Program-made: the position numbers and the translations under genes
The notes under the pieces: model-generated
Told to the model about the DNA's origin: nothing
Database searches by the model: none
Seen by the model: the letters and a program-made list of their open reading frames with translations, nothing else
Shown here: in pieces, positions 1 to 64,000 of the stretch
How positions within the stretch are numbered: the stretch's first letter is position 1
Layout of the letters: the number at the start of each line of letters is the position of its first letter
Assembly: GCF_900177805.1 (NCBI RefSeq)
Contig: NZ_FXAX01000001.1
Span: 2,046,001 to 2,110,000 of the forward strand
Length of the DNA stretch: 64,000 nucleotides
Direction: 5' to 3'
Source: Fibrobacter sp. UWB13
GTDB taxonomy: Bacteria > Fibrobacterota > Fibrobacteria > Fibrobacterales > Fibrobacteraceae

Positions 1-1
1 T

Positions 2-847
2 TACGGTGTTCATGGAGCTTACCATGGTCCAGAGTTTGGCAACTATGGTATTTGCCAAAATGACGGAAGCAACAATTTTTATTGGAATCTTATCGACGAT
101 GGTTCCTTAAACAAATACATATGTAATGATTCCAGCTATTACACTAGCAATAAAGCAGGCGATGCCCATTGGGGTAGTATAGAATCAATAAAGAAAAATT
201 GTATTAACTGCAAACAAGAGGATTTCGATTTTTTGGAAAACCTGTGCAAAAAACGCTGCTATGTACTTGATGGAGAAAGTCCTTTTTATTCAAGTACGGA
301 TAAAACAAGCAATGGATGGCGCATAGGAAATGTAACGGAATGCGCATTGGGCTTCGGCGGATGCACAGAGTCCCGTTTAGGCACAATAAACGAAGGACCC
401 TTGATAAAGTTAAAAAATGACTACGAATATGCGGGTGACGTAAATGACGAAGCCTATTTATCCGCAACATCAATAGACAGCGCTAAAAAAACAACTTACA
501 TCTGCAGAACCCACTATTCTAATCCCTATTCTAGTGAATATTCGTTCCCCCCACGTTGGTATATCGCCTCGGATATTGACATCGAATTAGCACCCAAACT
601 ATGTGATACTTGGAGGAATAGCAAGGGGGTTCTCATTTCTGGAAAGAATAATAACAAATATGTTTGTGACTATGGCGGGTTTAGAATCGCCACCCAAGAA
701 GAAATCGATGCCGGCATCGCATGTACAGAATATATCCGTAATACAGGAATAACGGAATGCGACGATAAACTAGAAAAAGAAACAGGTATGGCCTGTACAG
801 AATATATGCAACATGTAGAGAAATGCCACACCAAGCAAAAAGAGTAG
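2..847 (+). CDS. Cys-rich Fibrobacter lipoprotein paralogue, C-terminal part (5' end outside window)
   Basis: The frame is open from base 2, so this is the last 281 residues of a gene that starts upstream. It aligns along its whole visible length with the C-terminal halves of the next two genes: shared blocks include NYGICQ, YICNDSSYY, HWG, INCKQE, KKRCY, GTI.EGP and the ending YVCDYGGFRIATQEE. A short module built around (Y/F)(I/V)C, a few residues, then R.AT..E recurs, and cysteines are frequent and regularly placed. By analogy with its neighbours it is a surface or periplasmic lipoprotein. No enzymatic motif is recognisable and the function is unknown. The last about 40 residues hold a second partial copy of the IAC.EY / MACTEY motif, so the C-terminus varies between paralogues. 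Confidence 0.85.
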   Translation, partial: YGVHGAYHGPEFGNYGICQNDGSNNFYWNLIDDGSLNKYICNDSSYYTSNKAGDAHWGSIESIKKNCINCKQEDFDFLENLCKKRCYVLDGESPFYSSTDKTSNGWRIGNVTECALGFGGCTESRLGTINEGPLIKLKNDYEYAGDVNDEAYLSATSIDSAKKTTYICRTHYSNPYSSEYSFPPRWYIASDIDIELAPKLCDTWRNSKGVLISGKNNNKYVCDYGGFRIATQEEIDAGIACTEYIRNTGITECDDKLEKETGMACTEYMQHVEKCHTKQKE

Positions 848-902
848 GTATGGATATACTCGGAATTTGTCATTTTACCTTATTCACAGAAGGGAATAGA
901 TC

Positions 903-3176
903 ATGAAAAACAAAGCTCTTATTCTATTGCTCCTTTCTCTTTTGCTCGTTTCCTGCGGGGATGATTCCAGCAGTTCCGTAGGCGATTCCAACGAAGAATC
1001 CGAAAAACTCATCAACACGACCATTTCAGGAATGGCGCAAGGTCCCTTTGAAGAGGGGGCTACGGTTTCTGTTTACGAGCTTGACTCAAATTTTCAGAAA
1101 ACAGGATACAACATAGAAACGGAAATCACAAATGAACATGGCGAATATTCGATAAACGTAAAGGACTTCAAATACCAATACGCATTGCTTAAAGCAGACG
1201 GCAATTTACGCGACATTTTCGCACCAGAGAAAACCTCGGACAATACAGCCCTGTACGCACTCGCCGATTTAGGCAACACCAAAAAAGCAAATATAAACAT
1301 TCTCACCCACTTGGCACATAAACGGGTGCTGTATTTGGTCACAAAAAAGAACATGACCGTAGCCAAAGCCCAAAAGCAAGCAGAAACTGAAGTCTTGAAA
1401 TCATTCAACATCGGGGAAGATTTGGGAGCTGCCGAGGATATAGACATTTTTACGGATACCAAACAAAATTGGCCTATACTCTCCATATCTGCACTAATGC
1501 AAAGCGATCTTCTAAATAGGGGCGGTGAAGATTTCTTGGCAGACTACATCTCGGATATCGAAAAAGACGGCACTTGGGACGACAAGAAAACAATCACAAA
1601 GATTGCCGACTGGGCATACGAAAGGAACAAAAAATCCTGGAGCGACCTTGAATATAAAATTTCAATAGATGCATCCGCAATCAAAAAATACATGAATAAA
1701 TTTTGGCTGCAAAATAACGGTCTTGGGGATTGCACAAACAAACAAAATAATGTAGTCAAAAAGAACAACAATCCAGCAAGCAACAAAGCAAACACATTCT
1801 TCATCTGCAAATCTGGAACTTGGAGAGAGGCTCAAAAAGATGAAATAGTGAAATACCTCTATACGGACACATTGTACATCGACACCACCGCAAGCGACGG
1901 AGATATCTACTGGGACAAGGAATACTCCGTCTGCTATGTCTATGAAGACAGTGTATGGCACAAAATCGATCGAACAAATTGTACGATGGGTTTGAGCGGA
2001 TGCACGAAACTTCGCAAAAACGACGCAGAACAGGATTCCGACAATCAATGGTACATTTGCGACGGCAAAGAATGGATTTCCATGAACGATTATGAAACAA
2101 TCAAGGAAAAAGGGCTTCTATTCGAAAAAGATATTCAAAACTGGAAGGACACAACTGAAGGAGCCACCCGCAAAGGCGACATAACGGACATCATCTATAT
2201 TTTCGACAACAAGAAATGGCGAGTTGCAACACTCCCCGAAGCCTCTCTTGGATTGTGTAATGAAAAAACTGTAGGAAATTTTGGATACGCCGATTCTGAT
2301 TATCATCCAAACTTTTACATTTGCCAAAAAGATTATGATAAGAAATTTTATTGGAGTGGATTAGACGCTTTTGACTATGATTACATATGCAACGACTCCA
2401 GCTATTACGCCAACAACAACGACATCCATTGGGGCGGCATAGACCCTATAAAATGTGTAAATTGCAAACAAGAGATTTTCGATTATTTTGAAAACATTTG
2501 CAAAAAACAATGCTATAAGGGAAGATTTACAATGAATGTATTAAAATGCGCAACAGACTTCGACGATTGCACAGAATCCCTTTTAGGCACAATAAAAGAA
2601 GGTCCCACCATAAAATCTAAAACCGAGATCAAAGATCTAGGTGAAGATTGTTACAGATACCATTCATACGTGACTTCAATAGACAGCACCAATAAAACAA
2701 CATACATCTGTCGAATCCGATACATCGGATACAATTATGAGACATCCTATATCAAACCACATCCATCCTATCAATGGGATGCAGCCTCAGATTTTGATCT
2801 CGACGCAATCCCAACTATATGCACTTTGGATATCGACGGTCAAATTGTTGTCGGAAAGAAAAATACATACGTTTGCGAAAACGAAACGCTTAGGTTAGCG
2901 ACCCCAGTAGAAATTGATGCGGGTTTTGCATGTACTATGTACATGGGCGATAGCGGAAATTGCAAGGGAGAAATCATTTCGGGAAAGAATAATAAATACG
3001 TTTGCGATGAATCCGGGTTTAGATACGCCACGCAAGAGGAAATAGAAACGGGAATTGCTTGTTCATCATGCATAATACTTAACGGTATTTCATGCAACAC
3101 TGAAACGGAAAAAGAATATGGTAAAACCTGTACTGAACTCAAGAGTATTGTAGAGAAATGTCGTACAAATGAATAG
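903..3176 (+). CDS. Cys-rich Fibrobacter lipoprotein, full-length paralogue 1
   Basis: 757 residues. Residues 1-18 form a lipoprotein signal with lipobox LVSC (Cys18), followed by GDD and a short Ser-rich linker. The region from about 40 to 100 (SGMAQGPFEEGATVSVYEL, then GEYSI.VKDF) resembles the beta-sandwich 'regulatory' domains of surface lipoproteins, and is followed by a helical stretch to about residue 270. The rest is a series of Cys-containing modules of the type (Y/F)(I/V)C..G.WR.A, for example FFICKSGTWREA, WYICDGKEW, YVCENETLRLAT and YVCDESGFRYAT. Compared with the next paralogue, the C-terminus carries one extra YVC module. The start is supported by AGAAGGGA upstream of the ATG. 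No catalytic motif is seen. The lipoprotein call is firm; the role is unknown, with surface adhesion or binding only a guess. Confidence 0.88.
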   Translation: MKNKALILLLLSLLLVSCGDDSSSSVGDSNEESEKLINTTISGMAQGPFEEGATVSVYELDSNFQKTGYNIETEITNEHGEYSINVKDFKYQYALLKADGNLRDIFAPEKTSDNTALYALADLGNTKKANINILTHLAHKRVLYLVTKKNMTVAKAQKQAETEVLKSFNIGEDLGAAEDIDIFTDTKQNWPILSISALMQSDLLNRGGEDFLADYISDIEKDGTWDDKKTITKIADWAYERNKKSWSDLEYKISIDASAIKKYMNKFWLQNNGLGDCTNKQNNVVKKNNNPASNKANTFFICKSGTWREAQKDEIVKYLYTDTLYIDTTASDGDIYWDKEYSVCYVYEDSVWHKIDRTNCTMGLSGCTKLRKNDAEQDSDNQWYICDGKEWISMNDYETIKEKGLLFEKDIQNWKDTTEGATRKGDITDIIYIFDNKKWRVATLPEASLGLCNEKTVGNFGYADSDYHPNFYICQKDYDKKFYWSGLDAFDYDYICNDSSYYANNNDIHWGGIDPIKCVNCKQEIFDYFENICKKQCYKGRFTMNVLKCATDFDDCTESLLGTIKEGPTIKSKTEIKDLGEDCYRYHSYVTSIDSTNKTTYICRIRYIGYNYETSYIKPHPSYQWDAASDFDLDAIPTICTLDIDGQIVVGKKNTYVCENETLRLATPVEIDAGFACTMYMGDSGNCKGEIISGKNNKYVCDESGFRYATQEEIETGIACSSCIILNGISCNTETEKEYGKTCTELKSIVEKCRTNE

Positions 3177-3214
3177 AAACTAGCAAGAGATAAATTTATC
3201 AACAGGAGCAAATC

Positions 3215-5539
3215 ATGAAAAACTTAGCCATTCTTTCATTTCTCCTTTCTTTTATCCTCGTTTCCTGCGGGGATGATTCCGGCAGTTCTGCAAGCGATTC
3301 CATCGAAGGAATCGGAATTTCTAGCAGTTCTAGCGAAAAAGCTAACAGGGATTCCAAATCGTCTAGCAGCTCCAGCGAAAAAGCAAACAAGGATTCCAAG
3401 TCTTCCTGTAGCTCTAGTGAAAAAGCCGAAAAACTTTCTGTCATCAACAAAACAATCTCGGGCATGGCGCAAGGGCCTTTTGAAAAAGGGGCGACAGTTT
3501 CTGTTTATGAACTTGACACAAACTTTCAGCAGACGGGAATCAGTTACGAAACAAAAATTAAGAATGATTCAGGAAGTTACTCCATCAAATTGGAAGATTT
3601 CAAATCACAATATGCATTGTTTAAAGTGAATGGTCGCTACATCGACAACATTACTGGTGCAAAATCAGCCTACAGTATCACATTGTATGCCTTCACTGAT
3701 TTAGACAATCACGACAATGTAAACATAAACTTCCTTACCCATTTATCGTACAAACGCATATTGTATTTGATCAATGAAAAAGATATTTCTGTGACAAGCG
3801 CGAAAAAACAAGCAGAAACTGAAATTTTAAGAGCATTCGATATTGAAAACGACGGATTCGATGATGCCGAAAACATTGACTTCTTTGGGAAAGACAAACA
3901 AAGCGCAGCTTTACTTGCTATATCGGTACTCTTGCAAAGTCACCTCCTTGATGAAAACTTAAATAACCGCTTAACAGACTTTACGTCATATATCGAAACA
4001 TTTGGAACCTGGAACAACGAAGAGACTAAAACAGAAATTGCCGATTGGGCAAGCTACTTAAGCCAGAACACTGCATTCGAGAAAATCAAGGGTTATATAA
4101 AAAAATGGAACCAAACCGTTGATTTATCAATATTAAAAAAATACATGGATAACTTTTGGCAACAAAATTACGATCTTGGAGAATGCACCGACAAGCAAGA
4201 AAACAGAATTAAAGAAAATAAAAATAAATTAAGTTCTTTTGGGGAAGAACATTTCATTTGCCGATCCAGCAAATGGGAAATAGCCACGTCGAAAGAAATA
4301 GACGACTATCCAAATATAGATACATTAAACAGCAAAATTGCAAAAGATAGTGACATCCGCTGGCTAGATTCTGAAAAGCGAAAATGCGAAGTTTACGATG
4401 ACACGTACACAACTTGGCGCATAGGGCATTACTCTGAATGCGAATACGGTTTTGGAGGTTGCACACATAAACGTGAAAATACGAAAGTAAAAAAAGGTGA
4501 TAGGTATTATATTTGCAAAAATAAGATGTGGCTAACGCTCGGATTCAGAGATTCCTACCCCATCGAATACGAATTAGATACTTTAGATTGGAAAGATACG
4601 ACAGAAGGTGCCATCCGCAAAGGCAACGTAACGGATGTTGTCTATATTTTCGACAACCAAAAATGGCGAGTGGCAACAATCCCTGAAGCATCTCTTGGAG
4701 GGTGTAACGAAAAAAATGTAGGAAATTTTGGATACGCAGAAAGCCGCATAAAGCAGGCTTTATCTAAACTTGAATGTATACTCTATCCCGAATCCCCCGA
4801 AGATAATGATTGTTTTAGAATCGTTTATAACCCAGGCTATTACATTTGCAAAAAAAATAGACGTGAAAGCCCCCAAAATAGATATGAAACAATTTTTTCC
4901 TGGGATTGGGAGCACATAAGATATCGAGAATATACCAGCATTTGCAACAATCCAAGTGATGACGCCGACAGCAAAGAAAACAATGCTTACTGGGGCAACT
5001 TCACCCCCGTAAAGGAAAAATGCTTAAATTGCAATCAAGAAAATATTGATCATTTTGAAGATCAATGCAAAAAACGTTGCTACGTGTCAGGAAATATAGC
5101 CCATGCGTCCGCATGTGTATTGGGTTTCGGATGTGACAATGACCTTTACGGTACAATAAAAGAAGGCCCCTCCATGGAACTAGCCTCCGATACCATATTC
5201 TATGAAGACGAATATTATAGTGAACATTTATATTACTTATCATACCCTATTTCAATAGACAGTACAAAAAAAACAAAATACATCTGCCAAAGTTTCTACT
5301 ATGGCTTAGGGGATTTACACTATGGATGGAAAGTCGCCACAGATATAGACATCGACGTCGCTCCGGCCATATGTACTTCGAAGGGTGGAAATTATACCAT
5401 TTCAGGAAAATCGGGAACGAAATACGTTTGCGACAACGGCAAGTTTAGATTAGCCACTCAAGAGGAAATAGACGCGGGATTCGCCTGTACAACCGAATTA
5501 ATCGATCAGGGAAAATGCGAAGTCAATGAAAATGATTGA
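3215..5539 (+). CDS. Cys-rich Fibrobacter lipoprotein, full-length paralogue 2 with repeated Ser linker
   Basis: 774 residues, SD AGGAG seven bases before the ATG. Lipobox LVSC (Cys18), then GDDSGSS. Residues about 35-75 form a low-complexity linker with three tandem copies of a unit of about 13 residues (SSSSSEKANRDSK and variants, the third SSCSSSEKAEK). The mature domains match the previous gene: the SGMAQGPFEKGATVSVYEL domain, a helical region, then (Y/F)(I/V)C..G.WR.AT modules. It ends after only one terminal YVC module (YVCDNGKFRLAT). The gap from the previous gene is 38 bases, so the two are probably co-transcribed. The linker looks like a spacer lifting the mature domains from the outer membrane, as in other Fibrobacter lipoproteins. 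Function unknown. Confidence 0.88.
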   Translation: MKNLAILSFLLSFILVSCGDDSGSSASDSIEGIGISSSSSEKANRDSKSSSSSSEKANKDSKSSCSSSEKAEKLSVINKTISGMAQGPFEKGATVSVYELDTNFQQTGISYETKIKNDSGSYSIKLEDFKSQYALFKVNGRYIDNITGAKSAYSITLYAFTDLDNHDNVNINFLTHLSYKRILYLINEKDISVTSAKKQAETEILRAFDIENDGFDDAENIDFFGKDKQSAALLAISVLLQSHLLDENLNNRLTDFTSYIETFGTWNNEETKTEIADWASYLSQNTAFEKIKGYIKKWNQTVDLSILKKYMDNFWQQNYDLGECTDKQENRIKENKNKLSSFGEEHFICRSSKWEIATSKEIDDYPNIDTLNSKIAKDSDIRWLDSEKRKCEVYDDTYTTWRIGHYSECEYGFGGCTHKRENTKVKKGDRYYICKNKMWLTLGFRDSYPIEYELDTLDWKDTTEGAIRKGNVTDVVYIFDNQKWRVATIPEASLGGCNEKNVGNFGYAESRIKQALSKLECILYPESPEDNDCFRIVYNPGYYICKKNRRESPQNRYETIFSWDWEHIRYREYTSICNNPSDDADSKENNAYWGNFTPVKEKCLNCNQENIDHFEDQCKKRCYVSGNIAHASACVLGFGCDNDLYGTIKEGPSMELASDTIFYEDEYYSEHLYYLSYPISIDSTKKTKYICQSFYYGLGDLHYGWKVATDIDIDVAPAICTSKGGNYTISGKSGTKYVCDNGKFRLATQEEIDAGFACTTELIDQGKCEVNEND
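3321..3440 (+). repeat. In-gene tandem repeat encoding Ser-rich linker units
   Basis: Three imperfect direct copies of a unit of about 40 bases that begins tctagcag(t/c) and encodes (S)SSSSEKAN.DSK. Copy 3 diverges at its end (EKAEK). Each unit is a multiple of three, so gain or loss would change linker length without a frameshift. Confidence 0.7.
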
Positions 5540-5623
5540 GCCAAATACAATTCGTCCACATAAAAAAGATAAAAAGAAGCCCTTACGCAAGAATTGCCAC
5601 ATTCCCAAGCCCTTTATTTTTCT

Positions 5624-5641
5624 AATTTAGTATACTAAATT
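5624..5641. promoter_or_regulatory. Perfect 18-bp palindrome upstream of the polysaccharide locus
   Basis: aatttagtatactaaatt reads identically on both strands and lies 20 bases before the ATG of the Wzc-like gene. It contains TATACT, and a second TATACT lies at 5654-5659, just before the start codon. The position suits an operator or a promoter -10 element controlling the locus. No matching -35 box at normal spacing is evident, so the role is an inference. Confidence 0.5.
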
Positions 5642-5661
5642 GGATATTTAAGGTATACTCT

Positions 5662-7755
5662 ATGGCATCAGCAAAGAAAGAAGAAACGGATCTTTGGGAC
5701 TTATTAAAAGACCTGGCAAAAAATTGGAAAATCATGGTTCCGTGTATTTTTGTCGCCGGAATCATCGGCGTATTCATCGCATTTTGGATACGCCCCGTCT
5801 ATAAAGTAGACGCGCTGCTCCAAATTGAATCAAAGAGCAACAAGAGCGTAGGCATGATGGGCGGACTTCCTAGCCTGTTCGCGAGTTCCAGCCCTGCAGA
5901 AACGGAAATCGAACTTATCAAGAGCCGTCATATCATTGGCGAAGCTGTTGAAAAGATGCACTTACAATACACAGCAACCCCAGTAAACAGCCTTGATCGC
6001 CTATTGCACCGCGAAGGTCGCATGGAAATCAGCCGTTTCGAAGTGCCTTGGACGCTCATTCCCAAAAACGAAAAAATCGTACCTTGGATTGCAGAAGCAA
6101 CTGACAGCACGACTTTCAACCTGTACGACCACAACAATAAATTGGTACTTTCGGGAAGTGTCGGCAACACATACCATTTCCCATACGCAGGCGATACAGC
6201 CGTATTCTGCGTCCATCGAATGGAAGCTACCGCAGGTCAAAAATTCGAACTTCAGGAACTTAATCGCCTGGACGCCATCGCAGCATTCAAGAAGGCTTTT
6301 GATATCAAGGAAAAAGGCAAAAAGACTGGCATTTTGGAATTTAGCTACCAGGACATCTATCCGGACCGCGCCACCCAAATCCTGAACGAAATTGCAACAT
6401 CTTACCTAAGGCAAAACGTTGAACAGCGCAATGCCGAAGCTCAAAAAACGTTGGAATTTTTGGAAAAGCAACTTCCGGCAGTCAAAGAACAGATGGATAG
6501 TTCGCTCCTTAAATTCAATACTTACCGCAACAAAGTTGGCTCCGTAGATATCGGCGCCGAAACCCAAATTATTTTGGAAAAGCGCAATGTGTTGCAACAA
6601 AAGTTGCTGGACTTGCAGCAAAAAAAACAAAGTGCAATCCGTTTATTCCAACCGGAACACCCGACAATCAAGACTCTTGAAGAACAAGAAAACAACCTAA
6701 AGCGTGAACTCGCCAACAACACGGCCGCAACAAAGCGACTTCCGAACACGCAACAGGAAGTTTTGAAACTCACGAACGAAGTGGACATGAGCAAGCACAT
6801 GTACACGACGATGCTCAACAACATCCAGCAGCTAAAGCTCGTATCAGCTGGCGAAGTCGGATCGGTCCGTATCATCGACTTTGCCGAAGAAGTTTCTCGC
6901 CCCATGAAGCCGAAGAAATCCATGATCATCTTCGCAATGCTGTTTCTGGGCTTACTCACGGGCGCGACATTCGTAACGCTTCGTAGCAAGTTCAGCAACG
7001 GCGTACGTGATGCAAACTTTATCGAACGCGAAACAGGATTCAGCGTCTATGCCAAGGTGCCGAAAGGCAACCCCAACGGCACCAAGGGAACACGCCCCCT
7101 TGCAGTTGTCGAGCCAGACGATGTCGCTGTGGAATCGATTCGTGCGCTCCGAAGCTCTCTCGAATTCAGCATGGAAGAAGGCTCCAGCCCAACCATCGGC
7201 GTCAGCGGTCTTATTCCGGGTGTCGGCAAGAGTTTCATCTCAGTAAACCTCGCCGCATTATACGCAGGGCTCGGCAAAAAGGTTCTGCTTATCGATGCCG
7301 ACCTCCGCAAAGGTCGTCTGCACAAGGAATTCGGCATCAAGCGTGGTAAAGGGCTCTCCCAGATTCTCCTCGGTGAAGCCACTGTGGACGAAGTCATCCA
7401 TAACACTGAAGTCGACAACCTGTTCATCATGCAATGCGGTACAGTACCCCCGAACCCCTCTGAACTGCTCGGTTCCAAGCACTATGCATCCATGATCAGC
7501 GAACTTGAAAAATCCTATGACCTCATCATCGTAGATACGCCGCCAATCATGCTTGTGACAGATGCTGCTCTGGCTTGCCGAGTCGTATCCCAGATTGTCA
7601 TGGTCATCGAATACAACAAACACAGTATCGACGCCATCAAGGACGGCATGACTCAGCTCCTGAAGGGTAACAGCAATGCCCACGCAAGCTTTGTCATCAA
7701 CAAGTACGAGCACGGCCACAGCGATGGCTATGGTTATAAATACGGAAAATACTAG
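5662..7755 (+). CDS. Wzc-like polysaccharide co-polymerase with BY-type tyrosine kinase domain
   Basis: 697 residues. Wzz-type N-terminal domain with TM1 about 24-43; a periplasmic region with long helical or coiled-coil segments about 250-390; TM2 about 420-440; then a cytosolic P-loop kinase. Walker A is GLIPGVGKS (516-524), Walker A' LLIDADLRK (542-550) and Walker B LIIVDTP (621-627). PNPSELL (597-603) is typical of the family. The C-terminal tail has a tyrosine cluster (Tyr682, 690, 692, 694, 697), the expected autophosphorylation site. Such proteins control polymerisation and export of capsule or exopolysaccharide through a Wza channel, but no wza is present in the window. AAGG upstream of the ATG acts as SD. 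The gene heads the locus and is followed after 14 bases by the flippase. Confidence 0.95.
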   Translation: MASAKKEETDLWDLLKDLAKNWKIMVPCIFVAGIIGVFIAFWIRPVYKVDALLQIESKSNKSVGMMGGLPSLFASSSPAETEIELIKSRHIIGEAVEKMHLQYTATPVNSLDRLLHREGRMEISRFEVPWTLIPKNEKIVPWIAEATDSTTFNLYDHNNKLVLSGSVGNTYHFPYAGDTAVFCVHRMEATAGQKFELQELNRLDAIAAFKKAFDIKEKGKKTGILEFSYQDIYPDRATQILNEIATSYLRQNVEQRNAEAQKTLEFLEKQLPAVKEQMDSSLLKFNTYRNKVGSVDIGAETQIILEKRNVLQQKLLDLQQKKQSAIRLFQPEHPTIKTLEEQENNLKRELANNTAATKRLPNTQQEVLKLTNEVDMSKHMYTTMLNNIQQLKLVSAGEVGSVRIIDFAEEVSRPMKPKKSMIIFAMLFLGLLTGATFVTLRSKFSNGVRDANFIERETGFSVYAKVPKGNPNGTKGTRPLAVVEPDDVAVESIRALRSSLEFSMEEGSSPTIGVSGLIPGVGKSFISVNLAALYAGLGKKVLLIDADLRKGRLHKEFGIKRGKGLSQILLGEATVDEVIHNTEVDNLFIMQCGTVPPNPSELLGSKHYASMISELEKSYDLIIVDTPPIMLVTDAALACRVVSQIVMVIEYNKHSIDAIKDGMTQLLKGNSNAHASFVINKYEHGHSDGYGYKYGKY

Positions 7756-7769
7756 CATTACATTTTGCC

Positions 7770-9209
7770 ATGGCATCCGACCTTAAAAAGAAAACAGCCA
7801 AAGGGATGTTTTGGAGTGCTGTAGAAAGATTTTCTACACAGGGCATTCAGTTTTTATTTGGCATCGTACTTGCACGTCTATTGACCCCTGCGGACTACGG
7901 CGTCATTGCGATGCTAACCATCTTTTTGGCCATTTGCCAGACATTTATCGATAGTGGCTTTGCAAACGCAATCATCCGCAAAATAGACCGCACCGAAAAG
8001 GACATGGCGACGATGTTTTTCTTCAACATCGGCATGTCCCTTGTATGCTACGCCATACTATTCTTTACAGCTCCATTTATAGCAAGCTTCTATAACATGC
8101 CGGAACTTACCCTCGTATTAAGAGTTCTAGCATTAAGACTCATCGTGCAATCGTTTTCAACGGTGCAAGTTACCAATCTAACCATTAAAATCGACTTTAA
8201 AAAGCAAGCCAAAATATCATTAGCCTCAGCAATCATCTCTGGAATTGTAGGGATTGGATTTGCATACAATGGATATGGAGTTTGGTCACTTGTCATTCAA
8301 GCTCTATTTTGCTCCACATTCAACGCATTTCTTTATTGGCTTACGGTTCGCTGGCATCCACAGTGTTTTTTCGACAAAGAATCCTTCAAGAACCTTTTCT
8401 CTTACGGTTCAAAGCTACTGATTTCAGGACTTCTGGACACCGTCTACAACAACCTTTATCCACTTGTCATCGGAAAATTCTATACGCCTGCACAATTAGG
8501 AGCATTTGCAAAAGCAGATCATTTTTCCCAGTTTCCATCGCAAAACATCATGCGCATTTTACATCGAGTATCTTTCCCCGTATTAAGCGCCCTGCAGAAT
8601 GATCCCCAGCGCATGAGAAACAGCTTTCTAAAATTCATTAATTACTCTGCACTGATTATTTTCCCGCTCATGCTAGGACTTCTTGCATTGTCAAAGCCAA
8701 TGACATTGCTTCTTCTGACGGAGCGTTGGAAGGAGATGATTCCCCTTTTGCAAATTCTATGCATCGCCATGATGTGGTATCCGGTTCACGCAATAAACCT
8801 GAACATACTACAGGTTCTCGGACGATCCGACTTGTTCCTCAAACTGGAAGTCATCAAAAAAGTCATCGGTTTAGCAATACTCCTTATAACGCTTCCTATT
8901 GGCATTACAGCCATGTGCATTGGGCAAATCGTAGATTCCATTCTTGGATTATTCATAAACACCTACTACTCCAAGAAATTCATAAACGCAGGAATTGGGG
9001 AACAGTTGAAGTTCCTTTTCCCGACATTGTTCAACTCCACTGCAATGGCAGCAATCATCCTTGTCATAAACAATTTTATGCCTCAAGATGAATATGGTCT
9101 TCAAATAGGGGTCGGGCTTACCGTCGGGATACTATACTACCTTACGACAAATTACCTTTTCAACAAGGATGTATTCAAGGAAATCCTGAGTCTGTTAAAG
9201 AAATCGTAG
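7770..9209 (+). CDS. Wzx-like oligosaccharide flippase (PST/MOP superfamily)
   Basis: 479 residues, almost entirely hydrophobic, with about 12-14 predicted membrane segments. The N-terminus (KGMFWSAVERFSTQGIQF, then LARLLTPADYG) is characteristic of the WzxC/RfbX polysaccharide-transport branch. The role is to flip undecaprenyl-linked repeat units across the inner membrane before polymerisation. It lies 14 bases after the Wzc-like gene, as expected for a Wzx/Wzy pathway. No Shine-Dalgarno is visible before the ATG. Downstream it faces an ATP-grasp gene on the opposite strand, with only three bases between the two stop codons. Substrate specificity cannot be read from the sequence. Confidence 0.93.
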   Translation: MASDLKKKTAKGMFWSAVERFSTQGIQFLFGIVLARLLTPADYGVIAMLTIFLAICQTFIDSGFANAIIRKIDRTEKDMATMFFFNIGMSLVCYAILFFTAPFIASFYNMPELTLVLRVLALRLIVQSFSTVQVTNLTIKIDFKKQAKISLASAIISGIVGIGFAYNGYGVWSLVIQALFCSTFNAFLYWLTVRWHPQCFFDKESFKNLFSYGSKLLISGLLDTVYNNLYPLVIGKFYTPAQLGAFAKADHFSQFPSQNIMRILHRVSFPVLSALQNDPQRMRNSFLKFINYSALIIFPLMLGLLALSKPMTLLLLTERWKEMIPLLQILCIAMMWYPVHAINLNILQVLGRSDLFLKLEVIKKVIGLAILLITLPIGITAMCIGQIVDSILGLFINTYYSKKFINAGIGEQLKFLFPTLFNSTAMAAIILVINNFMPQDEYGLQIGVGLTVGILYYLTTNYLFNKDVFKEILSLLKKS

Positions 9210-9212
9210 GAA

Positions 9213-10418
9213 TTATTCAACAACGACTTCTAGCCAAGAATCCTGTTTTTCCAGGGCATCAAGCAATTCATCGTTTGTTTTAAACGCAAGAATTAACATT
9301 CCAACAGCATTGTTCGCGCCTTCAAATCCGCTAACAACATCGCCCGGCTTTACCCACAAATCTCGTTCAACGACTTTTGCAGGCAAAGATTCTTTAATTT
9401 GAAGATCCTTAAAAACGCCATTCTTTTTCGAATGTAAAACAACTTCAGCCCAACAGCCATCGTAAGGTTTTTCCTGAATATCGCTAATAGGATCCCCAAC
9501 CGCAGCTCGCGTACACGCAGTGATCAAGTCGACACCAGTAGCATATCGGAGCATTTCAGCCAATCTGTTGCCACCGCCACGAGGAGACACTTCCATGATG
9601 TATGGCTTTCCATTTGTGCCTACGCGCGTTTCGATATTGTAGATGCTCGTCCGCATGCCAAGAAGAGTTATCAAGCGCTGAATTTCCGACTTTAAATACT
9701 CTTCCTCTTCGCTCGTAAATGTCGACGGCCAGCTAAAAGCGGCAGGAACATAAGGATTCACGGCATTGACATCAAAACGCTGCGCAGAAAAAGATGTAAC
9801 CAACATTTTTCCGTTATACGAAAAACAATCTGAATCCGAAGAACAGCCCTGTTTTTCAATAAACTCTTCTACAATAATGTTGCCTTTAAAAGCATGATCG
9901 AAAGCATACTGAAGCGCGGGCTTCAGTTGGTCTTCAGAATCCACCCTAGAAACACCTTTTGACCCAGCCGAGTCTGTCGGTTTTACAATTACCGGATACT
10001 GATACCAATCTAAATCGCTCAAAGCCTCCTCCATCGAGGAAAAGCCCCTTGCTCTCGGAACATTAAAGCCATTAGCCGTAAGAAAAGCGCGGAATTTGTC
10101 TTTATTCTGTAGGATCTCTACAGACTCATAAGGACCAAATGCTGGCAAGCCCATTTTATCCTGGACATAGGCTGCCGAAACGACCCCAGGATCAACGCCA
10201 AAAGACATAATGCCGTCAATATTCTTTTCTTGAGCGACCTTAAGAACGGCTTCTTTATCCAAAACACTGACATTCACGTATTCGTCAGAATACTTATGCG
10301 CAATATTACCTTCCTTATAGTCAGCCGTAATAACGTAATATCCCTGTTCATGAGCAGCCTTTATGACAGGGAGCAAATAACGGATTCCGCCAAGCAGCAT
10401 CAGTTTCTTTTTATTCAT
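9213..10418 (-). CDS. ATP-grasp carboxylate-amine ligase
   Basis: 401 residues with the carbamoyl-phosphate-synthase-like ATP-grasp layout: an N-terminal Rossmann-like part (KLMLLGGIRYLLPVIKAA), the ATP-binding segment PVIVKPTDSAGSKGV (about 142-156), IIVEEFI, and the metal-binding end YIMEVSPRGGGNR. Enzymes of this type form amide or peptide bonds through acyl-phosphates. SD AAGGGA lies nine bases before the ATG. It is the only minus-strand gene in this part of the locus and is transcribed away from the aminotransferase gene, sharing a 166-base divergent region. A second ATP-grasp (11747-12937) lies nearby, so both may attach an amino acid or amine to the polysaccharide or a sugar precursor. 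The substrate is unknown. Confidence 0.88.
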   Translation of the reverse strand: MNKKKLMLLGGIRYLLPVIKAAHEQGYYVITADYKEGNIAHKYSDEYVNVSVLDKEAVLKVAQEKNIDGIMSFGVDPGVVSAAYVQDKMGLPAFGPYESVEILQNKDKFRAFLTANGFNVPRARGFSSMEEALSDLDWYQYPVIVKPTDSAGSKGVSRVDSEDQLKPALQYAFDHAFKGNIIVEEFIEKQGCSSDSDCFSYNGKMLVTSFSAQRFDVNAVNPYVPAAFSWPSTFTSEEEEYLKSEIQRLITLLGMRTSIYNIETRVGTNGKPYIMEVSPRGGGNRLAEMLRYATGVDLITACTRAAVGDPISDIQEKPYDGCWAEVVLHSKKNGVFKDLQIKESLPAKVVERDLWVKPGDVVSGFEGANNAVGMLILAFKTNDELLDALEKQDSWLEVVVE

Positions 10419-10543
10419 GAAACAATAGTCCCTTAAAATTTACACCCCTAATATAAAAAACTTCTCTACGGTTTCTTTTTACAATCGCTTTTTTACAGCT
10501 TTTGTGCTTTTGCTTTTTTCGGGCCAACCGTTAAAAAACTATA

Positions 10544-10573
10544 TTGCATTAGGTAAAATTTCAGAATTATATC
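10544..10573 (+). promoter_or_regulatory. Possible promoter for the aminotransferase module
   Basis: TTGCAT (10544-10549) and TATATC (10568-10573) are spaced 18 bases apart, a reasonable -35/-10 pair. The -10 lies only 11 bases before the ATG at 10585, and no Shine-Dalgarno follows, so the transcript could be nearly leaderless. Read by eye only. Confidence 0.35.
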
Positions 10574-10584
10574 TAATTCACAAT

Positions 10585-11700
10585 ATGCCTAAAGATTTAA
10601 TAACTGTCACATCACCGCTTCTGCCATCTCTTGACGACTTTATTCCGATGTTAAAAGACATCTGGAACCGCAAATGGCTTACAAACAACGGGCACTACCA
10701 TCAGGAACTAGAAGAAGCTCTAGCAGACTATCTCGGAGTCAAATACATAAGCCTTTTTACAAATGGCACGCTACCTTTGATTACCGCACTACAAGCGATG
10801 CGCATCACAGGCGAGGTGATTACGACACCTTACAGCTTTGTCGCCACGACGCACTCTATCTGGTGGAACGGCCTTAAGCCCGTATTTGTAGATGTCGATG
10901 AAGCTACGGGCAATATCGATCCAGAAAAAATCGAAGCGGCAATCACGCCGCATACAACAGCCATCATGCCGGTACACGTCTACGGCACGCCTTGCAACAT
11001 AAAGCGCATCCAGGAAATCGCAGACATTTATGGCTTAAAGATAATCTATGACGCAGCCCACGCCTTTGGTGTACGCATCAATGGAGAATCGGTCCTGAAA
11101 GCAGGAGACATCAGCACGCTCAGTTTCCACGCCACCAAGGTCTACAACACCATAGAAGGCGGCGCCCTAATATGCCATGACGAAGCCACCAAGAACCGCA
11201 TAGACTATCTTAAGAACTTCGGCTTCGCCGACGAGACGACAGTTGTCGCCCCCGGCATAAACAGCAAGATGGACGAAGTCCGTGCTGCATACGGATTACT
11301 GAACCTGAAACAAGTCGATGCCGCAATTGAAAAACGCAAGGCAATAGCCAACAAGTATAGAGAAGCCCTGAAAGAAATCGATGGCATCCGATTCCTCTCG
11401 GATATCGAAGGTGTCCGCCACAACTATGCCTACTTCCCCATTTTCATCAACGAAAAAGAATACGGTCTTAGTCGTGACGCATTGTACGAGAAACTCAAGG
11501 AAAACGACATCTACGGACGTCGCTATTTCTACCCGCTCATCAGCACGTTCTCGGCATACAAGGGACTGGACTCCGCCAATCCTTCAAACCTTCCCATAGC
11601 CCACAAACTCGCGTCCCAGGTGCTTTGCCTTCCGATGTTTGCAACTCTTGACGAAAATGGAATCGACAGAGTTATCGAAGTCATTAGAAATCATAAATAA
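10585..11700 (+). CDS. DegT/DnrJ/EryC1/StrS family sugar aminotransferase
   Basis: 371 residues from the ATG at 10585. An upstream in-frame GTG at 10504 would add 27 residues unlike the family, so it was rejected. Fold-type I PLP enzyme: FTNGTL near residue 58, VITTPYSFVATTH (about 78-90), IYDAAHAFG (154-162), and SFHATKVYN with the Schiff-base lysine at Lys185. The closest type known to me is VioA/FdtB-like, which transfers an amino group to a 4-keto nucleotide sugar. It starts a module with the ATP-grasp and PLP-decarboxylase genes that follow, so its product may be an amino sugar that is then acylated. No SD precedes the start. Confidence 0.92.
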   Translation: MPKDLITVTSPLLPSLDDFIPMLKDIWNRKWLTNNGHYHQELEEALADYLGVKYISLFTNGTLPLITALQAMRITGEVITTPYSFVATTHSIWWNGLKPVFVDVDEATGNIDPEKIEAAITPHTTAIMPVHVYGTPCNIKRIQEIADIYGLKIIYDAAHAFGVRINGESVLKAGDISTLSFHATKVYNTIEGGALICHDEATKNRIDYLKNFGFADETTVVAPGINSKMDEVRAAYGLLNLKQVDAAIEKRKAIANKYREALKEIDGIRFLSDIEGVRHNYAYFPIFINEKEYGLSRDALYEKLKENDIYGRRYFYPLISTFSAYKGLDSANPSNLPIAHKLASQVLCLPMFATLDENGIDRVIEVIRNHK

Positions 11701-11746
11701 TACACTCTTCGAAATAGACAATCGTTAAAACGGCTTTTGGATTAAA

Positions 11747-12937
11747 ATGAAAAAACGAATTATTTTCTTTGATGCTAATTTATCAACGCTGCCGGCAATA
11801 AAATATGCAAAGTCATGCGGATTTCATGTCGTAACATGTGATAATAAAGCCGAAAATCCAGGGCACAAAGAAGCCGACGAATCCATACTAATCAGCACCT
11901 ACGACTTGGACGCCATAGATGCATACATCGAAAAGAACCCCGTAGATGGCGTAGTCTATTTTGCATCGGCACACGGCTCTTATGCAGGAAGCCACGTCAT
12001 TGAGAAATTCCACCTGCCTGGAATTACAGAGTCTATCAAAGACACGTTATCCTATAAAGACAACTTTAGGCAATACCTTAAAAACAACGGTTTTTCGTCT
12101 TATCCCAAGTTCATTTTACTTAAGGGCAACACCATTCCTGCAAACATAGACTCCTTAACGTTTCCAGTTATCGTAAAGCCAACAGACTCTGGCGGAAACA
12201 AAGGCATTACGAAAGTTTCAGACATAGCAAAGTTGCAAGAAGCAGTAAATCTCGCCTTTGAGGAATCTAGAAGCGGAAATGTTGTCATCGAAGAATACAT
12301 TGACGGAACACTCCAAATAAATGGGGACTGCATCGTAGAAAATGGGGTGGTCAAGCTAGCATTTTTAGGGAGATACCTTTATCCATCTTGCAACAAGATC
12401 CTGCCATGCGCAACAATCTTCGGCAATGGAGTGCTTTCAGACGACACATTAGCACAGGTCAAGCGCGAAATACAGAAACTCGTGTCCTCCACCGGAATTA
12501 AATCCGCTGCTTTAAATCTCGAATTTAGAGTATCTTCTTCAGGAAAGATTTATTTTATCGAAGTCAACACAAGACATAGTGGCAATTTCATATACCAGAT
12601 GATGAATATGGCGTATGGAATCAGCCTAGAGGAAATCTCTGTAAAACTGGCGTTAGGCGAAGCGCTTGGTATAACCAACGAATCCCCCAATGGCTATTTT
12701 GCGTACACCCTGTTCTATTCAGAAAAAGACGGCATACTAGACAGCATAGAGATTTCTGAAGAACTCAACAAATACATTTTCAAGAAAATAATTTTCAAAA
12801 AAGCAGGCGACACCATAAACAAGCTGACCGTGCTTTCTGATCGAATCGGCGTATGTCTCCTAAAATTCCCTTCATTCGAAAAAATGACCGAAATAACAGA
12901 AAACTTCGGAAACTACTATCACATCAACTTAAAATAA
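11747..12937 (+). CDS. ATP-grasp domain ligase, second copy
   Basis: 396 residues. The N-terminal pre-ATP-grasp fold begins KKRIIFFDANLSTLPAI. The ATP-grasp core shows PVIVKPTDSGGNKGI (about 142-156), VVIEEYI, and the metal-binding segment YFIEVNTRHSGN. It is clearly related to the minus-strand ATP-grasp at 9213-10418 but only moderately similar. It sits 46 bases after the aminotransferase and four bases before the decarboxylase, so it is probably co-expressed with both. The likely chemistry is ATP-dependent amide formation between a carboxylate (amino acid or uronate) and an amine. The coding sequence is visibly AT-rich and lacks an SD, suggesting recent acquisition. Confidence 0.87.
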   Translation: MKKRIIFFDANLSTLPAIKYAKSCGFHVVTCDNKAENPGHKEADESILISTYDLDAIDAYIEKNPVDGVVYFASAHGSYAGSHVIEKFHLPGITESIKDTLSYKDNFRQYLKNNGFSSYPKFILLKGNTIPANIDSLTFPVIVKPTDSGGNKGITKVSDIAKLQEAVNLAFEESRSGNVVIEEYIDGTLQINGDCIVENGVVKLAFLGRYLYPSCNKILPCATIFGNGVLSDDTLAQVKREIQKLVSSTGIKSAALNLEFRVSSSGKIYFIEVNTRHSGNFIYQMMNMAYGISLEEISVKLALGEALGITNESPNGYFAYTLFYSEKDGILDSIEISEELNKYIFKKIIFKKAGDTINKLTVLSDRIGVCLLKFPSFEKMTEITENFGNYYHINLK

Positions 12938-12941
12938 AAAA

Positions 12942-14168
12942 ATGTTTAATACAATAAAAAACATAGCCAATGAAGTCGGCACTCCTTTCTACATAGCACA
13001 TCCGAGCCGATTCAAGGACAACATAAAAAATTTCCGCCAAGCCTTTCTATCGCAATACGATCGATTCATTCTGTCCTATTCATTTAAAACGAATTACACG
13101 CCATTCTTACTGGAAATCGTCAAAGAACTAGGTGCTTACGCAGAGGTTGTTTCAGAAATAGAATACGATTTGGCACTATTGATGGGTTTTCAGGGCGAGC
13201 ATATCGTCTTGAACGGGCCCATAAAAGACGAGCCTCTATTAAGGAAAGCTATCATCAACGGTAGCATTATTCATCTTGACTGCATGTATGAAGTAGACTC
13301 TGTTCTCAAAATAAAGGAAGAGTCACCCAATCAACCTATTCGTGTTGGTTTACGTATAAACATGGAAATCAATACTGAAAACGGAGCTTCGGCAGTTCAA
13401 GGAGGATTAAAAGAAAGTCGTTTTGGCTTTACCGCGAAAGCTTTAAAAGACGCTATTTCAAAACTAAAAAGCGCAGACATAGAAATCATCTCGCTCCACG
13501 GTCATACATCATCAACAAATCGCGTTGTAGACAACTACAAAATCATAGCGTCTCGGTTGATGGAAGTCATATCCATTCACCAACTCAATCACATTAAATA
13601 TATCGACCTGGGTGGAGGCTTCTTTGGTGCAGCCCCCAAAGAAGTTGACATTTCAAAAAAGCCCACCTATCAAGATTATGCCCAAGGCATTTGCAATGTC
13701 CTTTTGAGCAATAGCGACTTTCAGAAACTAAGACCCTACATTGTCATAGAGCCTGGGGCATCTGTTGTTACAAATGTTTTCGACATCGCCACGCAAATAT
13801 ACCAGCGCAAACAAATAAACAACAAAGATTTCATTATTGTAGACGCAAGCATCTATCAAGTAAGACCTCCTGCAGGAAAAGTAAATTATCCTTTTGAAGA
13901 GTGCAGCCCCAACGAGGCTCAAAATGAAATTACCGTCGACATTGTCGGTTCCACATGTATGGAAGTGGACAGAATTTCCGAACAGGTAAAGCTCTCTCAT
14001 TACCAAAAAGGAGACTTCCTAATTTACAAGGGCAGTGGCGCCTACCAAAACAATTTGACACCATTCTTTATCAATCCGCGCTGTGCCATTGTAGAATTGA
14101 CACCAGACGGATACAAAATCATCCGCAAACGACAAGATGCAAAGCATTTATTAGATCTTCTGCAATAA
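12942..14168 (+). CDS. PLP-dependent decarboxylase, diaminopimelate/ornithine decarboxylase fold (type III)
   Basis: 408 residues. An alanine-racemase-type barrel with the PLP lysine in SYSFKTN (Lys49), HGHTS at 186-190, the phosphate-binding GGGF (224-227) and EPG (270-272). The C-terminal beta domain keeps the catalytic Cys339 and Asp343 of the C-x-x-x-D motif (CMEVD). The active-site set is therefore complete, and decarboxylation of an amino-acid-like substrate is likely. It is unlikely to be the housekeeping LysA, because it lies in a surface-polysaccharide locus directly behind an ATP-grasp ligase. Related enzymes decarboxylate carrier- or ligase-bound amino acids (BtrK type). The start follows four bases after the previous stop, without an SD. 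Confidence 0.88.
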   Translation: MFNTIKNIANEVGTPFYIAHPSRFKDNIKNFRQAFLSQYDRFILSYSFKTNYTPFLLEIVKELGAYAEVVSEIEYDLALLMGFQGEHIVLNGPIKDEPLLRKAIINGSIIHLDCMYEVDSVLKIKEESPNQPIRVGLRINMEINTENGASAVQGGLKESRFGFTAKALKDAISKLKSADIEIISLHGHTSSTNRVVDNYKIIASRLMEVISIHQLNHIKYIDLGGGFFGAAPKEVDISKKPTYQDYAQGICNVLLSNSDFQKLRPYIVIEPGASVVTNVFDIATQIYQRKQINNKDFIIVDASIYQVRPPAGKVNYPFEECSPNEAQNEITVDIVGSTCMEVDRISEQVKLSHYQKGDFLIYKGSGAYQNNLTPFFINPRCAIVELTPDGYKIIRKRQDAKHLLDLLQ

Positions 14169-14200
14169 GCATCAAAATATATTATACAAAAAGAATCATC

Positions 14201-15928
14201 ATGAACACCCAACCTCTCGTCAGCATCCTTTGCGCAACATATAATCAAAAAAATTTCATTGCGCAAACCATTGAAGGCTTTCTTATGCAGAAAGTCAATT
14301 TTCCTATAGAAATCATCATTCACGACGATGCATCTACTGACGGGACTACGGAAATTATCGCACAATACGCCCAAAAGTACCCCAACCTGATTAAGGCAAT
14401 TCTACAGAAAGAAAATCAATACTCTAAGATTAAGGATATTTGGAGTAAATTCATTTATCCTTCTGCCAAAGGAAAATACTTTGCTGAATGCGAAGGCGAT
14501 GACTACTGGACGGATCCAAACAAACTGCAAAGGCAAGTAGACTTTCTCGAATCACATCCAGACTACATATTGTCCACTGAAAATGCCAATGTTCTTTTTA
14601 CCGAAACGAACATTATAAAGCCTTTTTCAACAGAACCCGAACACGATGTAAGCCTTGACGATTTGCTCATCCGCCGAAGATTTCCAACAGCTTCAGTAGT
14701 GTACCGCAATACATACATTAAAGAACTAAGTCAGCAAGAAACTTCATCTTTTGACACCATGATGTGGGCTTTCCTTGCCCAAAAAGGAAAAGTTCATTTC
14801 AATCCCATAATTTCATCAGTTTACCGTCGTGGCAGTGGAGTCACTGAATCGAACAAAATAAAATGGGCGTACACAAATGAGCGGTATAATAAAGAAATTA
14901 CAGAATTTTTCAAGCCAAACAAATCTGTAATCAAAGAGCGCAATAAAGCACTCTATCAAGATTTCAGGAACGGGATCAAGGCAGCCAAAAAGCAAGGTAA
15001 GAGAAACGATTACCTAAAATTAAGCGCCAAAGCATTCTGCCTCAGTCCATTGAGTTACATTGCAGATATTTTTAAGCGCAGATGGAAAAAATACATAACT
15101 GGTGAAGAAAAGCGCATCCAAAGAGCAAATTTTTGGGTTAAGTTTCAACCAACAAAAAAACTAGCACCCTCTCATAGAGAAACCCCTATCGTCGTTTCCC
15201 TCACAAGCTATCCCGCCCGATTCAGCACACTTCATCTTTGCTTAAAGTCGATTTTCAACCAGACACTACAAGCAGACAAAATCGTCTTGTATTTAGACAA
15301 GACTGTTTCATTGCAAGATGTTCCTAAAAAAATATTAGACATGCGAGATAAAGGTCTCGAAATTCGCACTATCTGCGAAAACATCAAGCCGCATAACAAG
15401 TATTTCTATGCAATGCAGGAATTTTCCAATGCCATCATAATCACGGTGGATGATGACGCTTTGTATTCAAAAGACTGTATCGAATCTCTTTACAGAAACT
15501 TTAAAAAATATCCCAACTGTATTTCCGCAAGACGAGTTCATAAAACAACACATTTGCTTGATGGAACAATAGCCCCTTACAAGCTGTGGGATTTAGAATA
15601 TAAAAAAATAGCAACCCCCTCTTCCGATCTTATGGCTACCGGAGTAGGAGGTGTATTATATCCCCCGCATATTTTCAATACCAATAGCGATTATTTCAAG
15701 ATTGAAAATATTCAAAATCACTGCCTTAACGCGGATGACGTCTGGTTAATGTTTATTGAGAACAGAGAAGGAATAAAAGTCTGCTGGGCACCAAACAAAC
15801 ACCCTTCACCATATCCAATCATTAGCGATAAAATCAACGACTTTGCGTTAAGCAATGACAATGTTGAAAACAACAGAAATGATTATTTTATCGAAAAATG
15901 CCAAAGTTTTTTCAAGATAAATATTTGA
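14201..15928 (+). CDS. Two-domain glycosyltransferase (GT2 fused to a second GT-A domain)
   Basis: 575 residues from the ATG at 14201; an in-frame extension back to 13955 overlaps the previous gene and has no family similarity. The N-terminal GT2 domain (about 1-240) has ILCATYNQ, the nucleotide-binding HDDAST and CEGDDYW. A basic linker about 250-325 follows. The C-terminal domain (about 330-575) starts PIVVSLTSYPARF and carries TVDDDALY as its DXD-type metal site plus NADDVW further on. Two transferase domains in one chain usually add successive sugars to the same acceptor. No SD; AT-rich coding sequence like its neighbours. Confidence 0.87.
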   Translation: MNTQPLVSILCATYNQKNFIAQTIEGFLMQKVNFPIEIIIHDDASTDGTTEIIAQYAQKYPNLIKAILQKENQYSKIKDIWSKFIYPSAKGKYFAECEGDDYWTDPNKLQRQVDFLESHPDYILSTENANVLFTETNIIKPFSTEPEHDVSLDDLLIRRRFPTASVVYRNTYIKELSQQETSSFDTMMWAFLAQKGKVHFNPIISSVYRRGSGVTESNKIKWAYTNERYNKEITEFFKPNKSVIKERNKALYQDFRNGIKAAKKQGKRNDYLKLSAKAFCLSPLSYIADIFKRRWKKYITGEEKRIQRANFWVKFQPTKKLAPSHRETPIVVSLTSYPARFSTLHLCLKSIFNQTLQADKIVLYLDKTVSLQDVPKKILDMRDKGLEIRTICENIKPHNKYFYAMQEFSNAIIITVDDDALYSKDCIESLYRNFKKYPNCISARRVHKTTHLLDGTIAPYKLWDLEYKKIATPSSDLMATGVGGVLYPPHIFNTNSDYFKIENIQNHCLNADDVWLMFIENREGIKVCWAPNKHPSPYPIISDKINDFALSNDNVENNRNDYFIEKCQSFFKINI

Positions 15929-15945
15929 ATATGGGATGTGCACGA

Positions 15946-16947
15946 ATGAAAACAAAAATTGTTTATGTTCTTGTAAGCTCAGAAGACGACATCTACCTAG
16001 AGCAAGCATATGTATCAATGCTTTCAGCAAAGCATCATATGCCAGATGTCCATATTACGCTCTTAACAGATTCAAAAACAAGCGAATCCTTAACAGGAAC
16101 GAGAAAAAAAGAATCCGCTATCGCGGATGAAATAATCATTATCGAATTAGATCCATCTATTTCCGCGCAAAAAAGAAGTCGTCTATTAAAGACTAATGTT
16201 CGGAACTATGTACAAGGCGATTTTTTATTCATTGATTGCGACACAATCATTGTAAAACCATTAGATGAAATTGATGAAATTGATGTAGATATGGCTGCAT
16301 GTTGGGATACACATGTACCATTTAAAGACAATCCATACAGGTCCATGTGCCTAAAACATGGAACAAAGCTAGAATGGCCTATAGAAAACGAAACCGAATA
16401 CTTCAACAGCGGAGTAATATTCGTTCGAGACATTCCAGCAACCCACAATTTTTTTACAAGATGGAATAAAAATTATCAAGATGGGACTCTAAAAAGGGTA
16501 TCCATGGATCAACCAAGTCTAGCCAAGACAAATTACGAATTGGGACATCAAATTAAAACTTTGCCCGACTGCTGGAACTGTGAATTCAAACATGGATTAC
16601 GCCATTTTAAAGATGCAAAAATAATTCACTATTTATGCACCAGCGAAAACAATGGCAAAATGCCCCCTTTTTTGTTAAATGAAAAAAAAATTCTCCTGCA
16701 AGTCAAACAACATGGGGAAATAACGCCACAAATAGAAAAACTTTTTGACGATCCAAGTAAAGGAATTGCGCCATTAACTTGTTTAATATCAGGAAGCGAT
16801 GTTTTATTTTTTGAGGACCCTTTAATTGTTATTCTTCGGTCCTGGTATGACAAGGGTAAAAAAGCATATAAAATAATATCTTTTCTAGTCAGGAAATGTT
16901 CATTAATAAAGTCTAAAATTCGAAACAAAATAAAAAAACTTTTTTAA
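15946..16947 (+). CDS. GT8-like nucleotide-sugar transferase
   Basis: 333 residues from the ATG at 15946; an ATG at 15931 would add five residues, and either is possible. It begins TKIVYVLVSSEDDIYLEQA, with FIDCDTI as the DXD metal site and YFNSGVIFV, both typical of family 8 glycosyltransferases; MDQPSL corresponds to the usual DQD region. A basic, hydrophobic C-terminus (RSWYDKGKKAYKI and further Lys-rich helices) may hold it at the inner membrane. It lies between two other transferase-related genes. Low GC and no clear SD. Donor sugar unknown; the downstream UDP-galactopyranose mutase makes galactofuranose a candidate for one of the enzymes here. Confidence 0.82.
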   Translation: MKTKIVYVLVSSEDDIYLEQAYVSMLSAKHHMPDVHITLLTDSKTSESLTGTRKKESAIADEIIIIELDPSISAQKRSRLLKTNVRNYVQGDFLFIDCDTIIVKPLDEIDEIDVDMAACWDTHVPFKDNPYRSMCLKHGTKLEWPIENETEYFNSGVIFVRDIPATHNFFTRWNKNYQDGTLKRVSMDQPSLAKTNYELGHQIKTLPDCWNCEFKHGLRHFKDAKIIHYLCTSENNGKMPPFLLNEKKILLQVKQHGEITPQIEKLFDDPSKGIAPLTCLISGSDVLFFEDPLIVILRSWYDKGKKAYKIISFLVRKCSLIKSKIRNKIKKLF

Positions 16948-16949
16948 TT

Positions 16950-18074
16950 ATGAAAGAATTCGATTACCTCATTGTCGGTTCAGGCCTTTTCGGCGCCACA
17001 TTTGCATACCGCGCCACCCGTGCCGGAAAAAAATGTCTCGTCATAGATAAGCGCGCACAACTTGGTGGAAATGTCTATTGCGAAAACATTGAAGGTATCA
17101 ATGTCCACAAGTACGGAGCCCATATTTTCCATACTAGCAACAAGCAAGTATGGGACTTCGTAAATTCCATCGTGGAATTCAACCGCTACACGAACAGCCC
17201 TGTTGCAAACTACAAAGGCAAGCTTTATAATCTGCCATTCAACATGAACACGTTCTACCAGATGTGGGGCGTCACAACGCCGGCAGAGGCAAAGGCAAAA
17301 ATCGAAGAGCAAAAAGCCGAAGCCATTGCCGCATTGAATGGTCGCGAGCCAGCAAACCTCGAAGAACAGGCGCTCACGCTCGTCGGCAAGGACATCTTCG
17401 AAAAGCTCATCAAGGAATACACCGAAAAGCAGTGGGGCCGTAATTGCAAGGACTTGCCGGCGTTCATCATCAAGCGCCTCCCAGTGCGTCTCATATTCGA
17501 CAACAACTACTTTAACGACAAGTACCAGGGCATTCCTATCGGCGGTTACAACAAGCTCATTGACGGATTGCTCACCGGAATCAAGACGCGCACCGGCGTC
17601 GATTTCTTTGCTGAATATAAAGACAACAGGCGTGAAATAGCAGACAAGCTTGTCTACACAGGCGCCATTGATGAATTTTTCGGCTATAAGCTCGGCAAGC
17701 TCGACTGGCGCACCGTCAGTTTCAAGACGCGCACAGAAAACACGCCAAACTTCCAAGGAAACGCCGTCGTCAACTACACTTCGCATGACCAGCCGTATAC
17801 ACGTATCATCGAGCACAAGCATTTTGAAATGTTCGGCGCCGATGTCTATAGCGTTCCGAAAACGGTTGTCTCAGAAGAATACTCCACCGAATACAAAGAC
17901 GGCATGGAACCTTACTACCCCGTCAATGATGAGCGCAACAACAAGCTCGCCGAAGAATACCGCAAACTAGCCGATCAAGAAAAAGATGTCATCTTTGGAG
18001 GCCGTCTTGCGCAATACAAGTATTACGACATGGCCCCGATTATCGAGCAAGTCCTGAACATTGAAAAATTCTAA
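16950..18074 (+). CDS. glf: UDP-galactopyranose mutase
   Basis: 374 residues, normal length for Glf. Converts UDP-galactopyranose to UDP-galactofuranose using reduced FAD. The N-terminal FAD motif is YLIVGSGLFGA, followed by LGGNVY, HKYGAHIFHT and RYTNSP, which are signature segments of the family. Later segments EKQWG, IPIGGYNKLI and DYRT-like LDWRTVSF also match. The presence of glf predicts galactofuranose in the polymer made by this locus. It starts two bases after the previous stop without an SD. Its GC is higher than in the four preceding genes, so the AT-rich island ends about here. Confidence 0.96.
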   Translation: MKEFDYLIVGSGLFGATFAYRATRAGKKCLVIDKRAQLGGNVYCENIEGINVHKYGAHIFHTSNKQVWDFVNSIVEFNRYTNSPVANYKGKLYNLPFNMNTFYQMWGVTTPAEAKAKIEEQKAEAIAALNGREPANLEEQALTLVGKDIFEKLIKEYTEKQWGRNCKDLPAFIIKRLPVRLIFDNNYFNDKYQGIPIGGYNKLIDGLLTGIKTRTGVDFFAEYKDNRREIADKLVYTGAIDEFFGYKLGKLDWRTVSFKTRTENTPNFQGNAVVNYTSHDQPYTRIIEHKHFEMFGADVYSVPKTVVSEEYSTEYKDGMEPYYPVNDERNNKLAEEYRKLADQEKDVIFGGRLAQYKYYDMAPIIEQVLNIEKF

Positions 18075-18083
18075 ATTTCAGCC

Positions 18084-18989
18084 ATGCTCGAAGATTCCAA
18101 AATAAAGATTCTCGTCTGTTGCCACAAACCAAGCGAATTGCCGCAAGACGGTATATTCTTACCGATTCATGTCGGAGCAGCCATTTCAGAGGCAAACCTT
18201 GGAATCCAACGCGACGATCAATTGAACGGAGAGCCTTGTGACAATATCAGCAACAAGAACCGCAGTTTTTGTGAGCTGACCGCAATTTATTGGGCGTGGA
18301 AAAATATCAAGTCTATTTATCCGAACTTAGAATATATCGGACTAAACCATTATCGTCGTTTTTTCGCGTTTAATGAGACTCGCCTCACAAGCAGTGGCAT
18401 ACCAAAAGATGTAAAAGGCATTTCCGAGTACAAGCTCAATACATCTAGAATCGAGTCCTGGCTTTCTGCCAACAAGGTCATCACAACCCCCAGGGCGTAC
18501 CTCAAGACCTCAGTCGCAAGCGGCTACGAACATGCCCACTACAGCTCCGATTTACGCGTCATTCATGATATCGTTCGAAACGACTACCCAGAATTTTTAA
18601 ACGCGTTCAACGATGTATTTCTCGGCAGCAACTACTTTTACGACTGCAACATGTTCATCATGCCGTGGAACGAATTCGACGATTACTGCAAATGGCTTTT
18701 TGGAATTTTATTCAAAGCAGAAAAAATCATCGACATCGAGAAATACGATAGCTACCAGAAGAGGATTTACGGATTCCTCGCCGAAAGACTTTGGACTGTA
18801 TGGGTCAAGTACAAGCAGTATTCTTTAAAGAACCTGAATTACTATGTTTATACTGAAAATCCAAAAAAGATTGACGAGGGATTAATAGCTCGGCTAAAGT
18901 ATAAAAAAATGCGCATTAAGGATAATTTCGCATTTTTCCTGTCAAAAGTCCGTGGAAATAAACAAGAACGCTACTGGACCGTTCCTTAA
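18084..18989 (+). CDS. DUF4422-type glycosyltransferase
   Basis: 301 residues. It begins KIKILVCCHK and contains IHVGAAIS, SFCELTAIYWAWKN and GLNHYRRFF, which I recognise as DUF4422, a family found in capsule loci and thought to transfer sugars. Further on are ITTPRAY and YYDCNMFIM-like FYDCNMFIMPW, corresponding to the conserved core. It lies nine bases after glf, so it may use UDP-galactofuranose, but that is only a positional inference. Cytosolic, with no signal peptide or membrane segment seen. Confidence 0.85.
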   Translation: MLEDSKIKILVCCHKPSELPQDGIFLPIHVGAAISEANLGIQRDDQLNGEPCDNISNKNRSFCELTAIYWAWKNIKSIYPNLEYIGLNHYRRFFAFNETRLTSSGIPKDVKGISEYKLNTSRIESWLSANKVITTPRAYLKTSVASGYEHAHYSSDLRVIHDIVRNDYPEFLNAFNDVFLGSNYFYDCNMFIMPWNEFDDYCKWLFGILFKAEKIIDIEKYDSYQKRIYGFLAERLWTVWVKYKQYSLKNLNYYVYTENPKKIDEGLIARLKYKKMRIKDNFAFFLSKVRGNKQERYWTVP

Positions 18990-19007
18990 GATTTTTATTT
19001 TTGAATT

Positions 19008-19418
19008 ATGAGCGAGAAAAAATACAAACGAGCTATTACCTACGGTACATACGACCTATTCCATATAGGCCACTTGCGTCTCCTCAAAAGAATCGCCAAT
19101 TTGGCAGACGAACTATACGTAGCAGTTTCTTCGGACGAATTCAACACCCTGAAGGGTAAAAAATGCATCGTTCCGTTTGAAAATCGCAAAGAAATCGTAG
19201 AATCCCTCCGCATGGTTACAAAGGTCATCCGAGAAGACAACTGGGAACAAAAAATAAGCGATGTCCAAAAATACCACTGCGACCTATTCGTCATGGGAAG
19301 CGACTGGACAGGAAAATTCGATTTTCTAAAAGATTACTGCGAAGTTCTCTATCTTCCAAGAACCGAAGGTGTCAGCACCACGGAAATCAAGGAAGAAATC
19401 AAATCCCCTAAAGACTAA
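19008..19418 (+). CDS. tagD: Glycerol-3-phosphate cytidylyltransferase-like protein
   Basis: 136 residues, close to the about 130 of TagD/GCT. Nucleotidyltransferase motifs: TYGTYDLFHIGH with the HxGH at His19-His22, and RTEGVSTT near residue 118, the standard CTP-binding RT.GISTT. The predicted reaction is glycerol-3-phosphate plus CTP to CDP-glycerol and diphosphate. A CDP-glycerol glycerophosphotransferase is encoded at 23608-24723, so the locus has both steps for adding glycerol phosphate. No SD before the ATG. The related FAD-synthetase and RfaE families are excluded by length and motif. Confidence 0.93.
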   Translation: MSEKKYKRAITYGTYDLFHIGHLRLLKRIANLADELYVAVSSDEFNTLKGKKCIVPFENRKEIVESLRMVTKVIREDNWEQKISDVQKYHCDLFVMGSDWTGKFDFLKDYCEVLYLPRTEGVSTTEIKEEIKSPKD

Positions 19419-19420
19419 TC

Positions 19421-20407
19421 ATGGTAGAAATAGTTCTTTGCACAGATGAAAACTATGTCATGCCGACATCAGTCCTCACGACATCTATTGGTCTTACTAA
19501 TCCAAATCTCGAGATTCATTACAATATCGTTTCTACGAAACTGGACCAAAAATTTAAGGACCAGCTATCTAGGCATCTCGGGAACGCCAATTCAAGCATC
19601 AGCTTTTACAGCCTTGACGAATCCTGTTTGAAAGATTGCCCGATTCGTCCCGGAGAACATGTTTCTTTGGCAACTTACATCCGCCTATTTTTACCCTCAA
19701 TTCTCCCACAAGACCTAGACAAAGTCCTTTACATCGATGGTGATGTCATTTGCACAGGCTCTATCCAGGAACTTTGGGAAACTCCGCTTGCAAGCCACGC
19801 CGCAGCCGCCGTCCCAGACATGCGCTGCAACGACATCCGTATTCTGAACCGTCTGTCGCTCCCCAAGGACAGCGACTACTTCAATGCCGGAATCATGCTC
19901 ATCAATCTAAAATGGTGGCGCGACAATGACATTCAAAACAAAGCGCTCCATTACATTGCCAACAATCAAGACATTTGCCAGTATCACGATCAAGACGCCT
20001 TAAATGTCATACTTCATGGGCTAATTGCAGAACTCCCGATTTGCTACAATCTACAAGAACATTTTTTCGAACCGCTAAAAGACCAGTTCATTAGCAGAAG
20101 CCATTTCGAGGAATTGCAGACAGCGCTATCCAACCCGAGCCTAATACACTATACAGGTTTTAGAAAGCCTTGGCACCGTGAATGTGTCAATCCATTAAAG
20201 TCTGTTTGGCTATTTTTCTACGATAAAACAGAATGGCGAAACACCAAACTTGGTTTTCGCCACAAAGGATTTAGACTTTTTAAATACAGACTTCGTGAAA
20301 AGATTGCCAACTACGGACTGATGACATCGAAAAACATATACAAGGACATGGATTTTTCCGACATTCAACAGGCCGTAATGAACAAGGTCAAATCAAAAGT
20401 TAAATAG
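19421..20407 (+). CDS. Glycosyltransferase family 8
   Basis: 328 residues. Good match to GT8: EIVLCTDENYVMP at the start, YIDGDVI as the DXD metal site, YFNAGIMLINL, and HDQDALN, with IHYTG..KPW at the C-terminal side. Retaining enzymes of this family use UDP-glucose or UDP-galactose. It starts two bases after the tagD-like gene. The stop is one base from the stop of a convergent minus-strand gene, so no terminator fits between them. No SD. Confidence 0.92.
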   Translation: MVEIVLCTDENYVMPTSVLTTSIGLTNPNLEIHYNIVSTKLDQKFKDQLSRHLGNANSSISFYSLDESCLKDCPIRPGEHVSLATYIRLFLPSILPQDLDKVLYIDGDVICTGSIQELWETPLASHAAAAVPDMRCNDIRILNRLSLPKDSDYFNAGIMLINLKWWRDNDIQNKALHYIANNQDICQYHDQDALNVILHGLIAELPICYNLQEHFFEPLKDQFISRSHFEELQTALSNPSLIHYTGFRKPWHRECVNPLKSVWLFFYDKTEWRNTKLGFRHKGFRLFKYRLREKIANYGLMTSKNIYKDMDFSDIQQAVMNKVKSKVK

Positions 20408-20408
20408 T

Positions 20409-21251
20409 TTATTTATACTCAAGATTGACCATAATCGGCAAATGGTCTGAATGATAGCGCCACTTTTTACCATCATAGTAACGTTCATTCAAGATTCCAT
20501 ATTTCATCACATTAAATGTCGGGCTTACAAATACGTGGTCAATTTGCCATTTGCCATAAGTATTCGGGTCAAAGTTGTTGAAAGAATTATTTGGAGCATA
20601 GACGATTTTTGAAGCCTTTCTGGAATCCATGAGAATTGAAGACCTCTGCATCGTATTGTAGGGTTCCTTATCCGTTTCAACATTAGTATCTCCAGAAAAG
20701 ATTGCCAAGCCTGTCCCCGCAATGTCCTTAATCTTTCTCACCGTCAGCTTTGCAGATTCCTTTCGAGCATCCCAACTTTTATGGTCCCAATGTCCGTTGA
20801 AAATGAACAAAGGCTTTTTATTCTTCCCTTGTTTCGGCATCAATTTAGCCCACGAGCAATAACGAATTTGGCTTGCACCCCAACCAATGGAACCACGTTC
20901 GCCAGATTCAGAATACCAGAACATTCCCGAATCAACTTTTTTAAAAAGGGACTTCTTGAAAAAGATCGGATGGAAATAAATGGAATCGGCTTGGACATAA
21001 TCATAATCCGGTAGCAAGGCAGCCAAATCTGCCACCTGGTTCTTATCCGGTTCCTGCATAGAAATGATATCGAAATCATAGAACTGGATTACCTCGGCAA
21101 TTCTCGGAGCGCGCTTGCCCCAGCCATCCCCATTAGCAGAATCCTTCGCATTGGCGTAGCGGATATTCCAAGTCGCATAAGTAACTTTTTCAGCAAAAGC
21201 CTGACCACAAAGGAGTCCTGCTATTACAAAGAAAATAGTCGATAGTTTCAT
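20409..21251 (-). CDS. Secreted endonuclease/exonuclease/phosphatase-family protein
   Basis: 280 residues from the ATG at 21251, chosen because of SD AAGGAAGG and an immediately following signal peptide (KLSTIFFVIAGLLCGQAFA). The metal-dependent EEP fold shows TWNIRYAN (Asn-based site 1), ISMQEPDK with the metal-binding Glu, FNGHWDH, FSGDTNV, and the catalytic C-terminal HSDHLPI. Relatives are secreted nucleases and phosphodiesterases. It is on the opposite strand to the neighbouring sugar genes and is separately transcribed from a 92-base divergent region shared with the Wzy-like gene. Substrate unknown; extracellular DNA or a phosphodiester in the polymer are both possible. Confidence 0.88.
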   Translation of the reverse strand: MKLSTIFFVIAGLLCGQAFAEKVTYATWNIRYANAKDSANGDGWGKRAPRIAEVIQFYDFDIISMQEPDKNQVADLAALLPDYDYVQADSIYFHPIFFKKSLFKKVDSGMFWYSESGERGSIGWGASQIRYCSWAKLMPKQGKNKKPLFIFNGHWDHKSWDARKESAKLTVRKIKDIAGTGLAIFSGDTNVETDKEPYNTMQRSSILMDSRKASKIVYAPNNSFNNFDPNTYGKWQIDHVFVSPTFNVMKYGILNERYYDGKKWRYHSDHLPIMVNLEYK

Positions 21252-21343
21252 TTTACACCTTCCTTTTTTGATAGATAAAAAATAATAGTTTTTCAAAGAC
21301 CCGTTTTGAGCAATTTGAAACTTTTTTATATTTTCAGCACGCT

Positions 21344-22702
21344 ATGATTGATTTTCTTGTCTATGCCATTTTCGCATCCTGTTTTTTTGTACTGCTCTAC
21401 AAAGATGCTGAAGCCCGTTTTTGCGCATTGTTCATAGGCACGCTTCTTTTTCCATCGTGCATTTGGATTATCGATTCCCCAAAGCTTTCACCCCAGCATA
21501 TTCTTCTATACTCGTTCTTTCTTGTCGAAATTTTAAAGAACTATAATTTTTTCATTGAATCCCTAAAAAAATTTCCTTTTAAAATTCCGCTCTCATTAGT
21601 AATCATTTCATTTATTTGCACAGTCTATTCAAACAATAAATTTGACATCAAGGAATATTACGTTCTCGCCCGCTACATCATAGAACTGTATGGCTACCTG
21701 TTGGCCGCGTTCATTATCGGTCGTAGAATAGACGTCATAAAGACTCTACAGCAGTTATTTCCGATCATATTCATATTAGGGGTGCTTGGCGTTTTCGAAG
21801 GGCTGTTCAACGCCAACTATCCATTCAAGTACATCTGTTCCGCGTTCCCCTATTACGACGGCTTTTACAACCTTGCAACAAATATCAACGCAAGTGATGC
21901 ATGGCGCACAAGAACGTTACTTACCACAACTTATCCAACGGCTTACGGCACGCTCCTTTGCGGAATAATCCTAGTATTCTTCCCAATGCTAAATAAAATC
22001 GACATCAACAAGTCATGGAAACTTGCATTCGTCGGCATTTATCTTGCCAACCTGTTACTTAGCGGAAGCCGAACGGGAATGCTTTGTTCTGCAGTCGCAC
22101 TTGCATTTTGGTTTACCCGCAAATGGCATATTCTTATAAAGTTGTTCATGATATTCGCCCTCGTCATCGCGGCATACTTCGGCATACAAAAAGTCATTGA
22201 TAATTTTTCCCAAGAAACCCGAGGTAGTTCATTACAGCTCCGTGAACAGCAACTTCTATTTTCAATCGTTCAAATTGCAGAAAGCCCTCTATTCGGAAAC
22301 GGAGTCGGATACCTGACCAAACATATTTTTGAAACAGACGCCTATGGAGACCGAATTCGAAACGAAGATATTTTAGGAATGGAATCCATCCTCTTTCCAA
22401 AACTGATCAATTACGGTTTTGTAGGACTATTCCTATACTTCACACTTTCCATCTGGATTTTCGTCTACTTCTTCAGGCGTCGAAACGAAAACATGGTTGC
22501 CATATCAGGAGCACTTGAAATATTCGCCATGACGCTATTCTTTATACTGTCTGGGAATATGGGCAATGCATCTGCATACACCTACCTTATCATAGGTCTA
22601 CTCGCAGGGAACATTCAGATTTCAGAAGAATCGGAGCAAAAGGAAGAAATAACCAAGAATCCCCAAATGAAATCTTTGGCTCAAGACGTACGGAGCAAAT
22701 GA
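21344..22702 (+). CDS. O-antigen polymerase/ligase-like membrane protein (Wzy/WaaL superfamily)
   Basis: 452 residues with about 10-12 membrane segments and a larger periplasmic loop in the C-terminal half. LLLSGSRTGML (about 233-243) is the SRTG-type motif of the Wzy_C/O-antigen ligase superfamily. In a locus with Wzx and a Wzz/Wzc co-polymerase, the most likely role is polymerisation of repeat units on the periplasmic face. It is the only such protein in the window. The C-terminal tail is hydrophilic (SEESEQKEEITKNP) and its last 81 bases overlap the 3' end of the convergent GT2 gene. No SD. Confidence 0.85.
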   Translation: MIDFLVYAIFASCFFVLLYKDAEARFCALFIGTLLFPSCIWIIDSPKLSPQHILLYSFFLVEILKNYNFFIESLKKFPFKIPLSLVIISFICTVYSNNKFDIKEYYVLARYIIELYGYLLAAFIIGRRIDVIKTLQQLFPIIFILGVLGVFEGLFNANYPFKYICSAFPYYDGFYNLATNINASDAWRTRTLLTTTYPTAYGTLLCGIILVFFPMLNKIDINKSWKLAFVGIYLANLLLSGSRTGMLCSAVALAFWFTRKWHILIKLFMIFALVIAAYFGIQKVIDNFSQETRGSSLQLREQQLLFSIVQIAESPLFGNGVGYLTKHIFETDAYGDRIRNEDILGMESILFPKLINYGFVGLFLYFTLSIWIFVYFFRRRNENMVAISGALEIFAMTLFFILSGNMGNASAYTYLIIGLLAGNIQISEESEQKEEITKNPQMKSLAQDVRSK

Positions 22703-23611
22703 CTTTCCCCAGTACGACATTTTCCATTGACGGATTTCAGACTTTGGAATCTGACAGTGGACTTTCCATAAAGCCTTTGCACGCTTAAAACCGCGATGGT
22801 TCATAGCAATCAAGGCAAACATTCTCGCATAAACAGGGCAATGCCTACGCATCAGGGCAAAATCAAAATCTATATGATTTGCGGCCGCCCATTCCTTGAT
22901 TTTATTCCACCCGGCAATACGGTTTTCCAAGGAATACGTCCCCTTGCTAATAGAATGTTGCTCCGGGTTCACCCTATAGTAATAATAAGCTAGGTTAATA
23001 ACAGCCACTTTTTTTGCTTTATAAAGTGTTTCAAGGCAAAACAGGACATCCTCATTGTATTTGAGCGATGTATTGAATTCAATTTTTTCAACGAGCTTTC
23101 TAGAAAAAAAGCAACGCCATACATAACCGTAAAAGTCAATGCCTGCGCCAAGTCTCTTTTTGAGAATATAATCCTTATCTTCCAACGAAAGGAGCCGATC
23201 TTCACCAACAGACAACGGAACAATTCTACTCCTTCCGTTTTCAACGCTAAAGAACGGAACATACCCCAATTCAGCATCAAACAAAACATAAGCATGAAAC
23301 GCTTTTACAAAAGCAGTAGCATCAATCCAGTCATCCGCATCGATAAAAGTAACAACTTCTTTTTGAGCATTCTGCAGCCCTAAATTGCGGGCTCTACTCA
23401 CGCCACCGTTTTCGACATGCAATACACGGACATGCGAATCCATTTTTGAAAACTGGTCACAAATAGCAGCGCTCGAATCTTTCGACCCGTCATCAACAAT
23501 AACAAGTTCCCATTCAATTGAATCCTTAAGACTCAAAACCGATTCAATGCATTGAGCCAAATGCTTTTCAGCATTATAAACTGGAAGAATGAATGATATC
23601 GATTCACTCAT
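22622..23611 (-). CDS. Glycosyltransferase family 2
   Basis: 329 residues. N-terminal GT-A domain with FILPVYNAEK, IVDDGSKDSS, GVSRARNLGL and FIDADDW (DXD-type site), the standard GT2 sequence signs. A C-terminal basic region follows. It is the last gene of the minus-strand half-locus, and its start overlaps the stop of the upstream glycerophosphotransferase by four bases (ATGA), indicating translational coupling. Its 3' end overlaps the plus-strand Wzy-like gene by 81 bases. Confidence 0.92.
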   Translation of the reverse strand: MSESISFILPVYNAEKHLAQCIESVLSLKDSIEWELVIVDDGSKDSSAAICDQFSKMDSHVRVLHVENGGVSRARNLGLQNAQKEVVTFIDADDWIDATAFVKAFHAYVLFDAELGYVPFFSVENGRSRIVPLSVGEDRLLSLEDKDYILKKRLGAGIDFYGYVWRCFFSRKLVEKIEFNTSLKYNEDVLFCLETLYKAKKVAVINLAYYYYRVNPEQHSISKGTYSLENRIAGWNKIKEWAAANHIDFDFALMRRHCPVYARMFALIAMNHRGFKRAKALWKVHCQIPKSEIRQWKMSYWGKSFAPYVLSQRFHLGILGYFFLLLRFF

Positions 23612-24723
23612 ACTCTATCAAGAATCCATTGACAAGCTTGTTCAGAGGCATGTCCAGTTTCACAGACATGTCCATAGAAATCCAGAATCTGTTTGCAATT
23701 TTCAGGGGCATCCGATTCGTTAAAATCAATGATCGTCTGGAACAAGTCTTTTACATTCTTTGCATACTTGAAAGGACTTTTTTCGACATCAAAATTCAAA
23801 CCGCGACTAGATTTATAATCATCTAGATCGGGCACATACAACACCACAGGTCTATTCAACAAAACATAATCGCCAACCAAGGATGAATAATCCGAAATTA
23901 CCACATCGGAAATCAGCAACAAATCCTGCATTTCAGGATACTTGGATGCATCTACAATTCGGGAATCCGTTTTCCATTCAGGCAACATTTTCACCTTGTG
24001 GTGTTGACGAATCAGTATTCCCCACTTTTTTCCATCTCTCTTTTCAAGTTCATCAGCCAAATACGAAAAGTCTAACATATCGGCGGCAACGCCATTTCCT
24101 CGAAAAGTAGGAGCATATGTAAGAATTTTGTCAAAACCCTCCAAATTCAAAGCCTTGCGAACAGAGTCTGCCTTATGGGTATAATCTTGGAAGAACACAT
24201 CATTTCGAGGAGAGCCACAGCGCAATATTTCAGCATTAGGATTCAAAGAGCGCCGAATAATTTCATCACCATAATCGGAGCCTGACAAAATAACATCTGC
24301 ACACTTATACGCCTCCGAAAGAAGCGAACTTCCATCTGATGTTTTATCGACATTTTTAAAGGCACGATCTCCATGCCACGTATCCATGTAGATTTGTCCT
24401 TTTCGCTTGCACGGGATCACAATACCCGCATTCAGCACCCAAAATTTAGATGTAAACAATTCTCTATATTCTGCGAAAGATTTTTTCTTTACAATTCGCA
24501 CATAATCAGGAATTTCCGCAACATCATTCACATCGTTCAAACTCCAGACAATTTCCATGTCCGGATCCATTTCATGCATTTTCTCGGAAATCGCTCTCGG
24601 ATTACACGCGTAACGCAAGCCATTATATGCTCTAAAAAAAATTTTTTTCCGGTTCATTCGGTAAAATACCGAAACGAAAAAGCATAGCATGCGAAGAATA
24701 AAATTCTTAATCCATCGAGACAT
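23608..24723 (-). CDS. CDP-glycerol glycerophosphotransferase family protein
   Basis: 371 residues. Matches the TagB/TagF-type family: WHGDRAFKNVDKT, LSGSDYGDEIIRRS, RCGSPRND, YAPTFRG, and SDVVISDYSS near the C-terminus. Predicted to transfer glycerol-1-phosphate from CDP-glycerol to a sugar or polyol acceptor at the inner membrane. An N-terminal hydrophobic/basic stretch (FILRMLCFFVSVFYRMNRKK) suits membrane association. The TagD-like enzyme at 19008-19418 would supply the donor. SD AAGGA lies ten bases before the ATG. In a Gram-negative setting this points to a glycerol-phosphate substituent rather than wall teichoic acid. Confidence 0.9.
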   Translation of the reverse strand: MSRWIKNFILRMLCFFVSVFYRMNRKKIFFRAYNGLRYACNPRAISEKMHEMDPDMEIVWSLNDVNDVAEIPDYVRIVKKKSFAEYRELFTSKFWVLNAGIVIPCKRKGQIYMDTWHGDRAFKNVDKTSDGSSLLSEAYKCADVILSGSDYGDEIIRRSLNPNAEILRCGSPRNDVFFQDYTHKADSVRKALNLEGFDKILTYAPTFRGNGVAADMLDFSYLADELEKRDGKKWGILIRQHHKVKMLPEWKTDSRIVDASKYPEMQDLLLISDVVISDYSSLVGDYVLLNRPVVLYVPDLDDYKSSRGLNFDVEKSPFKYAKNVKDLFQTIIDFNESDAPENCKQILDFYGHVCETGHASEQACQWILDRV

Positions 24724-24725
24724 GT

Positions 24726-25775
24726 TTATAGTTCCTTATAACACTTTTCAAGCTTATCATAAACGACTTTAGGGGAAAAAGCGTCCTGAGCCCTTTCCCA
24801 GCCTGCACGTCCCATGCTCACGCGGAGCGCCTTGTCGTTTACCAATTTTTCCAATGCACGCGTCAAAGCCTGAATATCACCCGGTTCACAAAGAATGCCA
24901 CATTCTCCGTCCTTGACCACTTCTGCAGTTCCACCGACAAATGTCGAAATTGCAGGCAAGCCAAAACCCAAAGCTTCGACCAGACTCATGCTAAAACGCT
25001 CTGCATACGACGGAAGCACCAGCAAATCGTATTTAGGGAGCATCTTCACATACTCCGAATGAACGACCCAGGAAGACACGCTGATATCTCTGCATTTCGG
25101 GGATTCCTTGACTGCGGCACGAACCTGTTCCACCTCTCCATCACCAAACAAAGACAGCTTTACAGGAACCGAGAAATTCGCTTTCGAAAAAGCGTCAATC
25201 AAATCGTAAACGCCCTTACGCTTTCCAAAACGACCCGAAAAAATAATCTGGACAGGTAATTCATGCGCTTCAAGATCAACCGGAGCATCAGCAATATCAG
25301 CACCAGGATTTGGAATCGTCGTAAACTTTTCAATAGACGGATCCACACTCTGCACGATACCCTTCATTTCCGATGAAAGGATCAGAACTCTTTCGGCTTG
25401 ACGAAAATAATCTTTCAGCATCCATTTGAGCAAAGGAGATGCCTCGTCGCAAAACTTGTCGAATTGGCTGCCATGAATATGGGCTGTATATTTTTTTCCC
25501 CGAAAACGCAAGCAACGGCTTATAAGATACTTTCTGTAAAAGCTGCCGTAACTAGACGTATGGATTTGGTAAAACGCAAATTTTTTCGACGGGAAAAACA
25601 GGAGCTTCAAGCAGACTTTCAGCAAGACCGGAAGGGAACGGACAAATGAGCCGTTATATGATTCTATAAAATTCCCTTCAGGCAAATTGAAAAGTTTTTT
25701 ATAGCAGACAAGAACTGAACTAATTCCACCCTGCACAGCAAAGCCAGGGCCAATATGACAAACCTTTTCAAACAT
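24726..25775 (-). CDS. Glycosyltransferase family 4
   Basis: 349 residues, GT-B fold. The N-terminal half carries HIGPGFAVQGGISSV and ends with AHIHGSQFDKF. The C-terminal half has IIFSGRFGKRKGVYDLI and the nucleotide-sugar site LPSYAERFSMSLVEALGFGLP with the conserved E-x7-E arrangement, then GTAEVV..G..G.L. Retaining transferase of the minus-strand operon; its stop is two bases from the next start. Donor not identifiable. Confidence 0.93.
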   Translation of the reverse strand: MFEKVCHIGPGFAVQGGISSVLVCYKKLFNLPEGNFIESYNGSFVRSLPVLLKVCLKLLFFPSKKFAFYQIHTSSYGSFYRKYLISRCLRFRGKKYTAHIHGSQFDKFCDEASPLLKWMLKDYFRQAERVLILSSEMKGIVQSVDPSIEKFTTIPNPGADIADAPVDLEAHELPVQIIFSGRFGKRKGVYDLIDAFSKANFSVPVKLSLFGDGEVEQVRAAVKESPKCRDISVSSWVVHSEYVKMLPKYDLLVLPSYAERFSMSLVEALGFGLPAISTFVGGTAEVVKDGECGILCEPGDIQALTRALEKLVNDKALRVSMGRAGWERAQDAFSPKVVYDKLEKCYKEL

Positions 25776-25800
25776 GCATGAAATCTAGAAAAATAAAAGA

Positions 25801-27723
25801 CTACAGCACACTTATCTTCGTCACGATTTCTACAGAATCCCTGCATTCAATTTTTGCATATAGGTATCGCGCCGGTTCCTTATCGCCAAAGTGTTCCGAA
25901 TACCAGCCGTCTTCACGAATGGAATACGAAAGTTTCTCGTCAAGAGCAATCACAACACGGCGAGCGCCCGACACATCGACCGTTGCCAAGGCGCCATCGA
26001 GCTGCACCTTAGCGGTCGGATGCAGATGGAACGGAATTTCGACCGTGAACGGAGAGAATCCATGCAATGTATCTGTAATCGTGAACTCGTCCTTTTCTCG
26101 ATTGTATTCGACTTTACGGACATGTTCTACGCCATCCTTGCGGTAGCCATCGTGCGTTGCTTCAACAAAGTTTTCGCCGACATTCAGCGTTTTGCAATGG
26201 TAGTGTGCAAGCCACAATGTGGGTCCCGCCTGCAGCGCCTGATTTTTGCCGTTCACGCAAACCGTATTGTGAGCCAAAGTACTCACAAAATAACGGCGCA
26301 AATCCTTATGCGTGTGGTACGTGAACGTTCCCGGATCAACTATCACAGGCATTCCATCGACATGCAGAATAAAGCTAAGCGCATCGGCATGAGCATGAGC
26401 TGCAATGCTTAAAAAGCCGAGCGGAGCCGCATCGAAATGCAAATACGTCTCACGCACGCCAGTAAAACCATCGAAACGTTTTTCGGCGTTACAAGGCTCC
26501 ACAGCCTTACGGAAAATAAAATGCCCACTTTCCGGATAAAAATGATTACCATCAAGAGTTTCGCGCTCATCGGCAACATTCAGCGATTCAAATGTTTTAC
26601 GACCTGCATCACCAAACAGCAACTCATTTTTCTCGTCCCAAACAACATTTGCACGCTTTAGCGATCCATCTTCAAAATACGTTGCAAACGAAACAAGCAA
26701 TGACTTGAAGTTGTTGAAATGTACACCTGCATCAGGGCGGAGCACAAAGCCGTCATCGCCATCGCCGTACATCGGGTAATTAAAGTTGCCATCCAAGAAT
26801 GCATTCATGTAACGCGCCATCGCATGCAAGCGTTCATTGTACGCATCCGAGAATTCATTACCGGCATGGAGCCCAGCCACAGCAGCGATCAAGAAAAAGT
26901 CGTCGATGAACTGGATATATTCCGCCGCCTCTTCGCGGTTTACACCTTCAGCAGAGTTTTGCAAAAGAATTTCGCGTTCGAGTCCCACCTTTGCATACTT
27001 TAAACGAGCTTCGCGATGTGGGATGTTCCATTTGCAAGCCGCCACAAACAAGCCTGCATATTCCGAAATCAAATGGTTGTTTGCCGAAGAACAAAGCGAC
27101 GGGTGGTTGTACGAATATTCCGCATGTTCAAAAATGAGCGGCAACCAGATAGAATCGACAATTTTCGCAAAATCCGCATTCGATGCACGAAGATTTTCAA
27201 CATCAAAAACTTGCCAGCAATAATACCAGCAAATCAATCGCAAGTTGACTTCAATATTGCTGTACCAGTTGACCCCGACCATGTACGGGTTTTCATTTTT
27301 CCAGCTCGTCAAATGATAGCAGAACAGATCCAAATACTTTGCATCACCGCTCTTTTTATAAAGCATCGCGATGTGCAACATAAACTGCATGCGGTTCACT
27401 TCCCACACATGCTTGGCGCTACCATACTTATCGCTACGGATATCAATTTTATGCGCAAAGGATTTCGGAAATTCCCGTCCTGCCGACAAGTCCAAATGCC
27501 AATGGATAGGCTTGAACACGTCAATAGTCTTATCAAAAATCGGATAATTCAAATGAGACGCATCATCGTCAATGACAGCAGATTTCGGCAATGCCACCGA
27601 AGCTATAGACACGTCCATCAGGCGTTTATCCAAAACATGCGTACGCACGCGCTGACGAATGCGGTAGATAAATTCACCCGCAGAGAAAGTCTTTAATCTC
27701 TTGATGTACCAGGACAGTTTCAC
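25801..27723 (-). CDS. Heparinase II/III- and alginate-lyase-like protein
   Basis: 640 residues, with a GTG start (KLSWYIKRLKTFSAGEF) preceded by AAGGGAA. The N-terminal half is an alpha-toroid domain of the alginate-lyase type (NWYSNIEVNLRLICWYY, SANNHLISEYAGLFVA). The C-terminal half is a heparinase II/III beta domain with HAHADALSFILHVDGMPVIV and VDPGTFTYH. Such proteins cleave uronic-acid-containing chains by beta-elimination. No signal peptide is seen, as in homologues encoded inside polysaccharide loci near WbuB-type transferases. With the two sugar-nucleotide dehydrogenases upstream, it predicts a uronate in the repeat unit. It may trim or proofread the polymer; the exact role is unknown. 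Confidence 0.88.
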   Translation of the reverse strand: MKLSWYIKRLKTFSAGEFIYRIRQRVRTHVLDKRLMDVSIASVALPKSAVIDDDASHLNYPIFDKTIDVFKPIHWHLDLSAGREFPKSFAHKIDIRSDKYGSAKHVWEVNRMQFMLHIAMLYKKSGDAKYLDLFCYHLTSWKNENPYMVGVNWYSNIEVNLRLICWYYCWQVFDVENLRASNADFAKIVDSIWLPLIFEHAEYSYNHPSLCSSANNHLISEYAGLFVAACKWNIPHREARLKYAKVGLEREILLQNSAEGVNREEAAEYIQFIDDFFLIAAVAGLHAGNEFSDAYNERLHAMARYMNAFLDGNFNYPMYGDGDDGFVLRPDAGVHFNNFKSLLVSFATYFEDGSLKRANVVWDEKNELLFGDAGRKTFESLNVADERETLDGNHFYPESGHFIFRKAVEPCNAEKRFDGFTGVRETYLHFDAAPLGFLSIAAHAHADALSFILHVDGMPVIVDPGTFTYHTHKDLRRYFVSTLAHNTVCVNGKNQALQAGPTLWLAHYHCKTLNVGENFVEATHDGYRKDGVEHVRKVEYNREKDEFTITDTLHGFSPFTVEIPFHLHPTAKVQLDGALATVDVSGARRVVIALDEKLSYSIREDGWYSEHFGDKEPARYLYAKIECRDSVEIVTKISVL

Positions 27724-27741
27724 AAGAAAACAGTTCCCTTT

Positions 27742-28953
27742 TTACAGTCCAAGCAACTTCTTGTACGCGCTAATCAGCTTCGGCTTTTCGTAATCCCAGC
27801 TGAGTTCGTTTTGCACACGCTTGCGACCAAAGGCGCCCATTTCCGCCGCCTTTTCAGGGTTGTCCAAGAGCCACAGGATCTTATCGGCAAAGTCGTCCGT
27901 ATCAGTATTCTTTGCATAAAGCGAAGCTTCCTGTGCCGAGAACTTGCCTTCCTTAAGCGTAAACTGCACAATAGGCTTTCCAAACGCCATGTATTCCATG
28001 ATCTTGTTCATGGTAGACTTGTCATTCATTTCAGAAGGCAAATCCGGATTGACGCACACATCAGCCGTATTCATCACGTCAGCCAAAAATTCATCACTCA
28101 CGCGACCCGGGAACTCCACATAATCGGTCAAGTTCATCGACTTGTTCAATTCGCGAAGTTCATCCAAGGAAGGTCCTCCGCCCATGATGCAGAAGCGGAT
28201 ATCCTTACGACCTTTCTTGTTCACGATGTAATCGACAGACTTGAGCAAAAGATCGATACCTTCCTGCTTGCCCATCACGCCGATATAGCCCACCAAGTAC
28301 TTAAAGCCTTTTTTGACTTCCGGCTTAGCAGGACCAATCTTCAACTTCGAGAGGTTCGGACCGCTGCGAACAATCGTCACATCCTCTTCGCGCTTTTTGC
28401 CGCGACGCATCGCAATTTCCTTGTACGATTCATTCGTGACTATGGCATGCTTTGCAAAGAAGTACGTGAGGCGTTCCACAAGAATCATCGCGCGGTAGCC
28501 AAGCCCTTTCTTGCCAAACTTTGCAATCCAGAGTTCCGGGTTGATGTCGTGGTGGTCAAAGAGGAACTTGCAACGCGTAAACGTAAAGAACAAGAATGCC
28601 GCAATGAAAATCAAGTCCGGCGGATTGCAAGCATGGATCACATCCTGCACGCCCTGCTTTCTAAACACCTTGAACAAGAGACGAGTCTCATGATAAAGGG
28701 CACAGAAATATTCCTTGAAATAATCAAGCGTCCTGTTCGCTTCCGGCAAAGGATGGCGATAAATCTTGATGCCCTCGAGTTCCTCGTATTCTAGGGGATA
28801 CTTTTTTGTCTGGGGACAAATGACCGTCACCTCAGCGCCCGCTTCATGCAAAGAAGTCGCTTCTTGCCATACGCGACGGTCAAAAGGCACCGGAAGATTT
28901 TCAACAACAATGCAAACTTTCTTGCCAGAAAGTTCCTTCAAAGACTGATCCAT
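27742..28953 (-). CDS. Glycosyltransferase family 4, WbuB-like
   Basis: 403 residues from the ATG at 28953, five bases after the upstream stop; a TTG 15 bases further upstream was rejected. The opening ENLPVPFDRRVWQEATSL is typical of WbuB/WcaI-like GT4 enzymes, followed by FDHHDINPELW. The C-terminal half carries YIGVMGKQEGID, IMGGGP, VCVNPDLPSEMNDKSTMNKIMEY (split here: VCVNPDLPSEMND, then KIMEYMAFGKP). Membrane-associated retaining transferase. The pairing of this family with a heparinase-like gene directly downstream is a common gene order. Confidence 0.92.
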   Translation of the reverse strand: MDQSLKELSGKKVCIVVENLPVPFDRRVWQEATSLHEAGAEVTVICPQTKKYPLEYEELEGIKIYRHPLPEANRTLDYFKEYFCALYHETRLLFKVFRKQGVQDVIHACNPPDLIFIAAFLFFTFTRCKFLFDHHDINPELWIAKFGKKGLGYRAMILVERLTYFFAKHAIVTNESYKEIAMRRGKKREEDVTIVRSGPNLSKLKIGPAKPEVKKGFKYLVGYIGVMGKQEGIDLLLKSVDYIVNKKGRKDIRFCIMGGGPSLDELRELNKSMNLTDYVEFPGRVSDEFLADVMNTADVCVNPDLPSEMNDKSTMNKIMEYMAFGKPIVQFTLKEGKFSAQEASLYAKNTDTDDFADKILWLLDNPEKAAEMGAFGRKRVQNELSWDYEKPKLISAYKKLLGL

Positions 28954-28958
28954 AAAAA

Positions 28959-30272
28959 TTACCAGCAAAAACCTTCGTAATTAGGCAGCGTTTCCACGGA
29001 CGAATCCTTCACGCGCACCAAGTCCAAAAAATGTATTTCGGGGTTCTTGCGAATAAGTTCCGGAATTTCCGGATTTCGAACAGTAATAATGACAAGCGAA
29101 GTGGACTTCACGACATCTTCAACTTTTTGCACCAAAAGCGGGAGCAAGTGCGGGATGCGCTTATTAAGTTCACGCAGGTTTGTTTCCTTTTCGCGAGCGA
29201 TATTCAAATAGCGGTCATAAATGCTCAAAGAGCACCCCTTACCAAGCACGCCTTCAGCCAAACGAATCGCAGCCGAGTTGCGCAAGTCATCCGTACCCGC
29301 CTTAAACGTCAAGCCGATAATGCCCACAGAACGCACGCCAATCTGCTGCACGCGTTCCAGCACACGTTCAATGTGCCTATTGTTGCTGCATTCAATCGAA
29401 GAAAGCACAGGAACTTCAACCTGGTTCGATTCCGCCAAGAAATTCAGACCTCGCAAATCCTTCGGCAAGCAAGATCCGCCATAAGCAAAGCCCGGCTTGA
29501 AGTAATACGGAGAAATGTTCAGCTGCGTATCCATGCAGAACAAGTTCATGACGCTATGGCTATCGATATCGAGCTTTTTGCAGATAGCGCCGATTTCGTT
29601 ACCGAACGTGACCTTCAGTGCATGGTAGGAGTTATTGACAAATTTTATAATCTCCGCCACCTTAGGTTCCACTTCGACAATTTCACTGCCAAGCGATTCA
29701 TAAATTCCCTTGAGGCTATCCAGGGCACGGCGGCTATTGCAACCAATCACGGTCAACGGCGGGTTCAGGTAATCGGCAACAGCCATACCTTCACGGAGGA
29801 ATTCCGGGTTCGAGGCCACGGCAAAGTTGATTCCTTCACGCTTGCCCGAAATCTTTTCAATCAAGGCAGTTGCAAGAGCGTTCGTTCCAGGAGGAACAGT
29901 ACTGCGGATAACCACAATGTGGAACGTCGACTTTGAACGGATAGCTTCAGCAATTGCACGAACTGCAGACATCAAATACGTCGTGTCCAAACGACCATCT
30001 GGAGCATTAGGAGTACCCACGCACAAAAACGAAATATCAGTCTTTGAAACCGCTTCAACCGCAGACGACGTCGCCGAGATCAGTCCCGCCTTAAAGCCAT
30101 CCTGCATAACTTCATCGATATCTCGTTCTACGATTGTCGGAAGCCCATTGGCGATCCGGCGAACCTTGTTTTCATCAACATCGTAGCCAACAACCCGGTG
30201 TCCAAGTTTCGCAAGACAGGCGATTCCAACGCAACCCACATAACCCAGTCCAAAAACACTAATAGAAGCCAT
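28959..30272 (-). CDS. AlgD-like nucleotide-sugar 6-dehydrogenase (GDP-mannose type)
   Basis: 437 residues, one more than Pseudomonas AlgD. Rossmann start ISVFGLGYVGCVG, FLCVGTPN, IRSTVPPGT, SNPEFLREG, and the catalytic cysteine in YGGSCLPKDLRGL at Cys268, the same position as in AlgD. FKAGTDDLRNSA and the extreme C-terminus EGFCW also match AlgD rather than UDP-glucose dehydrogenases. Predicted four-electron oxidation of GDP-mannose to GDP-mannuronate with NAD+. GDP specificity is inferred from overall resemblance. It lies 22 bases after the UDP-glucose dehydrogenase gene, so the operon encodes two different uronate-forming enzymes. Confidence 0.85.
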   Translation of the reverse strand: MASISVFGLGYVGCVGIACLAKLGHRVVGYDVDENKVRRIANGLPTIVERDIDEVMQDGFKAGLISATSSAVEAVSKTDISFLCVGTPNAPDGRLDTTYLMSAVRAIAEAIRSKSTFHIVVIRSTVPPGTNALATALIEKISGKREGINFAVASNPEFLREGMAVADYLNPPLTVIGCNSRRALDSLKGIYESLGSEIVEVEPKVAEIIKFVNNSYHALKVTFGNEIGAICKKLDIDSHSVMNLFCMDTQLNISPYYFKPGFAYGGSCLPKDLRGLNFLAESNQVEVPVLSSIECSNNRHIERVLERVQQIGVRSVGIIGLTFKAGTDDLRNSAAIRLAEGVLGKGCSLSIYDRYLNIAREKETNLRELNKRIPHLLPLLVQKVEDVVKSTSLVIITVRNPEIPELIRKNPEIHFLDLVRVKDSSVETLPNYEGFCW

Positions 30273-30294
30273 AACCCATTTTCTCTTAAAAAAA

Positions 30295-31665
30295 CTACTC
30301 CGCCTTACCCTTACCGATACTCGTCACTTCAAACCCAATCTTGCGAAGAGCATCGGCATCCAAAATATTACGACCATCAAACACAAAGGCTGGCTTTGCC
30401 ATCGTACTGTAAATGCGTTTCCAGTCGAGTTCAGCAAAGCACTTCCATTCAGTACAGACGACAACAGCGTGTGCACCTTCGGCAGCCTTGTACGGATCTT
30501 CTTCAAACGTTACCTGTTCAATCACATCCTTGAGGTCGCGCTTTGCGTCCGGGATAGCCTTCGGGTCAGTCACGACAGGCAGTGCATGTTCGGCGAGCAA
30601 GTCGCGTACAACGAGGTTCGCCGGGCTTTCACGGGTATCCCCCGTATTTGCCTTGAACGCAAAACCGAACACGGCAATCTTCTTGCTCGCAATCGTGTTG
30701 AACATCGTCTCGAGCATACGGTCCACCACGCGGTGGGTTTGCCACTCGTTGATCTTCACGACACTTTCCCAGTAGGCGGCCACTTCGGGGAGTCCATAGT
30801 AACCGCACAGGTACACGAGGTTCAAAATATCTTTCTTGAAGCAGCTACCACCGAAACCGATGGATGCCTTGAGGAACTTGGAGCCAATGCGGCGGTCCTT
30901 GCCCATCACGTAAGCCACTTCATCGACATCCGCGCCAGTACGTTCGCAAAGAGCGCTAATCGAGTTGATAGAACTGATGCGCTGAGCGAGGAAGGCGTTC
31001 GCCGTAAGCTTCGTGAGTTCGGAACTCCAGAGGTTCGTCGTAAGGATGCGGTCACGCGGTACCCAGTGGGCATACACGTCCACGAGCTTCTGGCAGGCTG
31101 CAAGGCCCGATTCCGTCTGATGGGAGCCGATAAGCACGCGGTCCGGTTCAAAAAGGTCGTTGATGGCGGTACCTTCGGCCAAGAATTCCGGGTTAGAGAG
31201 CACTTCGAAGTGGAGTCCCTTATCGTTGGAATTCAGGATTCGTTCCATGGCGGCGGCAGTACGCACCGGGAGCGTCGACTTTTCGACGATAATCTTGCCT
31301 TCATCGGCAATTTCCAAAATGTTGCGGGCGGTCTTTTCCCAGTACTGGAGGTCAGAAGCCTTGCCGGCACCATGGCCAAACGTCTTCGTCGGGGTATTCA
31401 CCGACACAAAGATGATATCCGCTTCCTTGATAGCGGCAGGAATATCCGTGCTAAAGAACAGGTTACGGCCACGGGCGCGCTTTACAACGTCATCCAGACC
31501 TGGTTCAAAAATCGGGAGATTTTCGCTATTCCAGGCATCAATACGCGACTGGTTGATATCAACTACGGTAACCTTAACATCGGGGCACTTATCGGCAATA
31601 ACGGTCATGGTGGGGCCACCGACGTAGCCAGCACCAATGCAAACAATTTTAGTTTCGAAACTCAT
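30295..31665 (-). CDS. ugd: UDP-glucose 6-dehydrogenase, animal-like type
   Basis: 456 residues from the ATG at 31665; the TTG further upstream was rejected. Makes UDP-glucuronate from UDP-glucose. It matches eukaryotic UGDH unusually well: [82 protein letters not shown], and [17 protein letters not shown] with catalytic Cys275 (Cys276 in the human enzyme). [15 protein letters not shown] also follows the animal form. It is the first gene of the minus-strand half-locus, with a 90-base upstream region. It lacks the long C-terminal extension of the human protein. Confidence 0.94.
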
Positions 31666-31730
31666 GATGTTACAAAATAGCAATTACAACATGTGTAAAT
31701 AACAACTGTACTCAAAATGTGCGTAATTTA

Positions 31731-31758
31731 TAAGCCGTTTAGAAGGCATAAAGGCTTA
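31731..31758 (-). terminator. Weak hairpin at the 3' end of CotH gene 1
   Basis: TAAGCC (31731-31736) pairs with GGCTTA (31753-31758), extended by a TTT/AAA inner stem with a bulge. It overlaps the stop codon of the CotH gene and is not followed by a clear U-tract on the minus strand, so termination there is doubtful. Confidence 0.3.
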
Positions 31759-34020
31759 TTTGAAGACAGCAGTGAGCTCGCTTACGTATTGTGGCTGTAT
31801 CATACGCAAAGGAGCCGTCTCGCCATCACTCCACCCTACAAAAGTACTTCCAGAATGCGGCTCCGCATAGAGCGTTACCGGAGAATCTTCAAAGAAATTC
31901 ACAGACATTTTGACCTCATCTACAGGGAGATCGTGCACAAGAATCCTTCCCGAGCCTTCCACCGCTAAAGTGACAGACGCCACATCCCCTAATCCAAAGA
32001 ATTCCTGGAGTTCCTTCGTCATTACCGCCGCACGAGTTCTAACAAATTCTTCAACATTTTCCAGTTCCGTTTCCATTTCAAAAGCATTATGCTCCCAGCG
32101 TTTCTGATCGCGAGAAATTTCGGCCTGGATTTCAGCCATCATCTTCTTTACACGTGCAAGCAACTTTGAGCTTTCAAAATTCTTTTGGAACAGTACCGCC
32201 AGACGATTTATAAAAGCAGATTTAAACCCAGGATTTTCCAGCAGCTTACGCAACAGGAACGTGTATTCCGGACCATTCGGCCAGGAATTTCCATCTTCTG
32301 CCGTAGCATATTCAAATACATTGTTTGCATACAGACTAAGTCCGCTATCAAATCCAAAATCCAAATCGAAAAGGAACCATTTCCATTTTGTCTGCAATTT
32401 TGAATTTCGCCATTTTTTGAGATTATTTGCCGGCCAGTCGCGATTGTCTACATACAGTTCCGTATGCACATAATTGAGGTAATTATCAACATCTATTTGC
32501 GATGCTACATACGCATAATTTTCATCATCAGCAAGGCTATGCGATTCCAGCCAATCTATCAGAGCCTCATAATCAACCGCAGAGCCCGCAGACACTGCAT
32601 TTTCCGCATCAAGCAAGTCGATATCGTCCGGATTCATTCCATAACGCGTTTCAAAGTAATATTCATTCGATCGTTCACGAAGGTCCTGAATGCCATAGTA
32701 TTCGCCATTGTAGTAAACAACCGCATAACGTCCATGACGGCTATCAAGTCCAAGATCATCACCTATAGAACTTCCAAGCCTGTCGCGGACGTAATCCATT
32801 CCAAAATTATTGCCAAAATTGCGCAAAATAAAACTCTTGTATTTGTGCAGTTCAGGGTAATCCGGGAACAGCGCATAATCCAAGCGCTTATCGCCATACT
32901 TTTCGCGGAACGTTATAGCGACAGACTTTTCCTTTTTGATGCGGCTGTAATTACCATAAACCTGAAGCCCAGCTAGTTTCACAAACGAAGGAGCGGCAGC
33001 GTCCTTTTCCATCAATTCTACAACTACAGGAATTTCCTTGTCCTGCCAATAATTCGCACCTTTTTCAGGTACTTTCCCATCGGGAAAATTTCCCTTCATA
33101 AAAAGTCCAGAGTCAGGGTCAAAAAGAGATTTCGGATCAGTCGTCAAGAACACCGCAGGAATGGTTGGCGCACTCTCAAAAACATAAGTACGCACAAGTT
33201 CTTCTCCACTCAGCGCCCCCGCGACAAAAGAAGCGCAACGGATAGTCTTTGTAGTGTCAATTCTCAAAGCAGTCGTCACCGGGCTTTCCGCCGTAGGGAG
33301 AGCCCCACCCACAGCACAACGCACTGTAGCACTCTTCGGAAACGATACCACAAACGGTTCTGCATAAAATCCCGACGGAGGAAGTTTCACCAAAAAATCC
33401 ACCGAAGGCGAACGTGTCGGCACAACAGTTCCTACCGTTTCTCCATAAGGAGAAGGCTCGCTATAACCAAAGTCCAACGAAATACCATCACTCAATGTTC
33501 CAAGCGACCATGACATTTCAGGCGGCAATTTCGGATACTCGACATAATCAAGAATTTGACCATCGCCATTGACAAGGTAAAGGTTTCCGCCATCCTTATC
33601 GAGCTTAAAACCTGCATGCGGTTCAAGCCCACCATTTCTCGTCACGGTTAAATTTTTTCCAGACATGAATACAATCATGAATTCATCTGGGGAAATTTTC
33701 ACGTCGCCAAACATCCATTTAAACGGCTCTTCAGAATCATCCGTCAAATACTTTCCAGACAAGTCCACCGTATCCGCAGATCGATTGAAAAGTTCCACCC
33801 AGCCCGCATCGCCACCGTCGTAATCTTTGTACACTAGGTTAACGGTATTGATTTCAGAAAAGACAACAGGAGAACGCTCCGCCAAAGGGAGTTTCATAAC
33901 AGGCTGAGTTTTATTTGAAATATTTTCTGAATCCGTAGCGACCGGATTCGAATCGGAACATGATGCAAAAAATGCAAAAGCTCCGAGTACCAACAAAAAC
34001 AGGGAAAATTTTTCTCTCAC
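31756..34020 (-). CDS. CotH-kinase lipoprotein with lamin-tail domain (paralogue 1)
   Basis: 754 residues from a GTG at 34020, chosen because GAGG lies six bases before it and a lipoprotein signal follows at once (lipobox FASC, Cys21). Domain order: lamin-tail (LTD) domain about 45-190 (EINTVNLVYKDYDGGDAGWVELFN split by GG, KYLTDD, EPHAGFKL); a chitobiase-like Fn3-associated domain about 205-275; the CotH kinase core about 310-610 with YGNYSR, FREKYGD, FILRNFGNN, YVRDRLG and NRDWPANNLKKW; and a C-terminal InlB-like repeat ending YVSELTAVFK. CotH proteins are protein kinase-like enzymes; Fibrobacter lipoproteins of this type are surface proteins of unknown substrate. Tandem paralogue of the next gene. 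Confidence 0.88.
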   Translation of the reverse strand: MREKFSLFLLVLGAFAFFASCSDSNPVATDSENISNKTQPVMKLPLAERSPVVFSEINTVNLVYKDYDGGDAGWVELFNRSADTVDLSGKYLTDDSEEPFKWMFGDVKISPDEFMIVFMSGKNLTVTRNGGLEPHAGFKLDKDGGNLYLVNGDGQILDYVEYPKLPPEMSWSLGTLSDGISLDFGYSEPSPYGETVGTVVPTRSPSVDFLVKLPPSGFYAEPFVVSFPKSATVRCAVGGALPTAESPVTTALRIDTTKTIRCASFVAGALSGEELVRTYVFESAPTIPAVFLTTDPKSLFDPDSGLFMKGNFPDGKVPEKGANYWQDKEIPVVVELMEKDAAAPSFVKLAGLQVYGNYSRIKKEKSVAITFREKYGDKRLDYALFPDYPELHKYKSFILRNFGNNFGMDYVRDRLGSSIGDDLGLDSRHGRYAVVYYNGEYYGIQDLRERSNEYYFETRYGMNPDDIDLLDAENAVSAGSAVDYEALIDWLESHSLADDENYAYVASQIDVDNYLNYVHTELYVDNRDWPANNLKKWRNSKLQTKWKWFLFDLDFGFDSGLSLYANNVFEYATAEDGNSWPNGPEYTFLLRKLLENPGFKSAFINRLAVLFQKNFESSKLLARVKKMMAEIQAEISRDQKRWEHNAFEMETELENVEEFVRTRAAVMTKELQEFFGLGDVASVTLAVEGSGRILVHDLPVDEVKMSVNFFEDSPVTLYAEPHSGSTFVGWSDGETAPLRMIQPQYVSELTAVFK

Positions 34021-34138
34021 CCAACACCTCAAATATCCGCATCTAAATATATATGCGACATGAGGAGCTAGAACTTTTTTAAAGACTATTTTTGACGCAA
34101 AATTTCGGGAATAAGCTTGCTAAAAACTCACTCGAAAC

Positions 34139-34204
34139 TTACTTTTTTACTTCGGGTTCCGAAAGAACAACCTTTTTTCTTCTGGGTCTGCGAACGATAA
34201 AAAA
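34139..34204 (-). pseudogene. Relic of the 3' end of the DMT transporter gene
   Basis: Read on the minus strand, this stretch translates FIVRRPRRKKVVLSEPEVKK and stops, against FIVRRPRRKKVADSGPEIKK and stop at the C-terminus of the transporter gene at 37059-37922. The DNA aligns over about 65 bases without gaps, while flanking bases do not match. It has no start codon and lies 15 bases after the stop of CotH paralogue 2. It is a leftover of the duplication that produced the two CotH genes. Confidence 0.85.
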
Positions 34205-34218
34205 TATTCCGTTCCTAT

Positions 34219-36996
34219 TTATTTGAAGATGGCCGTAACTTCACTGACGCATTCCGGCAAAATCACCCGTGTGGGGCTAGATTCGCCATCACTCCAACCT
34301 GCAAAAGTACTTCCCATAAGAGGCTCCGCACTGAGCGTCACCGGGAATCCCGTAAAGAAATTCACAGTCATTTTCGACACATCAACAGGAAGATTATGCA
34401 CAAGGATCCGCCCAGAGCCACTTACAGACAAGCTTACAGCAGCCGTTTCGCCTAGTGCAAAAAATTCCTGCAATTCACCATAAACGACACTAGGGCGGTT
34501 CATCGCAAAATTCTTGATGGCGTTGAGCTGTTTTGTCATTTTCGAAGCGCTCAGCCCCCAGCGTTTTTGATCACGAGAAATCTCCGACTGAATTTCAGCC
34601 ATCATTTTTTCAATGCGAGCAAGCACCCGCGAACTTTCAAAATTCATCTGCAAGAGTACCGCCATTCGGTTGATAAACGCGGCCTTGAAGCCTTCATTTT
34701 CGAGCAAACGTCGGAACAACAAAGTTGATTCAGGTCCATTTGGCCACGATTCACCATCTTCTGCCGTCGCAAATTCAAATATGTTATTCTTATACTTACT
34801 ATAATCATTACCAAATCCAAAATCAAGATCATACAGGAACCATTTCCACGGAGTCTTGGAACTTGTATTACGCCACTTCTTGAGATTATTCGCGGGCCAG
34901 TCGCGGTTATTTGCAAAGAGCTCCGTATGCATGTAATTGATGAAATTGTCGACATCTATTTGCGATGCGATATAAGCATAGTTCTCTTCTTTATCTAGAT
35001 GGTTGGATTCCAGCCAATCCATCAACGCCACATAATCAACAGCCGAGCCCGCAGAAACAGCATTATCCGCCTTGAGTAAATCTATTTTATCCGGATCAAG
35101 TCCGTAATGCGTTTCAAAATAGTCTGCCGTTGAGCGTTCACGGATGCTGTGGATGCCGAAGTATTCTCCGTTATAATACACAACGGCAAATCGTCCGCGC
35201 TGATAATCGACGCCAAGCCCTTCGCTCACGGAACTTGCCAAGCGGTCGCGTATGTAGTCATTTCCGTAGTTGCTCCCGTTGTTGCGCAGCAAGAACACCT
35301 TGAACTTGTTTAGCTCCGGGAATTCAGGAAACAGCGGATACTTCAGGTGAGAATCACCATACTTTTCACGGAACGTAATCGCTACCGACTTTTTATCATT
35401 TTGCCTGCTGTAATTACCAAAAATTTTGAGTCCAGCATTTTTCGCAAACGCAGGCGAACTCGTTCCCGGCTCCATCAACTCCACCGTCACAGGGATTTCC
35501 TTATCGAGCCAGTAATTAGCTCCGTAGTGAGGTTCCTTGCTCTGAGCATTTGGACCTTCCATATAAATACCAGTATCCAGATCAAAAAGTGAATTCGGGT
35601 CAGTCGTGAGAAATACCGCAGGCACTGTAGACGCAGCCTCAAAAATGTAAGTACGTGTCACCACATCGCTCGGAAGGCTTTGCGGAGCGATTTTTGCACA
35701 GCGTATTACCGTCGTCTTGTTGATTAAAATACTCTTCTGAAATACAGTCTCTTCCGAAGGCAATTTGCCACCTGTTTCGCACACGGCATTATTCGTACTT
35801 TCAAGATTTAGAACAAAAGGTTCTGTATAAAATCCCGAAGGCGGAAACAGTAAAGTGTCGATATTCTCTTCGCGAGTAAATGTCAGCGAACTACTATAAC
35901 CATACGGTGAAGGGTCGGCATATCCCCAACTTCCCCCATAATTCCATGTTTTCCCGAGAGGCAATTCCGGATACGACACAGAATCCACAATTGAAGCATC
36001 GGCATTTACCAAATAAAGCGAGCCTCCCTTTTTCGAAAGCTTGAAGCCTGCGTGTGGTTCATGGCCGCGGTTCCGCGCAATGTAGCTGAAAACCTTAAGG
36101 GTTACTTCTTGAGATTCACTTGCCTCGGGGCTCAATCGCGTCCCATAAATATTCGCCAAATCAGGGAATGTTGTTCCTGTAGGGAGCGCCATACGGTAAA
36201 CCGTCGAAGAATCTCCAGTTCCTTCAAGAACCATCTCGTAACCTTTCCAGTCATCAATATCGGGCTGTGCCAAGCGAACCGAAACATTGCGGCCCTTTGT
36301 AATGTACGCCTGTATCAAAATTTCATTTGCCGCCGAAATATCCAACACATCCGAAGGGTCACTACTCCCCGTTCCTACGAAAAACGAAATGGACGACCAA
36401 CCAAGTTCCTCGTTTTCACCCAGTTTCATCACCGTACCAATGCGACTCTGTCCATTTTCACTAAAGCATTTTTCATCGTATCCCGGCAACGGGTCGGCAT
36501 AGCTGTAGCCCGGAGGATCGCTCTCAGCATCCGTCCAAGTCCAGCAACCAGACCCAATCATATCAATAGAATCATGCGGCATTACGTAATCGGGATAGTT
36601 CTTTCCCGAGAGGAAAATGACCAAAAACGAGTTCGGCGCCATTTTCACATCGCCCAATTTCCACTTGAAGGGTTCTTCCCACGAGTCCGTCAAGTACATT
36701 TCAGACAAATTTACTGTATCAGCAGATGTATTAAAAAGTTCTACCCAACCGGCGTCATCGCCTTCGTGGTCCTTGAAATCAACGTTAACCGGGTCGACCT
36801 CGGTGAACATCACAGGGCCGCCAACAAACGGAAGTTTCGTGCCACCCGCATCACCACTTGCCGAAGAGCTGCTTTCCATATCTAAAATCAACGAACTAGG
36901 GTTATCGTCAGTACATGCCGACAAAACCAGCGCTACAAAAAGAAGAGACCCAAAGGCCCTGTAGACCCGAGCTGAAAAATCATTCCAACACACCAT
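34219..36996 (-). CDS. CotH-kinase lipoprotein with interrupted lamin-tail domain (paralogue 2)
   Basis: 925 residues, lipobox LSAC (Cys28), Ser-rich linker ESSSSASGD. The same order of domains as its neighbour: LTD, Fn3-associated, CotH core (FREKYGD, FLLRNNGSN, YIRDRLA, NRDWPANNLKKW) and a C-terminal InlB-like repeat. The LTD is split: after FLSGKN at about 133 comes an extra stretch of about 170 residues, then the LTD resumes at GHEPHAGFKL near 311. The insert has a beta-sandwich-like look (ISFFVGTGSSDPSD, NVSVRLAQPD, GTRLSPEASES) and accounts for the whole length difference between the paralogues. No clear SD. It lies 62 bases after the DMT transporter gene. Confidence 0.88.
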   Translation of the reverse strand: MVCWNDFSARVYRAFGSLLFVALVLSACTDDNPSSLILDMESSSSASGDAGGTKLPFVGGPVMFTEVDPVNVDFKDHEGDDAGWVELFNTSADTVNLSEMYLTDSWEEPFKWKLGDVKMAPNSFLVIFLSGKNYPDYVMPHDSIDMIGSGCWTWTDAESDPPGYSYADPLPGYDEKCFSENGQSRIGTVMKLGENEELGWSSISFFVGTGSSDPSDVLDISAANEILIQAYITKGRNVSVRLAQPDIDDWKGYEMVLEGTGDSSTVYRMALPTGTTFPDLANIYGTRLSPEASESQEVTLKVFSYIARNRGHEPHAGFKLSKKGGSLYLVNADASIVDSVSYPELPLGKTWNYGGSWGYADPSPYGYSSSLTFTREENIDTLLFPPSGFYTEPFVLNLESTNNAVCETGGKLPSEETVFQKSILINKTTVIRCAKIAPQSLPSDVVTRTYIFEAASTVPAVFLTTDPNSLFDLDTGIYMEGPNAQSKEPHYGANYWLDKEIPVTVELMEPGTSSPAFAKNAGLKIFGNYSRQNDKKSVAITFREKYGDSHLKYPLFPEFPELNKFKVFLLRNNGSNYGNDYIRDRLASSVSEGLGVDYQRGRFAVVYYNGEYFGIHSIRERSTADYFETHYGLDPDKIDLLKADNAVSAGSAVDYVALMDWLESNHLDKEENYAYIASQIDVDNFINYMHTELFANNRDWPANNLKKWRNTSSKTPWKWFLYDLDFGFGNDYSKYKNNIFEFATAEDGESWPNGPESTLLFRRLLENEGFKAAFINRMAVLLQMNFESSRVLARIEKMMAEIQSEISRDQKRWGLSASKMTKQLNAIKNFAMNRPSVVYGELQEFFALGETAAVSLSVSGSGRILVHNLPVDVSKMTVNFFTGFPVTLSAEPLMGSTFAGWSDGESSPTRVILPECVSEVTAIFK

Positions 36997-37058
36997 AATG
37001 TGGAATATATATTATGCTTGAGTATTTGGAATGCTAGGCTCGGAATATAAGAAAAAAA

Positions 37059-37922
37059 CTACTTCTTAATTTCGGGTCCCGAATCGGCCACCTTTTTTCT
37101 TCTCGGTCTGCGAACGATAAAAAGGCAAGCGCCAATCAGCACGAGAGTGACAGAAATCACCTTGCCCATCGGGAACGCTTCGTAAAAAACGAGTGCGCCC
37201 GCAAGCGTCGGAACAGCGGCACCGACCGCAGCACTGAATGGGATAATGAACAACGCACGCCCACGAGAGAAAGACACCTGCGAATACAAGAACGCAATGC
37301 TGTAAGTCGCCACATAGCCAAGCGTTCTAAAATCCATGAGCAGGTTTACCACCGACGAAAAATCGATATTGTCGAGGTCAAAGTCCATCGCCAAGCTCTT
37401 GTAAAAAGCAGCCGAAAGCCCAAAGCCAACGCCCATGATAAGCGAGTCCACCATTTCACGGTCTTTTACCCAGAGGTGCGCAATGAGAGTCGCAAAGCTA
37501 AGTCCGCCCGCATACAGCCAAAGCGTCCCGATATTCTGCACCGCCGTCGATTCCCCTAGATTTTCAACGGAGTAAAGGAGGCCCGCCACGACAAAGCAAA
37601 TTGCCACCACAATGCGCTTGGTCAAGACTTCCTTGAGGATGCAAAATCCCATCAACGCCGTCAGCACCGGATTCAAGACCATCATCGGCTGCACCTGACT
37701 CAAGTCATACTGAGCCATGGCAATGTAATAGCCAAGCGTTGCAAGCCCGGAACATGCAATGCCGAGCCACCAAAACTTATTCGTGATAACGCCCTTGAAA
37801 AATTCCCAGGGCCTAGAAGTTCCGCCCGTGCGCTTGCCAACAGTGGACACCCCGGACTTTTCTAGGATGTTTCCACAAGCAAATAAAAACGCAGGACCAA
37901 TGGTTAAGAGTAGGAATAGCAT
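37059..37922 (-). CDS. EamA/DMT-superfamily transporter
   Basis: 287 residues with about ten hydrophobic segments arranged as two similar halves, typical of drug/metabolite transporters. The first half holds SGLATLGYYIAMAQYDLSQV and PVLTALMGF; the second holds IPFSAAVGAAVPTLAGALVF and ends in a basic tail (RRPRRKK). The substrate is unknown. The start lies three bases after the stop of the lytic transglycosylase, so the two are coupled. A copy of its last 22 codons is found between the CotH genes. Confidence 0.88.
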   Translation of the reverse strand: MLFLLLTIGPAFLFACGNILEKSGVSTVGKRTGGTSRPWEFFKGVITNKFWWLGIACSGLATLGYYIAMAQYDLSQVQPMMVLNPVLTALMGFCILKEVLTKRIVVAICFVVAGLLYSVENLGESTAVQNIGTLWLYAGGLSFATLIAHLWVKDREMVDSLIMGVGFGLSAAFYKSLAMDFDLDNIDFSSVVNLLMDFRTLGYVATYSIAFLYSQVSFSRGRALFIIPFSAAVGAAVPTLAGALVFYEAFPMGKVISVTLVLIGACLFIVRRPRRKKVADSGPEIKK

Positions 37923-37925
37923 TCG

Positions 37926-40205
37926 CTAAATCCCGTCATAGATTTCTTTGTAGATCCAGTAATTTCCCATGACGCGCTTGACGTAGTCGCGGGTTTCCCA
38001 GTAGCTGATTTCTTCGACGCGCAAATCCCACGGGAGGCCTTCGCTTTCAGACTGCCAGCGCTTCGTCGGCTTGGGACCTGCATTGTAGTTGCAAAGCACA
38101 TACATGTAGTCGTTCTTGTACTCATCCTTGAGGTCCACCAAATAGCGGATCCCCAAGCGGATGTTCATGTAGGCATTGTACAAGCGTTTCGGATTAAAGC
38201 CAGAAATTTCTTCCTTGTCGGCAAGCATCTTACCCGTCGCAGGCATAATCTGCAAAAGGCCGCAGGCGCCCGCAGGCGATGTAATCTGGAAATCGAAAAT
38301 GGATTCCTGACGCATCACGCTATACACAAAGAACGGATCGATGCTCGTGCCCGAATAGTAAACCACAGGGTCAGCATACGGAACCGGGAACAAATAATGC
38401 AAAACATCTATCGGCGGCGTCATGAACAGGCGCCTATCCATCTTCGCCTGGAACTGGCGTGCAAGCCTGTAACCGGCAGCCGTTTCGCCCATCTCGTAGA
38501 ACAGTTTTCCGTATTCGTACAAGAAATCCATGCGCTTGAAGTTTTTCTTCTTGACTTCGTCATACAGCCTAAACGCTTCTTCTTCAAAACCATACAAGAA
38601 GAGCCTCTTGATGCGTTCGTAACGTTCCTTGCTGTACGAGGCATCCGGCTTTCCGAGCTTATTCACCGAGCGGATCCATTCGATCGTCGCCGCATGGGAC
38701 ATCGGCACGCCATGAGCATACGGGATCTTGTCCGCAGGCAACAAATGATTGTCCAAAAGCTTCATGCGGCTGCGGTGTGCATAATACGAAAGCGGGAAGT
38801 CCTTGATGCAGTCGAGATAAGCTTCACGGGCAAGCGAATCCTCGCCCATCTTCTTGTAAGTATCGCCAAGGAACATTCTCGAAGCACTACCGCTCCAGAG
38901 GAAAGGATCCTTCGTCGCATCGCGGAAGTATGCCGCAGCCTCGACCCACATGCCGCGCTTAAAGTAGCAGTAGCCAATGCGGAATCTCGCCCACTGGCGT
39001 TTCAGATTGCTCTTGAAACGCTTATGGATGAGTTTCTTGTAGCAGTCAATCGCCTTATCGTACATCAGCTTCTGTTCAAATTCAAAGCCGCGCAGCCAGA
39101 GGTTATTGGCGTTTTCGGTGCTGAACTGGCTCACGTCCTGCAAAAGCGAATCGTAAGTGTGGATTTCTTCGTCAAATAGCCCTGCCGCTTCCTTGCGGTA
39201 AAGCTTGAGTATTGCCTGAATCCAGGAAGGACGCGCTTCCACATTTTCAATCAAGTTGCGGTACTGTTCAATCGCATCTTCATTACGGTTCAGAGAACGG
39301 AGTGCCGCCGCACGCTTTTCCCACAGCATAATGCGCGTGTTCAAATCTAGCGTGCTCTTTTTCAGGCGTGCATAAGCCGGGTCATCAAGCACCACCACCG
39401 AAGCAGGATTTTTCTGCGCCTGCTGCGCATCCAAAATTTGGATAGAATCGAGCAGGTCGATGCAGTTCTTCATTTCGTCCTTGGTGCAGGCAAGCTTGGC
39501 ATAGGCCACTTTTTCGGCAAGCGATTCAGGCGCCCCCAGCACTTCCCTCAAGCGGCGCACAGAAGCATAAGCGGAATCCTTATACGATGTACGGCTCGTG
39601 AGGAGCTTCATGTACATGCGTTTTGCCTGTTTCAGCTGGTAAGAATCTTCCAAATATTGGGCGTAACGGTACTTCAGCGGATCCACATCGTCGCCATCCG
39701 GATTTCCATTGAGGTAGACCATCAAGGAGTCCGCACGAGCAACATCATTCAGCGAATAATCCGCCATTGTCGCTTCAATTCTCAAGCGGTCCGCCGCATC
39801 ACGCCAAGCCCTGTCGTTTTCCAGGCTCTTTTCGAGTCGGAGCGTTTCGCGCATCTTGGCATACTTTTCCTGCTTGAAGTTTGCCTTCGCCATGCGGAGC
39901 ACAACAGGTCCAAGCAATTCCGGTTCACGCTTACGCAAGGAATTATAGGCAGCATAGGCACTGTCCCACTGGCCACTGTAATAGTAATAGGCAGCGCGGG
40001 CAAAATCGCGATGGTTCTGCGGAACTGAAATATCGTTCATTGTTTTCTTCGCACGGGCAGCACGAACAACCACATCCTGGAACTGGTCCGGAGCAATCAT
40101 TTCCTGATCCGCGAACGGAGACTTGTAGGTGGAATATACCGAACCATCCACCTGAGCATACAAGGCGGCTGTACACGCAAACAATAAAGAACAAAATAAT
40201 TTCAT
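37926..40205 (-). CDS. Soluble-lytic-transglycosylase-like protein (Slt type)
   Basis: 759 residues from the ATG at 40205; an upstream TTG adds only two residues. Signal peptide KLFCSLLFACTAALYA. The long N-terminal region about 60-600 is helical with TPR-like repeats (AMYYYSGQWDSAYAAYN-type and YDKAIDCYKKLI), matching the ring-shaped U domain of Slt. The C-terminal SLT domain has YSVMRQES with catalytic Glu at about 634, SPAGACGLLQIMPATG, and CNYNAGP. Cleaves the MurNAc-GlcNAc bond in periplasmic peptidoglycan, forming anhydro-MurNAc. It sits between enzyme I and the DMT transporter in a minus-strand run. Confidence 0.94.
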   Translation of the reverse strand: MKLFCSLLFACTAALYAQVDGSVYSTYKSPFADQEMIAPDQFQDVVVRAARAKKTMNDISVPQNHRDFARAAYYYYSGQWDSAYAAYNSLRKREPELLGPVVLRMAKANFKQEKYAKMRETLRLEKSLENDRAWRDAADRLRIEATMADYSLNDVARADSLMVYLNGNPDGDDVDPLKYRYAQYLEDSYQLKQAKRMYMKLLTSRTSYKDSAYASVRRLREVLGAPESLAEKVAYAKLACTKDEMKNCIDLLDSIQILDAQQAQKNPASVVVLDDPAYARLKKSTLDLNTRIMLWEKRAAALRSLNRNEDAIEQYRNLIENVEARPSWIQAILKLYRKEAAGLFDEEIHTYDSLLQDVSQFSTENANNLWLRGFEFEQKLMYDKAIDCYKKLIHKRFKSNLKRQWARFRIGYCYFKRGMWVEAAAYFRDATKDPFLWSGSASRMFLGDTYKKMGEDSLAREAYLDCIKDFPLSYYAHRSRMKLLDNHLLPADKIPYAHGVPMSHAATIEWIRSVNKLGKPDASYSKERYERIKRLFLYGFEEEAFRLYDEVKKKNFKRMDFLYEYGKLFYEMGETAAGYRLARQFQAKMDRRLFMTPPIDVLHYLFPVPYADPVVYYSGTSIDPFFVYSVMRQESIFDFQITSPAGACGLLQIMPATGKMLADKEEISGFNPKRLYNAYMNIRLGIRYLVDLKDEYKNDYMYVLCNYNAGPKPTKRWQSESEGLPWDLRVEEISYWETRDYVKRVMGNYWIYKEIYDGI

Positions 40206-40222
40206 CAGCAAACCAACAATTT

Positions 40223-42055
40223 TTATTTTTCGACTTGTCCCACAAATCCAGATATACCAAGTTCCATAATGGTTTGTGCATACTTTTTATGCAAAAACTC
40301 ATTTACACTCTCGGCATCATCCATTTGCAAGACAGTCAAAGCCGCATCACGAACATCTTCAAAGTTGATCGAGCGGATAATCTTCTTCGTCGTCATCACG
40401 CTCCACGGCGTCATCGAAAGTTCATCGACACCGAGTCCAACCAACAAAAGCACACTCATCGGGTCCGTACACATTTCACCGCAAACCGCCACAGGGATTC
40501 CTTCACGGTGCGCAGCCACCACAGTCTGGTAAATCATGCTGAGCACTGCCGGATGGTGCGGCTGGAACATGTCGGTAATAAGTTCGTTCGTACGGTCAAC
40601 CGCAAGCGTAAACTGGATCAAGTCGTTAGTACCCAAGCTAAAGAAATCGACTTCCTTAGCAAGTTTGTCCACAATCATCACAGCGGCAGGGACTTCGATC
40701 ATCGAGCCAATTTTAACGACCGGGAGCTTATGCCCTTCATCTTCGAGCTGCTTGCGGGCTTTCGCAATGCACGCCTTTGCACGCCTGAGTTCCGTCATGC
40801 TCGAAATCATCGGGAGCAAAATGCGCAAATTGCCCTTCGTATTTGCAAGCAACAAAGCGCGCAACTGCGTAATAAACACATCTTCGCGATCCAGGCACAC
40901 GCGGATAGAGCGCCAACCCATAAACGGGTTCGATTCATTCACCGCAGAAACCCCAGAAACAAGCTTGTCACCGCCCGCATCAAGCGTACGGATTACAACC
41001 GGGTGCGGCGCCATCTTTTCAAGGATATGCCTGTAGGCGCTTTGCTGTTCCTTTTCGGTCGGAGTGCCTTTTCTAAAGAACAGGAATTCTGAACGGTAAA
41101 GACCGATACCGGTAGCGCCAAAGTCCGTGACCTTGTCCGCTTCCGTCGGGATTTCAATGTTCGCGTGCAACACAATATACTTGCCATCGCGAGTCATCGG
41201 TTCCAGCTGGCGCATCGTGAAAAGTTCACGGCGCTGGCGTTCGAACATTTCCTGGCGTTCATGGAACTTGCGGATATCGTCTTCATTCGGATTGATGATG
41301 ACCTTACCATCAGCACCGTCAACGATAATCGTATCGCCACTCTTGACAAGGGCAGCCACATTCCTAAGGCCAGATACAGCCGGGATCTGCAACGCTCTAG
41401 ACAAAATAGCGACATGGCTTGTACGGCCACCCGTATCCATCACGATAGCGTTAACTTGTCCGGGCTTCAAAGTCATCAAGAAGCTTGGAACAAACTCATG
41501 GGCCACGAGGACAACGCCATCTTCATGAGACACGTCCTCCAATACCGGTCCGGAGTCATCCATCGCAGACATCAGGCGGTTGTACAAGTCCCTGAGGTCT
41601 GCCGCCTTGTCACGCATGGCAGGCGAATCAATTTTTTCGAACTTTTCGATGTAGGCGCTAAAAACAACATGCACCGCCCACTTCGCGTTCTTGTGCTTTT
41701 TCCTGATTTTGTCGAGGACTCCATTCACGAGCCCCGGATCCTGCAAGATCATCAGGTGCGTTGCAAAAATCAGGCTGTCCTTGATGCCAGCTCTGGATTC
41801 TGAAATTTCTTTAATCTGGGCGATTTCCTTGGAGGTCTTACTAATCGCCTTCAAGAACATCTGTTCTTCTGTAGCAAGCCTGCTTTCCGGAAGAGTCTCA
41901 TCGACCACCGAAAATTCGCGGTTTGCAACAGGGAACACCGTCCCCATGGCAAAGCCCGGAGACGACGGAACACCAACAAGCTCTATCCTCTGGGACTTCG
42001 GCTCATTGGCAGTCTTGGCCACAAAATCAGCAGGGTTCTTCGTTGAAGTGGTCAT
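40223..42055 (-). CDS. ptsI: Phosphoenolpyruvate-protein phosphotransferase (PTS enzyme I)
   Basis: 610 residues from the ATG at 42055. The N-terminal HPr-binding and phosphohistidine domain has GGRTSHVAILSR with His214 as the phosphorylated residue. The C-terminal PEP-binding barrel shows DFGATGIGLYRSEFLF, RTLDAGGDK, NPFMGWRSIR, MISSMTELRRA, SLGTNDLIQF and AVCGEMC. It takes phosphate from PEP and passes it to HPr. The start overlaps the HPr gene by 29 bases. A slightly long N-terminus (about 25 residues before the conserved VGVPSSPG) is unusual. No EII sugar permease is encoded in the window. Confidence 0.96.
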   Translation of the reverse strand: MTTSTKNPADFVAKTANEPKSQRIELVGVPSSPGFAMGTVFPVANREFSVVDETLPESRLATEEQMFLKAISKTSKEIAQIKEISESRAGIKDSLIFATHLMILQDPGLVNGVLDKIRKKHKNAKWAVHVVFSAYIEKFEKIDSPAMRDKAADLRDLYNRLMSAMDDSGPVLEDVSHEDGVVLVAHEFVPSFLMTLKPGQVNAIVMDTGGRTSHVAILSRALQIPAVSGLRNVAALVKSGDTIIVDGADGKVIINPNEDDIRKFHERQEMFERQRRELFTMRQLEPMTRDGKYIVLHANIEIPTEADKVTDFGATGIGLYRSEFLFFRKGTPTEKEQQSAYRHILEKMAPHPVVIRTLDAGGDKLVSGVSAVNESNPFMGWRSIRVCLDREDVFITQLRALLLANTKGNLRILLPMISSMTELRRAKACIAKARKQLEDEGHKLPVVKIGSMIEVPAAVMIVDKLAKEVDFFSLGTNDLIQFTLAVDRTNELITDMFQPHHPAVLSMIYQTVVAAHREGIPVAVCGEMCTDPMSVLLLVGLGVDELSMTPWSVMTTKKIIRSINFEDVRDAALTVLQMDDAESVNEFLHKKYAQTIMELGISGFVGQVEK

Positions 42056-42299
42056 CAAAAAGCTTTTCCAACTGCTGAACGACGAGCTCTTCATCCTCGC
42101 CATCGATTTCGAACTTGACTTCGGAACCCGCAGGGATGGCAAGCATCATCACATTAAGGATGCTCTTCGCATTGGCCTTCGAACCATCAAACACGATGGA
42201 CACATCACTCTTAGCCTGCCCCGTGATATCAACAATCATTCCGGCCGGACGGGCGTGAATGCCCAGTTTGTTGGAAACAGTAAGTAACTTTGTAATCAT
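42027..42299 (-). CDS. ptsH: HPr phosphocarrier protein
   Basis: 90 residues from the ATG at 42299, preceded by GAGGAATTG; longer in-frame starts run into the upstream MCE gene and were rejected. GIHARPAG places the phosphocarrier histidine exactly at His15. KANAKSILNVMML puts a serine at position 46, the site used by HPr kinase in organisms that have it. It receives phosphate from enzyme I, encoded directly downstream with a 29-base overlap. With no EII nearby, a regulatory role is as likely as sugar uptake. Confidence 0.96.
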   Translation of the reverse strand: MITKLLTVSNKLGIHARPAGMIVDITGQAKSDVSIVFDGSKANAKSILNVMMLAIPAGSEVKFEIDGEDEELVVQQLEKLFDDHFNEEPC

Positions 42300-42306
42300 C
42301 AATTCC

Positions 42307-43227
42307 TCAGAAGAAATCCACATTAATATCAAGACCATCCTGCAAGATAATCTTGAACAAGCTGTCCGCAGAGCGCACTGTTTTGACAAGGTCGTCGTGA
42401 AGCTGTCTGTCGTTCAGCAAAATCCCGACGGTATTGTCTTTCGAATCCATCTTGGACTGCACCTTGGCAATAAGTCCATCCAAATGCTTGGTCACGCCTT
42501 CAAGTTCGGAGATCAAGTGGTTTGCATTCCCCATGACCTTGTCCGTTCCGGCAAAAAGACCGTTGATCGGTTCCTTGACGCCATCGACAAGTTCGTTTAC
42601 CTTGAGCGTCACCTTGTTCAGGTTTGCAAGGCTCTTTTTGAGCTGCGGGTCGGTCGTTGACACAAGCGACATCAAGCGGTCTTCAAGATTTTCGGCCTTC
42701 ACCAAAAGTGTCTTGAAACGGTCCTGGAATTCCGGGTTTGCAATCGTTCCGTTCAAGGCAGTCTTTACCGCTTCCAAGAGCACCTTCGTCGAATCGCAAA
42801 CTTCACCGGCAAGGCCAAGCGCTTCGGCAATGCCCGCATCGAACTGTCCCGTGATGGTATCGCCCGGCACATAGTATTCTTCGGAATCGCCGAGGATCAT
42901 GCCAATCTGGCGTTCACCCATGATGCCGATGTTCTGCACACGAATTTCGGAATCCTTCGGGATTTTCACATTGGACTTGAGCCTGACCGTCACCACAACG
43001 CGGTGTCCAGAAAGTTCGATGGATTCCACACGACCAAGCTTCACGCCATTGATTTTGACCGGGTCATCCAAAACAAGCGTACTCACCTGCGTAAAGCGCA
43101 AGTGGTACACGTCGAAAGTTTCACGCAGATCCTTCTCGTTCAAAAAGAACATGCCAAATATCAAAATGAAAATGGCTAAAAGAACGACAAGTCCGACGGA
43201 AAAGTATAAAGCGGTATTCTTTTTCAT
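42307..43227 (-). CDS. MCE/MlaD-domain lipid-transport protein
   Basis: 306 residues. One N-terminal membrane anchor (ALYFSVGLVVLLAIFILIFG), then the MCE domain about 40-120: VYHLRFTQVSTLVLDDPVKI-type start, VKINGVKLGRVESI, and VRVQNIGIMGERQI. The C-terminal part is a long amphipathic helix region (LEDRLMSLVSTTD, ANLNKVTLKVNELVDGVKEP), as in MlaD/PqiB-like proteins that form hexamers bridging the periplasm for lipid traffic. The partner MlaE permease and MlaF ATPase are not in the window. The stop is seven bases before the HPr start, an unusual pairing with PTS genes. Confidence 0.92.
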   Translation of the reverse strand: MKKNTALYFSVGLVVLLAIFILIFGMFFLNEKDLRETFDVYHLRFTQVSTLVLDDPVKINGVKLGRVESIELSGHRVVVTVRLKSNVKIPKDSEIRVQNIGIMGERQIGMILGDSEEYYVPGDTITGQFDAGIAEALGLAGEVCDSTKVLLEAVKTALNGTIANPEFQDRFKTLLVKAENLEDRLMSLVSTTDPQLKKSLANLNKVTLKVNELVDGVKEPINGLFAGTDKVMGNANHLISELEGVTKHLDGLIAKVQSKMDSKDNTVGILLNDRQLHDDLVKTVRSADSLFKIILQDGLDINVDFF

Positions 43228-43288
43228 TCTAAAAACAATCTAGCATATTTTGCGATTGGCATTGGCTGCATCTTGAAAAATAAGAGGA

Positions 43289-43945
43289 TTATCCCTCCAC
43301 CCTCACGATGGGGCTATTCGTCTCGATGCCGTTCACATGGCGATCCAGCCAGTCGAGCAACAAGGCGTCGCGTTCAGCCTGCGGCAAGGCAAACTTTTCA
43401 CGGCCCTGCTTCTGCATAAACACGTCGAGGTACGTCATCAGTACGCCACCAGCAACAGAGACGTTCATCGATTCCGTAATGCCGTACTGCGGGAGCTTAA
43501 ATTCATAGTCCGCATGGGCAAGCGTGTCCGGGTGGTTCCCGTGGAATTCACTGCCCAGGTAAAAAGCCATCGGCTGGCTCAAATCGAGGTCAAGCACAGA
43601 GTTCGTCGTGTTCGTGCTCGCCACTGCAATCTTGTAGCCCTTCTCGCGGAGCTTTTCCATGCAGAGCATGCGCTTCTTGTACAGATAAAGGCTCATCCAC
43701 TTGTAGGATCCCTTCAAGATGGACTTGTTCACGCTGTAGGCGTTGTCTTCTTCAATGATGTGAACATCCTGGAGGCCAAAGACTTCTGCAGTACGGATAA
43801 CAGCGGAAATGTTATGCGGGTCAAACAGGTCTTCGAGCACCATGCAAAAGTGACGCGTACGGCGGTTGACGACAGAAGTCAACAATTCACGACGACGTTC
43901 CGTCACACGTGCAAGCAAAGTTTCCAAATCCTTAGGTTCACTCAT
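43289..43945 (-). CDS. trmH: TrmH-type tRNA (guanosine-2'-O)-methyltransferase
   Basis: 218 residues. SPOUT knot-fold methyltransferase: motif 1 DLFDPHNISAVIRTAEVFG, motif 2 FYLGSEFHG, motif 3 ESMNVSVAGGVLMTY. The order, length and C-terminal extension are those of TrmH, which methylates G18 in tRNA, rather than the rRNA enzyme RlmB. The start overlaps the preceding gene by eight bases (ATGAGTGA), indicating translational coupling. Confidence 0.92.
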   Translation of the reverse strand: MSEPKDLETLLARVTERRRELLTSVVNRRTRHFCMVLEDLFDPHNISAVIRTAEVFGLQDVHIIEEDNAYSVNKSILKGSYKWMSLYLYKKRMLCMEKLREKGYKIAVASTNTTNSVLDLDLSQPMAFYLGSEFHGNHPDTLAHADYEFKLPQYGITESMNVSVAGGVLMTYLDVFMQKQGREKFALPQAERDALLLDWLDRHVNGIETNSPIVRVEG

Positions 43946-45029
43946 TTTCTAAATCCTTTTTAATAAAAGTATTTGCCTTAAATTCAGCAGGTTCAGTCGT
44001 TTTTTCTCTAGGTTCAGCCGGCCTTACGACAGGCTTGGGCTGGCTAAGTTCAATCTTCGAGCGGTCTATGCGTTCAGCATCGCCAAGTTTCCAGGATCCA
44101 CCCGCAACCACTTTGTCAAATTCAGCGATATGGCGCTTATTTTCGGGAGTCTGCAACTTGGCATTTTCCTTCAGCGGTTTTCTGTTCCCGCCATAGTACA
44201 TCGACGCCGCTTTCTTGATATCGTTTACAACGTCGTCAATCTTGGAATTCACGACACTCTTGAAAACACGCAGCTGCATAATGGAATTCAAAACAGAATT
44301 GCTCGGGAACACGACTGCAGTAAGTTTGTACTTAAGTTTTCTCGGTGCCACCAAGTCCATATCCAGATAAGCAATTGCAGTTCCCTTAAGAGACCACTTC
44401 AAAATCTGTGCATAGCCAAATCCAAAGAACATGTTGCGAAGCATGGGCTTTGCCCCCGCACTGTCCTGCAACGCCCAGTAAAAATCCCCCGAAAGTCCAT
44501 GACCGTTACTGCCCGAAAAATAGCGACGGTTCAAGCTATTATACTCTAGCGTATAATCCGATTTCAGATAAGCGTTAATCAAATCTGCCGTGAACGGCAT
44601 ATTGTCAAACAGGAACGTAATTTCATTGACTTCTAGCGGAAGTGTACCCTCGCTTTCGTAAATGGCTCTATACTGGCGACCGAGACGCATAAACACGTCC
44701 ATCATCATCGGAGCCTTGATGTCCGTCGAAAAGCCGCGCTTGACAATTTCCTTGTACGGTCCGCAGAACTCGTTATCATACTCAATCTTGGGCCACGGTT
44801 TCAAATCCGTTTCCGTACAGGCTTCGTACTTGATATCAAGGCACTTATACATTCCCGAGCAGAACGAGCGCATGTTATCGGCATTGTTCTTCGTTTTCAT
44901 CAAAAGCTGCCGGCGGGAAACTTCGGACGAAGAAACACTCTTCGTTGCGTAAGACATTGACGTGCCCAAAACGAGCACTAAGCCAATGCACATACTCAAT
45001 AAAGAGAATCGCAAACCATTACACTGCAT
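43938..45029 (-). CDS. Secreted protein of unknown function
   Basis: 363 residues. N-terminal signal sequence (FSLLSMCIGLVLVLGTSMSYA). The mature part has four close cysteines early on (FCSGMYKCLDI, YEACTE, EFCGPY), likely two disulfides, followed by a mixed region with FGFGYAQILKWSLKG and a Pro/Glu/Lys-rich tail. No known domain recognised. The repeated phrase YLDMDLVAPRKLKYKLTAV looks beta-stranded. Strong SD GGAGG seven bases before the ATG. It overlaps trmH by eight bases and follows the M16-like gene by 19 bases, so it belongs to this operon. Periplasmic or outer-membrane-associated location is likely; the function is open. Confidence 0.8.
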   Translation of the reverse strand: MQCNGLRFSLLSMCIGLVLVLGTSMSYATKSVSSSEVSRRQLLMKTKNNADNMRSFCSGMYKCLDIKYEACTETDLKPWPKIEYDNEFCGPYKEIVKRGFSTDIKAPMMMDVFMRLGRQYRAIYESEGTLPLEVNEITFLFDNMPFTADLINAYLKSDYTLEYNSLNRRYFSGSNGHGLSGDFYWALQDSAGAKPMLRNMFFGFGYAQILKWSLKGTAIAYLDMDLVAPRKLKYKLTAVVFPSNSVLNSIMQLRVFKSVVNSKIDDVVNDIKKAASMYYGGNRKPLKENAKLQTPENKRHIAEFDKVVAGGSWKLGDAERIDRSKIELSQPKPVVRPAEPREKTTEPAEFKANTFIKKDLENE

Positions 45030-45048
45030 AAGTACCTCCCTTTAAGGT

Positions 45049-46566
45049 TTAACGGAACTCAAGACTGTCCAAAGGAATTACCGTGAACGGTTTCAGGGAA
45101 TCGAACATGGCAACAGGACCGACAATCGAAATCGTCATCTTGCTCTTATCAAAATACTTAGCAATCATTGCCTGGACCTGTTCAGCAGTCACAGCATTGA
45201 TTTCTGTCACATAATCTAAATAATGATCATCCGATTTGCCAAGTAATTCGCCCTTTGCAAAGATAGAAGCCGTTGAGGAAGGCGAATCAAAGAGGCTCGG
45301 CAAGCTTTCAACCAGGGACTTTTTCGCCTGAGAAAGTTCTTCAGGAGTCGGGCCGTCCTTTGCAAGCTTTTCCACTTCTTCAAAGATGAGCTTCATCGCA
45401 AAGTCCACCGTTTCCACCTTAGTCTGGAGTGCAATCGTCGTCATAGCGGTATCGCGGTAGTCGTTACCCACCGTGCTATAGACACTATAGGCAAGGCCTT
45501 CGTCGCTACGGACGCGGTTCATGAGTCTGGAGCTAAAGCTACCACCGCCAAGGATAAAGCTAGCTACCGCCGTCGGGTAATAATCCGGATGCGGACGCTT
45601 CACGAACGGCTGGTTCATAGTGATATTCGCCTGCGTGATATCCTTGTCGACCACATAGACGCCAGGCTTGCGGGCAAAAGTAAGCGGAACCGGCTTCGGT
45701 TTTTCTGCAGATGCTGCTTCGACCTTCCAATCGGCAAAGAACTTCTTGAGAGTCTTTACCGCAGATTCCTTGTCCACGTCACCGGCAAGAGCAAAGACGA
45801 TACGCTTTGAGGAGAACACGCCCTTAGCAAGACGCTTCACATCGGCAGCGGTCACAGCCTTGTATTCTGCAGAATTGGCATCCCAAAGTCTCGGGTTCGG
45901 AGCGTAGTTCACCTTGGACTTGAGAGCAGAAAGCACCTTGGCAGGCGTTTCAAAACGGCGTTCATAAGCAGTAACATAATTCGCCTTCACGATTTCAAGC
46001 TGATTCTTGTCAAAAGACGGGTCCGTGAGTACTTTCTTTGCCAGTTCAAGCATCGACGGGAAGTCTTTCGAAAGGCAATTGATATCAAAAGCCGAGAGGA
46101 ACGTACCAACGCTCGTGGAAATCGAGGCGCTTACAAATTCCAGAGAGTCTTCGAGCACATGCGGAGAAATTCCGCCACCAGAACCACGACGGATCATGGA
46201 TCCCACCATTTCAAAAGCGGCTTCGTCCTTGAGGACCTGTGGCAAGTTGTTTTCTTCAAAATAGACCGTAAAATCCACCAGCGGGAGCGAACTGTCGCTC
46301 ACAATGTAGCCCGTAATGCCCTCGGCGATTTGCACACTGAAATCTTTGGGATACGGTGCCACGTACTTATATTCCGGGAATTCAATCTTGCTATAATGCT
46401 CAGGCAAATTGCTCGGTTGCACAAAAGAACTGGAACTTTCCACAGCAACGGCATACATATCCGGCACATGTTTAACATGAGATGTCTTTTTAGGCATCAT
46501 GGAACAAGACGTCATCGCCACTAAAGCCGCAATAGCAGCGGCAGGAATCATATAATTCGTTTTCAT
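45049..46566 (-). CDS. M16-family peptidase-like lipoprotein without zinc site
   Basis: 505 residues from the ATG at 46566. Lipoprotein signal ending AMTSC (Cys21). Two M16 halves: the N-terminal one lacks the HxxEH zinc motif; the corresponding region reads AAFEMVGSMIRRGSGG. The C-terminal half keeps SSRLMNRVRSDEGLAYSV, containing the Arg/Tyr pair used for substrate binding by the non-catalytic partner in two-subunit M16B enzymes. The likely role is the beta subunit of a heterodimeric periplasmic protease; the catalytic partner is not in the window. It is the first gene of the long minus-strand run, with a plausible promoter upstream. Confidence 0.88.
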   Translation of the reverse strand: MKTNYMIPAAAIAALVAMTSCSMMPKKTSHVKHVPDMYAVAVESSSSFVQPSNLPEHYSKIEFPEYKYVAPYPKDFSVQIAEGITGYIVSDSSLPLVDFTVYFEENNLPQVLKDEAAFEMVGSMIRRGSGGGISPHVLEDSLEFVSASISTSVGTFLSAFDINCLSKDFPSMLELAKKVLTDPSFDKNQLEIVKANYVTAYERRFETPAKVLSALKSKVNYAPNPRLWDANSAEYKAVTAADVKRLAKGVFSSKRIVFALAGDVDKESAVKTLKKFFADWKVEAASAEKPKPVPLTFARKPGVYVVDKDITQANITMNQPFVKRPHPDYYPTAVASFILGGGSFSSRLMNRVRSDEGLAYSVYSTVGNDYRDTAMTTIALQTKVETVDFAMKLIFEEVEKLAKDGPTPEELSQAKKSLVESLPSLFDSPSSTASIFAKGELLGKSDDHYLDYVTEINAVTAEQVQAMIAKYFDKSKMTISIVGPVAMFDSLKPFTVIPLDSLEFR

Positions 46567-46573
46567 CAAGTAG

Positions 46574-46603
46574 AAAATAGTAAACTAATCGGGAACATTC
46601 CAA
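46574..46603 (-). promoter_or_regulatory. Possible promoter of the M16-like gene operon
   Basis: On the minus strand TTGGAA (46603-46598) and TATTTT (46579-46574) are spaced 18 bases, just upstream of the ATG at 46566. The -10 would leave almost no leader, so the true start may lie elsewhere. Eye-read only. Confidence 0.3.
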
Positions 46604-46666
46604 AATAGACCAACTATTTTAAGGTTTATCTATCCCCTTTCCGTAAATAGACATATATTAATACTT

Positions 46667-46811
46667 GAGCCTTCCTAGTGGCCACAACAAGCGTAGCAAG
46701 CCCACCTCCGGCTTCCGCACAGTTCTCCAGTCGAGACACAAGCCCCACCAGGAAGGCTTCTTCAATCCCTCCTATGAAAAAGACCCGACGCGAGCGCGCC
46801 GGGCCTTTTTT
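46667..46811 (+). ncRNA. Candidate structured small RNA with CCUCC loops and terminator
   Basis: The stretch is outside any credible gene. An outer helix pairs AGCCTTCCT (46668-46676) with AGGAAGGCT (46750-46758), continued by GTGG/CCAC. Inside, AAGCC (46698-46702) and GGCTT (46710-46714) close a seven-base loop, CACCTCC. A second CCTCC lies single-stranded at 46768-46772, followed by a strong terminator. CCUCC is complementary to the Shine-Dalgarno, a feature of several C-rich regulatory RNAs. It does not show the conserved loop of SRP RNA. The promoter is uncertain; TATATT at 46654-46659 is a possible -10. The opposite strand cannot be excluded because the terminator has T-runs both ways. 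Confidence 0.5.
46782..46811. terminator. Strong, probably bidirectional Rho-independent terminator
   Basis: Stem GACCCGACGCG / CGCGCCGGGCC with an AG loop and two A-C mismatches, followed on the plus strand by six T. On the minus strand it is followed by TTTTT. It can end the small RNA candidate from the left and the BatB-like gene from the right. Confidence 0.8.
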
Positions 46812-46820
46812 GTGAAAAAC

Positions 46821-46848
46821 TAATGACCAACGACCATTGACCAACAAC
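46821..46848. repeat. Degenerate heptameric repeat, site 1
   Basis: Four consecutive seven-base units on the plus strand, taatgac caacgac cattgac caacaac; on the minus strand the consensus is GTCAWTR. It runs straight into the stop codon of the minus-strand BatB-like gene. Same family as at 47954-48039 and 50657-50698. Confidence 0.7.
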
Positions 46849-47876
46849 TAGCTAAATCTTCCATTGAGCTGTTTGCGGCGACGGCCGCGTTCCGAAATAA
46901 CAGCCTCGATCAAGAACAGGAGGGCAGCAAGTCCAAGGAAAATCTGGTAACGGTCCTGGTAATTTTCCATGCGGTCACTGCTTTGGTCTTTCTTTTCGAG
47001 CGAAGCAATTTCAGTCAAGACTTTTTGCAACTGGAACTCGCCCGGGCTTGCGTAGAAGTAGAGCGCACCCGTCACACTAGCAATCTCCTGAAGCGTCCCT
47101 TCTTCGAGGCGGGTGGTCACGATATTGCCTTGCATGTCCTTCTTGTAGACACTACTGCCATTCTTGCTTTTGAGCGGTATAGGAACGCCTTCGCGGGAAC
47201 CAATACCAATCGTATAAATTTTGATGCCGAGTTCTGCAGCTTCTTTTGCTGCATTCACAGCAGCGGCTTCAAGTTCTTCACCATCGCTCATGAGAATCAT
47301 CACGGAATGCTGACTTGCGCCACCGGAGTTTTTGAACAAAGTCATACCCTTGCGGATAGCACTTTCGAGGTTCGTGCCCGGCATGAGCCAACCCGGATTC
47401 AGTTCGCGGAGCACCATCTGCACCGTACCGTAATCAAGCGTCAAAGGCACCATGACCTGAGCTTCACCACTGAACGCCACAAGACCCACGCGGTCTCCCG
47501 TAAGCGATTCCAAGAAAGCCGAAATTTCGTGACGGCTACGCACCAAGCGGTTCGGCTTCACATCTTCGGCAAGCATCGAAAGCGAAATATCCTGCAACAG
47601 CACAAGATCCTGACCACGGCGTTCCACATGTTCCATCTTGCGCCCCCACTGCGGACGGGCAAGAGCGACAAACAAGAAAGCTATGGCAAGGAGCAACAGC
47701 AAAACTTTAGTCAGGCGCCTCCACGGCGAAACGCTCGTCGAGAGCTTCGAAAGCATAGGGAGCGACACAAAGCGTGCCGCCAATTTTTTACGGCGATGGT
47801 AAGCATACACAAACAGAAGCGCAAATAGAGGCAGAGTAAAAAGGCCCCACAAAAAGTTCGGTTCGGCAAATCTCAT
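46848..47876 (-). CDS. batB: BatB-like von Willebrand factor A protein
   Basis: 342 residues. N-terminal hydrophobic segment and a second near 60 (VLLLLLAIAFLFVALARPQWG, the LARPQ phrase being typical of Bat proteins), then a VWA domain about 90-290 with MIDAS motif DISLSM (DxSxS), conserved threonine in GTNLESAI and the Asp in MSDGEE. A final membrane segment near 315 (IFLGLAALLFLIEAVI). Aerotolerance-type Bat proteins act in the periplasm with MoxR ATPases. SD GGAG seven bases upstream. Its relative BatA is at 49446-50549 on the same strand, but a plus-strand GGDEF gene lies between them. No MoxR gene is in the window. Confidence 0.88.
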   Translation of the reverse strand: MRFAEPNFLWGLFTLPLFALLFVYAYHRRKKLAARFVSLPMLSKLSTSVSPWRRLTKVLLLLLAIAFLFVALARPQWGRKMEHVERRGQDLVLLQDISLSMLAEDVKPNRLVRSRHEISAFLESLTGDRVGLVAFSGEAQVMVPLTLDYGTVQMVLRELNPGWLMPGTNLESAIRKGMTLFKNSGGASQHSVMILMSDGEELEAAAVNAAKEAAELGIKIYTIGIGSREGVPIPLKSKNGSSVYKKDMQGNIVTTRLEEGTLQEIASVTGALYFYASPGEFQLQKVLTEIASLEKKDQSSDRMENYQDRYQIFLGLAALLFLIEAVISERGRRRKQLNGRFS

Positions 47877-47953
47877 TATCTACTCCGGTAAAACATCTTG
47901 TATCAACAAGCACCAAGAATATACAAAAGTGCAAGGGAAAAAGTTAAATATCG

Positions 47954-48039
47954 GTCATTAGTCATTAGTTATTAGTCTTTAATCAGATGCCTACGGTGCA
48001 ATTCTAAAAACGATCGACCATTGACCAACAACCATTGAC
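47954..48039. repeat. Degenerate heptameric repeats, site 2 (two inverted runs)
   Basis: 47954-47981 is four heptads: gtcatta gtcatta gttatta gtcttta. 48016-48039 is a second run in the opposite orientation: gac cattgac caacaac cattgac. The two runs face each other across about 34 bases and could pair loosely. They fill the 246-base divergent gap between the BatB-like and GGDEF genes, which otherwise shows nothing clear. Confidence 0.7.
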
Positions 48040-48122
48040 TAAGTTCAAAATTCTTTTCATAATGTCTTCATACGAAAAGCTTTCAAATAATTATATTTCA
48101 AGTCAAGGTTCAGGTTGCGAGA

Positions 48123-49295
48123 ATGTCTTACATAGGCTTGATAGAAATCAACATCATCTGTATTGCGGTACTCATCATTACACTGCTGCAGTTCAAGGAT
48201 AGTATTCTCAGGCATCTCGAAGAACGCATTCTCGGCTTTACCATCATCGACACCATCATTTACATCGTGTTGAGCACAGTAACCAAAATGCTGTACTCGG
48301 TTCACGCGCAAAGCGACCTATATACAAGCAACCAAAAGATTTGCGTCATTTACGCCGTCATGTACGCATTGAGCTTGAGTTCTTCGTTGTTGCTTGCCCA
48401 GCTGTGGTTCTCCTTCATCTTCCTCCGCATCCGCAAAAGCGTTTACTCTTACAAGCACCTGTTCCCGCTGTTTTCGACTCCGAGTATTATCGGCATATTC
48501 ATCTGCATCGGCATCAGCATTTACGGATTTACCAACGACTGCCATACGACGTCGCTCCAGTTCAGGCGCCTTTTGCCATTCCTCATCGGGCTGAACTTCA
48601 TTTACATCATCGCCACCATGGTTCTCGGCATCCAGCACGCCATCGCCCAAAGAAACTCCACGAACCGGAAAGAAGCCTTTTACCTCTCATTTATCGCTCT
48701 AGTTCCTAGCGGATCCTGCATTATCCAATATTTTGTCCCGAACATCCCGCTAACCGACCCAATTTTCGCACTCACGCTCCTGCACGTTTACGTCACATTG
48801 CTGAAGTACAGAATCACCTCGGACCCGCTCACGGGCGTGAACAACAAGATTCGACTGATCGACTATCTCCAGTACATCACACAGCACCAGGATTCAAGCA
48901 AGCGCCTGTTCATCCTCGTCATGGAAGTAGACTTTTTCAAGGATATCATCCGCAACTTCGGTTACGAAATGTCCGACCGCGTCATCGCAGACTTAGCATC
49001 GTTCTTCAAGCGCCAATGCAGAGGGCAAAACGCCTTTTTGGCAAGGACCGGCGACAACCAGTTCGCAATTGTCATGGAACGCGATGAAGTTTCTGAAATC
49101 GAATCATTCTGCCAAAAGCTCGTGCGCGAATGCGACCGCGACAGCATGCAATCCGACATGATGACCACGTGGAAAATTTCGTTCAGCCTGCATTACGCTG
49201 AAATTTCAAACATTTCCACAAGCAATATTTCTCAGATTTTCGCCGAAGCCAAAAAGAACTGCTACAAGCCAGAAACTCCGGCACCGAAGGATTAA
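48123..49295 (+). CDS. Membrane protein with degenerate GGDEF domain
   Basis: 390 residues. About seven N-terminal membrane segments (residues about 5-230), then a GGDEF-type domain starting DPLTGVNNKIRLIDYL. Metal-site region EVDFFKDIIRNFGYEMSD retains one Asp and the fold. The signature GGDEF loop reads TGDNQF, so the catalytic Glu and a Gly are changed. Diguanylate cyclase activity is therefore unlikely; it may bind nucleotides or act as a sensor without synthesis. It stands alone on the plus strand between two Bat genes. No SD is obvious. Confidence 0.85.
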   Translation: MSYIGLIEINIICIAVLIITLLQFKDSILRHLEERILGFTIIDTIIYIVLSTVTKMLYSVHAQSDLYTSNQKICVIYAVMYALSLSSSLLLAQLWFSFIFLRIRKSVYSYKHLFPLFSTPSIIGIFICIGISIYGFTNDCHTTSLQFRRLLPFLIGLNFIYIIATMVLGIQHAIAQRNSTNRKEAFYLSFIALVPSGSCIIQYFVPNIPLTDPIFALTLLHVYVTLLKYRITSDPLTGVNNKIRLIDYLQYITQHQDSSKRLFILVMEVDFFKDIIRNFGYEMSDRVIADLASFFKRQCRGQNAFLARTGDNQFAIVMERDEVSEIESFCQKLVRECDRDSMQSDMMTTWKISFSLHYAEISNISTSNISQIFAEAKKNCYKPETPAPKD

Positions 49296-49331
49296 AACAA
49301 GCACGTCATTCCGAGTCCGTTAGGACGATAT

Positions 49332-49364
49332 AGAATTGTTAGCAACTTGTTGCTTTACAATTCT
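49332..49364. repeat. Imperfect hairpin in the GGDEF / BatA convergent gap
   Basis: AGAATTGT (49332-49339) pairs with ACAATTCT (49357-49364), and AGCAA with TTGCT inside, closing a CTTG loop. The flanks (cgtcattccgag on the left; gatgggggcaagccccatgacg on the right, itself a hairpin) look like an intergenic repeat element of the REP-like type. It may serve as a bidirectional terminator. The remainder of the 150-base gap has no gene. Confidence 0.55.
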
Positions 49365-49445
49365 TAGGTTCGAAGGAGCAGAATCCAGTCATTTCTTGAA
49401 ACTAGACTTTACTGGATGGGGGCAAGCCCCATGACGAGCTATCCC

Positions 49446-50549
49446 TTACGGGATTCTCACGAATCTGGTGTTCGCGAGGACGAGTTCAAGCAGAATAAGG
49501 AGCGCCCCGACCAAAAGCCACGGGTAGAATTTTTCGGCATAGCGGGCGTAAGCAATCGTTTCGATTTCCGTCTTTTCGAGTTCATCGATTTCAGAGTAAA
49601 TCTTTTCGAGTTCAGCCTTGTTTTCGGCTCGGTAGAAACGACCTCCCGTCTTTGAAGCAATCGCCTTGAGCACGTCTTCGTCGATGCCCTCTTCAGGTGT
49701 AATGTCGCGTTCGCCCCAGGAAATTTCACCCGTCCACGGGTTCTGCTGGAACGAAAGGATCTTGCCGGACTTTTTGCCGACACCGACTGTATAGACCTTC
49801 ACACCCAGGGACTTCGCCACTTCGGCGGCACGCACCGGCGGAACGACACTAGCGTTATCACGACCATCGGTCAAGAGAATCACAACGCGGGACTTGGCAT
49901 CGGACATCTTGAGCCTTGCGAGAGCGTTCATCAAACCGTCGCCAATAGCGGTCCTGTTATTCACAAGCGTATCACGAGCAAGGTCGTCGCTAGCCTTCAA
50001 GATTTCGAGCAGGGAACCGTAATCCATTGTAAGCGGGCACTGCGTAAACGAACGAGCGCCAAAAGCCGAAAGCCCTATTCGGTCGCTATGGCGTTTGCCA
50101 ATGAATTCGGCAATCACGTCCTGCGCGTAACCAAGGCGGCTGTATTTCCAATATTCACCTTTTTTCAAGATGCGTTCGGCGTTCATCACACCAAGCTTTG
50201 CCTGTTCGGTACGGGTAAGCATGTCGAGCGTCCCCATAGACCCCGAGACGTCAAGCGCAAGCATGATATCGACACCATCCGTCGAAGTGTATTCGACTTC
50301 CATCGCGTTCTGCGGGCGTGCAAGCGCCACCACAAAGCAAATGAGGGCTGCCAAACGAAGCGCAGGGACGATATGCCTAAACTTCACACGACGGCTCGGC
50401 ACAGCCTTCTTTGCAAGCGCTAGTGCCGGGAACTTGATTGTACTCTTGCGACGCTGCTGGCGGTAAACATAAAGCGCAATCAACAGCGGAACAAACAACA
50501 ACAGCCAAAAGGCTTCGGGATTTTGAAAATGAAGGGCTCCAATATCCAT
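49446..50549 (-). CDS. batA: BatA-like von Willebrand factor A protein
   Basis: 367 residues. N-terminal hydrophobic segment (FWLLLFVPLLIALYVY), a second ending VALARPQN, then a VWA domain with MIDAS motif DVSGSM, GDGLMNALARL and LLTDGRDN. The insertion TSTDGVDIMLALD precedes the MIDAS as in BatA proteins. C-terminal membrane segment (YPWLLVGALLILLELVLA). Periplasmic stress-related function with BatB and MoxR is inferred from family knowledge. SD GGAG upstream. An extra loop (ARILKKGEYWKYSRLGYAQ, split as ILKKGEYWKYSRLG) separates the MIDAS from the next helix, longer than usual. Confidence 0.9.
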   Translation of the reverse strand: MDIGALHFQNPEAFWLLLFVPLLIALYVYRQQRRKSTIKFPALALAKKAVPSRRVKFRHIVPALRLAALICFVVALARPQNAMEVEYTSTDGVDIMLALDVSGSMGTLDMLTRTEQAKLGVMNAERILKKGEYWKYSRLGYAQDVIAEFIGKRHSDRIGLSAFGARSFTQCPLTMDYGSLLEILKASDDLARDTLVNNRTAIGDGLMNALARLKMSDAKSRVVILLTDGRDNASVVPPVRAAEVAKSLGVKVYTVGVGKKSGKILSFQQNPWTGEISWGERDITPEEGIDEDVLKAIASKTGGRFYRAENKAELEKIYSEIDELEKTEIETIAYARYAEKFYPWLLVGALLILLELVLANTRFVRIP

Positions 50550-50656
50550 TTCAGCTCCAAAATAACGAAAAACGGTAAATTACACGCAAGAATATACAAT
50601 TTAGTGGCTGTAGAAACTTGTGTTTTGGAGATTTTTTAAATAATAAAAGGCGTGTG

Positions 50657-50698
50657 GTTACTGGTCATTAGTCAATGGTCAATAGCCATTGGTTAAAC
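50657..50698. repeat. Degenerate heptameric repeat, site 3
   Basis: Six seven-base units: gttactg gtcatta gtcaatg gtcaata gccattg gttaaac. It abuts the stop codon of the minus-strand AzlD gene, as site 1 abuts the BatB stop. The rest of the 148-base gap shows no gene. Confidence 0.7.
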
Positions 50699-51021
50699 TA
50701 CAGCACCAGCATGAGTCCGTCGACGCCGAGCACAGTGAGGCAAGAGACCGCAGCAACAGTCACGAGTCCACCACCGAAGAGCGAAGCGACCACTGCAGCA
50801 AGGAGCGCACAGGCGCCCGTCAAGCGGCTATCCGTCGCAAAGAAGATTGCTGGCACGGTCATAGCGCTGAGCACGGTATAGGGCACGTAAGCGAGGAACG
50901 AGCTCCAGAACACGCTCTTGAGCTTTTTACGGAGCAAAATGAACGGTACCGCACGCAAGAATAGCGTCACACCAGCCATCACGAGCAAGTAAATCAGGTA
51001 GGTCTGCATGTCGATATTCAT
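50698..51021 (-). CDS. azlD: AzlD-family branched-chain amino acid export subunit
   Basis: 107 residues with about four membrane segments; contains TLFLRAVPFILL and FLAYVPYTVLSAMTVPAIFF, which are typical AzlD phrases. Forms an exporter of branched-chain amino acids and analogues with AzlC. The start overlaps the AzlC stop by four bases (ATGA), so the two are translationally coupled. Confidence 0.93.
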   Translation of the reverse strand: MNIDMQTYLIYLLVMAGVTLFLRAVPFILLRKKLKSVFWSSFLAYVPYTVLSAMTVPAIFFATDSRLTGACALLAAVVASLFGGGLVTVAAVSCLTVLGVDGLMLVL

Positions 51022-51728
51022 TTGGCAACCTCGTCATCTGCATTGACGTTTTGCATCGGGAAGAGCCATGCCGCAATAAAGGACGCCACAAGTGCGCAAA
51101 TGATAATTGCAAAACCGACTGACACGCCGCTCAGCGGCGGGAAGAACTTGAATGCGCAACTGAGCGCCACAGCAATCACGACCGCAAAAACCGTCGGGCC
51201 ATGCACCTTCATCTGCGGTACAACAATCGCGACAAACATGCCATAAAGCGCAACACCAAGGGCATTAGTCACCATTGCCGGGAGAATTTCACCGCAAATC
51301 GCACCGACCAACGTTCCAAGCGACCAGCCAATGTAAGGGAGCGTCGAAAGCCCAAGGAAGTATATCGGCGTCACACGCTTCTGCGACATCGCCACCGCAA
51401 AAATCTCGTCCGTGATGCCCGTCGCGAGCAAAAGGCGCTTCACCGTACCAAAATCCGGCGAAACCTTCTGAGAAAGTGAAATTGCCATCAGCGAATAGCG
51501 AAGGTTGATAAAAAACGTTGCAAGCGCCATCTCAATAAACGTGCCGGCAGCATCCGCCATGATCTGGAGCCCAGCAAACTGACCAGCCGAGGTCAAGTTC
51601 GTCATGGATATAAGTGTCACAAGCGGCCACGAAAAGATCTTCGAGCCTGCGATACCAAAAGAGAACGAAACGGCAAAGTAACCAAGCCCAATCGGGGAAC
51701 CGTCTTTTAAGCCCTTCAAATAACTCAT
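51018..51728 (-). CDS. azlC: AzlC-family branched-chain amino acid export subunit
   Basis: 236 residues, about six to eight membrane segments. Family signs: PIGLGYFAVSFSFGI near the N-terminus, TSAGQFAGL, NLRYSLMAISLSQK, and TDEIFAVA. Large subunit of the AzlCD exporter in the inner membrane. AzlD follows with a four-base overlap. No clear SD. Confidence 0.94.
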   Translation of the reverse strand: MSYLKGLKDGSPIGLGYFAVSFSFGIAGSKIFSWPLVTLISMTNLTSAGQFAGLQIMADAAGTFIEMALATFFINLRYSLMAISLSQKVSPDFGTVKRLLLATGITDEIFAVAMSQKRVTPIYFLGLSTLPYIGWSLGTLVGAICGEILPAMVTNALGVALYGMFVAIVVPQMKVHGPTVFAVVIAVALSCAFKFFPPLSGVSVGFAIIICALVASFIAAWLFPMQNVNADDEVAK

Positions 51729-51819
51729 GGGCGCAAAGATAGCATTTTTAAGAGACTTTGGGGCAATCTATGCAAATATTTAAATACATGCAATTTTAGT
51801 AGGAAGAAGCCCCAAGCAT

Positions 51820-51848
51820 AAAAAAAGCCCGCAGCGTTAAGCCGCGGG
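51820..51848 (-). terminator. Rho-independent terminator of the small secreted protein gene
   Basis: On the minus strand CCCGCGGC, a five-base loop, GCTGCGGG and then seven T. It begins about 25 bases after the stop codon at 51874. A 12-bp palindrome, TTGAACGTTCAA (51859-51870), sits between. Confidence 0.85.
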
Positions 51849-51873
51849 TCCAACATTCTTGAACGTTCAACAA

Positions 51874-52317
51874 CTAGTTTTCGCCGTTGCGCATTTCAGT
51901 CTGTTCACGGTCCATCGTGTGCTGCAAGTATTCCTTGAAGTCACGGTCGATGTTCACACCGTCGAAGTCGATGTCGTCGTTTTCCAACACGAACACGGCG
52001 CTCGGGTTATCGAGCCAGCCCACAATGTCCACGTCTTCCAACTTCATGGACTTGTCGCCAGCCTTCTGGGCAACGTATTCAACCTTGGACTTCGGAACCC
52101 AGCCCTGACCGCAGGCGCCCTTCACGAGGACTTCGGTATCACCTTCTTTCAACACGGTCATTTCGTCATTGAAGCTAGCCGTGCAAACAACGGAGCCACC
52201 ATCTTTTTCTTTGGTGAGTTCCACATCGCCCAGCTTGGACTTAACCTTCTTGGCTGCAAAGGAAGAGGCAACCAACAAAGCGAAGGCGACAAACATAATT
52301 TTTTTCATCATTTTCAT
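51874..52317 (-). CDS. Small secreted protein of unknown function
   Basis: 147 residues. Signal peptide KKIMFVAFALLVASSFA, cut at AAKK. The mature protein is small, acidic and has two cysteines (SVVCTASF and KGACGQGW) that may form a disulfide. GACGQGWVPKSKVEYV resembles the end of an SH3-like beta barrel, but the match is weak. The tail DFKEYLQHTMDREQTEMRNGEN is helical and charged. SD GAGG before the ATG. Transcribed divergently from mltG through a 96-base region and followed by its own terminator. Function unknown. Confidence 0.8.
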   Translation of the reverse strand: MKMMKKIMFVAFALLVASSFAAKKVKSKLGDVELTKEKDGGSVVCTASFNDEMTVLKEGDTEVLVKGACGQGWVPKSKVEYVAQKAGDKSMKLEDVDIVGWLDNPSAVFVLENDDIDFDGVNIDRDFKEYLQHTMDREQTEMRNGEN

Positions 52318-52413
52318 AGCGAATCCTCAAAACAAGGGAAATATTCAACAATGCAATACGAATATACCTTTTATTTTGCCAATCCGTTGCATTTTCTTTT
52401 AAATTTTTACGCA

Positions 52414-53427
52414 ATGAAGAAGATTTTTTCAATTATCGCTATTATCCTCGTTCTAACCGCCGGTTTCGCGTATTTCCACGTAAATCAACGGTTGAGCGCC
52501 GTTTCACTCAACGAAAATACCGTCATTTTGGAGATTCCAAAGGGCAGTTCCCCAACAAAAGTTTTACAAATTTTACAAGAAAAAGGGGTCTGGACAGACG
52601 ACCTGGCGTACACTTTGTGGTGCAAAATTAACAAACCGTCCCTCAAAGCAGGCTGGTACGAGGTCCCCGCCCACCAGACGCTCGATGAACTCGCCGAACT
52701 GTTCCAAAGTGGCAAAAGCGCCGTCCGCAAGGTGACCATCCCCGAAGGTAGAGCCTCCTGGGAGATCCCCGCCTACATCAAAAAGAGCTTCCCGAACCTC
52801 GACACCTCCCGTTGGAATAAACTAGTCCAGGACCCGAAGTTCGCCCACTCGCTCGGCATCGAAGGGAACTCGCTTGAAGGCTACCTCTTGCCGGACACCT
52901 ACCCGTTTGCCATCAACTCCGACGAAGAGTCCATACTGCGACAGATGGTCGCCGCCAACTTCAAAGTCCGCGACGAAATGAAACAGCGTAAAGGCTCCAA
53001 GTGGGAAACGCTTGGCAACTGGCACCGCGTGTTGACGCTCGCCAGCGTGGTCGAAGAAGAAACGGGCATCCCGGATGAACGTCCGCTCATCGCTGGAGTT
53101 TTCCATAACAGGCTCCGCATCGGCATGCCTCTCGGAGCAGACCCGACCGTGCGGTTCATCTTCAAAAACTTGACCGGACCTATCTACAAGAGCCAGTTGA
53201 ATAGCGACAGCCCCTACAACACCCGCAAATTCCCGGGACTCATGCCGGGACCGATTTCCAATCCGGGACGCAAGGCAATCGAAGCAACGCTCTTCCCCGA
53301 TAAGACCGAAGCAATTTACTTTGTTGCAAAAGACGACGGTTCGCACACGCATTTCTTTAGCACGAACCTCGCCGACCACAACAAGTATAAAGATGTCGCC
53401 GCTAAGAACCGCGGCGAGAAAAAATAA
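52414..53427 (+). CDS. mltG: Endolytic murein transglycosylase MltG
   Basis: 337 residues from the ATG at 52414; upstream in-frame starts overlap the opposite gene and lack similarity. N-terminal membrane anchor (IFSIIAIILVLTAGFAYF), a LysM-like segment (VILEIPKGSSPTKVLQIL), then the YceG catalytic domain: LEGYLLPDTYPF, SVVEEETGIPDERPLIAGVF with the catalytic Glu in EEET, FHNRLRIGMPLGADPTV, and PYNTRKFPGLMPGPI. Cleaves nascent peptidoglycan glycan strands and sets their length. A monocistronic plus-strand gene. Confidence 0.96.
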   Translation: MKKIFSIIAIILVLTAGFAYFHVNQRLSAVSLNENTVILEIPKGSSPTKVLQILQEKGVWTDDLAYTLWCKINKPSLKAGWYEVPAHQTLDELAELFQSGKSAVRKVTIPEGRASWEIPAYIKKSFPNLDTSRWNKLVQDPKFAHSLGIEGNSLEGYLLPDTYPFAINSDEESILRQMVAANFKVRDEMKQRKGSKWETLGNWHRVLTLASVVEEETGIPDERPLIAGVFHNRLRIGMPLGADPTVRFIFKNLTGPIYKSQLNSDSPYNTRKFPGLMPGPISNPGRKAIEATLFPDKTEAIYFVAKDDGSHTHFFSTNLADHNKYKDVAAKNRGEKK

Positions 53428-53430
53428 TTA

Positions 53431-53498
53431 GACGAGAGAATAAAGAAATCATAAATCATCCCTCTCTAGTCTCTCGTCTGCAGTCCGCTTTAGCGGAC
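53431..53498. terminator. Convergent-gap inverted repeats between mltG and the patatin gene
   Basis: GACGAGAGA (53431-53439) is inverted at 53470-53478 (TCTCTCGTC). A tighter hairpin, GTCCGC-TTTA-GCGGAC, lies at 53483-53498. The two convergent genes end on either side, so this probably terminates both, although neither side has a long U-tract. Confidence 0.55.
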
Positions 53499-53508
53499 GT
53501 TCTTTCGT

Positions 53509-55767
53509 CTAAAAAAGATTGTAATCACCGATTCGTATAAAGTATCGGTATTCTTTAAAGCGTTTGACATCGCTAAAATTGTCCGTATCCACAATACGGT
53601 TTAACCCAGCATAAACCGTAAATGAACGATACTTATAGCGGAGCGCCGGTTCAAAAACAAACTTATTAGAATTCAGCTTTGCAGTCGCCTTGTCTTCGAA
53701 ATCATGGATATAGGCGAACGAAAGCCAAGCTCCAAAACCGTAACGGTGAACGCCACCATTTAGACGAAGCATCGCATAGCCATGCGTTGCAAGCTCAGGG
53801 TCCTGCCAATCCTCGGACCACGGCGTTGCCGCCACATGCAGGCGATAACGGTCGTCCATAGCCGTATTATCAAAGTTCTTCGGGAACTTAAAATGTCCAT
53901 CGCGGTAAGCATCAAAGCCCATCGCCGCACCAACCGTTACAGAAGTATTCGATGTTGGAGAATAGGAATACCGACCGTCAAAAGAATAAGTACCGTAAAT
54001 CGGACCTCTCTGGTGGAACCCGACACCAATCAAGTTCAAGCCCAAATAAGCATTTGCAGCAAAGCCCTTAGACGCAAACCAGTCGTCATCGACGCCACTC
54101 AACAAGGAATAGTGAACGCTCTGCGTTACAGGAGTCGTCTCATAATTGCTGCTTGTGTTGACATATTCATCATCAAAGAAATCGACTTCCGGTACAGCAC
54201 TTGGGGCAAGTTCGAATTCGCGATTGCCAAACAGGAACTTGACCTCAACGGATTGCATATCGTCGAATGCATACCTTGCCGACAAGAAAAGATCATTGCG
54301 CTTTTCGTATTCAATGCGATTTTCTTCAGGGATATTGTCTTTTTCGAAAGTCTTCAAAAAGCGCAAATCCATCAAGTCATAACCAAAGCTGAACTTCCAA
54401 CGGTGACTGATCAAATTCGACAATTCCAAACGCGGACGGAATCCATAAGAAGACATGCCGTAAAAGCCAGCCAACTTCAAATTTATTTCCATCTGGTTCA
54501 CGTAATTCAGAGAAATCTCACCATAGGCATTTGCACCAATCACGTTAGAGCCAAAGCCGCCAGCCGCCACATCGACAGTCGGATGCACGCCCACATCAAT
54601 CAGCAAGTCCCCATCGGGCTGCATATTGAACGAAACGGTGTCATACGGCACTTTAGAGGCAATGGCATAGGCAAAATTTTTCGGAGCCACAAAACCCGTA
54701 TCTTTGGGATTCCAATAAGACGCCACAGACGAATGGAGCTCCGCCGAAAGACTATCAAAAACCGGGTTAAATTCAAACCACGCATCGGACTTTTGCTTTT
54801 CGGAATATTCACGACGCCCATCGACCACAGGGATGATTTCACGCAGACCATGTTCCACCGCCGTGAAGCCAGCCTGAATCATAGACTTGCGGGATGTATC
54901 CCGAATAGAATGCGGCCTCACAAAAATGCCCTGATCGACCAACTTCGACAAGATGTTCTTCTTAAGCGTTCGCGTTTCCACGTTTCCATCAAGTTCAAAA
55001 CGCACCGGATCGGAAACAACAATCAGCGATGCTTCTTGTGGATTCTTGGACAACGGGAGTGCAAGGTACGGACAAAGTTCACCAGATTTTTCGTTCCCTG
55101 CAATCGGAAGCGACGCTACGATATCAGCGTATGACGGATTTTCAATGAGGCTATCGCAAGTGGAAAGCGTAAAGGGAATACGGTAAGTACCACGCTGGCG
55201 GTATAATGATTCTTCAAAGCGAAGGCGCGAAAGAGAGCGCTCAATAGAGGCGGTATCGGGCACAAGCGCATGCATGCTGCGATAGACATTCCCTGCCGTA
55301 TCTGCATAGAACGAGAACCTTTGACGAAGCGACGGAATCCCCTCCACAGAAATCGGGAGGCTAAAAGCATCGTGTTCCGTTTTATCATGAATCGTATTCA
55401 CGCCAACAAATTCGGCAATCGTAGAATCCATCATCAAGCGCTGGATATCGTCAATCGAGACGCCGAGCGACCAAAGAGCCCCCATCCAGGCGCCCCACGA
55501 AGTGGCGACAATGGAATCGACAGGAATCTTGTATTCTTCCAAAGCGTACAAAGCGCCCAAATGGAACCATGGCGAACGCTCGCCACCGCCGAGATAAAGC
55601 ACAGACTTGGTCTTCTTGGCCTGCAGCGAATCGGGAACAAGCTGCATAGCGCTCAAAAGCGTTTCATCAGCAGAATGTGCCGCCTCTACAGGCGCCACGT
55701 AAACAGAGGCAATCGCCGCCGTCAAAAGGAGCGTTTTTTTAAGCCAGCCGAGCGGGGTTGGAAACAT
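53509..55767 (-). CDS. Patatin-like protein with C-terminal outer-membrane barrel (PlpD-like)
   Basis: 752 residues. Signal region KKTLLLTAAIASVYVAPVEA. Patatin domain about 55-330: oxyanion segment YLGGGERSPWFHLGALYALEE and nucleophile elbow VATSWGAW with Ser90, where the usual G-x-S-x-G is A-x-S-x-G. A clear catalytic DGG/DGA is not seen. A POTRA-like piece about 385-440 (ISFNMQPDG-type VSFNMQPDGDLLIDVG) leads into a beta-barrel of Omp85 type that ends in Phe (IRIGDYNLF). Type Vd autotransporters have this order. The lipase activity is doubtful given the motif changes. Its start overlaps the PilT-like gene by 29 bases, placing it last in the ABC/PilT operon. Confidence 0.87.
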   Translation of the reverse strand: MFPTPLGWLKKTLLLTAAIASVYVAPVEAAHSADETLLSAMQLVPDSLQAKKTKSVLYLGGGERSPWFHLGALYALEEYKIPVDSIVATSWGAWMGALWSLGVSIDDIQRLMMDSTIAEFVGVNTIHDKTEHDAFSLPISVEGIPSLRQRFSFYADTAGNVYRSMHALVPDTASIERSLSRLRFEESLYRQRGTYRIPFTLSTCDSLIENPSYADIVASLPIAGNEKSGELCPYLALPLSKNPQEASLIVVSDPVRFELDGNVETRTLKKNILSKLVDQGIFVRPHSIRDTSRKSMIQAGFTAVEHGLREIIPVVDGRREYSEKQKSDAWFEFNPVFDSLSAELHSSVASYWNPKDTGFVAPKNFAYAIASKVPYDTVSFNMQPDGDLLIDVGVHPTVDVAAGGFGSNVIGANAYGEISLNYVNQMEINLKLAGFYGMSSYGFRPRLELSNLISHRWKFSFGYDLMDLRFLKTFEKDNIPEENRIEYEKRNDLFLSARYAFDDMQSVEVKFLFGNREFELAPSAVPEVDFFDDEYVNTSSNYETTPVTQSVHYSLLSGVDDDWFASKGFAANAYLGLNLIGVGFHQRGPIYGTYSFDGRYSYSPTSNTSVTVGAAMGFDAYRDGHFKFPKNFDNTAMDDRYRLHVAATPWSEDWQDPELATHGYAMLRLNGGVHRYGFGAWLSFAYIHDFEDKATAKLNSNKFVFEPALRYKYRSFTVYAGLNRIVDTDNFSDVKRFKEYRYFIRIGDYNLF

Positions 55768-56746
55768 ACCGACCTGCCTCTGCGGCTGTCACATAGTTAG
55801 AGCGAACCAGTTCCGCCAAGCAATCATCCATCAAAAGCATGCCTTCGGAAGCAGAGGACACCATCACGGACGGAAGTTTGAACTGTTCACCGCTGCGAAT
55901 GTAAGCAGCCACGTTTTGCGTGTTAAAAAGGATTTCCCAAGCAGAAACGGTTCCACCGCCTTCTGCCGCTGCGGGTAAGAGTCTCTGCACGACAACCGCC
56001 TTGAGAGCAGCCGCAAGCATCGTACGGACAAGGTCTCGATTTTCGGGAGTGGCAGCGGAAAGGAGAGCATCGACAACGCCAACGGCGTTACCCGCCGTCA
56101 CGTTCATGACCACCAAGGCGCCCGATTCTGCAGCACGTAAAATGGAAATCAACGACGAGCCGTCAAAATCGCCAAGCCAGAAAAGATCTGTTCCACTGCG
56201 AAGACCCTGTTCCAACTTTTCGGAGGTCGAGCCGACCGTATTCACAAGCTTTAAGCTTTCACCCGTTTTCACAGGCAGTTCACGGCTTTCATCCAAATCG
56301 CAGAACCGCAAAATGCCAGAACTGCACAAAGCCGAAACATAAGACGTCGCTGAGACCGTTTTCCCGGAGCATGCGGGTCCTGCAAAAATCACGAGACCGG
56401 AACTGAGACCGAGCAAGCTATCAAGCGAGGCAGGCGCGCCAAGAGCCGTAAAATCCGGACATTCCGCCATAAGCGGGCGGAAAATTGCCGCATTGCCAAG
56501 CGCTTCGCGGAAGTACTTCACGCGCCACTTGGTGTTTACCCAAGGGCCACCGACAAACGTTCCGGACTCGCCATCAAGCGCGCCTAAAAACTCAAGCAGA
56601 GAACCAAACGGGAGTGCTGTAGATTCGGGGACCGCACACACGCGACCCGCAAAGCGCACCGCCGAAGGAGCGCCTTCAGTCACAATCAATTCGCTCGCCC
56701 CGATGTTCAAGGCGTATTCCAAAAGAGATTCAATTTCTGATGCCAT
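55739..56746 (-). CDS. PilT-like ATPase, short paralogue
   Basis: 335 residues from the ATG at 56746 (GCGAGG SD); longer in-frame starts overlap the preceding gene. N-terminal PAS-like domain of PilT (GASELIVTEGAPSAVRF). The RecA-like core has an intact Walker A GPACSGKT (123-130), but the region corresponding to Walker B (LFWLGDFDGSSL) lacks the usual E and the His box HT/HS. The C-terminal part MLLMDDCLAELVRSNYVT matches the end of PilT. Probably an inactive or weak ATPase. It overlaps the patatin gene by 29 bases and lies 11 bases after its longer paralogue. Confidence 0.86.
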   Translation of the reverse strand: MASEIESLLEYALNIGASELIVTEGAPSAVRFAGRVCAVPESTALPFGSLLEFLGALDGESGTFVGGPWVNTKWRVKYFREALGNAAIFRPLMAECPDFTALGAPASLDSLLGLSSGLVIFAGPACSGKTVSATSYVSALCSSGILRFCDLDESRELPVKTGESLKLVNTVGSTSEKLEQGLRSGTDLFWLGDFDGSSLISILRAAESGALVVMNVTAGNAVGVVDALLSAATPENRDLVRTMLAAALKAVVVQRLLPAAAEGGGTVSAWEILFNTQNVAAYIRSGEQFKLPSVMVSSASEGMLLMDDCLAELVRSNYVTAAEAGRYVSNPARLA

Positions 56747-56757
56747 GATGAACCTCG

Positions 56758-58410
56758 CTAAACCTTGCGGTAAGACGCAAAACGGCGGCTGTCGTTTGCA
56801 CGTTTCCAGGCTTCGTTGCCTTCGATGTAACCGGATTCTACGCACATCTGCAAAGAATCGTCGAGCGTAATGCCTTGATCTTTCTGGTTGCTAATCGCAG
56901 AGAGGATCTGCGACACATCGCACTTGCGGATCATGCCCGCAATCGTCGACGTGACCTTCATTGCTTCGGTTGCAAGCACAAGTCCCTGATTTTGCACCGC
57001 CGGAATCAAGTGCTGCACGATGACACCCTTGAGCTGTTCAGCAAGCGAGCACGCAAAGGCACTGCGGTTCTCGCTCGGCACAGACATGAGGAGGCGCGAA
57101 AGAAGCGCGTTGATGTTGTTGCCGCTCGCGACTGCAAACACGAGAGCACCCGCGTTCGAAGCCTGCATGAGCAGGGAAAGTTCTTCCATCGTTTCGAGAT
57201 GGTCAAAGAGAATCACGTCGGCGCCGGTGCGGATGGCGAGTTCGATGCCTGCGGCACCGGAGCGCACATGCAAGCCAACTTCGCGCTGGGCGATGGAGCC
57301 GTTCGGATTCTGGAGCAAGCGTTCAATCGGCTTTTCGACCGTCTGGATGAACACCTGACGATTCGCAGCAATGCACTCGGCAAAGGCGGTCATCGTCGTG
57401 GAGCGGCCGCTCGACGACGGGCCCGCAATGAGCACAAGCCCGCTATTGAGCGTCGCAAACTGCATGCTGAATTCGGGCAAGTAAAGATTTTCGAGCGCCA
57501 CCGATTCCATCGGAATGATGCGAATGGAAATGCTCGGCGTGACGTCGTTCCACGTCACGGAAATGCGGGCGCGACCGGCACCGGGGAGGCCCATTGTCTT
57601 ACTGAAATTGCGACCGACCACAATCTTGTAGCCGTCTGCAAAGCCTTCGGCGGCTTCGGTCAGGCGGTCCATCAAGTGCGTTTTTTCGAGCACCTTTTCG
57701 GACGCGATAAAGAGCTTGCCAGATTGGCGCATGGTAATCTGGCGGTCGGCGTAAAGGTAAACGTCCGTGACGTTAAACTTGCGGGCGTAAGCGATGATTT
57801 TTGCAAGCGGTGTAATCGGATGCAAGACATCGGGAGCTTCAACGGCTTCGCCTTCGCCGGTAGCAACGGCGAACTGCGACGGAAGTTCTTCGGTCGCAGT
57901 TTCTTCGGCGGGCGTTTCGCTTTCGACCGGAACTTGCACGCTCGCCATGCTCGTCGTTTCGAGACCTTCGACTTTTTCGATGACGACCGTCGAAGATGAG
58001 GCTTCGCCGTAAAGGCTGCTGTTGCCTTCAATCTTTATAGCAGGTTCTTCCTCCGGCTGCGGAGCAGGCGCAGCAGAAACTGCGGGAGCAGGCTGTGCGG
58101 GAGCGGCAGAATGCGCCGGGGACGAGGGCTGTGCAGGTGTTGATGCGGAATGCGCCGAGGCTGTAGCAGGCGCAGACGGAGACGCCGCGGGCTTTTCAAC
58201 AGGCTTTTCAGCAGGCTTCGCGCTTTTCGCTTCGAGGTTCTTCACAAAGGTAAGAACCTTATCGTACATGGACTGTTTCAAGATTCCCGCACGAACAAGA
58301 ACCTGACCGATATCCATCGAGTCGGAGATTTCGCCCCAGTGAGCCTTGACCTGGTCCTCGGACACAACCTTGTTGTGCACAAGGACTTTTGCCATGTACT
58401 GATTTCTCAT
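56758..58410 (-). CDS. PilT/GspE-like ATPase with degenerate Walker A
   Basis: 550 residues. Residues 1-60 resemble the GspE/PilB N-terminal domain (VLVHNKVVSEDQVKAHW, IGQVLVRAGIL). About 62-135 is a Pro/Ala/Ser-rich linker. PilT-like core from about 200: FNVTDVYLYADRQITMRQSG. Walker A reads GPSSSGRST (330-338), with Arg336 in place of the catalytic lysine. The Walker B region ADVILFDHLET lacks the GE of PilT, and the His box (GTLHT in PilT) is AVASG. Probably incapable of normal ATP hydrolysis, so perhaps a regulatory or structural partner of the shorter paralogue. The start overlaps the ABC permease stop by four bases. Confidence 0.86.
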   Translation of the reverse strand: MRNQYMAKVLVHNKVVSEDQVKAHWGEISDSMDIGQVLVRAGILKQSMYDKVLTFVKNLEAKSAKPAEKPVEKPAASPSAPATASAHSASTPAQPSSPAHSAAPAQPAPAVSAAPAPQPEEEPAIKIEGNSSLYGEASSSTVVIEKVEGLETTSMASVQVPVESETPAEETATEELPSQFAVATGEGEAVEAPDVLHPITPLAKIIAYARKFNVTDVYLYADRQITMRQSGKLFIASEKVLEKTHLMDRLTEAAEGFADGYKIVVGRNFSKTMGLPGAGRARISVTWNDVTPSISIRIIPMESVALENLYLPEFSMQFATLNSGLVLIAGPSSSGRSTTMTAFAECIAANRQVFIQTVEKPIERLLQNPNGSIAQREVGLHVRSGAAGIELAIRTGADVILFDHLETMEELSLLMQASNAGALVFAVASGNNINALLSRLLMSVPSENRSAFACSLAEQLKGVIVQHLIPAVQNQGLVLATEAMKVTSTIAGMIRKCDVSQILSAISNQKDQGITLDDSLQMCVESGYIEGNEAWKRANDSRRFASYRKV

Positions 58411-59210
58411 AGGAAATCCCTCCGACTAAACCACCAACTTGCAATTGCCAAAAACACACCGATGTAACCAAGAGCATACACACTGTTCCAGAACACATAC
58501 ATGTCCGGGAGTGCCACTCCATGCACCACATAGTTCGTCACGTTAAAGCGATAAAGTCCAGGGAATACGGCGTGAATCACGACAGCAGCCTTTTCAAGAA
58601 TGGCTGAAGACGTTCCCTGCAATTCGCCCATGCGGCTTGCAAACCTGACCTGTTCCAAGAGTTGGTCGCTCAAGTGGCCCGCAAAATAAACACCAAGCGT
58701 AAAGAGAGCCGAGAGCACCGTGCTACTGAAACTGCTGAATAGGAGTGCGACCGCAATCACGACCGCCATCTCGCAGAAGATGAGATAGATTGCCGTCAGG
58801 AGGCTCACCGTCGGGCTAGAATTTGTAATCCACAGAATCGCATAATAGATTCCCGTGAGGAGCACGAGATGCACAGCGACAACCGCCAAAAGCCCAAAGT
58901 ACTTGCCCACGATAAACGCGGCACGGCTAATGGGCTTTGACAAAAGCGTGAGCACCGTACGGCGCTGGATTTCCTTTTGCACAAGGCTAATGCCCACGAA
59001 GATGGAAATCAAAAGGCCCGAAAGGCTCATCACCGAAAGCGTCGTGGACTTGATGACATAAGCGCGGTCAAACACCGACCACTCGCCAAGCACAATGCTA
59101 AAAAGCGTAAGTGCAATCGCCAAAAAGCCAATGTTATAAAGAATCTTATCGCGAATGGATTCGCGGAACGTATTGAGGGCAATAATGCCGATATGCTTAA
59201 GCGTCTGCAC
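58407..59210 (-). CDS. ABC-2 type permease
   Basis: 267 residues from a GTG at 59210, with GGAGG nine bases before it; a TTG six bases further upstream is also possible. About six membrane segments: DKILYNIGFLAIALTLFS, VMSLSGLLISIFVGISLV, FGLLAVVAVHLVLLTG and others. FRESIRDKILYNI and the gate-helix phrase LTLLSKPISRAAFIVGKYFG are typical of ABC-2 exporters related to the NosY/GldF type. It works with the ATPase immediately upstream. It precedes the PilT-like pair, suggesting a shared envelope role. Confidence 0.9.
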   Translation of the reverse strand: MQTLKHIGIIALNTFRESIRDKILYNIGFLAIALTLFSIVLGEWSVFDRAYVIKSTTLSVMSLSGLLISIFVGISLVQKEIQRRTVLTLLSKPISRAAFIVGKYFGLLAVVAVHLVLLTGIYYAILWITNSSPTVSLLTAIYLIFCEMAVVIAVALLFSSFSSTVLSALFTLGVYFAGHLSDQLLEQVRFASRMGELQGTSSAILEKAAVVIHAVFPGLYRFNVTNYVVHGVALPDMYVFWNSVYALGYIGVFLAIASWWFSRRDFL

Positions 59211-60120
59211 GGGCAATTTCCTCCGTCAAAATATCTTCGAGACTCGGACGCTTGTGGTCCATCTTTTCTACGGCAATCCCGTTCGAGAGGCAGAAGCCGA
59301 GCAAACGGTCGCGGGCGACATCGTCGGCGCAGATGTATTCTTGCGGGTGACCGGTAAGCGTTACACCGCGAGGCAAGTCCGCTTCCAAAATAGCCTGGCG
59401 CGTCCGCACATGATATTCCACACCGCAGGATTCCGTGATATCATCGACGGTCCCTTCGCGGACAATCTTGCCATCGACAATCATCGCCACGCGGTGGCTG
59501 ATGCTTTCCACGTCGCTCAATAAATGGCTCGAATAGAAAATCGTCACGCCATCGCGGTTGAGCTGCTGGATAGCCTCGCGCACGTCGCGACGTCCCATCG
59601 GGTCCAGGCCGCTCATCGGTTCGTCGAGAATCAAAAGCTTCGGCTTGCCAAGAATCGCCTGGGCAATGCCCACGCGCTGCATCATGCCCTTGGAATACGA
59701 ACGCAAGCGGCGGTCGATCCAGTCCTTGTTCGCGTGCAAAAGTTCAAGAGCCCAGCCAATGCGGGATTCGAGTTCCGCACCCTTGAGGCCCACGAGCTTT
59801 CCGTAAAAACGCAAAAGTTCACGACCCGAGAGATAATCGTAAAAATACGGCTGTTCCGGAGAATAACCGATATACTGGCGGCTCTTCACATCGCGCGGGC
59901 TGATGCCGTTTACAAGCACCTTGCCCGAATCAAAATTCAAAAGTCCCGTCAGAACCTTGATCGTGGTGGACTTGCCCGCCCCGTTAGGTCCAATAAATCC
60001 ATACACCTTGCCCGCTTCGACTTTGAAGCTCACATCCTTGAGCGCAAGCTTCGGCTTCATCGTAAAGCCACTGCGGTACGTCTTGTGCAGGTGCTCAATT
60101 TCAATCATCAAATCGCTCAT
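59197..60120 (-). CDS. ABC transporter ATP-binding protein
   Basis: 307 residues from the ATG at 60120; a GTG 12 bases upstream overlaps the preceding gene's stop. Walker A GPNGAGKST, Q-loop region GYSPEQPYFYDYL, signature YSKGMMQRVGIAQ, Walker B LLILDEPMSGLDP and switch His in YSSHLLSDVE. The C-terminal 80 residues are an extra domain found in export-type ATPases. It energises the permease at 58407-59210, whose start overlaps its 3' end by 14 bases. Substrate unknown. Confidence 0.94.
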   Translation of the reverse strand: MSDLMIEIEHLHKTYRSGFTMKPKLALKDVSFKVEAGKVYGFIGPNGAGKSTTIKVLTGLLNFDSGKVLVNGISPRDVKSRQYIGYSPEQPYFYDYLSGRELLRFYGKLVGLKGAELESRIGWALELLHANKDWIDRRLRSYSKGMMQRVGIAQAILGKPKLLILDEPMSGLDPMGRRDVREAIQQLNRDGVTIFYSSHLLSDVESISHRVAMIVDGKIVREGTVDDITESCGVEYHVRTRQAILEADLPRGVTLTGHPQEYICADDVARDRLLGFCLSNGIAVEKMDHKRPSLEDILTEEIARADA

Positions 60121-60128
60121 ACACGCAA

Positions 60129-60446
60129 TCACTTGTTAGAATTTTCGTCGGAATCGCTAGTTGCATCTTCGCTAGACTCATCATCGGAATCGCCGAGGCC
60201 AGCCGCCTTGTAAGATTCTTCAATTTCACGACGGCGACGATCCGCCTTCTCTTTCTTGTTGATGAAAAAGTAAATGACGGCACCGATCAAATACACGATA
60301 ATGCCCGAATAGAAAATCGGGTTGATAGATTTGCCCTCAAGACCGGGGAAAACGTTCAAAATAATTTCGTGACCAAAAAGCGAAAGCAGCACCAAGATAA
60401 AACCGAGCACCCTAAGCACATGAGTGACAATCACAATTTTTTGCAT
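60129..60446 (-). CDS. Small membrane protein with acidic tail
   Basis: 105 residues. Two membrane segments (VLRVLGFILVLLSLFGHEII and IFYSGIIVYLIGAVIYFFI split by a short loop), a basic KKEKADRRRREIEESY stretch and a tail of Asp/Glu/Ser (DSDDESSEDATSDSDENSNK). No known domain. SD GAGG before the ATG. Nine bases upstream of the ABC ATPase start and probably the first gene of that operon. Confidence 0.75.
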   Translation of the reverse strand: MQKIVIVTHVLRVLGFILVLLSLFGHEIILNVFPGLEGKSINPIFYSGIIVYLIGAVIYFFINKKEKADRRRREIEESYKAAGLGDSDDESSEDATSDSDENSNK

Positions 60447-60598
60447 CGTAAACCTCTAAACGATGCCGTACAACCCGCACGGCATTCACATTTTGAATAT
60501 ATGTATTTATAGATGAAAAAGGCGAGCAAAATCGCGAATATCGTGCGATTTTAAGCGATTTACACGCAAAAAAGGCCTTGCGGCGGGATGCGTTCTGT

Positions 60599-61420
60599 TC
60601 AACGAATATATTTATAACGGCCTAGAAGGTCGAAATAACGAGCTTTCGTAGAAGTTCTTATCACTGGGCGACGTTTTTTAATGGCCGTAATTTCGTCATT
60701 TGAATGATAACGCATAAAAATCTGCCTATAATGTATATCCCCATTTTTTTCTTCAAACACAAAACCATTATCTGATTTTTTATAAGCATACTTGTAATCT
60801 GAGGTATCTTTGCCGTCTTTATATTCTTCACATTCGTAATCATCATTAGAATTTCCAACTATATAAAAATATCTAGTTGAAGGATGGTCTGTATTATAAT
60901 GATTTATCTCCATAAATACAACGGAATCATTTCTAAGAACCATCTCGCTATAGTACTCATCATTTAAAACACCAGACGAGTAAGAACGTATCCATCGAGA
61001 TTTATAGTTCTTGGCTATTTTAGTTATTATGTCCACACTAAATAGACCATCTTTATATTGTTTTTCAACAAAAAACAAAGTGTCTTTATAAGAAGAATCG
61101 GAAAAAAGAATTTCGCCCCCTTTTTTTGAAAGAACCTTTTCATCTAACGAGCGATAAAAATTATAAGCAGTCGTATCGACAACATCACCGATATATATAG
61201 TCACAAATCGTTCAATTATTTTATTGCGATAATAATACTTGCCTACATTTTCATAATTATGATCTTTACCTAAATTAACTTTTTCATAAACTGAATCTAT
61301 TTGAGGCTCTCCCTCAACTGGATAATAATCAAAACCTTTTCTTTTGAAATAAGCCTCTGTACATGTATTTGCGGCAACATAAGACGTCAAAAGCAACAAA
61401 AAAATCAGAATATTCTTCAT
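60599..61420 (-). CDS. Secreted protein of unknown function
   Basis: 273 residues from the ATG at 61420, preceded by GGAGGAG; the TTG start 15 bases upstream was rejected. Signal peptide KNILIFLLLLTSYVAA. Tyr- and Asp-rich mature part with repeated (Y/F)YR, KYYYRNKIIERFVT and HYNTDHPSTRYFYIVG; the pattern suggests beta strands, but no family is recognised. It ends ARYFDLLGRYKYIR, which resembles the core (Y-D-L-x-G-R) of short C-terminal sorting motifs seen on secreted proteins in related phyla. The coding sequence is AT-rich compared with its neighbours. Separate from the operon on its left by 152 bases. Confidence 0.75.
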   Translation of the reverse strand: MKNILIFLLLLTSYVAANTCTEAYFKRKGFDYYPVEGEPQIDSVYEKVNLGKDHNYENVGKYYYRNKIIERFVTIYIGDVVDTTAYNFYRSLDEKVLSKKGGEILFSDSSYKDTLFFVEKQYKDGLFSVDIITKIAKNYKSRWIRSYSSGVLNDEYYSEMVLRNDSVVFMEINHYNTDHPSTRYFYIVGNSNDDYECEEYKDGKDTSDYKYAYKKSDNGFVFEEKNGDIHYRQIFMRYHSNDEITAIKKRRPVIRTSTKARYFDLLGRYKYIR

Positions 61421-61496
61421 ATTACACTCCTCCAAACAGAATACAACTTATCTATGCTAATAAATATAATTAAAATATTATCAAAGCAAAAAGAAA

Positions 61497-61542
61497 GTCA
61501 CCCTAAACAAGCATGATAGGGGCGAAAGCCGTTCAGGGTGAC
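61497..61542 (-). terminator. Rho-independent terminator of the FISUMP lipoprotein gene
   Basis: On the minus strand GTCACCCTGAAC pairs with GTTTAGGGTGAC over 12 bp (one G-T pair) and is followed by TTTCTTTTT. It begins 12 bases after the stop codon at 61554. Confidence 0.85.
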
Positions 61543-61553
61543 CTAGAAAAAAA

Positions 61554-62078
61554 TTACTTGACTTTGACGCAGCGGACGGAGGCAGCGATGGTCTTGTTGT
61601 AATGTTCGTACGTTACTTTATCCTGTACGCGGACCATCACAGCGCGGGATTCGTCGAATGCATCAGCAGTCCAGAAGCTTGCACTCACGTTTTCGTCGGC
61701 AAACTTGCCATCGTAATAGCGGAAGCCATCCTTGCCGATGTTGAGCGCCTTGAGGTCAGCCTTTTCAAAGTCAGCCTGTTTCGGGAGTTCCCAGCCTGTG
61801 GGGCATGCGTCATTGGCGGATTTCCAATCGTAGAGGCGGCCATACTTTTTGCAGTTGTCGAGGTTATTGCCGTAGCAGTAACTGGAATCAAAATTCAGAA
61901 GGTTGGCGTTTTCAGCCATCCACACGCGGCCACCCGTTTCGACGGTGGAATAGGTCTGGCCTTGGCATTTGAGCGTCTTGGCGAATTCATCGTAATGGCA
62001 GTTTTCAACTTTTTCGCATGCAGTAAATGCAATTGCGGTTACAAAAAGAGCCAATACGGCAACGAACTTGAACTTCAT
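61554..62078 (-). CDS. FISUMP-domain lipoprotein
   Basis: 174 residues. Lipobox AFTAC (Cys21), then EKVENCHYDEF. The Fibrobacter major paralogous domain follows: CQGQTYSTVETGGRVWMAEN, LYDWKSA.DACPTGWELP, FWTADAFDESRA and the closing SVRCVK. Disulfide-capable cysteines occur at NC, KC, YC and NC. Very strong SD AAGGAG. This domain is expanded in Fibrobacter genomes and resembles formylglycine-enzyme-like or C-type lectin-like folds; its function is not established. Single gene with its own terminator. Confidence 0.92.
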   Translation of the reverse strand: MKFKFVAVLALFVTAIAFTACEKVENCHYDEFAKTLKCQGQTYSTVETGGRVWMAENANLLNFDSSYCYGNNLDNCKKYGRLYDWKSANDACPTGWELPKQADFEKADLKALNIGKDGFRYYDGKFADENVSASFWTADAFDESRAVMVRVQDKVTYEHYNKTIAASVRCVKVK

Positions 62079-62188
62079 ATGTTCAATCTCCTTAAGATTG
62101 TTTTTTTGACTTTTTCAAGAGCTCTTTTTTTTCGGGCACAAATGTAGATGGAATTAGCCGTTTTGACTAATACTTTCTTTCGATTAGA

Positions 62189-62209
62189 TTCATAATTAAA
62201 AATTATGAA
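62189..62209. repeat. AT-rich perfect hairpin in the gap after the GGGPS-like gene
   Basis: TTCATAATT, AAA, AATTATGAA: a nine-base-pair perfect stem. No U-tract follows on the minus strand. It may be a weak terminator for the gene ending at 62231. The rest of this 152-base gap shows nothing else. Confidence 0.5.
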
Positions 62210-62230
62210 TTAGGGTTTTTCTATAAGGAG

Positions 62231-62986
62231 CTATCCCTTTACATGTATTGCGGCGGCGAATTCTTTGAGAAGTGCAGGATCGTTGACTTTTTCCCAAAGG
62301 GTGCCTGTGACGATGATCTGGGCGCCGGCGGCAACGCGGACGGCTGCGGTCTGCGGGTCCTTGATTCCGCCACCGGTGATAATCGTCATTTCGGTTGCCT
62401 TGCGGGTGTAGGCGATGTGTTCGACCGGCACAGGTTCTTCTGCACCGCTACCCGCTTCGAGGTAAACGTAGCGCATGCCCATGAGTTCTGCGGCGATGGA
62501 ATTCACCATGCTGAGTTTCGGCTTGTTGGCCGGCACCGGCATCGTGTTGCTGATGTATTCGACCGTCGTGCGCTTGCCACTGTTGATGAGCTGGTAAGCC
62601 GTCGGGATGGCTTCCATGTTGAGTGCACGCACGAGAGCACCACCGCGCACCTGTTCGTCAATAAGGTAGTTCGGATTGCGACCGCTCACGAGCGTCATGA
62701 AAAGCATAGCATCAAAGCCAGGAACGACCTGAGAAGCGCCACCCGGGAAAAGAATCACCGGCAAGTCGACCGCAGCCTTGAGGGCTGCAACCTGCTTTGG
62801 GAGCGTGAAATTGCCGAGGTAAGAACCGCCGACCAAAAGCAAGTCTGCACCATTTTCCGCAGCCATCGTGCCAGCCTTGACAAAGGCGGCTTCGTCCGAA
62901 GTATCCGGATCCAAGAGCACAGCAAAAAGTGCACCGCGCTTTTCGATATCAGCATTCAAACGGAGTTCAGTCTTACCAGGTTTCAT
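62231..62986 (-). CDS. Geranylgeranylglyceryl phosphate synthase family protein (PcrB/GGGPS-like)
   Basis: 251 residues, TIM barrel. Family signs: FAVLLDPDTSDEAAF near the N-terminus, ADLLLVGGSYL, VILFPGGASQV, LFMTLVSGRNPNYLI, GMRYVYLEAGSGAEEPV, ITGGGIKDPQTA and IIVTGTLWEK. These enzymes join a polyprenyl diphosphate to sn-glycerol-1-phosphate, forming archaeal-type ether lipids, or heptaprenylglyceryl phosphate in Bacillus. Length and motifs fit the larger group found in archaea and a few bacterial phyla. SD AAGGA before the ATG. The prenyl chain length cannot be predicted here. Confidence 0.92.
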   Translation of the reverse strand: MKPGKTELRLNADIEKRGALFAVLLDPDTSDEAAFVKAGTMAAENGADLLLVGGSYLGNFTLPKQVAALKAAVDLPVILFPGGASQVVPGFDAMLFMTLVSGRNPNYLIDEQVRGGALVRALNMEAIPTAYQLINSGKRTTVEYISNTMPVPANKPKLSMVNSIAAELMGMRYVYLEAGSGAEEPVPVEHIAYTRKATEMTIITGGGIKDPQTAAVRVAAGAQIIVTGTLWEKVNDPALLKEFAAAIHVKG

Positions 62987-63042
62987 AACAATTCCTTTTC
63001 ACACATAATGCGCAAGATAGAGTAAAGATACAATATTTCCTC

Positions 63043-63073
63043 AAAAAAAGGAGGCAGACCGAAGCCCGCCTCC
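63043..63073 (-). terminator. Rho-independent terminator downstream of the micro-ORF
   Basis: On the minus strand GGAGGC, a loop, GCCTCC, then TTTTTTT. It ends the transcript of the FISUMP gene at 63173 and the micro-ORF. The upstream 40 bases contain further GGAGG tracts. Confidence 0.85.
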
Positions 63074-63119
63074 TCCTTTTCCTCCTCTCTTTTCCTATCC
63101 TCCCAAAGCAAATTCACGT

Positions 63120-63161
63120 CTAGGCAAGGATATCTGATTCTTCTGATGTTACACCTGTCAT
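63120..63161 (-). CDS. Micro-ORF of 13 codons with a near-perfect Shine-Dalgarno
   Basis: Reading MTGVTSEESDILA then stop on the minus strand. AAAGGAGG (63174-63167) lies at ideal spacing before the ATG and directly follows the stop codon of the FISUMP gene at 63173, so the two would be co-transcribed and coupled. Too short for gene finders. No known family; it may be a real small protein, a leader or a regulatory translation site. The strong initiation signal is the only evidence that it is translated. Confidence 0.45.
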   Translation of the reverse strand: MTGVTSEESDILA

Positions 63162-63172
63162 AACAACCTCCT

Positions 63173-64000
63173 TTAATTTTTGACGCATCGGATACTTATA
63201 CGCACATCCGGATCATCAGACACTCGGTAATCATACGGCTTCCAGTTATCCATTGTAAACGACCACACAGACCAAGAACCCGCTTCATCCTGTTGCAAGA
63301 ATGTCATGTATTCCATAGTGATATCGCCAAATCCAATCTGGTGCAAATACCTAGAGGCATACCACCCAAAGCCCTCATACACTTCAAATTGTTCTCTGCA
63401 ATCATGGGAATAACATTCACCACTTTCTTTTTCAGCAAAGTAAAACACACGAGACCATTCCTTACGTGTCGGGATATGCCACCCGTCCGGGCAAAGCCCC
63501 TGGAAACGTCCATTTTCCATTACAATCGAATCGCCACCAATGACGTCAGAAACAGCGTATCCCGCATAAGTTTCCCAATACGAGGAATCACGCGAATTGA
63601 TGTATTCTTCAAATTCACCATCGCGGCCCTGATTTTTAACAAAGAAAGCCGAATCAATTCCCAAAACAGGCTGAATAAGCGAATCGCTATACCTCAGGTT
63701 TTCAGCAAGCCAGGTATAAGTTGAACCCTCGAAACTGTACGTTACCGTCTTATAGACCTTTCCATCGCGAGCATCCGTCATCGTCCCTTTCGTAATGGAG
63801 AAAGCTTCTTCCAGCTGTTCCGGGGTATTCTTATCCAAAATAGTCCACGCTCCCGACACACACGTAATGTCCTTAAATAGCCTGGATTCACACGGGAGTT
63901 CCTCGGTATGCCCCTCCAGTTCCGGCGTACATTTTCCAAGCCCATAAAGGGTCGCCAAGAAACCATCCAAAAATGCGGAATTCCCATAACCGGCACTCAT
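63173..64000 (-). CDS. FISUMP-domain protein, probably partial at the window edge
   Basis: 275 residues are visible; the ATG at 64000 lies on the last base of the window and reads into an ordinary internal sequence (SAGYGNSAFLDGFLATLYGL) without a signal peptide, so the true start is probably outside. The C-terminal FISUMP domain is clear from about 95: YTWLAENLRYSDS, GLCPDGWHIPTRKEW, GFGWYASRYL and the final RISIRCVKN. The N-terminal part contains cysteines (KCTPEL, PCESRL, ITCVSG) and looks like a second small domain found before FISUMP in other proteins. Followed at once by the micro-ORF and a terminator. Confidence 0.88.
   Translation of the reverse strand: MSAGYGNSAFLDGFLATLYGLGKCTPELEGHTEELPCESRLFKDITCVSGAWTILDKNTPEQLEEAFSITKGTMTDARDGKVYKTVTYSFEGSTYTWLAENLRYSDSLIQPVLGIDSAFFVKNQGRDGEFEEYINSRDSSYWETYAGYAVSDVIGGDSIVMENGRFQGLCPDGWHIPTRKEWSRVFYFAEKESGECYSHDCREQFEVYEGFGWYASRYLHQIGFGDITMEYMTFLQQDEAGSWSVWSFTMDNWKPYDYRVSDDPDVRISIRCVKN

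Follow-up and report, generated by a model that had tools for sequence, protein, structure and literature searches.

The whole stretch of DNA analysed here (the window, 64,000 nucleotides from Fibrobacter sp. UWB13) includes, at nucleotides 46667 to 46811 of the plus strand, what is almost certainly a genuine structured RNA gene that had not been described before. The RNA family extends across Fibrobacter, and most genomes of the genus carry a single copy; judging from its sequence features, the RNA is probably a gene regulator. The preliminary description had listed the region as a candidate small RNA, a proposal now strongly supported by the genus-wide family, compensatory changes, a conserved promoter and the lack of an Rfam match. 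Fibrobacter play an important part in cellulose degradation in the herbivore gut, and a search of the open-licence literature on Fibrobacter small RNA, sRNA and 6S RNA found neither a description of such an RNA nor any described regulatory small RNA in the genus. A single-copy, covarying family with a fixed promoter offers a concrete entry point to post-transcriptional control in this phylum; Hfq and ordinary 6S RNA were undetected in the searched genomes of the genus.

The region folds with an energy of −48.4 kcal/mol (z = −4.3), a stability that none of 200 shuffled sequences equalled, and its overall structure is a long closing helix enclosing two hairpins. The closing helix, P1, consists of the 5′ strand GAGCCTTCCTAGTGG (46667-46681) paired with nucleotides 46745-46759, as found by folding and by covariation. 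In the minimum free energy structure it encloses P2 (46691-46718), a hairpin with the structure GCG / AAGCC-CACCTCC-GGCTT / CGC whose anti-Shine-Dalgarno-like loop CACCTCC (46703-46709) has an unpaired probability of 0.98-1.0, and P3 (46724-46736), TCTC-CAGTC-GAGA, which is present in all 48 distinct copies of the family. P1 is followed by a single-stranded tail, CTTCAATCCCTCCTATG (46760-46776), which holds a second CCTCC (46768-46772, within CCCTCC at 46767-46772) with an unpaired probability of about 1, and then by an intrinsic terminator predicted by folding (46773-46814), a GC-rich hairpin and T6, that puts the end of the RNA near 46811-46814. Thus folding and pairing probabilities confirmed the seven-base loop, the unpaired second CCTCC and the terminator of the preliminary description, all at the coordinates given there. 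The terminator is T-rich on the minus strand too and may also serve the gene ending at 46848. The first nucleotide of a −10 promoter box, TATATT (46654-46659), is exactly 13 nt ahead of the core, from which we infer that transcription starts at about nucleotide 46667, the first G of P1; a scanner for consensus promoters and terminators listed neither this promoter nor the plus strand terminator.

The same region had been called an orphan stretch, and we indeed found no convincing gene overlapping 46667-46811. A small ORF within the RNA was considered and rejected, as ORFs are not kept and close copies differ by 1-nt indels. A tRNA/tmRNA scan gave no match. Two CCTCC motifs within 145 nt are reached by 8.7% of dinucleotide shuffles and are unsurprising when taken alone; the features that exceed chance expectation are the covariation, the fixed −10 box and the fact that both motifs are almost completely invariant in 14 distinct copies.

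A DNA search of relatives yielded five close copies, with divergent ones at the same place among the weaker matches. Twelve copies were recognised, and 11 of them were used to build an alignment and a covariance model, R1, that detected, with E values below 1e-11, 64 carriers among the 80 genomes of the genus, each with one real copy; second matches were weak, on the opposite strand at the same site, or were short stems. The window copy has the P1-P2-P3 three-way junction with TATATT 13 nt upstream that defines the family, and scores 74.6 bits with R1 and 55.8 bits with the model R2, its own clade being included in both model alignments. A degenerate pattern searched against the genomes of 84,980 species produced 43 matches, all of them in Fibrobacter (Fibrobacter sp., F. 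succinogenes MAGs and one Fibrobacterales record). Possible carriers outside the genus were rejected: the weak R1 and R2 matches were short hairpins of the terminator kind that lacked the middle part. In the 16 genus members with no detectable copy, R2 and a pattern combining the promoter and P1 gave only coding or unrelated sites; these members may have lost the RNA or carry a diverged copy.

The covariance analysis of homologues that the preliminary description had proposed as a check revealed compensatory changes in all three helices, in agreement with an earlier alignment of 55 sequences. Among 94 matches (48 distinct), standard pairs make up 91% of cells and both sides have changed in 11 of 26 pairs, counts that are biased toward the model because the alignments were fitted to it. 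The covariation score was 0.208 versus 0.089 in shuffled alignments and 0.03-0.09 when the partner was slid, and none of 500 shuffles reached the observed value. Pair 8-134 (U-A in 27 copies, C-G in 21) is visible in the raw alignment, and seven copies folded singly adopt the same three helices with z values from −3.6 to −6.8. Within the clade of the window copy a double compensatory change converts the inner stem of P2 from AAGCC/GGCTT to AAGTC/GACTT in two copies (L204 and L184), while among the 48 distinct copies P3 shows a U-A to A-U change in 6 and a basal G-C to A-U change in 1. The plus strand can be identified as the RNA since its G-U pairs would turn into mismatches if the minus strand were read, and the opposite strand scores much lower (20-35 bits versus 54-87 bits).

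In 45 of 48 distinct copies TATATT begins at precisely this distance of 13 nt from the core, and it is invariant in the window's clade, where the −35 to −15 spacer is variable. At the other end, 20 of the 34 distinct copies that lie outside this clade have five or more consecutive T immediately after the 3′ strand of P1, so the P1 helix itself can act as a terminator. In the window's clade and some others the T-run is interrupted, and a pyrimidine tail is present along with a separate terminator.

The C-rich motifs are conserved at a narrower scale. All 14 distinct copies from the window's clade share the P2 loop ACCTCC, with a variable preceding base, and in them the tail AATCCCTCCTATG, whose CCCTCC is invariant and unpaired, is nearly unchanged while the neighbouring sequence changes; 17 of 18 positions of the tail (46761-46778) are invariant, compared with 3 of 21 in the −35 to −15 spacer and 19 of 37 in the terminator. 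Most other members of the genus lack the loop motif. Outside the clade, 9 of 34 distinct copies have a CCTCC in the inner region (3.8 expected); in six of these, which form one related group, it overlaps the P2 stem, and it lies in an exposed P2 loop in only two. Other tail-bearing clades have related C-rich tails, TATCCTCCT, TATTCTCCT, TATCCTATT or TATCTTCCC, and GTACCC follows the T-run in many T7 clades. The exposed CCTCC is therefore a clade trait and not a common property of the family, and as it is not kept genus-wide it cannot be the function common to all members. A conserved scaffold that gains anti-Shine-Dalgarno loops and a tail could be regarded as a natural experiment.

The reading that we favour, to which we assign a probability of about 0.45, is that of a trans-acting, stand-alone, Hfq-independent C-rich sRNA that would regulate mRNAs through their ribosome-binding regions. 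According to this proposal the RNA would be transcribed from its own TATATT promoter, with a start near 46667, as a conserved core of approximately 85-110 nt that reaches approximately 145 nt in the window's clade; P1 would close a three-way junction joining P2 and P3, and the transcript would be ended by P1 or by the terminator hairpin that follows. In the window's clade the P2 loop ACCUCC and the 3′ tail UCCCUCCU would then most likely pair with G-rich ribosome-binding regions, and this pairing, without Hfq, would lower translation of the mRNAs.

Hfq (PF17209) was not found in 13 genomes of the class, including that of the window, while control genomes were positive. Redox-responsive expression is a trait of RoxS/RsaE-type sRNA. 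RoxS and FsrA are C-rich, Hfq-independent sRNAs that pair with Shine-Dalgarno regions (PMC8216469), and since Hfq was not detected an RNA of this kind fits as a model. As is the case for RoxS/RsaE, FsrA and CsfG of Bacillus and Staphylococcus (PMC8216469), the Fibrobacter RNA would stand alone, would not need Hfq and has unpaired C-rich stretches complementary to the Shine-Dalgarno sequence. It differs from them in the lack of a sequence or Rfam match, in its three-way junction with a 15-position closing helix and in a C-rich loop limited to one clade. As regards the RsaE-type RNAs named as an example in the preliminary description, unpaired C-rich segments are conserved in the window's clade but not across the genus; the best model at present is an RNA that may resemble RoxS and FsrA in manner without being a member of their family.

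The statement that no known family could be recognised also stands, as Rfam produced nothing in the window at the gathering score and, up to E = 10 with the window copy and a divergent copy (L039), only terminator-driven or chance matches. The best sub-threshold score at the 3′ part of the RNA, 19.3 bits against a 50-bit gathering cut-off, was to RF02278, the Betaproteobacteria toxic small RNA. The Burkholderia RNAs of this family are toxic when cloned in E. coli, and their native function is unknown (PMC4603805). They share with the Fibrobacter RNA an exposed CCUCC followed by a strong terminator; unlike it, they are 64 nt long and lack P1-P3, and the alignment depends on the terminator. Bacterial small SRP RNA (RF00169) is likewise conserved, hairpin-rich and about 100 nt long, but the Fibrobacter RNA has no SRP domain motif. 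SRP RNA was rejected as an identification: the genome's own copy scores above the cut-off on another contig (G000:C6:75265-75361), and there is none in the window.

Complementarity to mRNAs was examined in several ways. Shine-Dalgarno sequences are in use in the window's genome: similar 4-mers are most frequent at −14 to −8, and 21 of 315 start regions contain GGAGG versus 2 upstream. Complementarity to 332 start regions did not exceed that of the reversed control, and about 464 kb of start regions showed no excess over control in longest complement or duplex energy. The tail favours start regions over upstream DNA, yet 13 of 60 shuffled tails do equally well (9 of 60 for the loop), so this preference is due to its composition; the positive control, a 16S tail for which we assumed the consensus letters, beat all 60 shuffled versions. 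A 15-mer complementary to the tail had 25 matches in six genomes, self sites excluded, versus 16 for the reversed pattern, and some lie at start codons, e.g. that of a 255-amino acid protein in two genomes (G000 and G014), positions that Shine-Dalgarno content alone favours. The ribosome binding site GGAGGGATT of a T2SSE-domain gene of the window (56758-58410, minus strand) is perfectly complementary, over 9 nt, to the RNA tail AATCCCTCC; as a target this gene was rejected, since the match is not significant and the reversed control reaches 10 nt. The earlier anti-Shine-Dalgarno reading is partly supported, in the window's clade alone, in which loop and tail are invariant and unpaired; in the target search no signal rose above control.

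The absence of the loop motif from much of the genus leaves room for an sRNA that pairs through other segments, such as J1/2 or the GGUGG/CCACC strands of P1, or for a sponge, the CCUCC being incidental. Most clades retain GGTGGAT downstream of P1, which agrees with this alternative; we consider it less likely, as in the window's clade the variable segments are J1/2 and J3/1, whereas ACCTCC and the tail show the same invariance as P1.

Across the family the sequence is most strongly conserved in P1 and P3; this points to protein binding or to a structural role and counts against the sRNA pairing model. The RNA could accordingly be a protein-binding structural RNA, e.g. a compact 6S-like molecule occupying RNA polymerase, with the C-rich segments as a clade-specific addition, although we judge this unlikely. 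6S RNA is a long hairpin with a central bubble and a long apical duplex that binds the RNA polymerase holoenzyme and templates pRNA. Like 6S and 6S-Flavo, the Fibrobacter RNA is a near single-copy, stand-alone RNA in which a long closing helix opens to an unpaired region, and its length is similar to that of 6S-Flavo (108 positions). No 6S RNA is recognisable in the genus, and two genomes from a different family of the same class have full-length candidates that score below the Rfam cut-off (L091, 361-539, 39.8 bits; L220, 1501-1674, 27 bits). On the other hand, neither RF00013 (6S) nor RF01685 (6S-Flavo) matched the window copy, the divergent copy or the genus genomes searched, a failure of the Rfam models that is no proof that Fibrobacter lacks an ordinary 6S RNA. 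Moreover, the core is just 85-109 nt, the short apical stem and the extra hairpin form a three-way junction in place of a long hairpin with a central bubble, and the apical P2 stem of about 8-10 bp is too short for promoter mimicry up to the −35 region. A combination of both ideas is quite improbable: the RNA would have replaced, or shrunk from, 6S RNA, its compact junction would control RNA polymerase, and the anti-Shine-Dalgarno arms of one clade would add control of translation. If it were true, a single RNA would touch transcription and translation.

The genomic surroundings bear on a possible action in cis. In most genomes, but not all, the RNA is divergent from an M16 peptidase gene, which in the window encodes an M16 peptidase-like lipoprotein (45049-46563, minus strand; PF05193), while a BatA/VWA-domain gene (46848-47876, minus strand; PF13519, PF07584) converges on it from the other side. 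At six examined loci it is found after a gene that we take to be bioB from its protein sequence, and the downstream genes varied. The existence of at least two unrelated genomic contexts indicates that the RNA is transcribed from a promoter of its own rather than forming part of a leader. A cis-acting leader or attenuator of the M16 gene, or a minus-strand element of its 5′ UTR, would be in keeping with the frequent adjacency, with the stable fold of the minus strand and with one genome (G114, locus L128) in which the RNA lies just upstream of the M16 gene in the same direction; it is very improbable in view of the divergent orientation in the window, the bioB loci, and the strand scores and G-U pairs described above. 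That the region is a mere terminator or a functionless chance fold is hardly credible, for the strong terminator, T-rich on both strands, would explain neither the covariation and fixed promoter nor the genus-wide conservation and movement as a unit.

Further features were observed around these loci. In the bioB-linked copies (L126, L129, L131, L132, L133 and L143) an inverted repeat, CCACTTT/AAAGTGG, overlaps the promoter region of the RNA and may be a bioB terminator or an operator. In a gene tree whose rooting is weak, the two non-carriers examined, G009 and G011, group with the bioB-locus genomes. The only match of the M16-like lipoprotein of the window (45049-46563) is to the 'inactive' C-terminal domain model PF05193, and the protein may be a non-catalytic member. 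Finally, the region between nucleotides 46848 and 50549 includes two minus-strand BatA/VWA genes split by a plus-strand GGDEF (diguanylate cyclase) gene (48123-49295); in other genus members, e.g. G003, the two VWA genes are adjacent.
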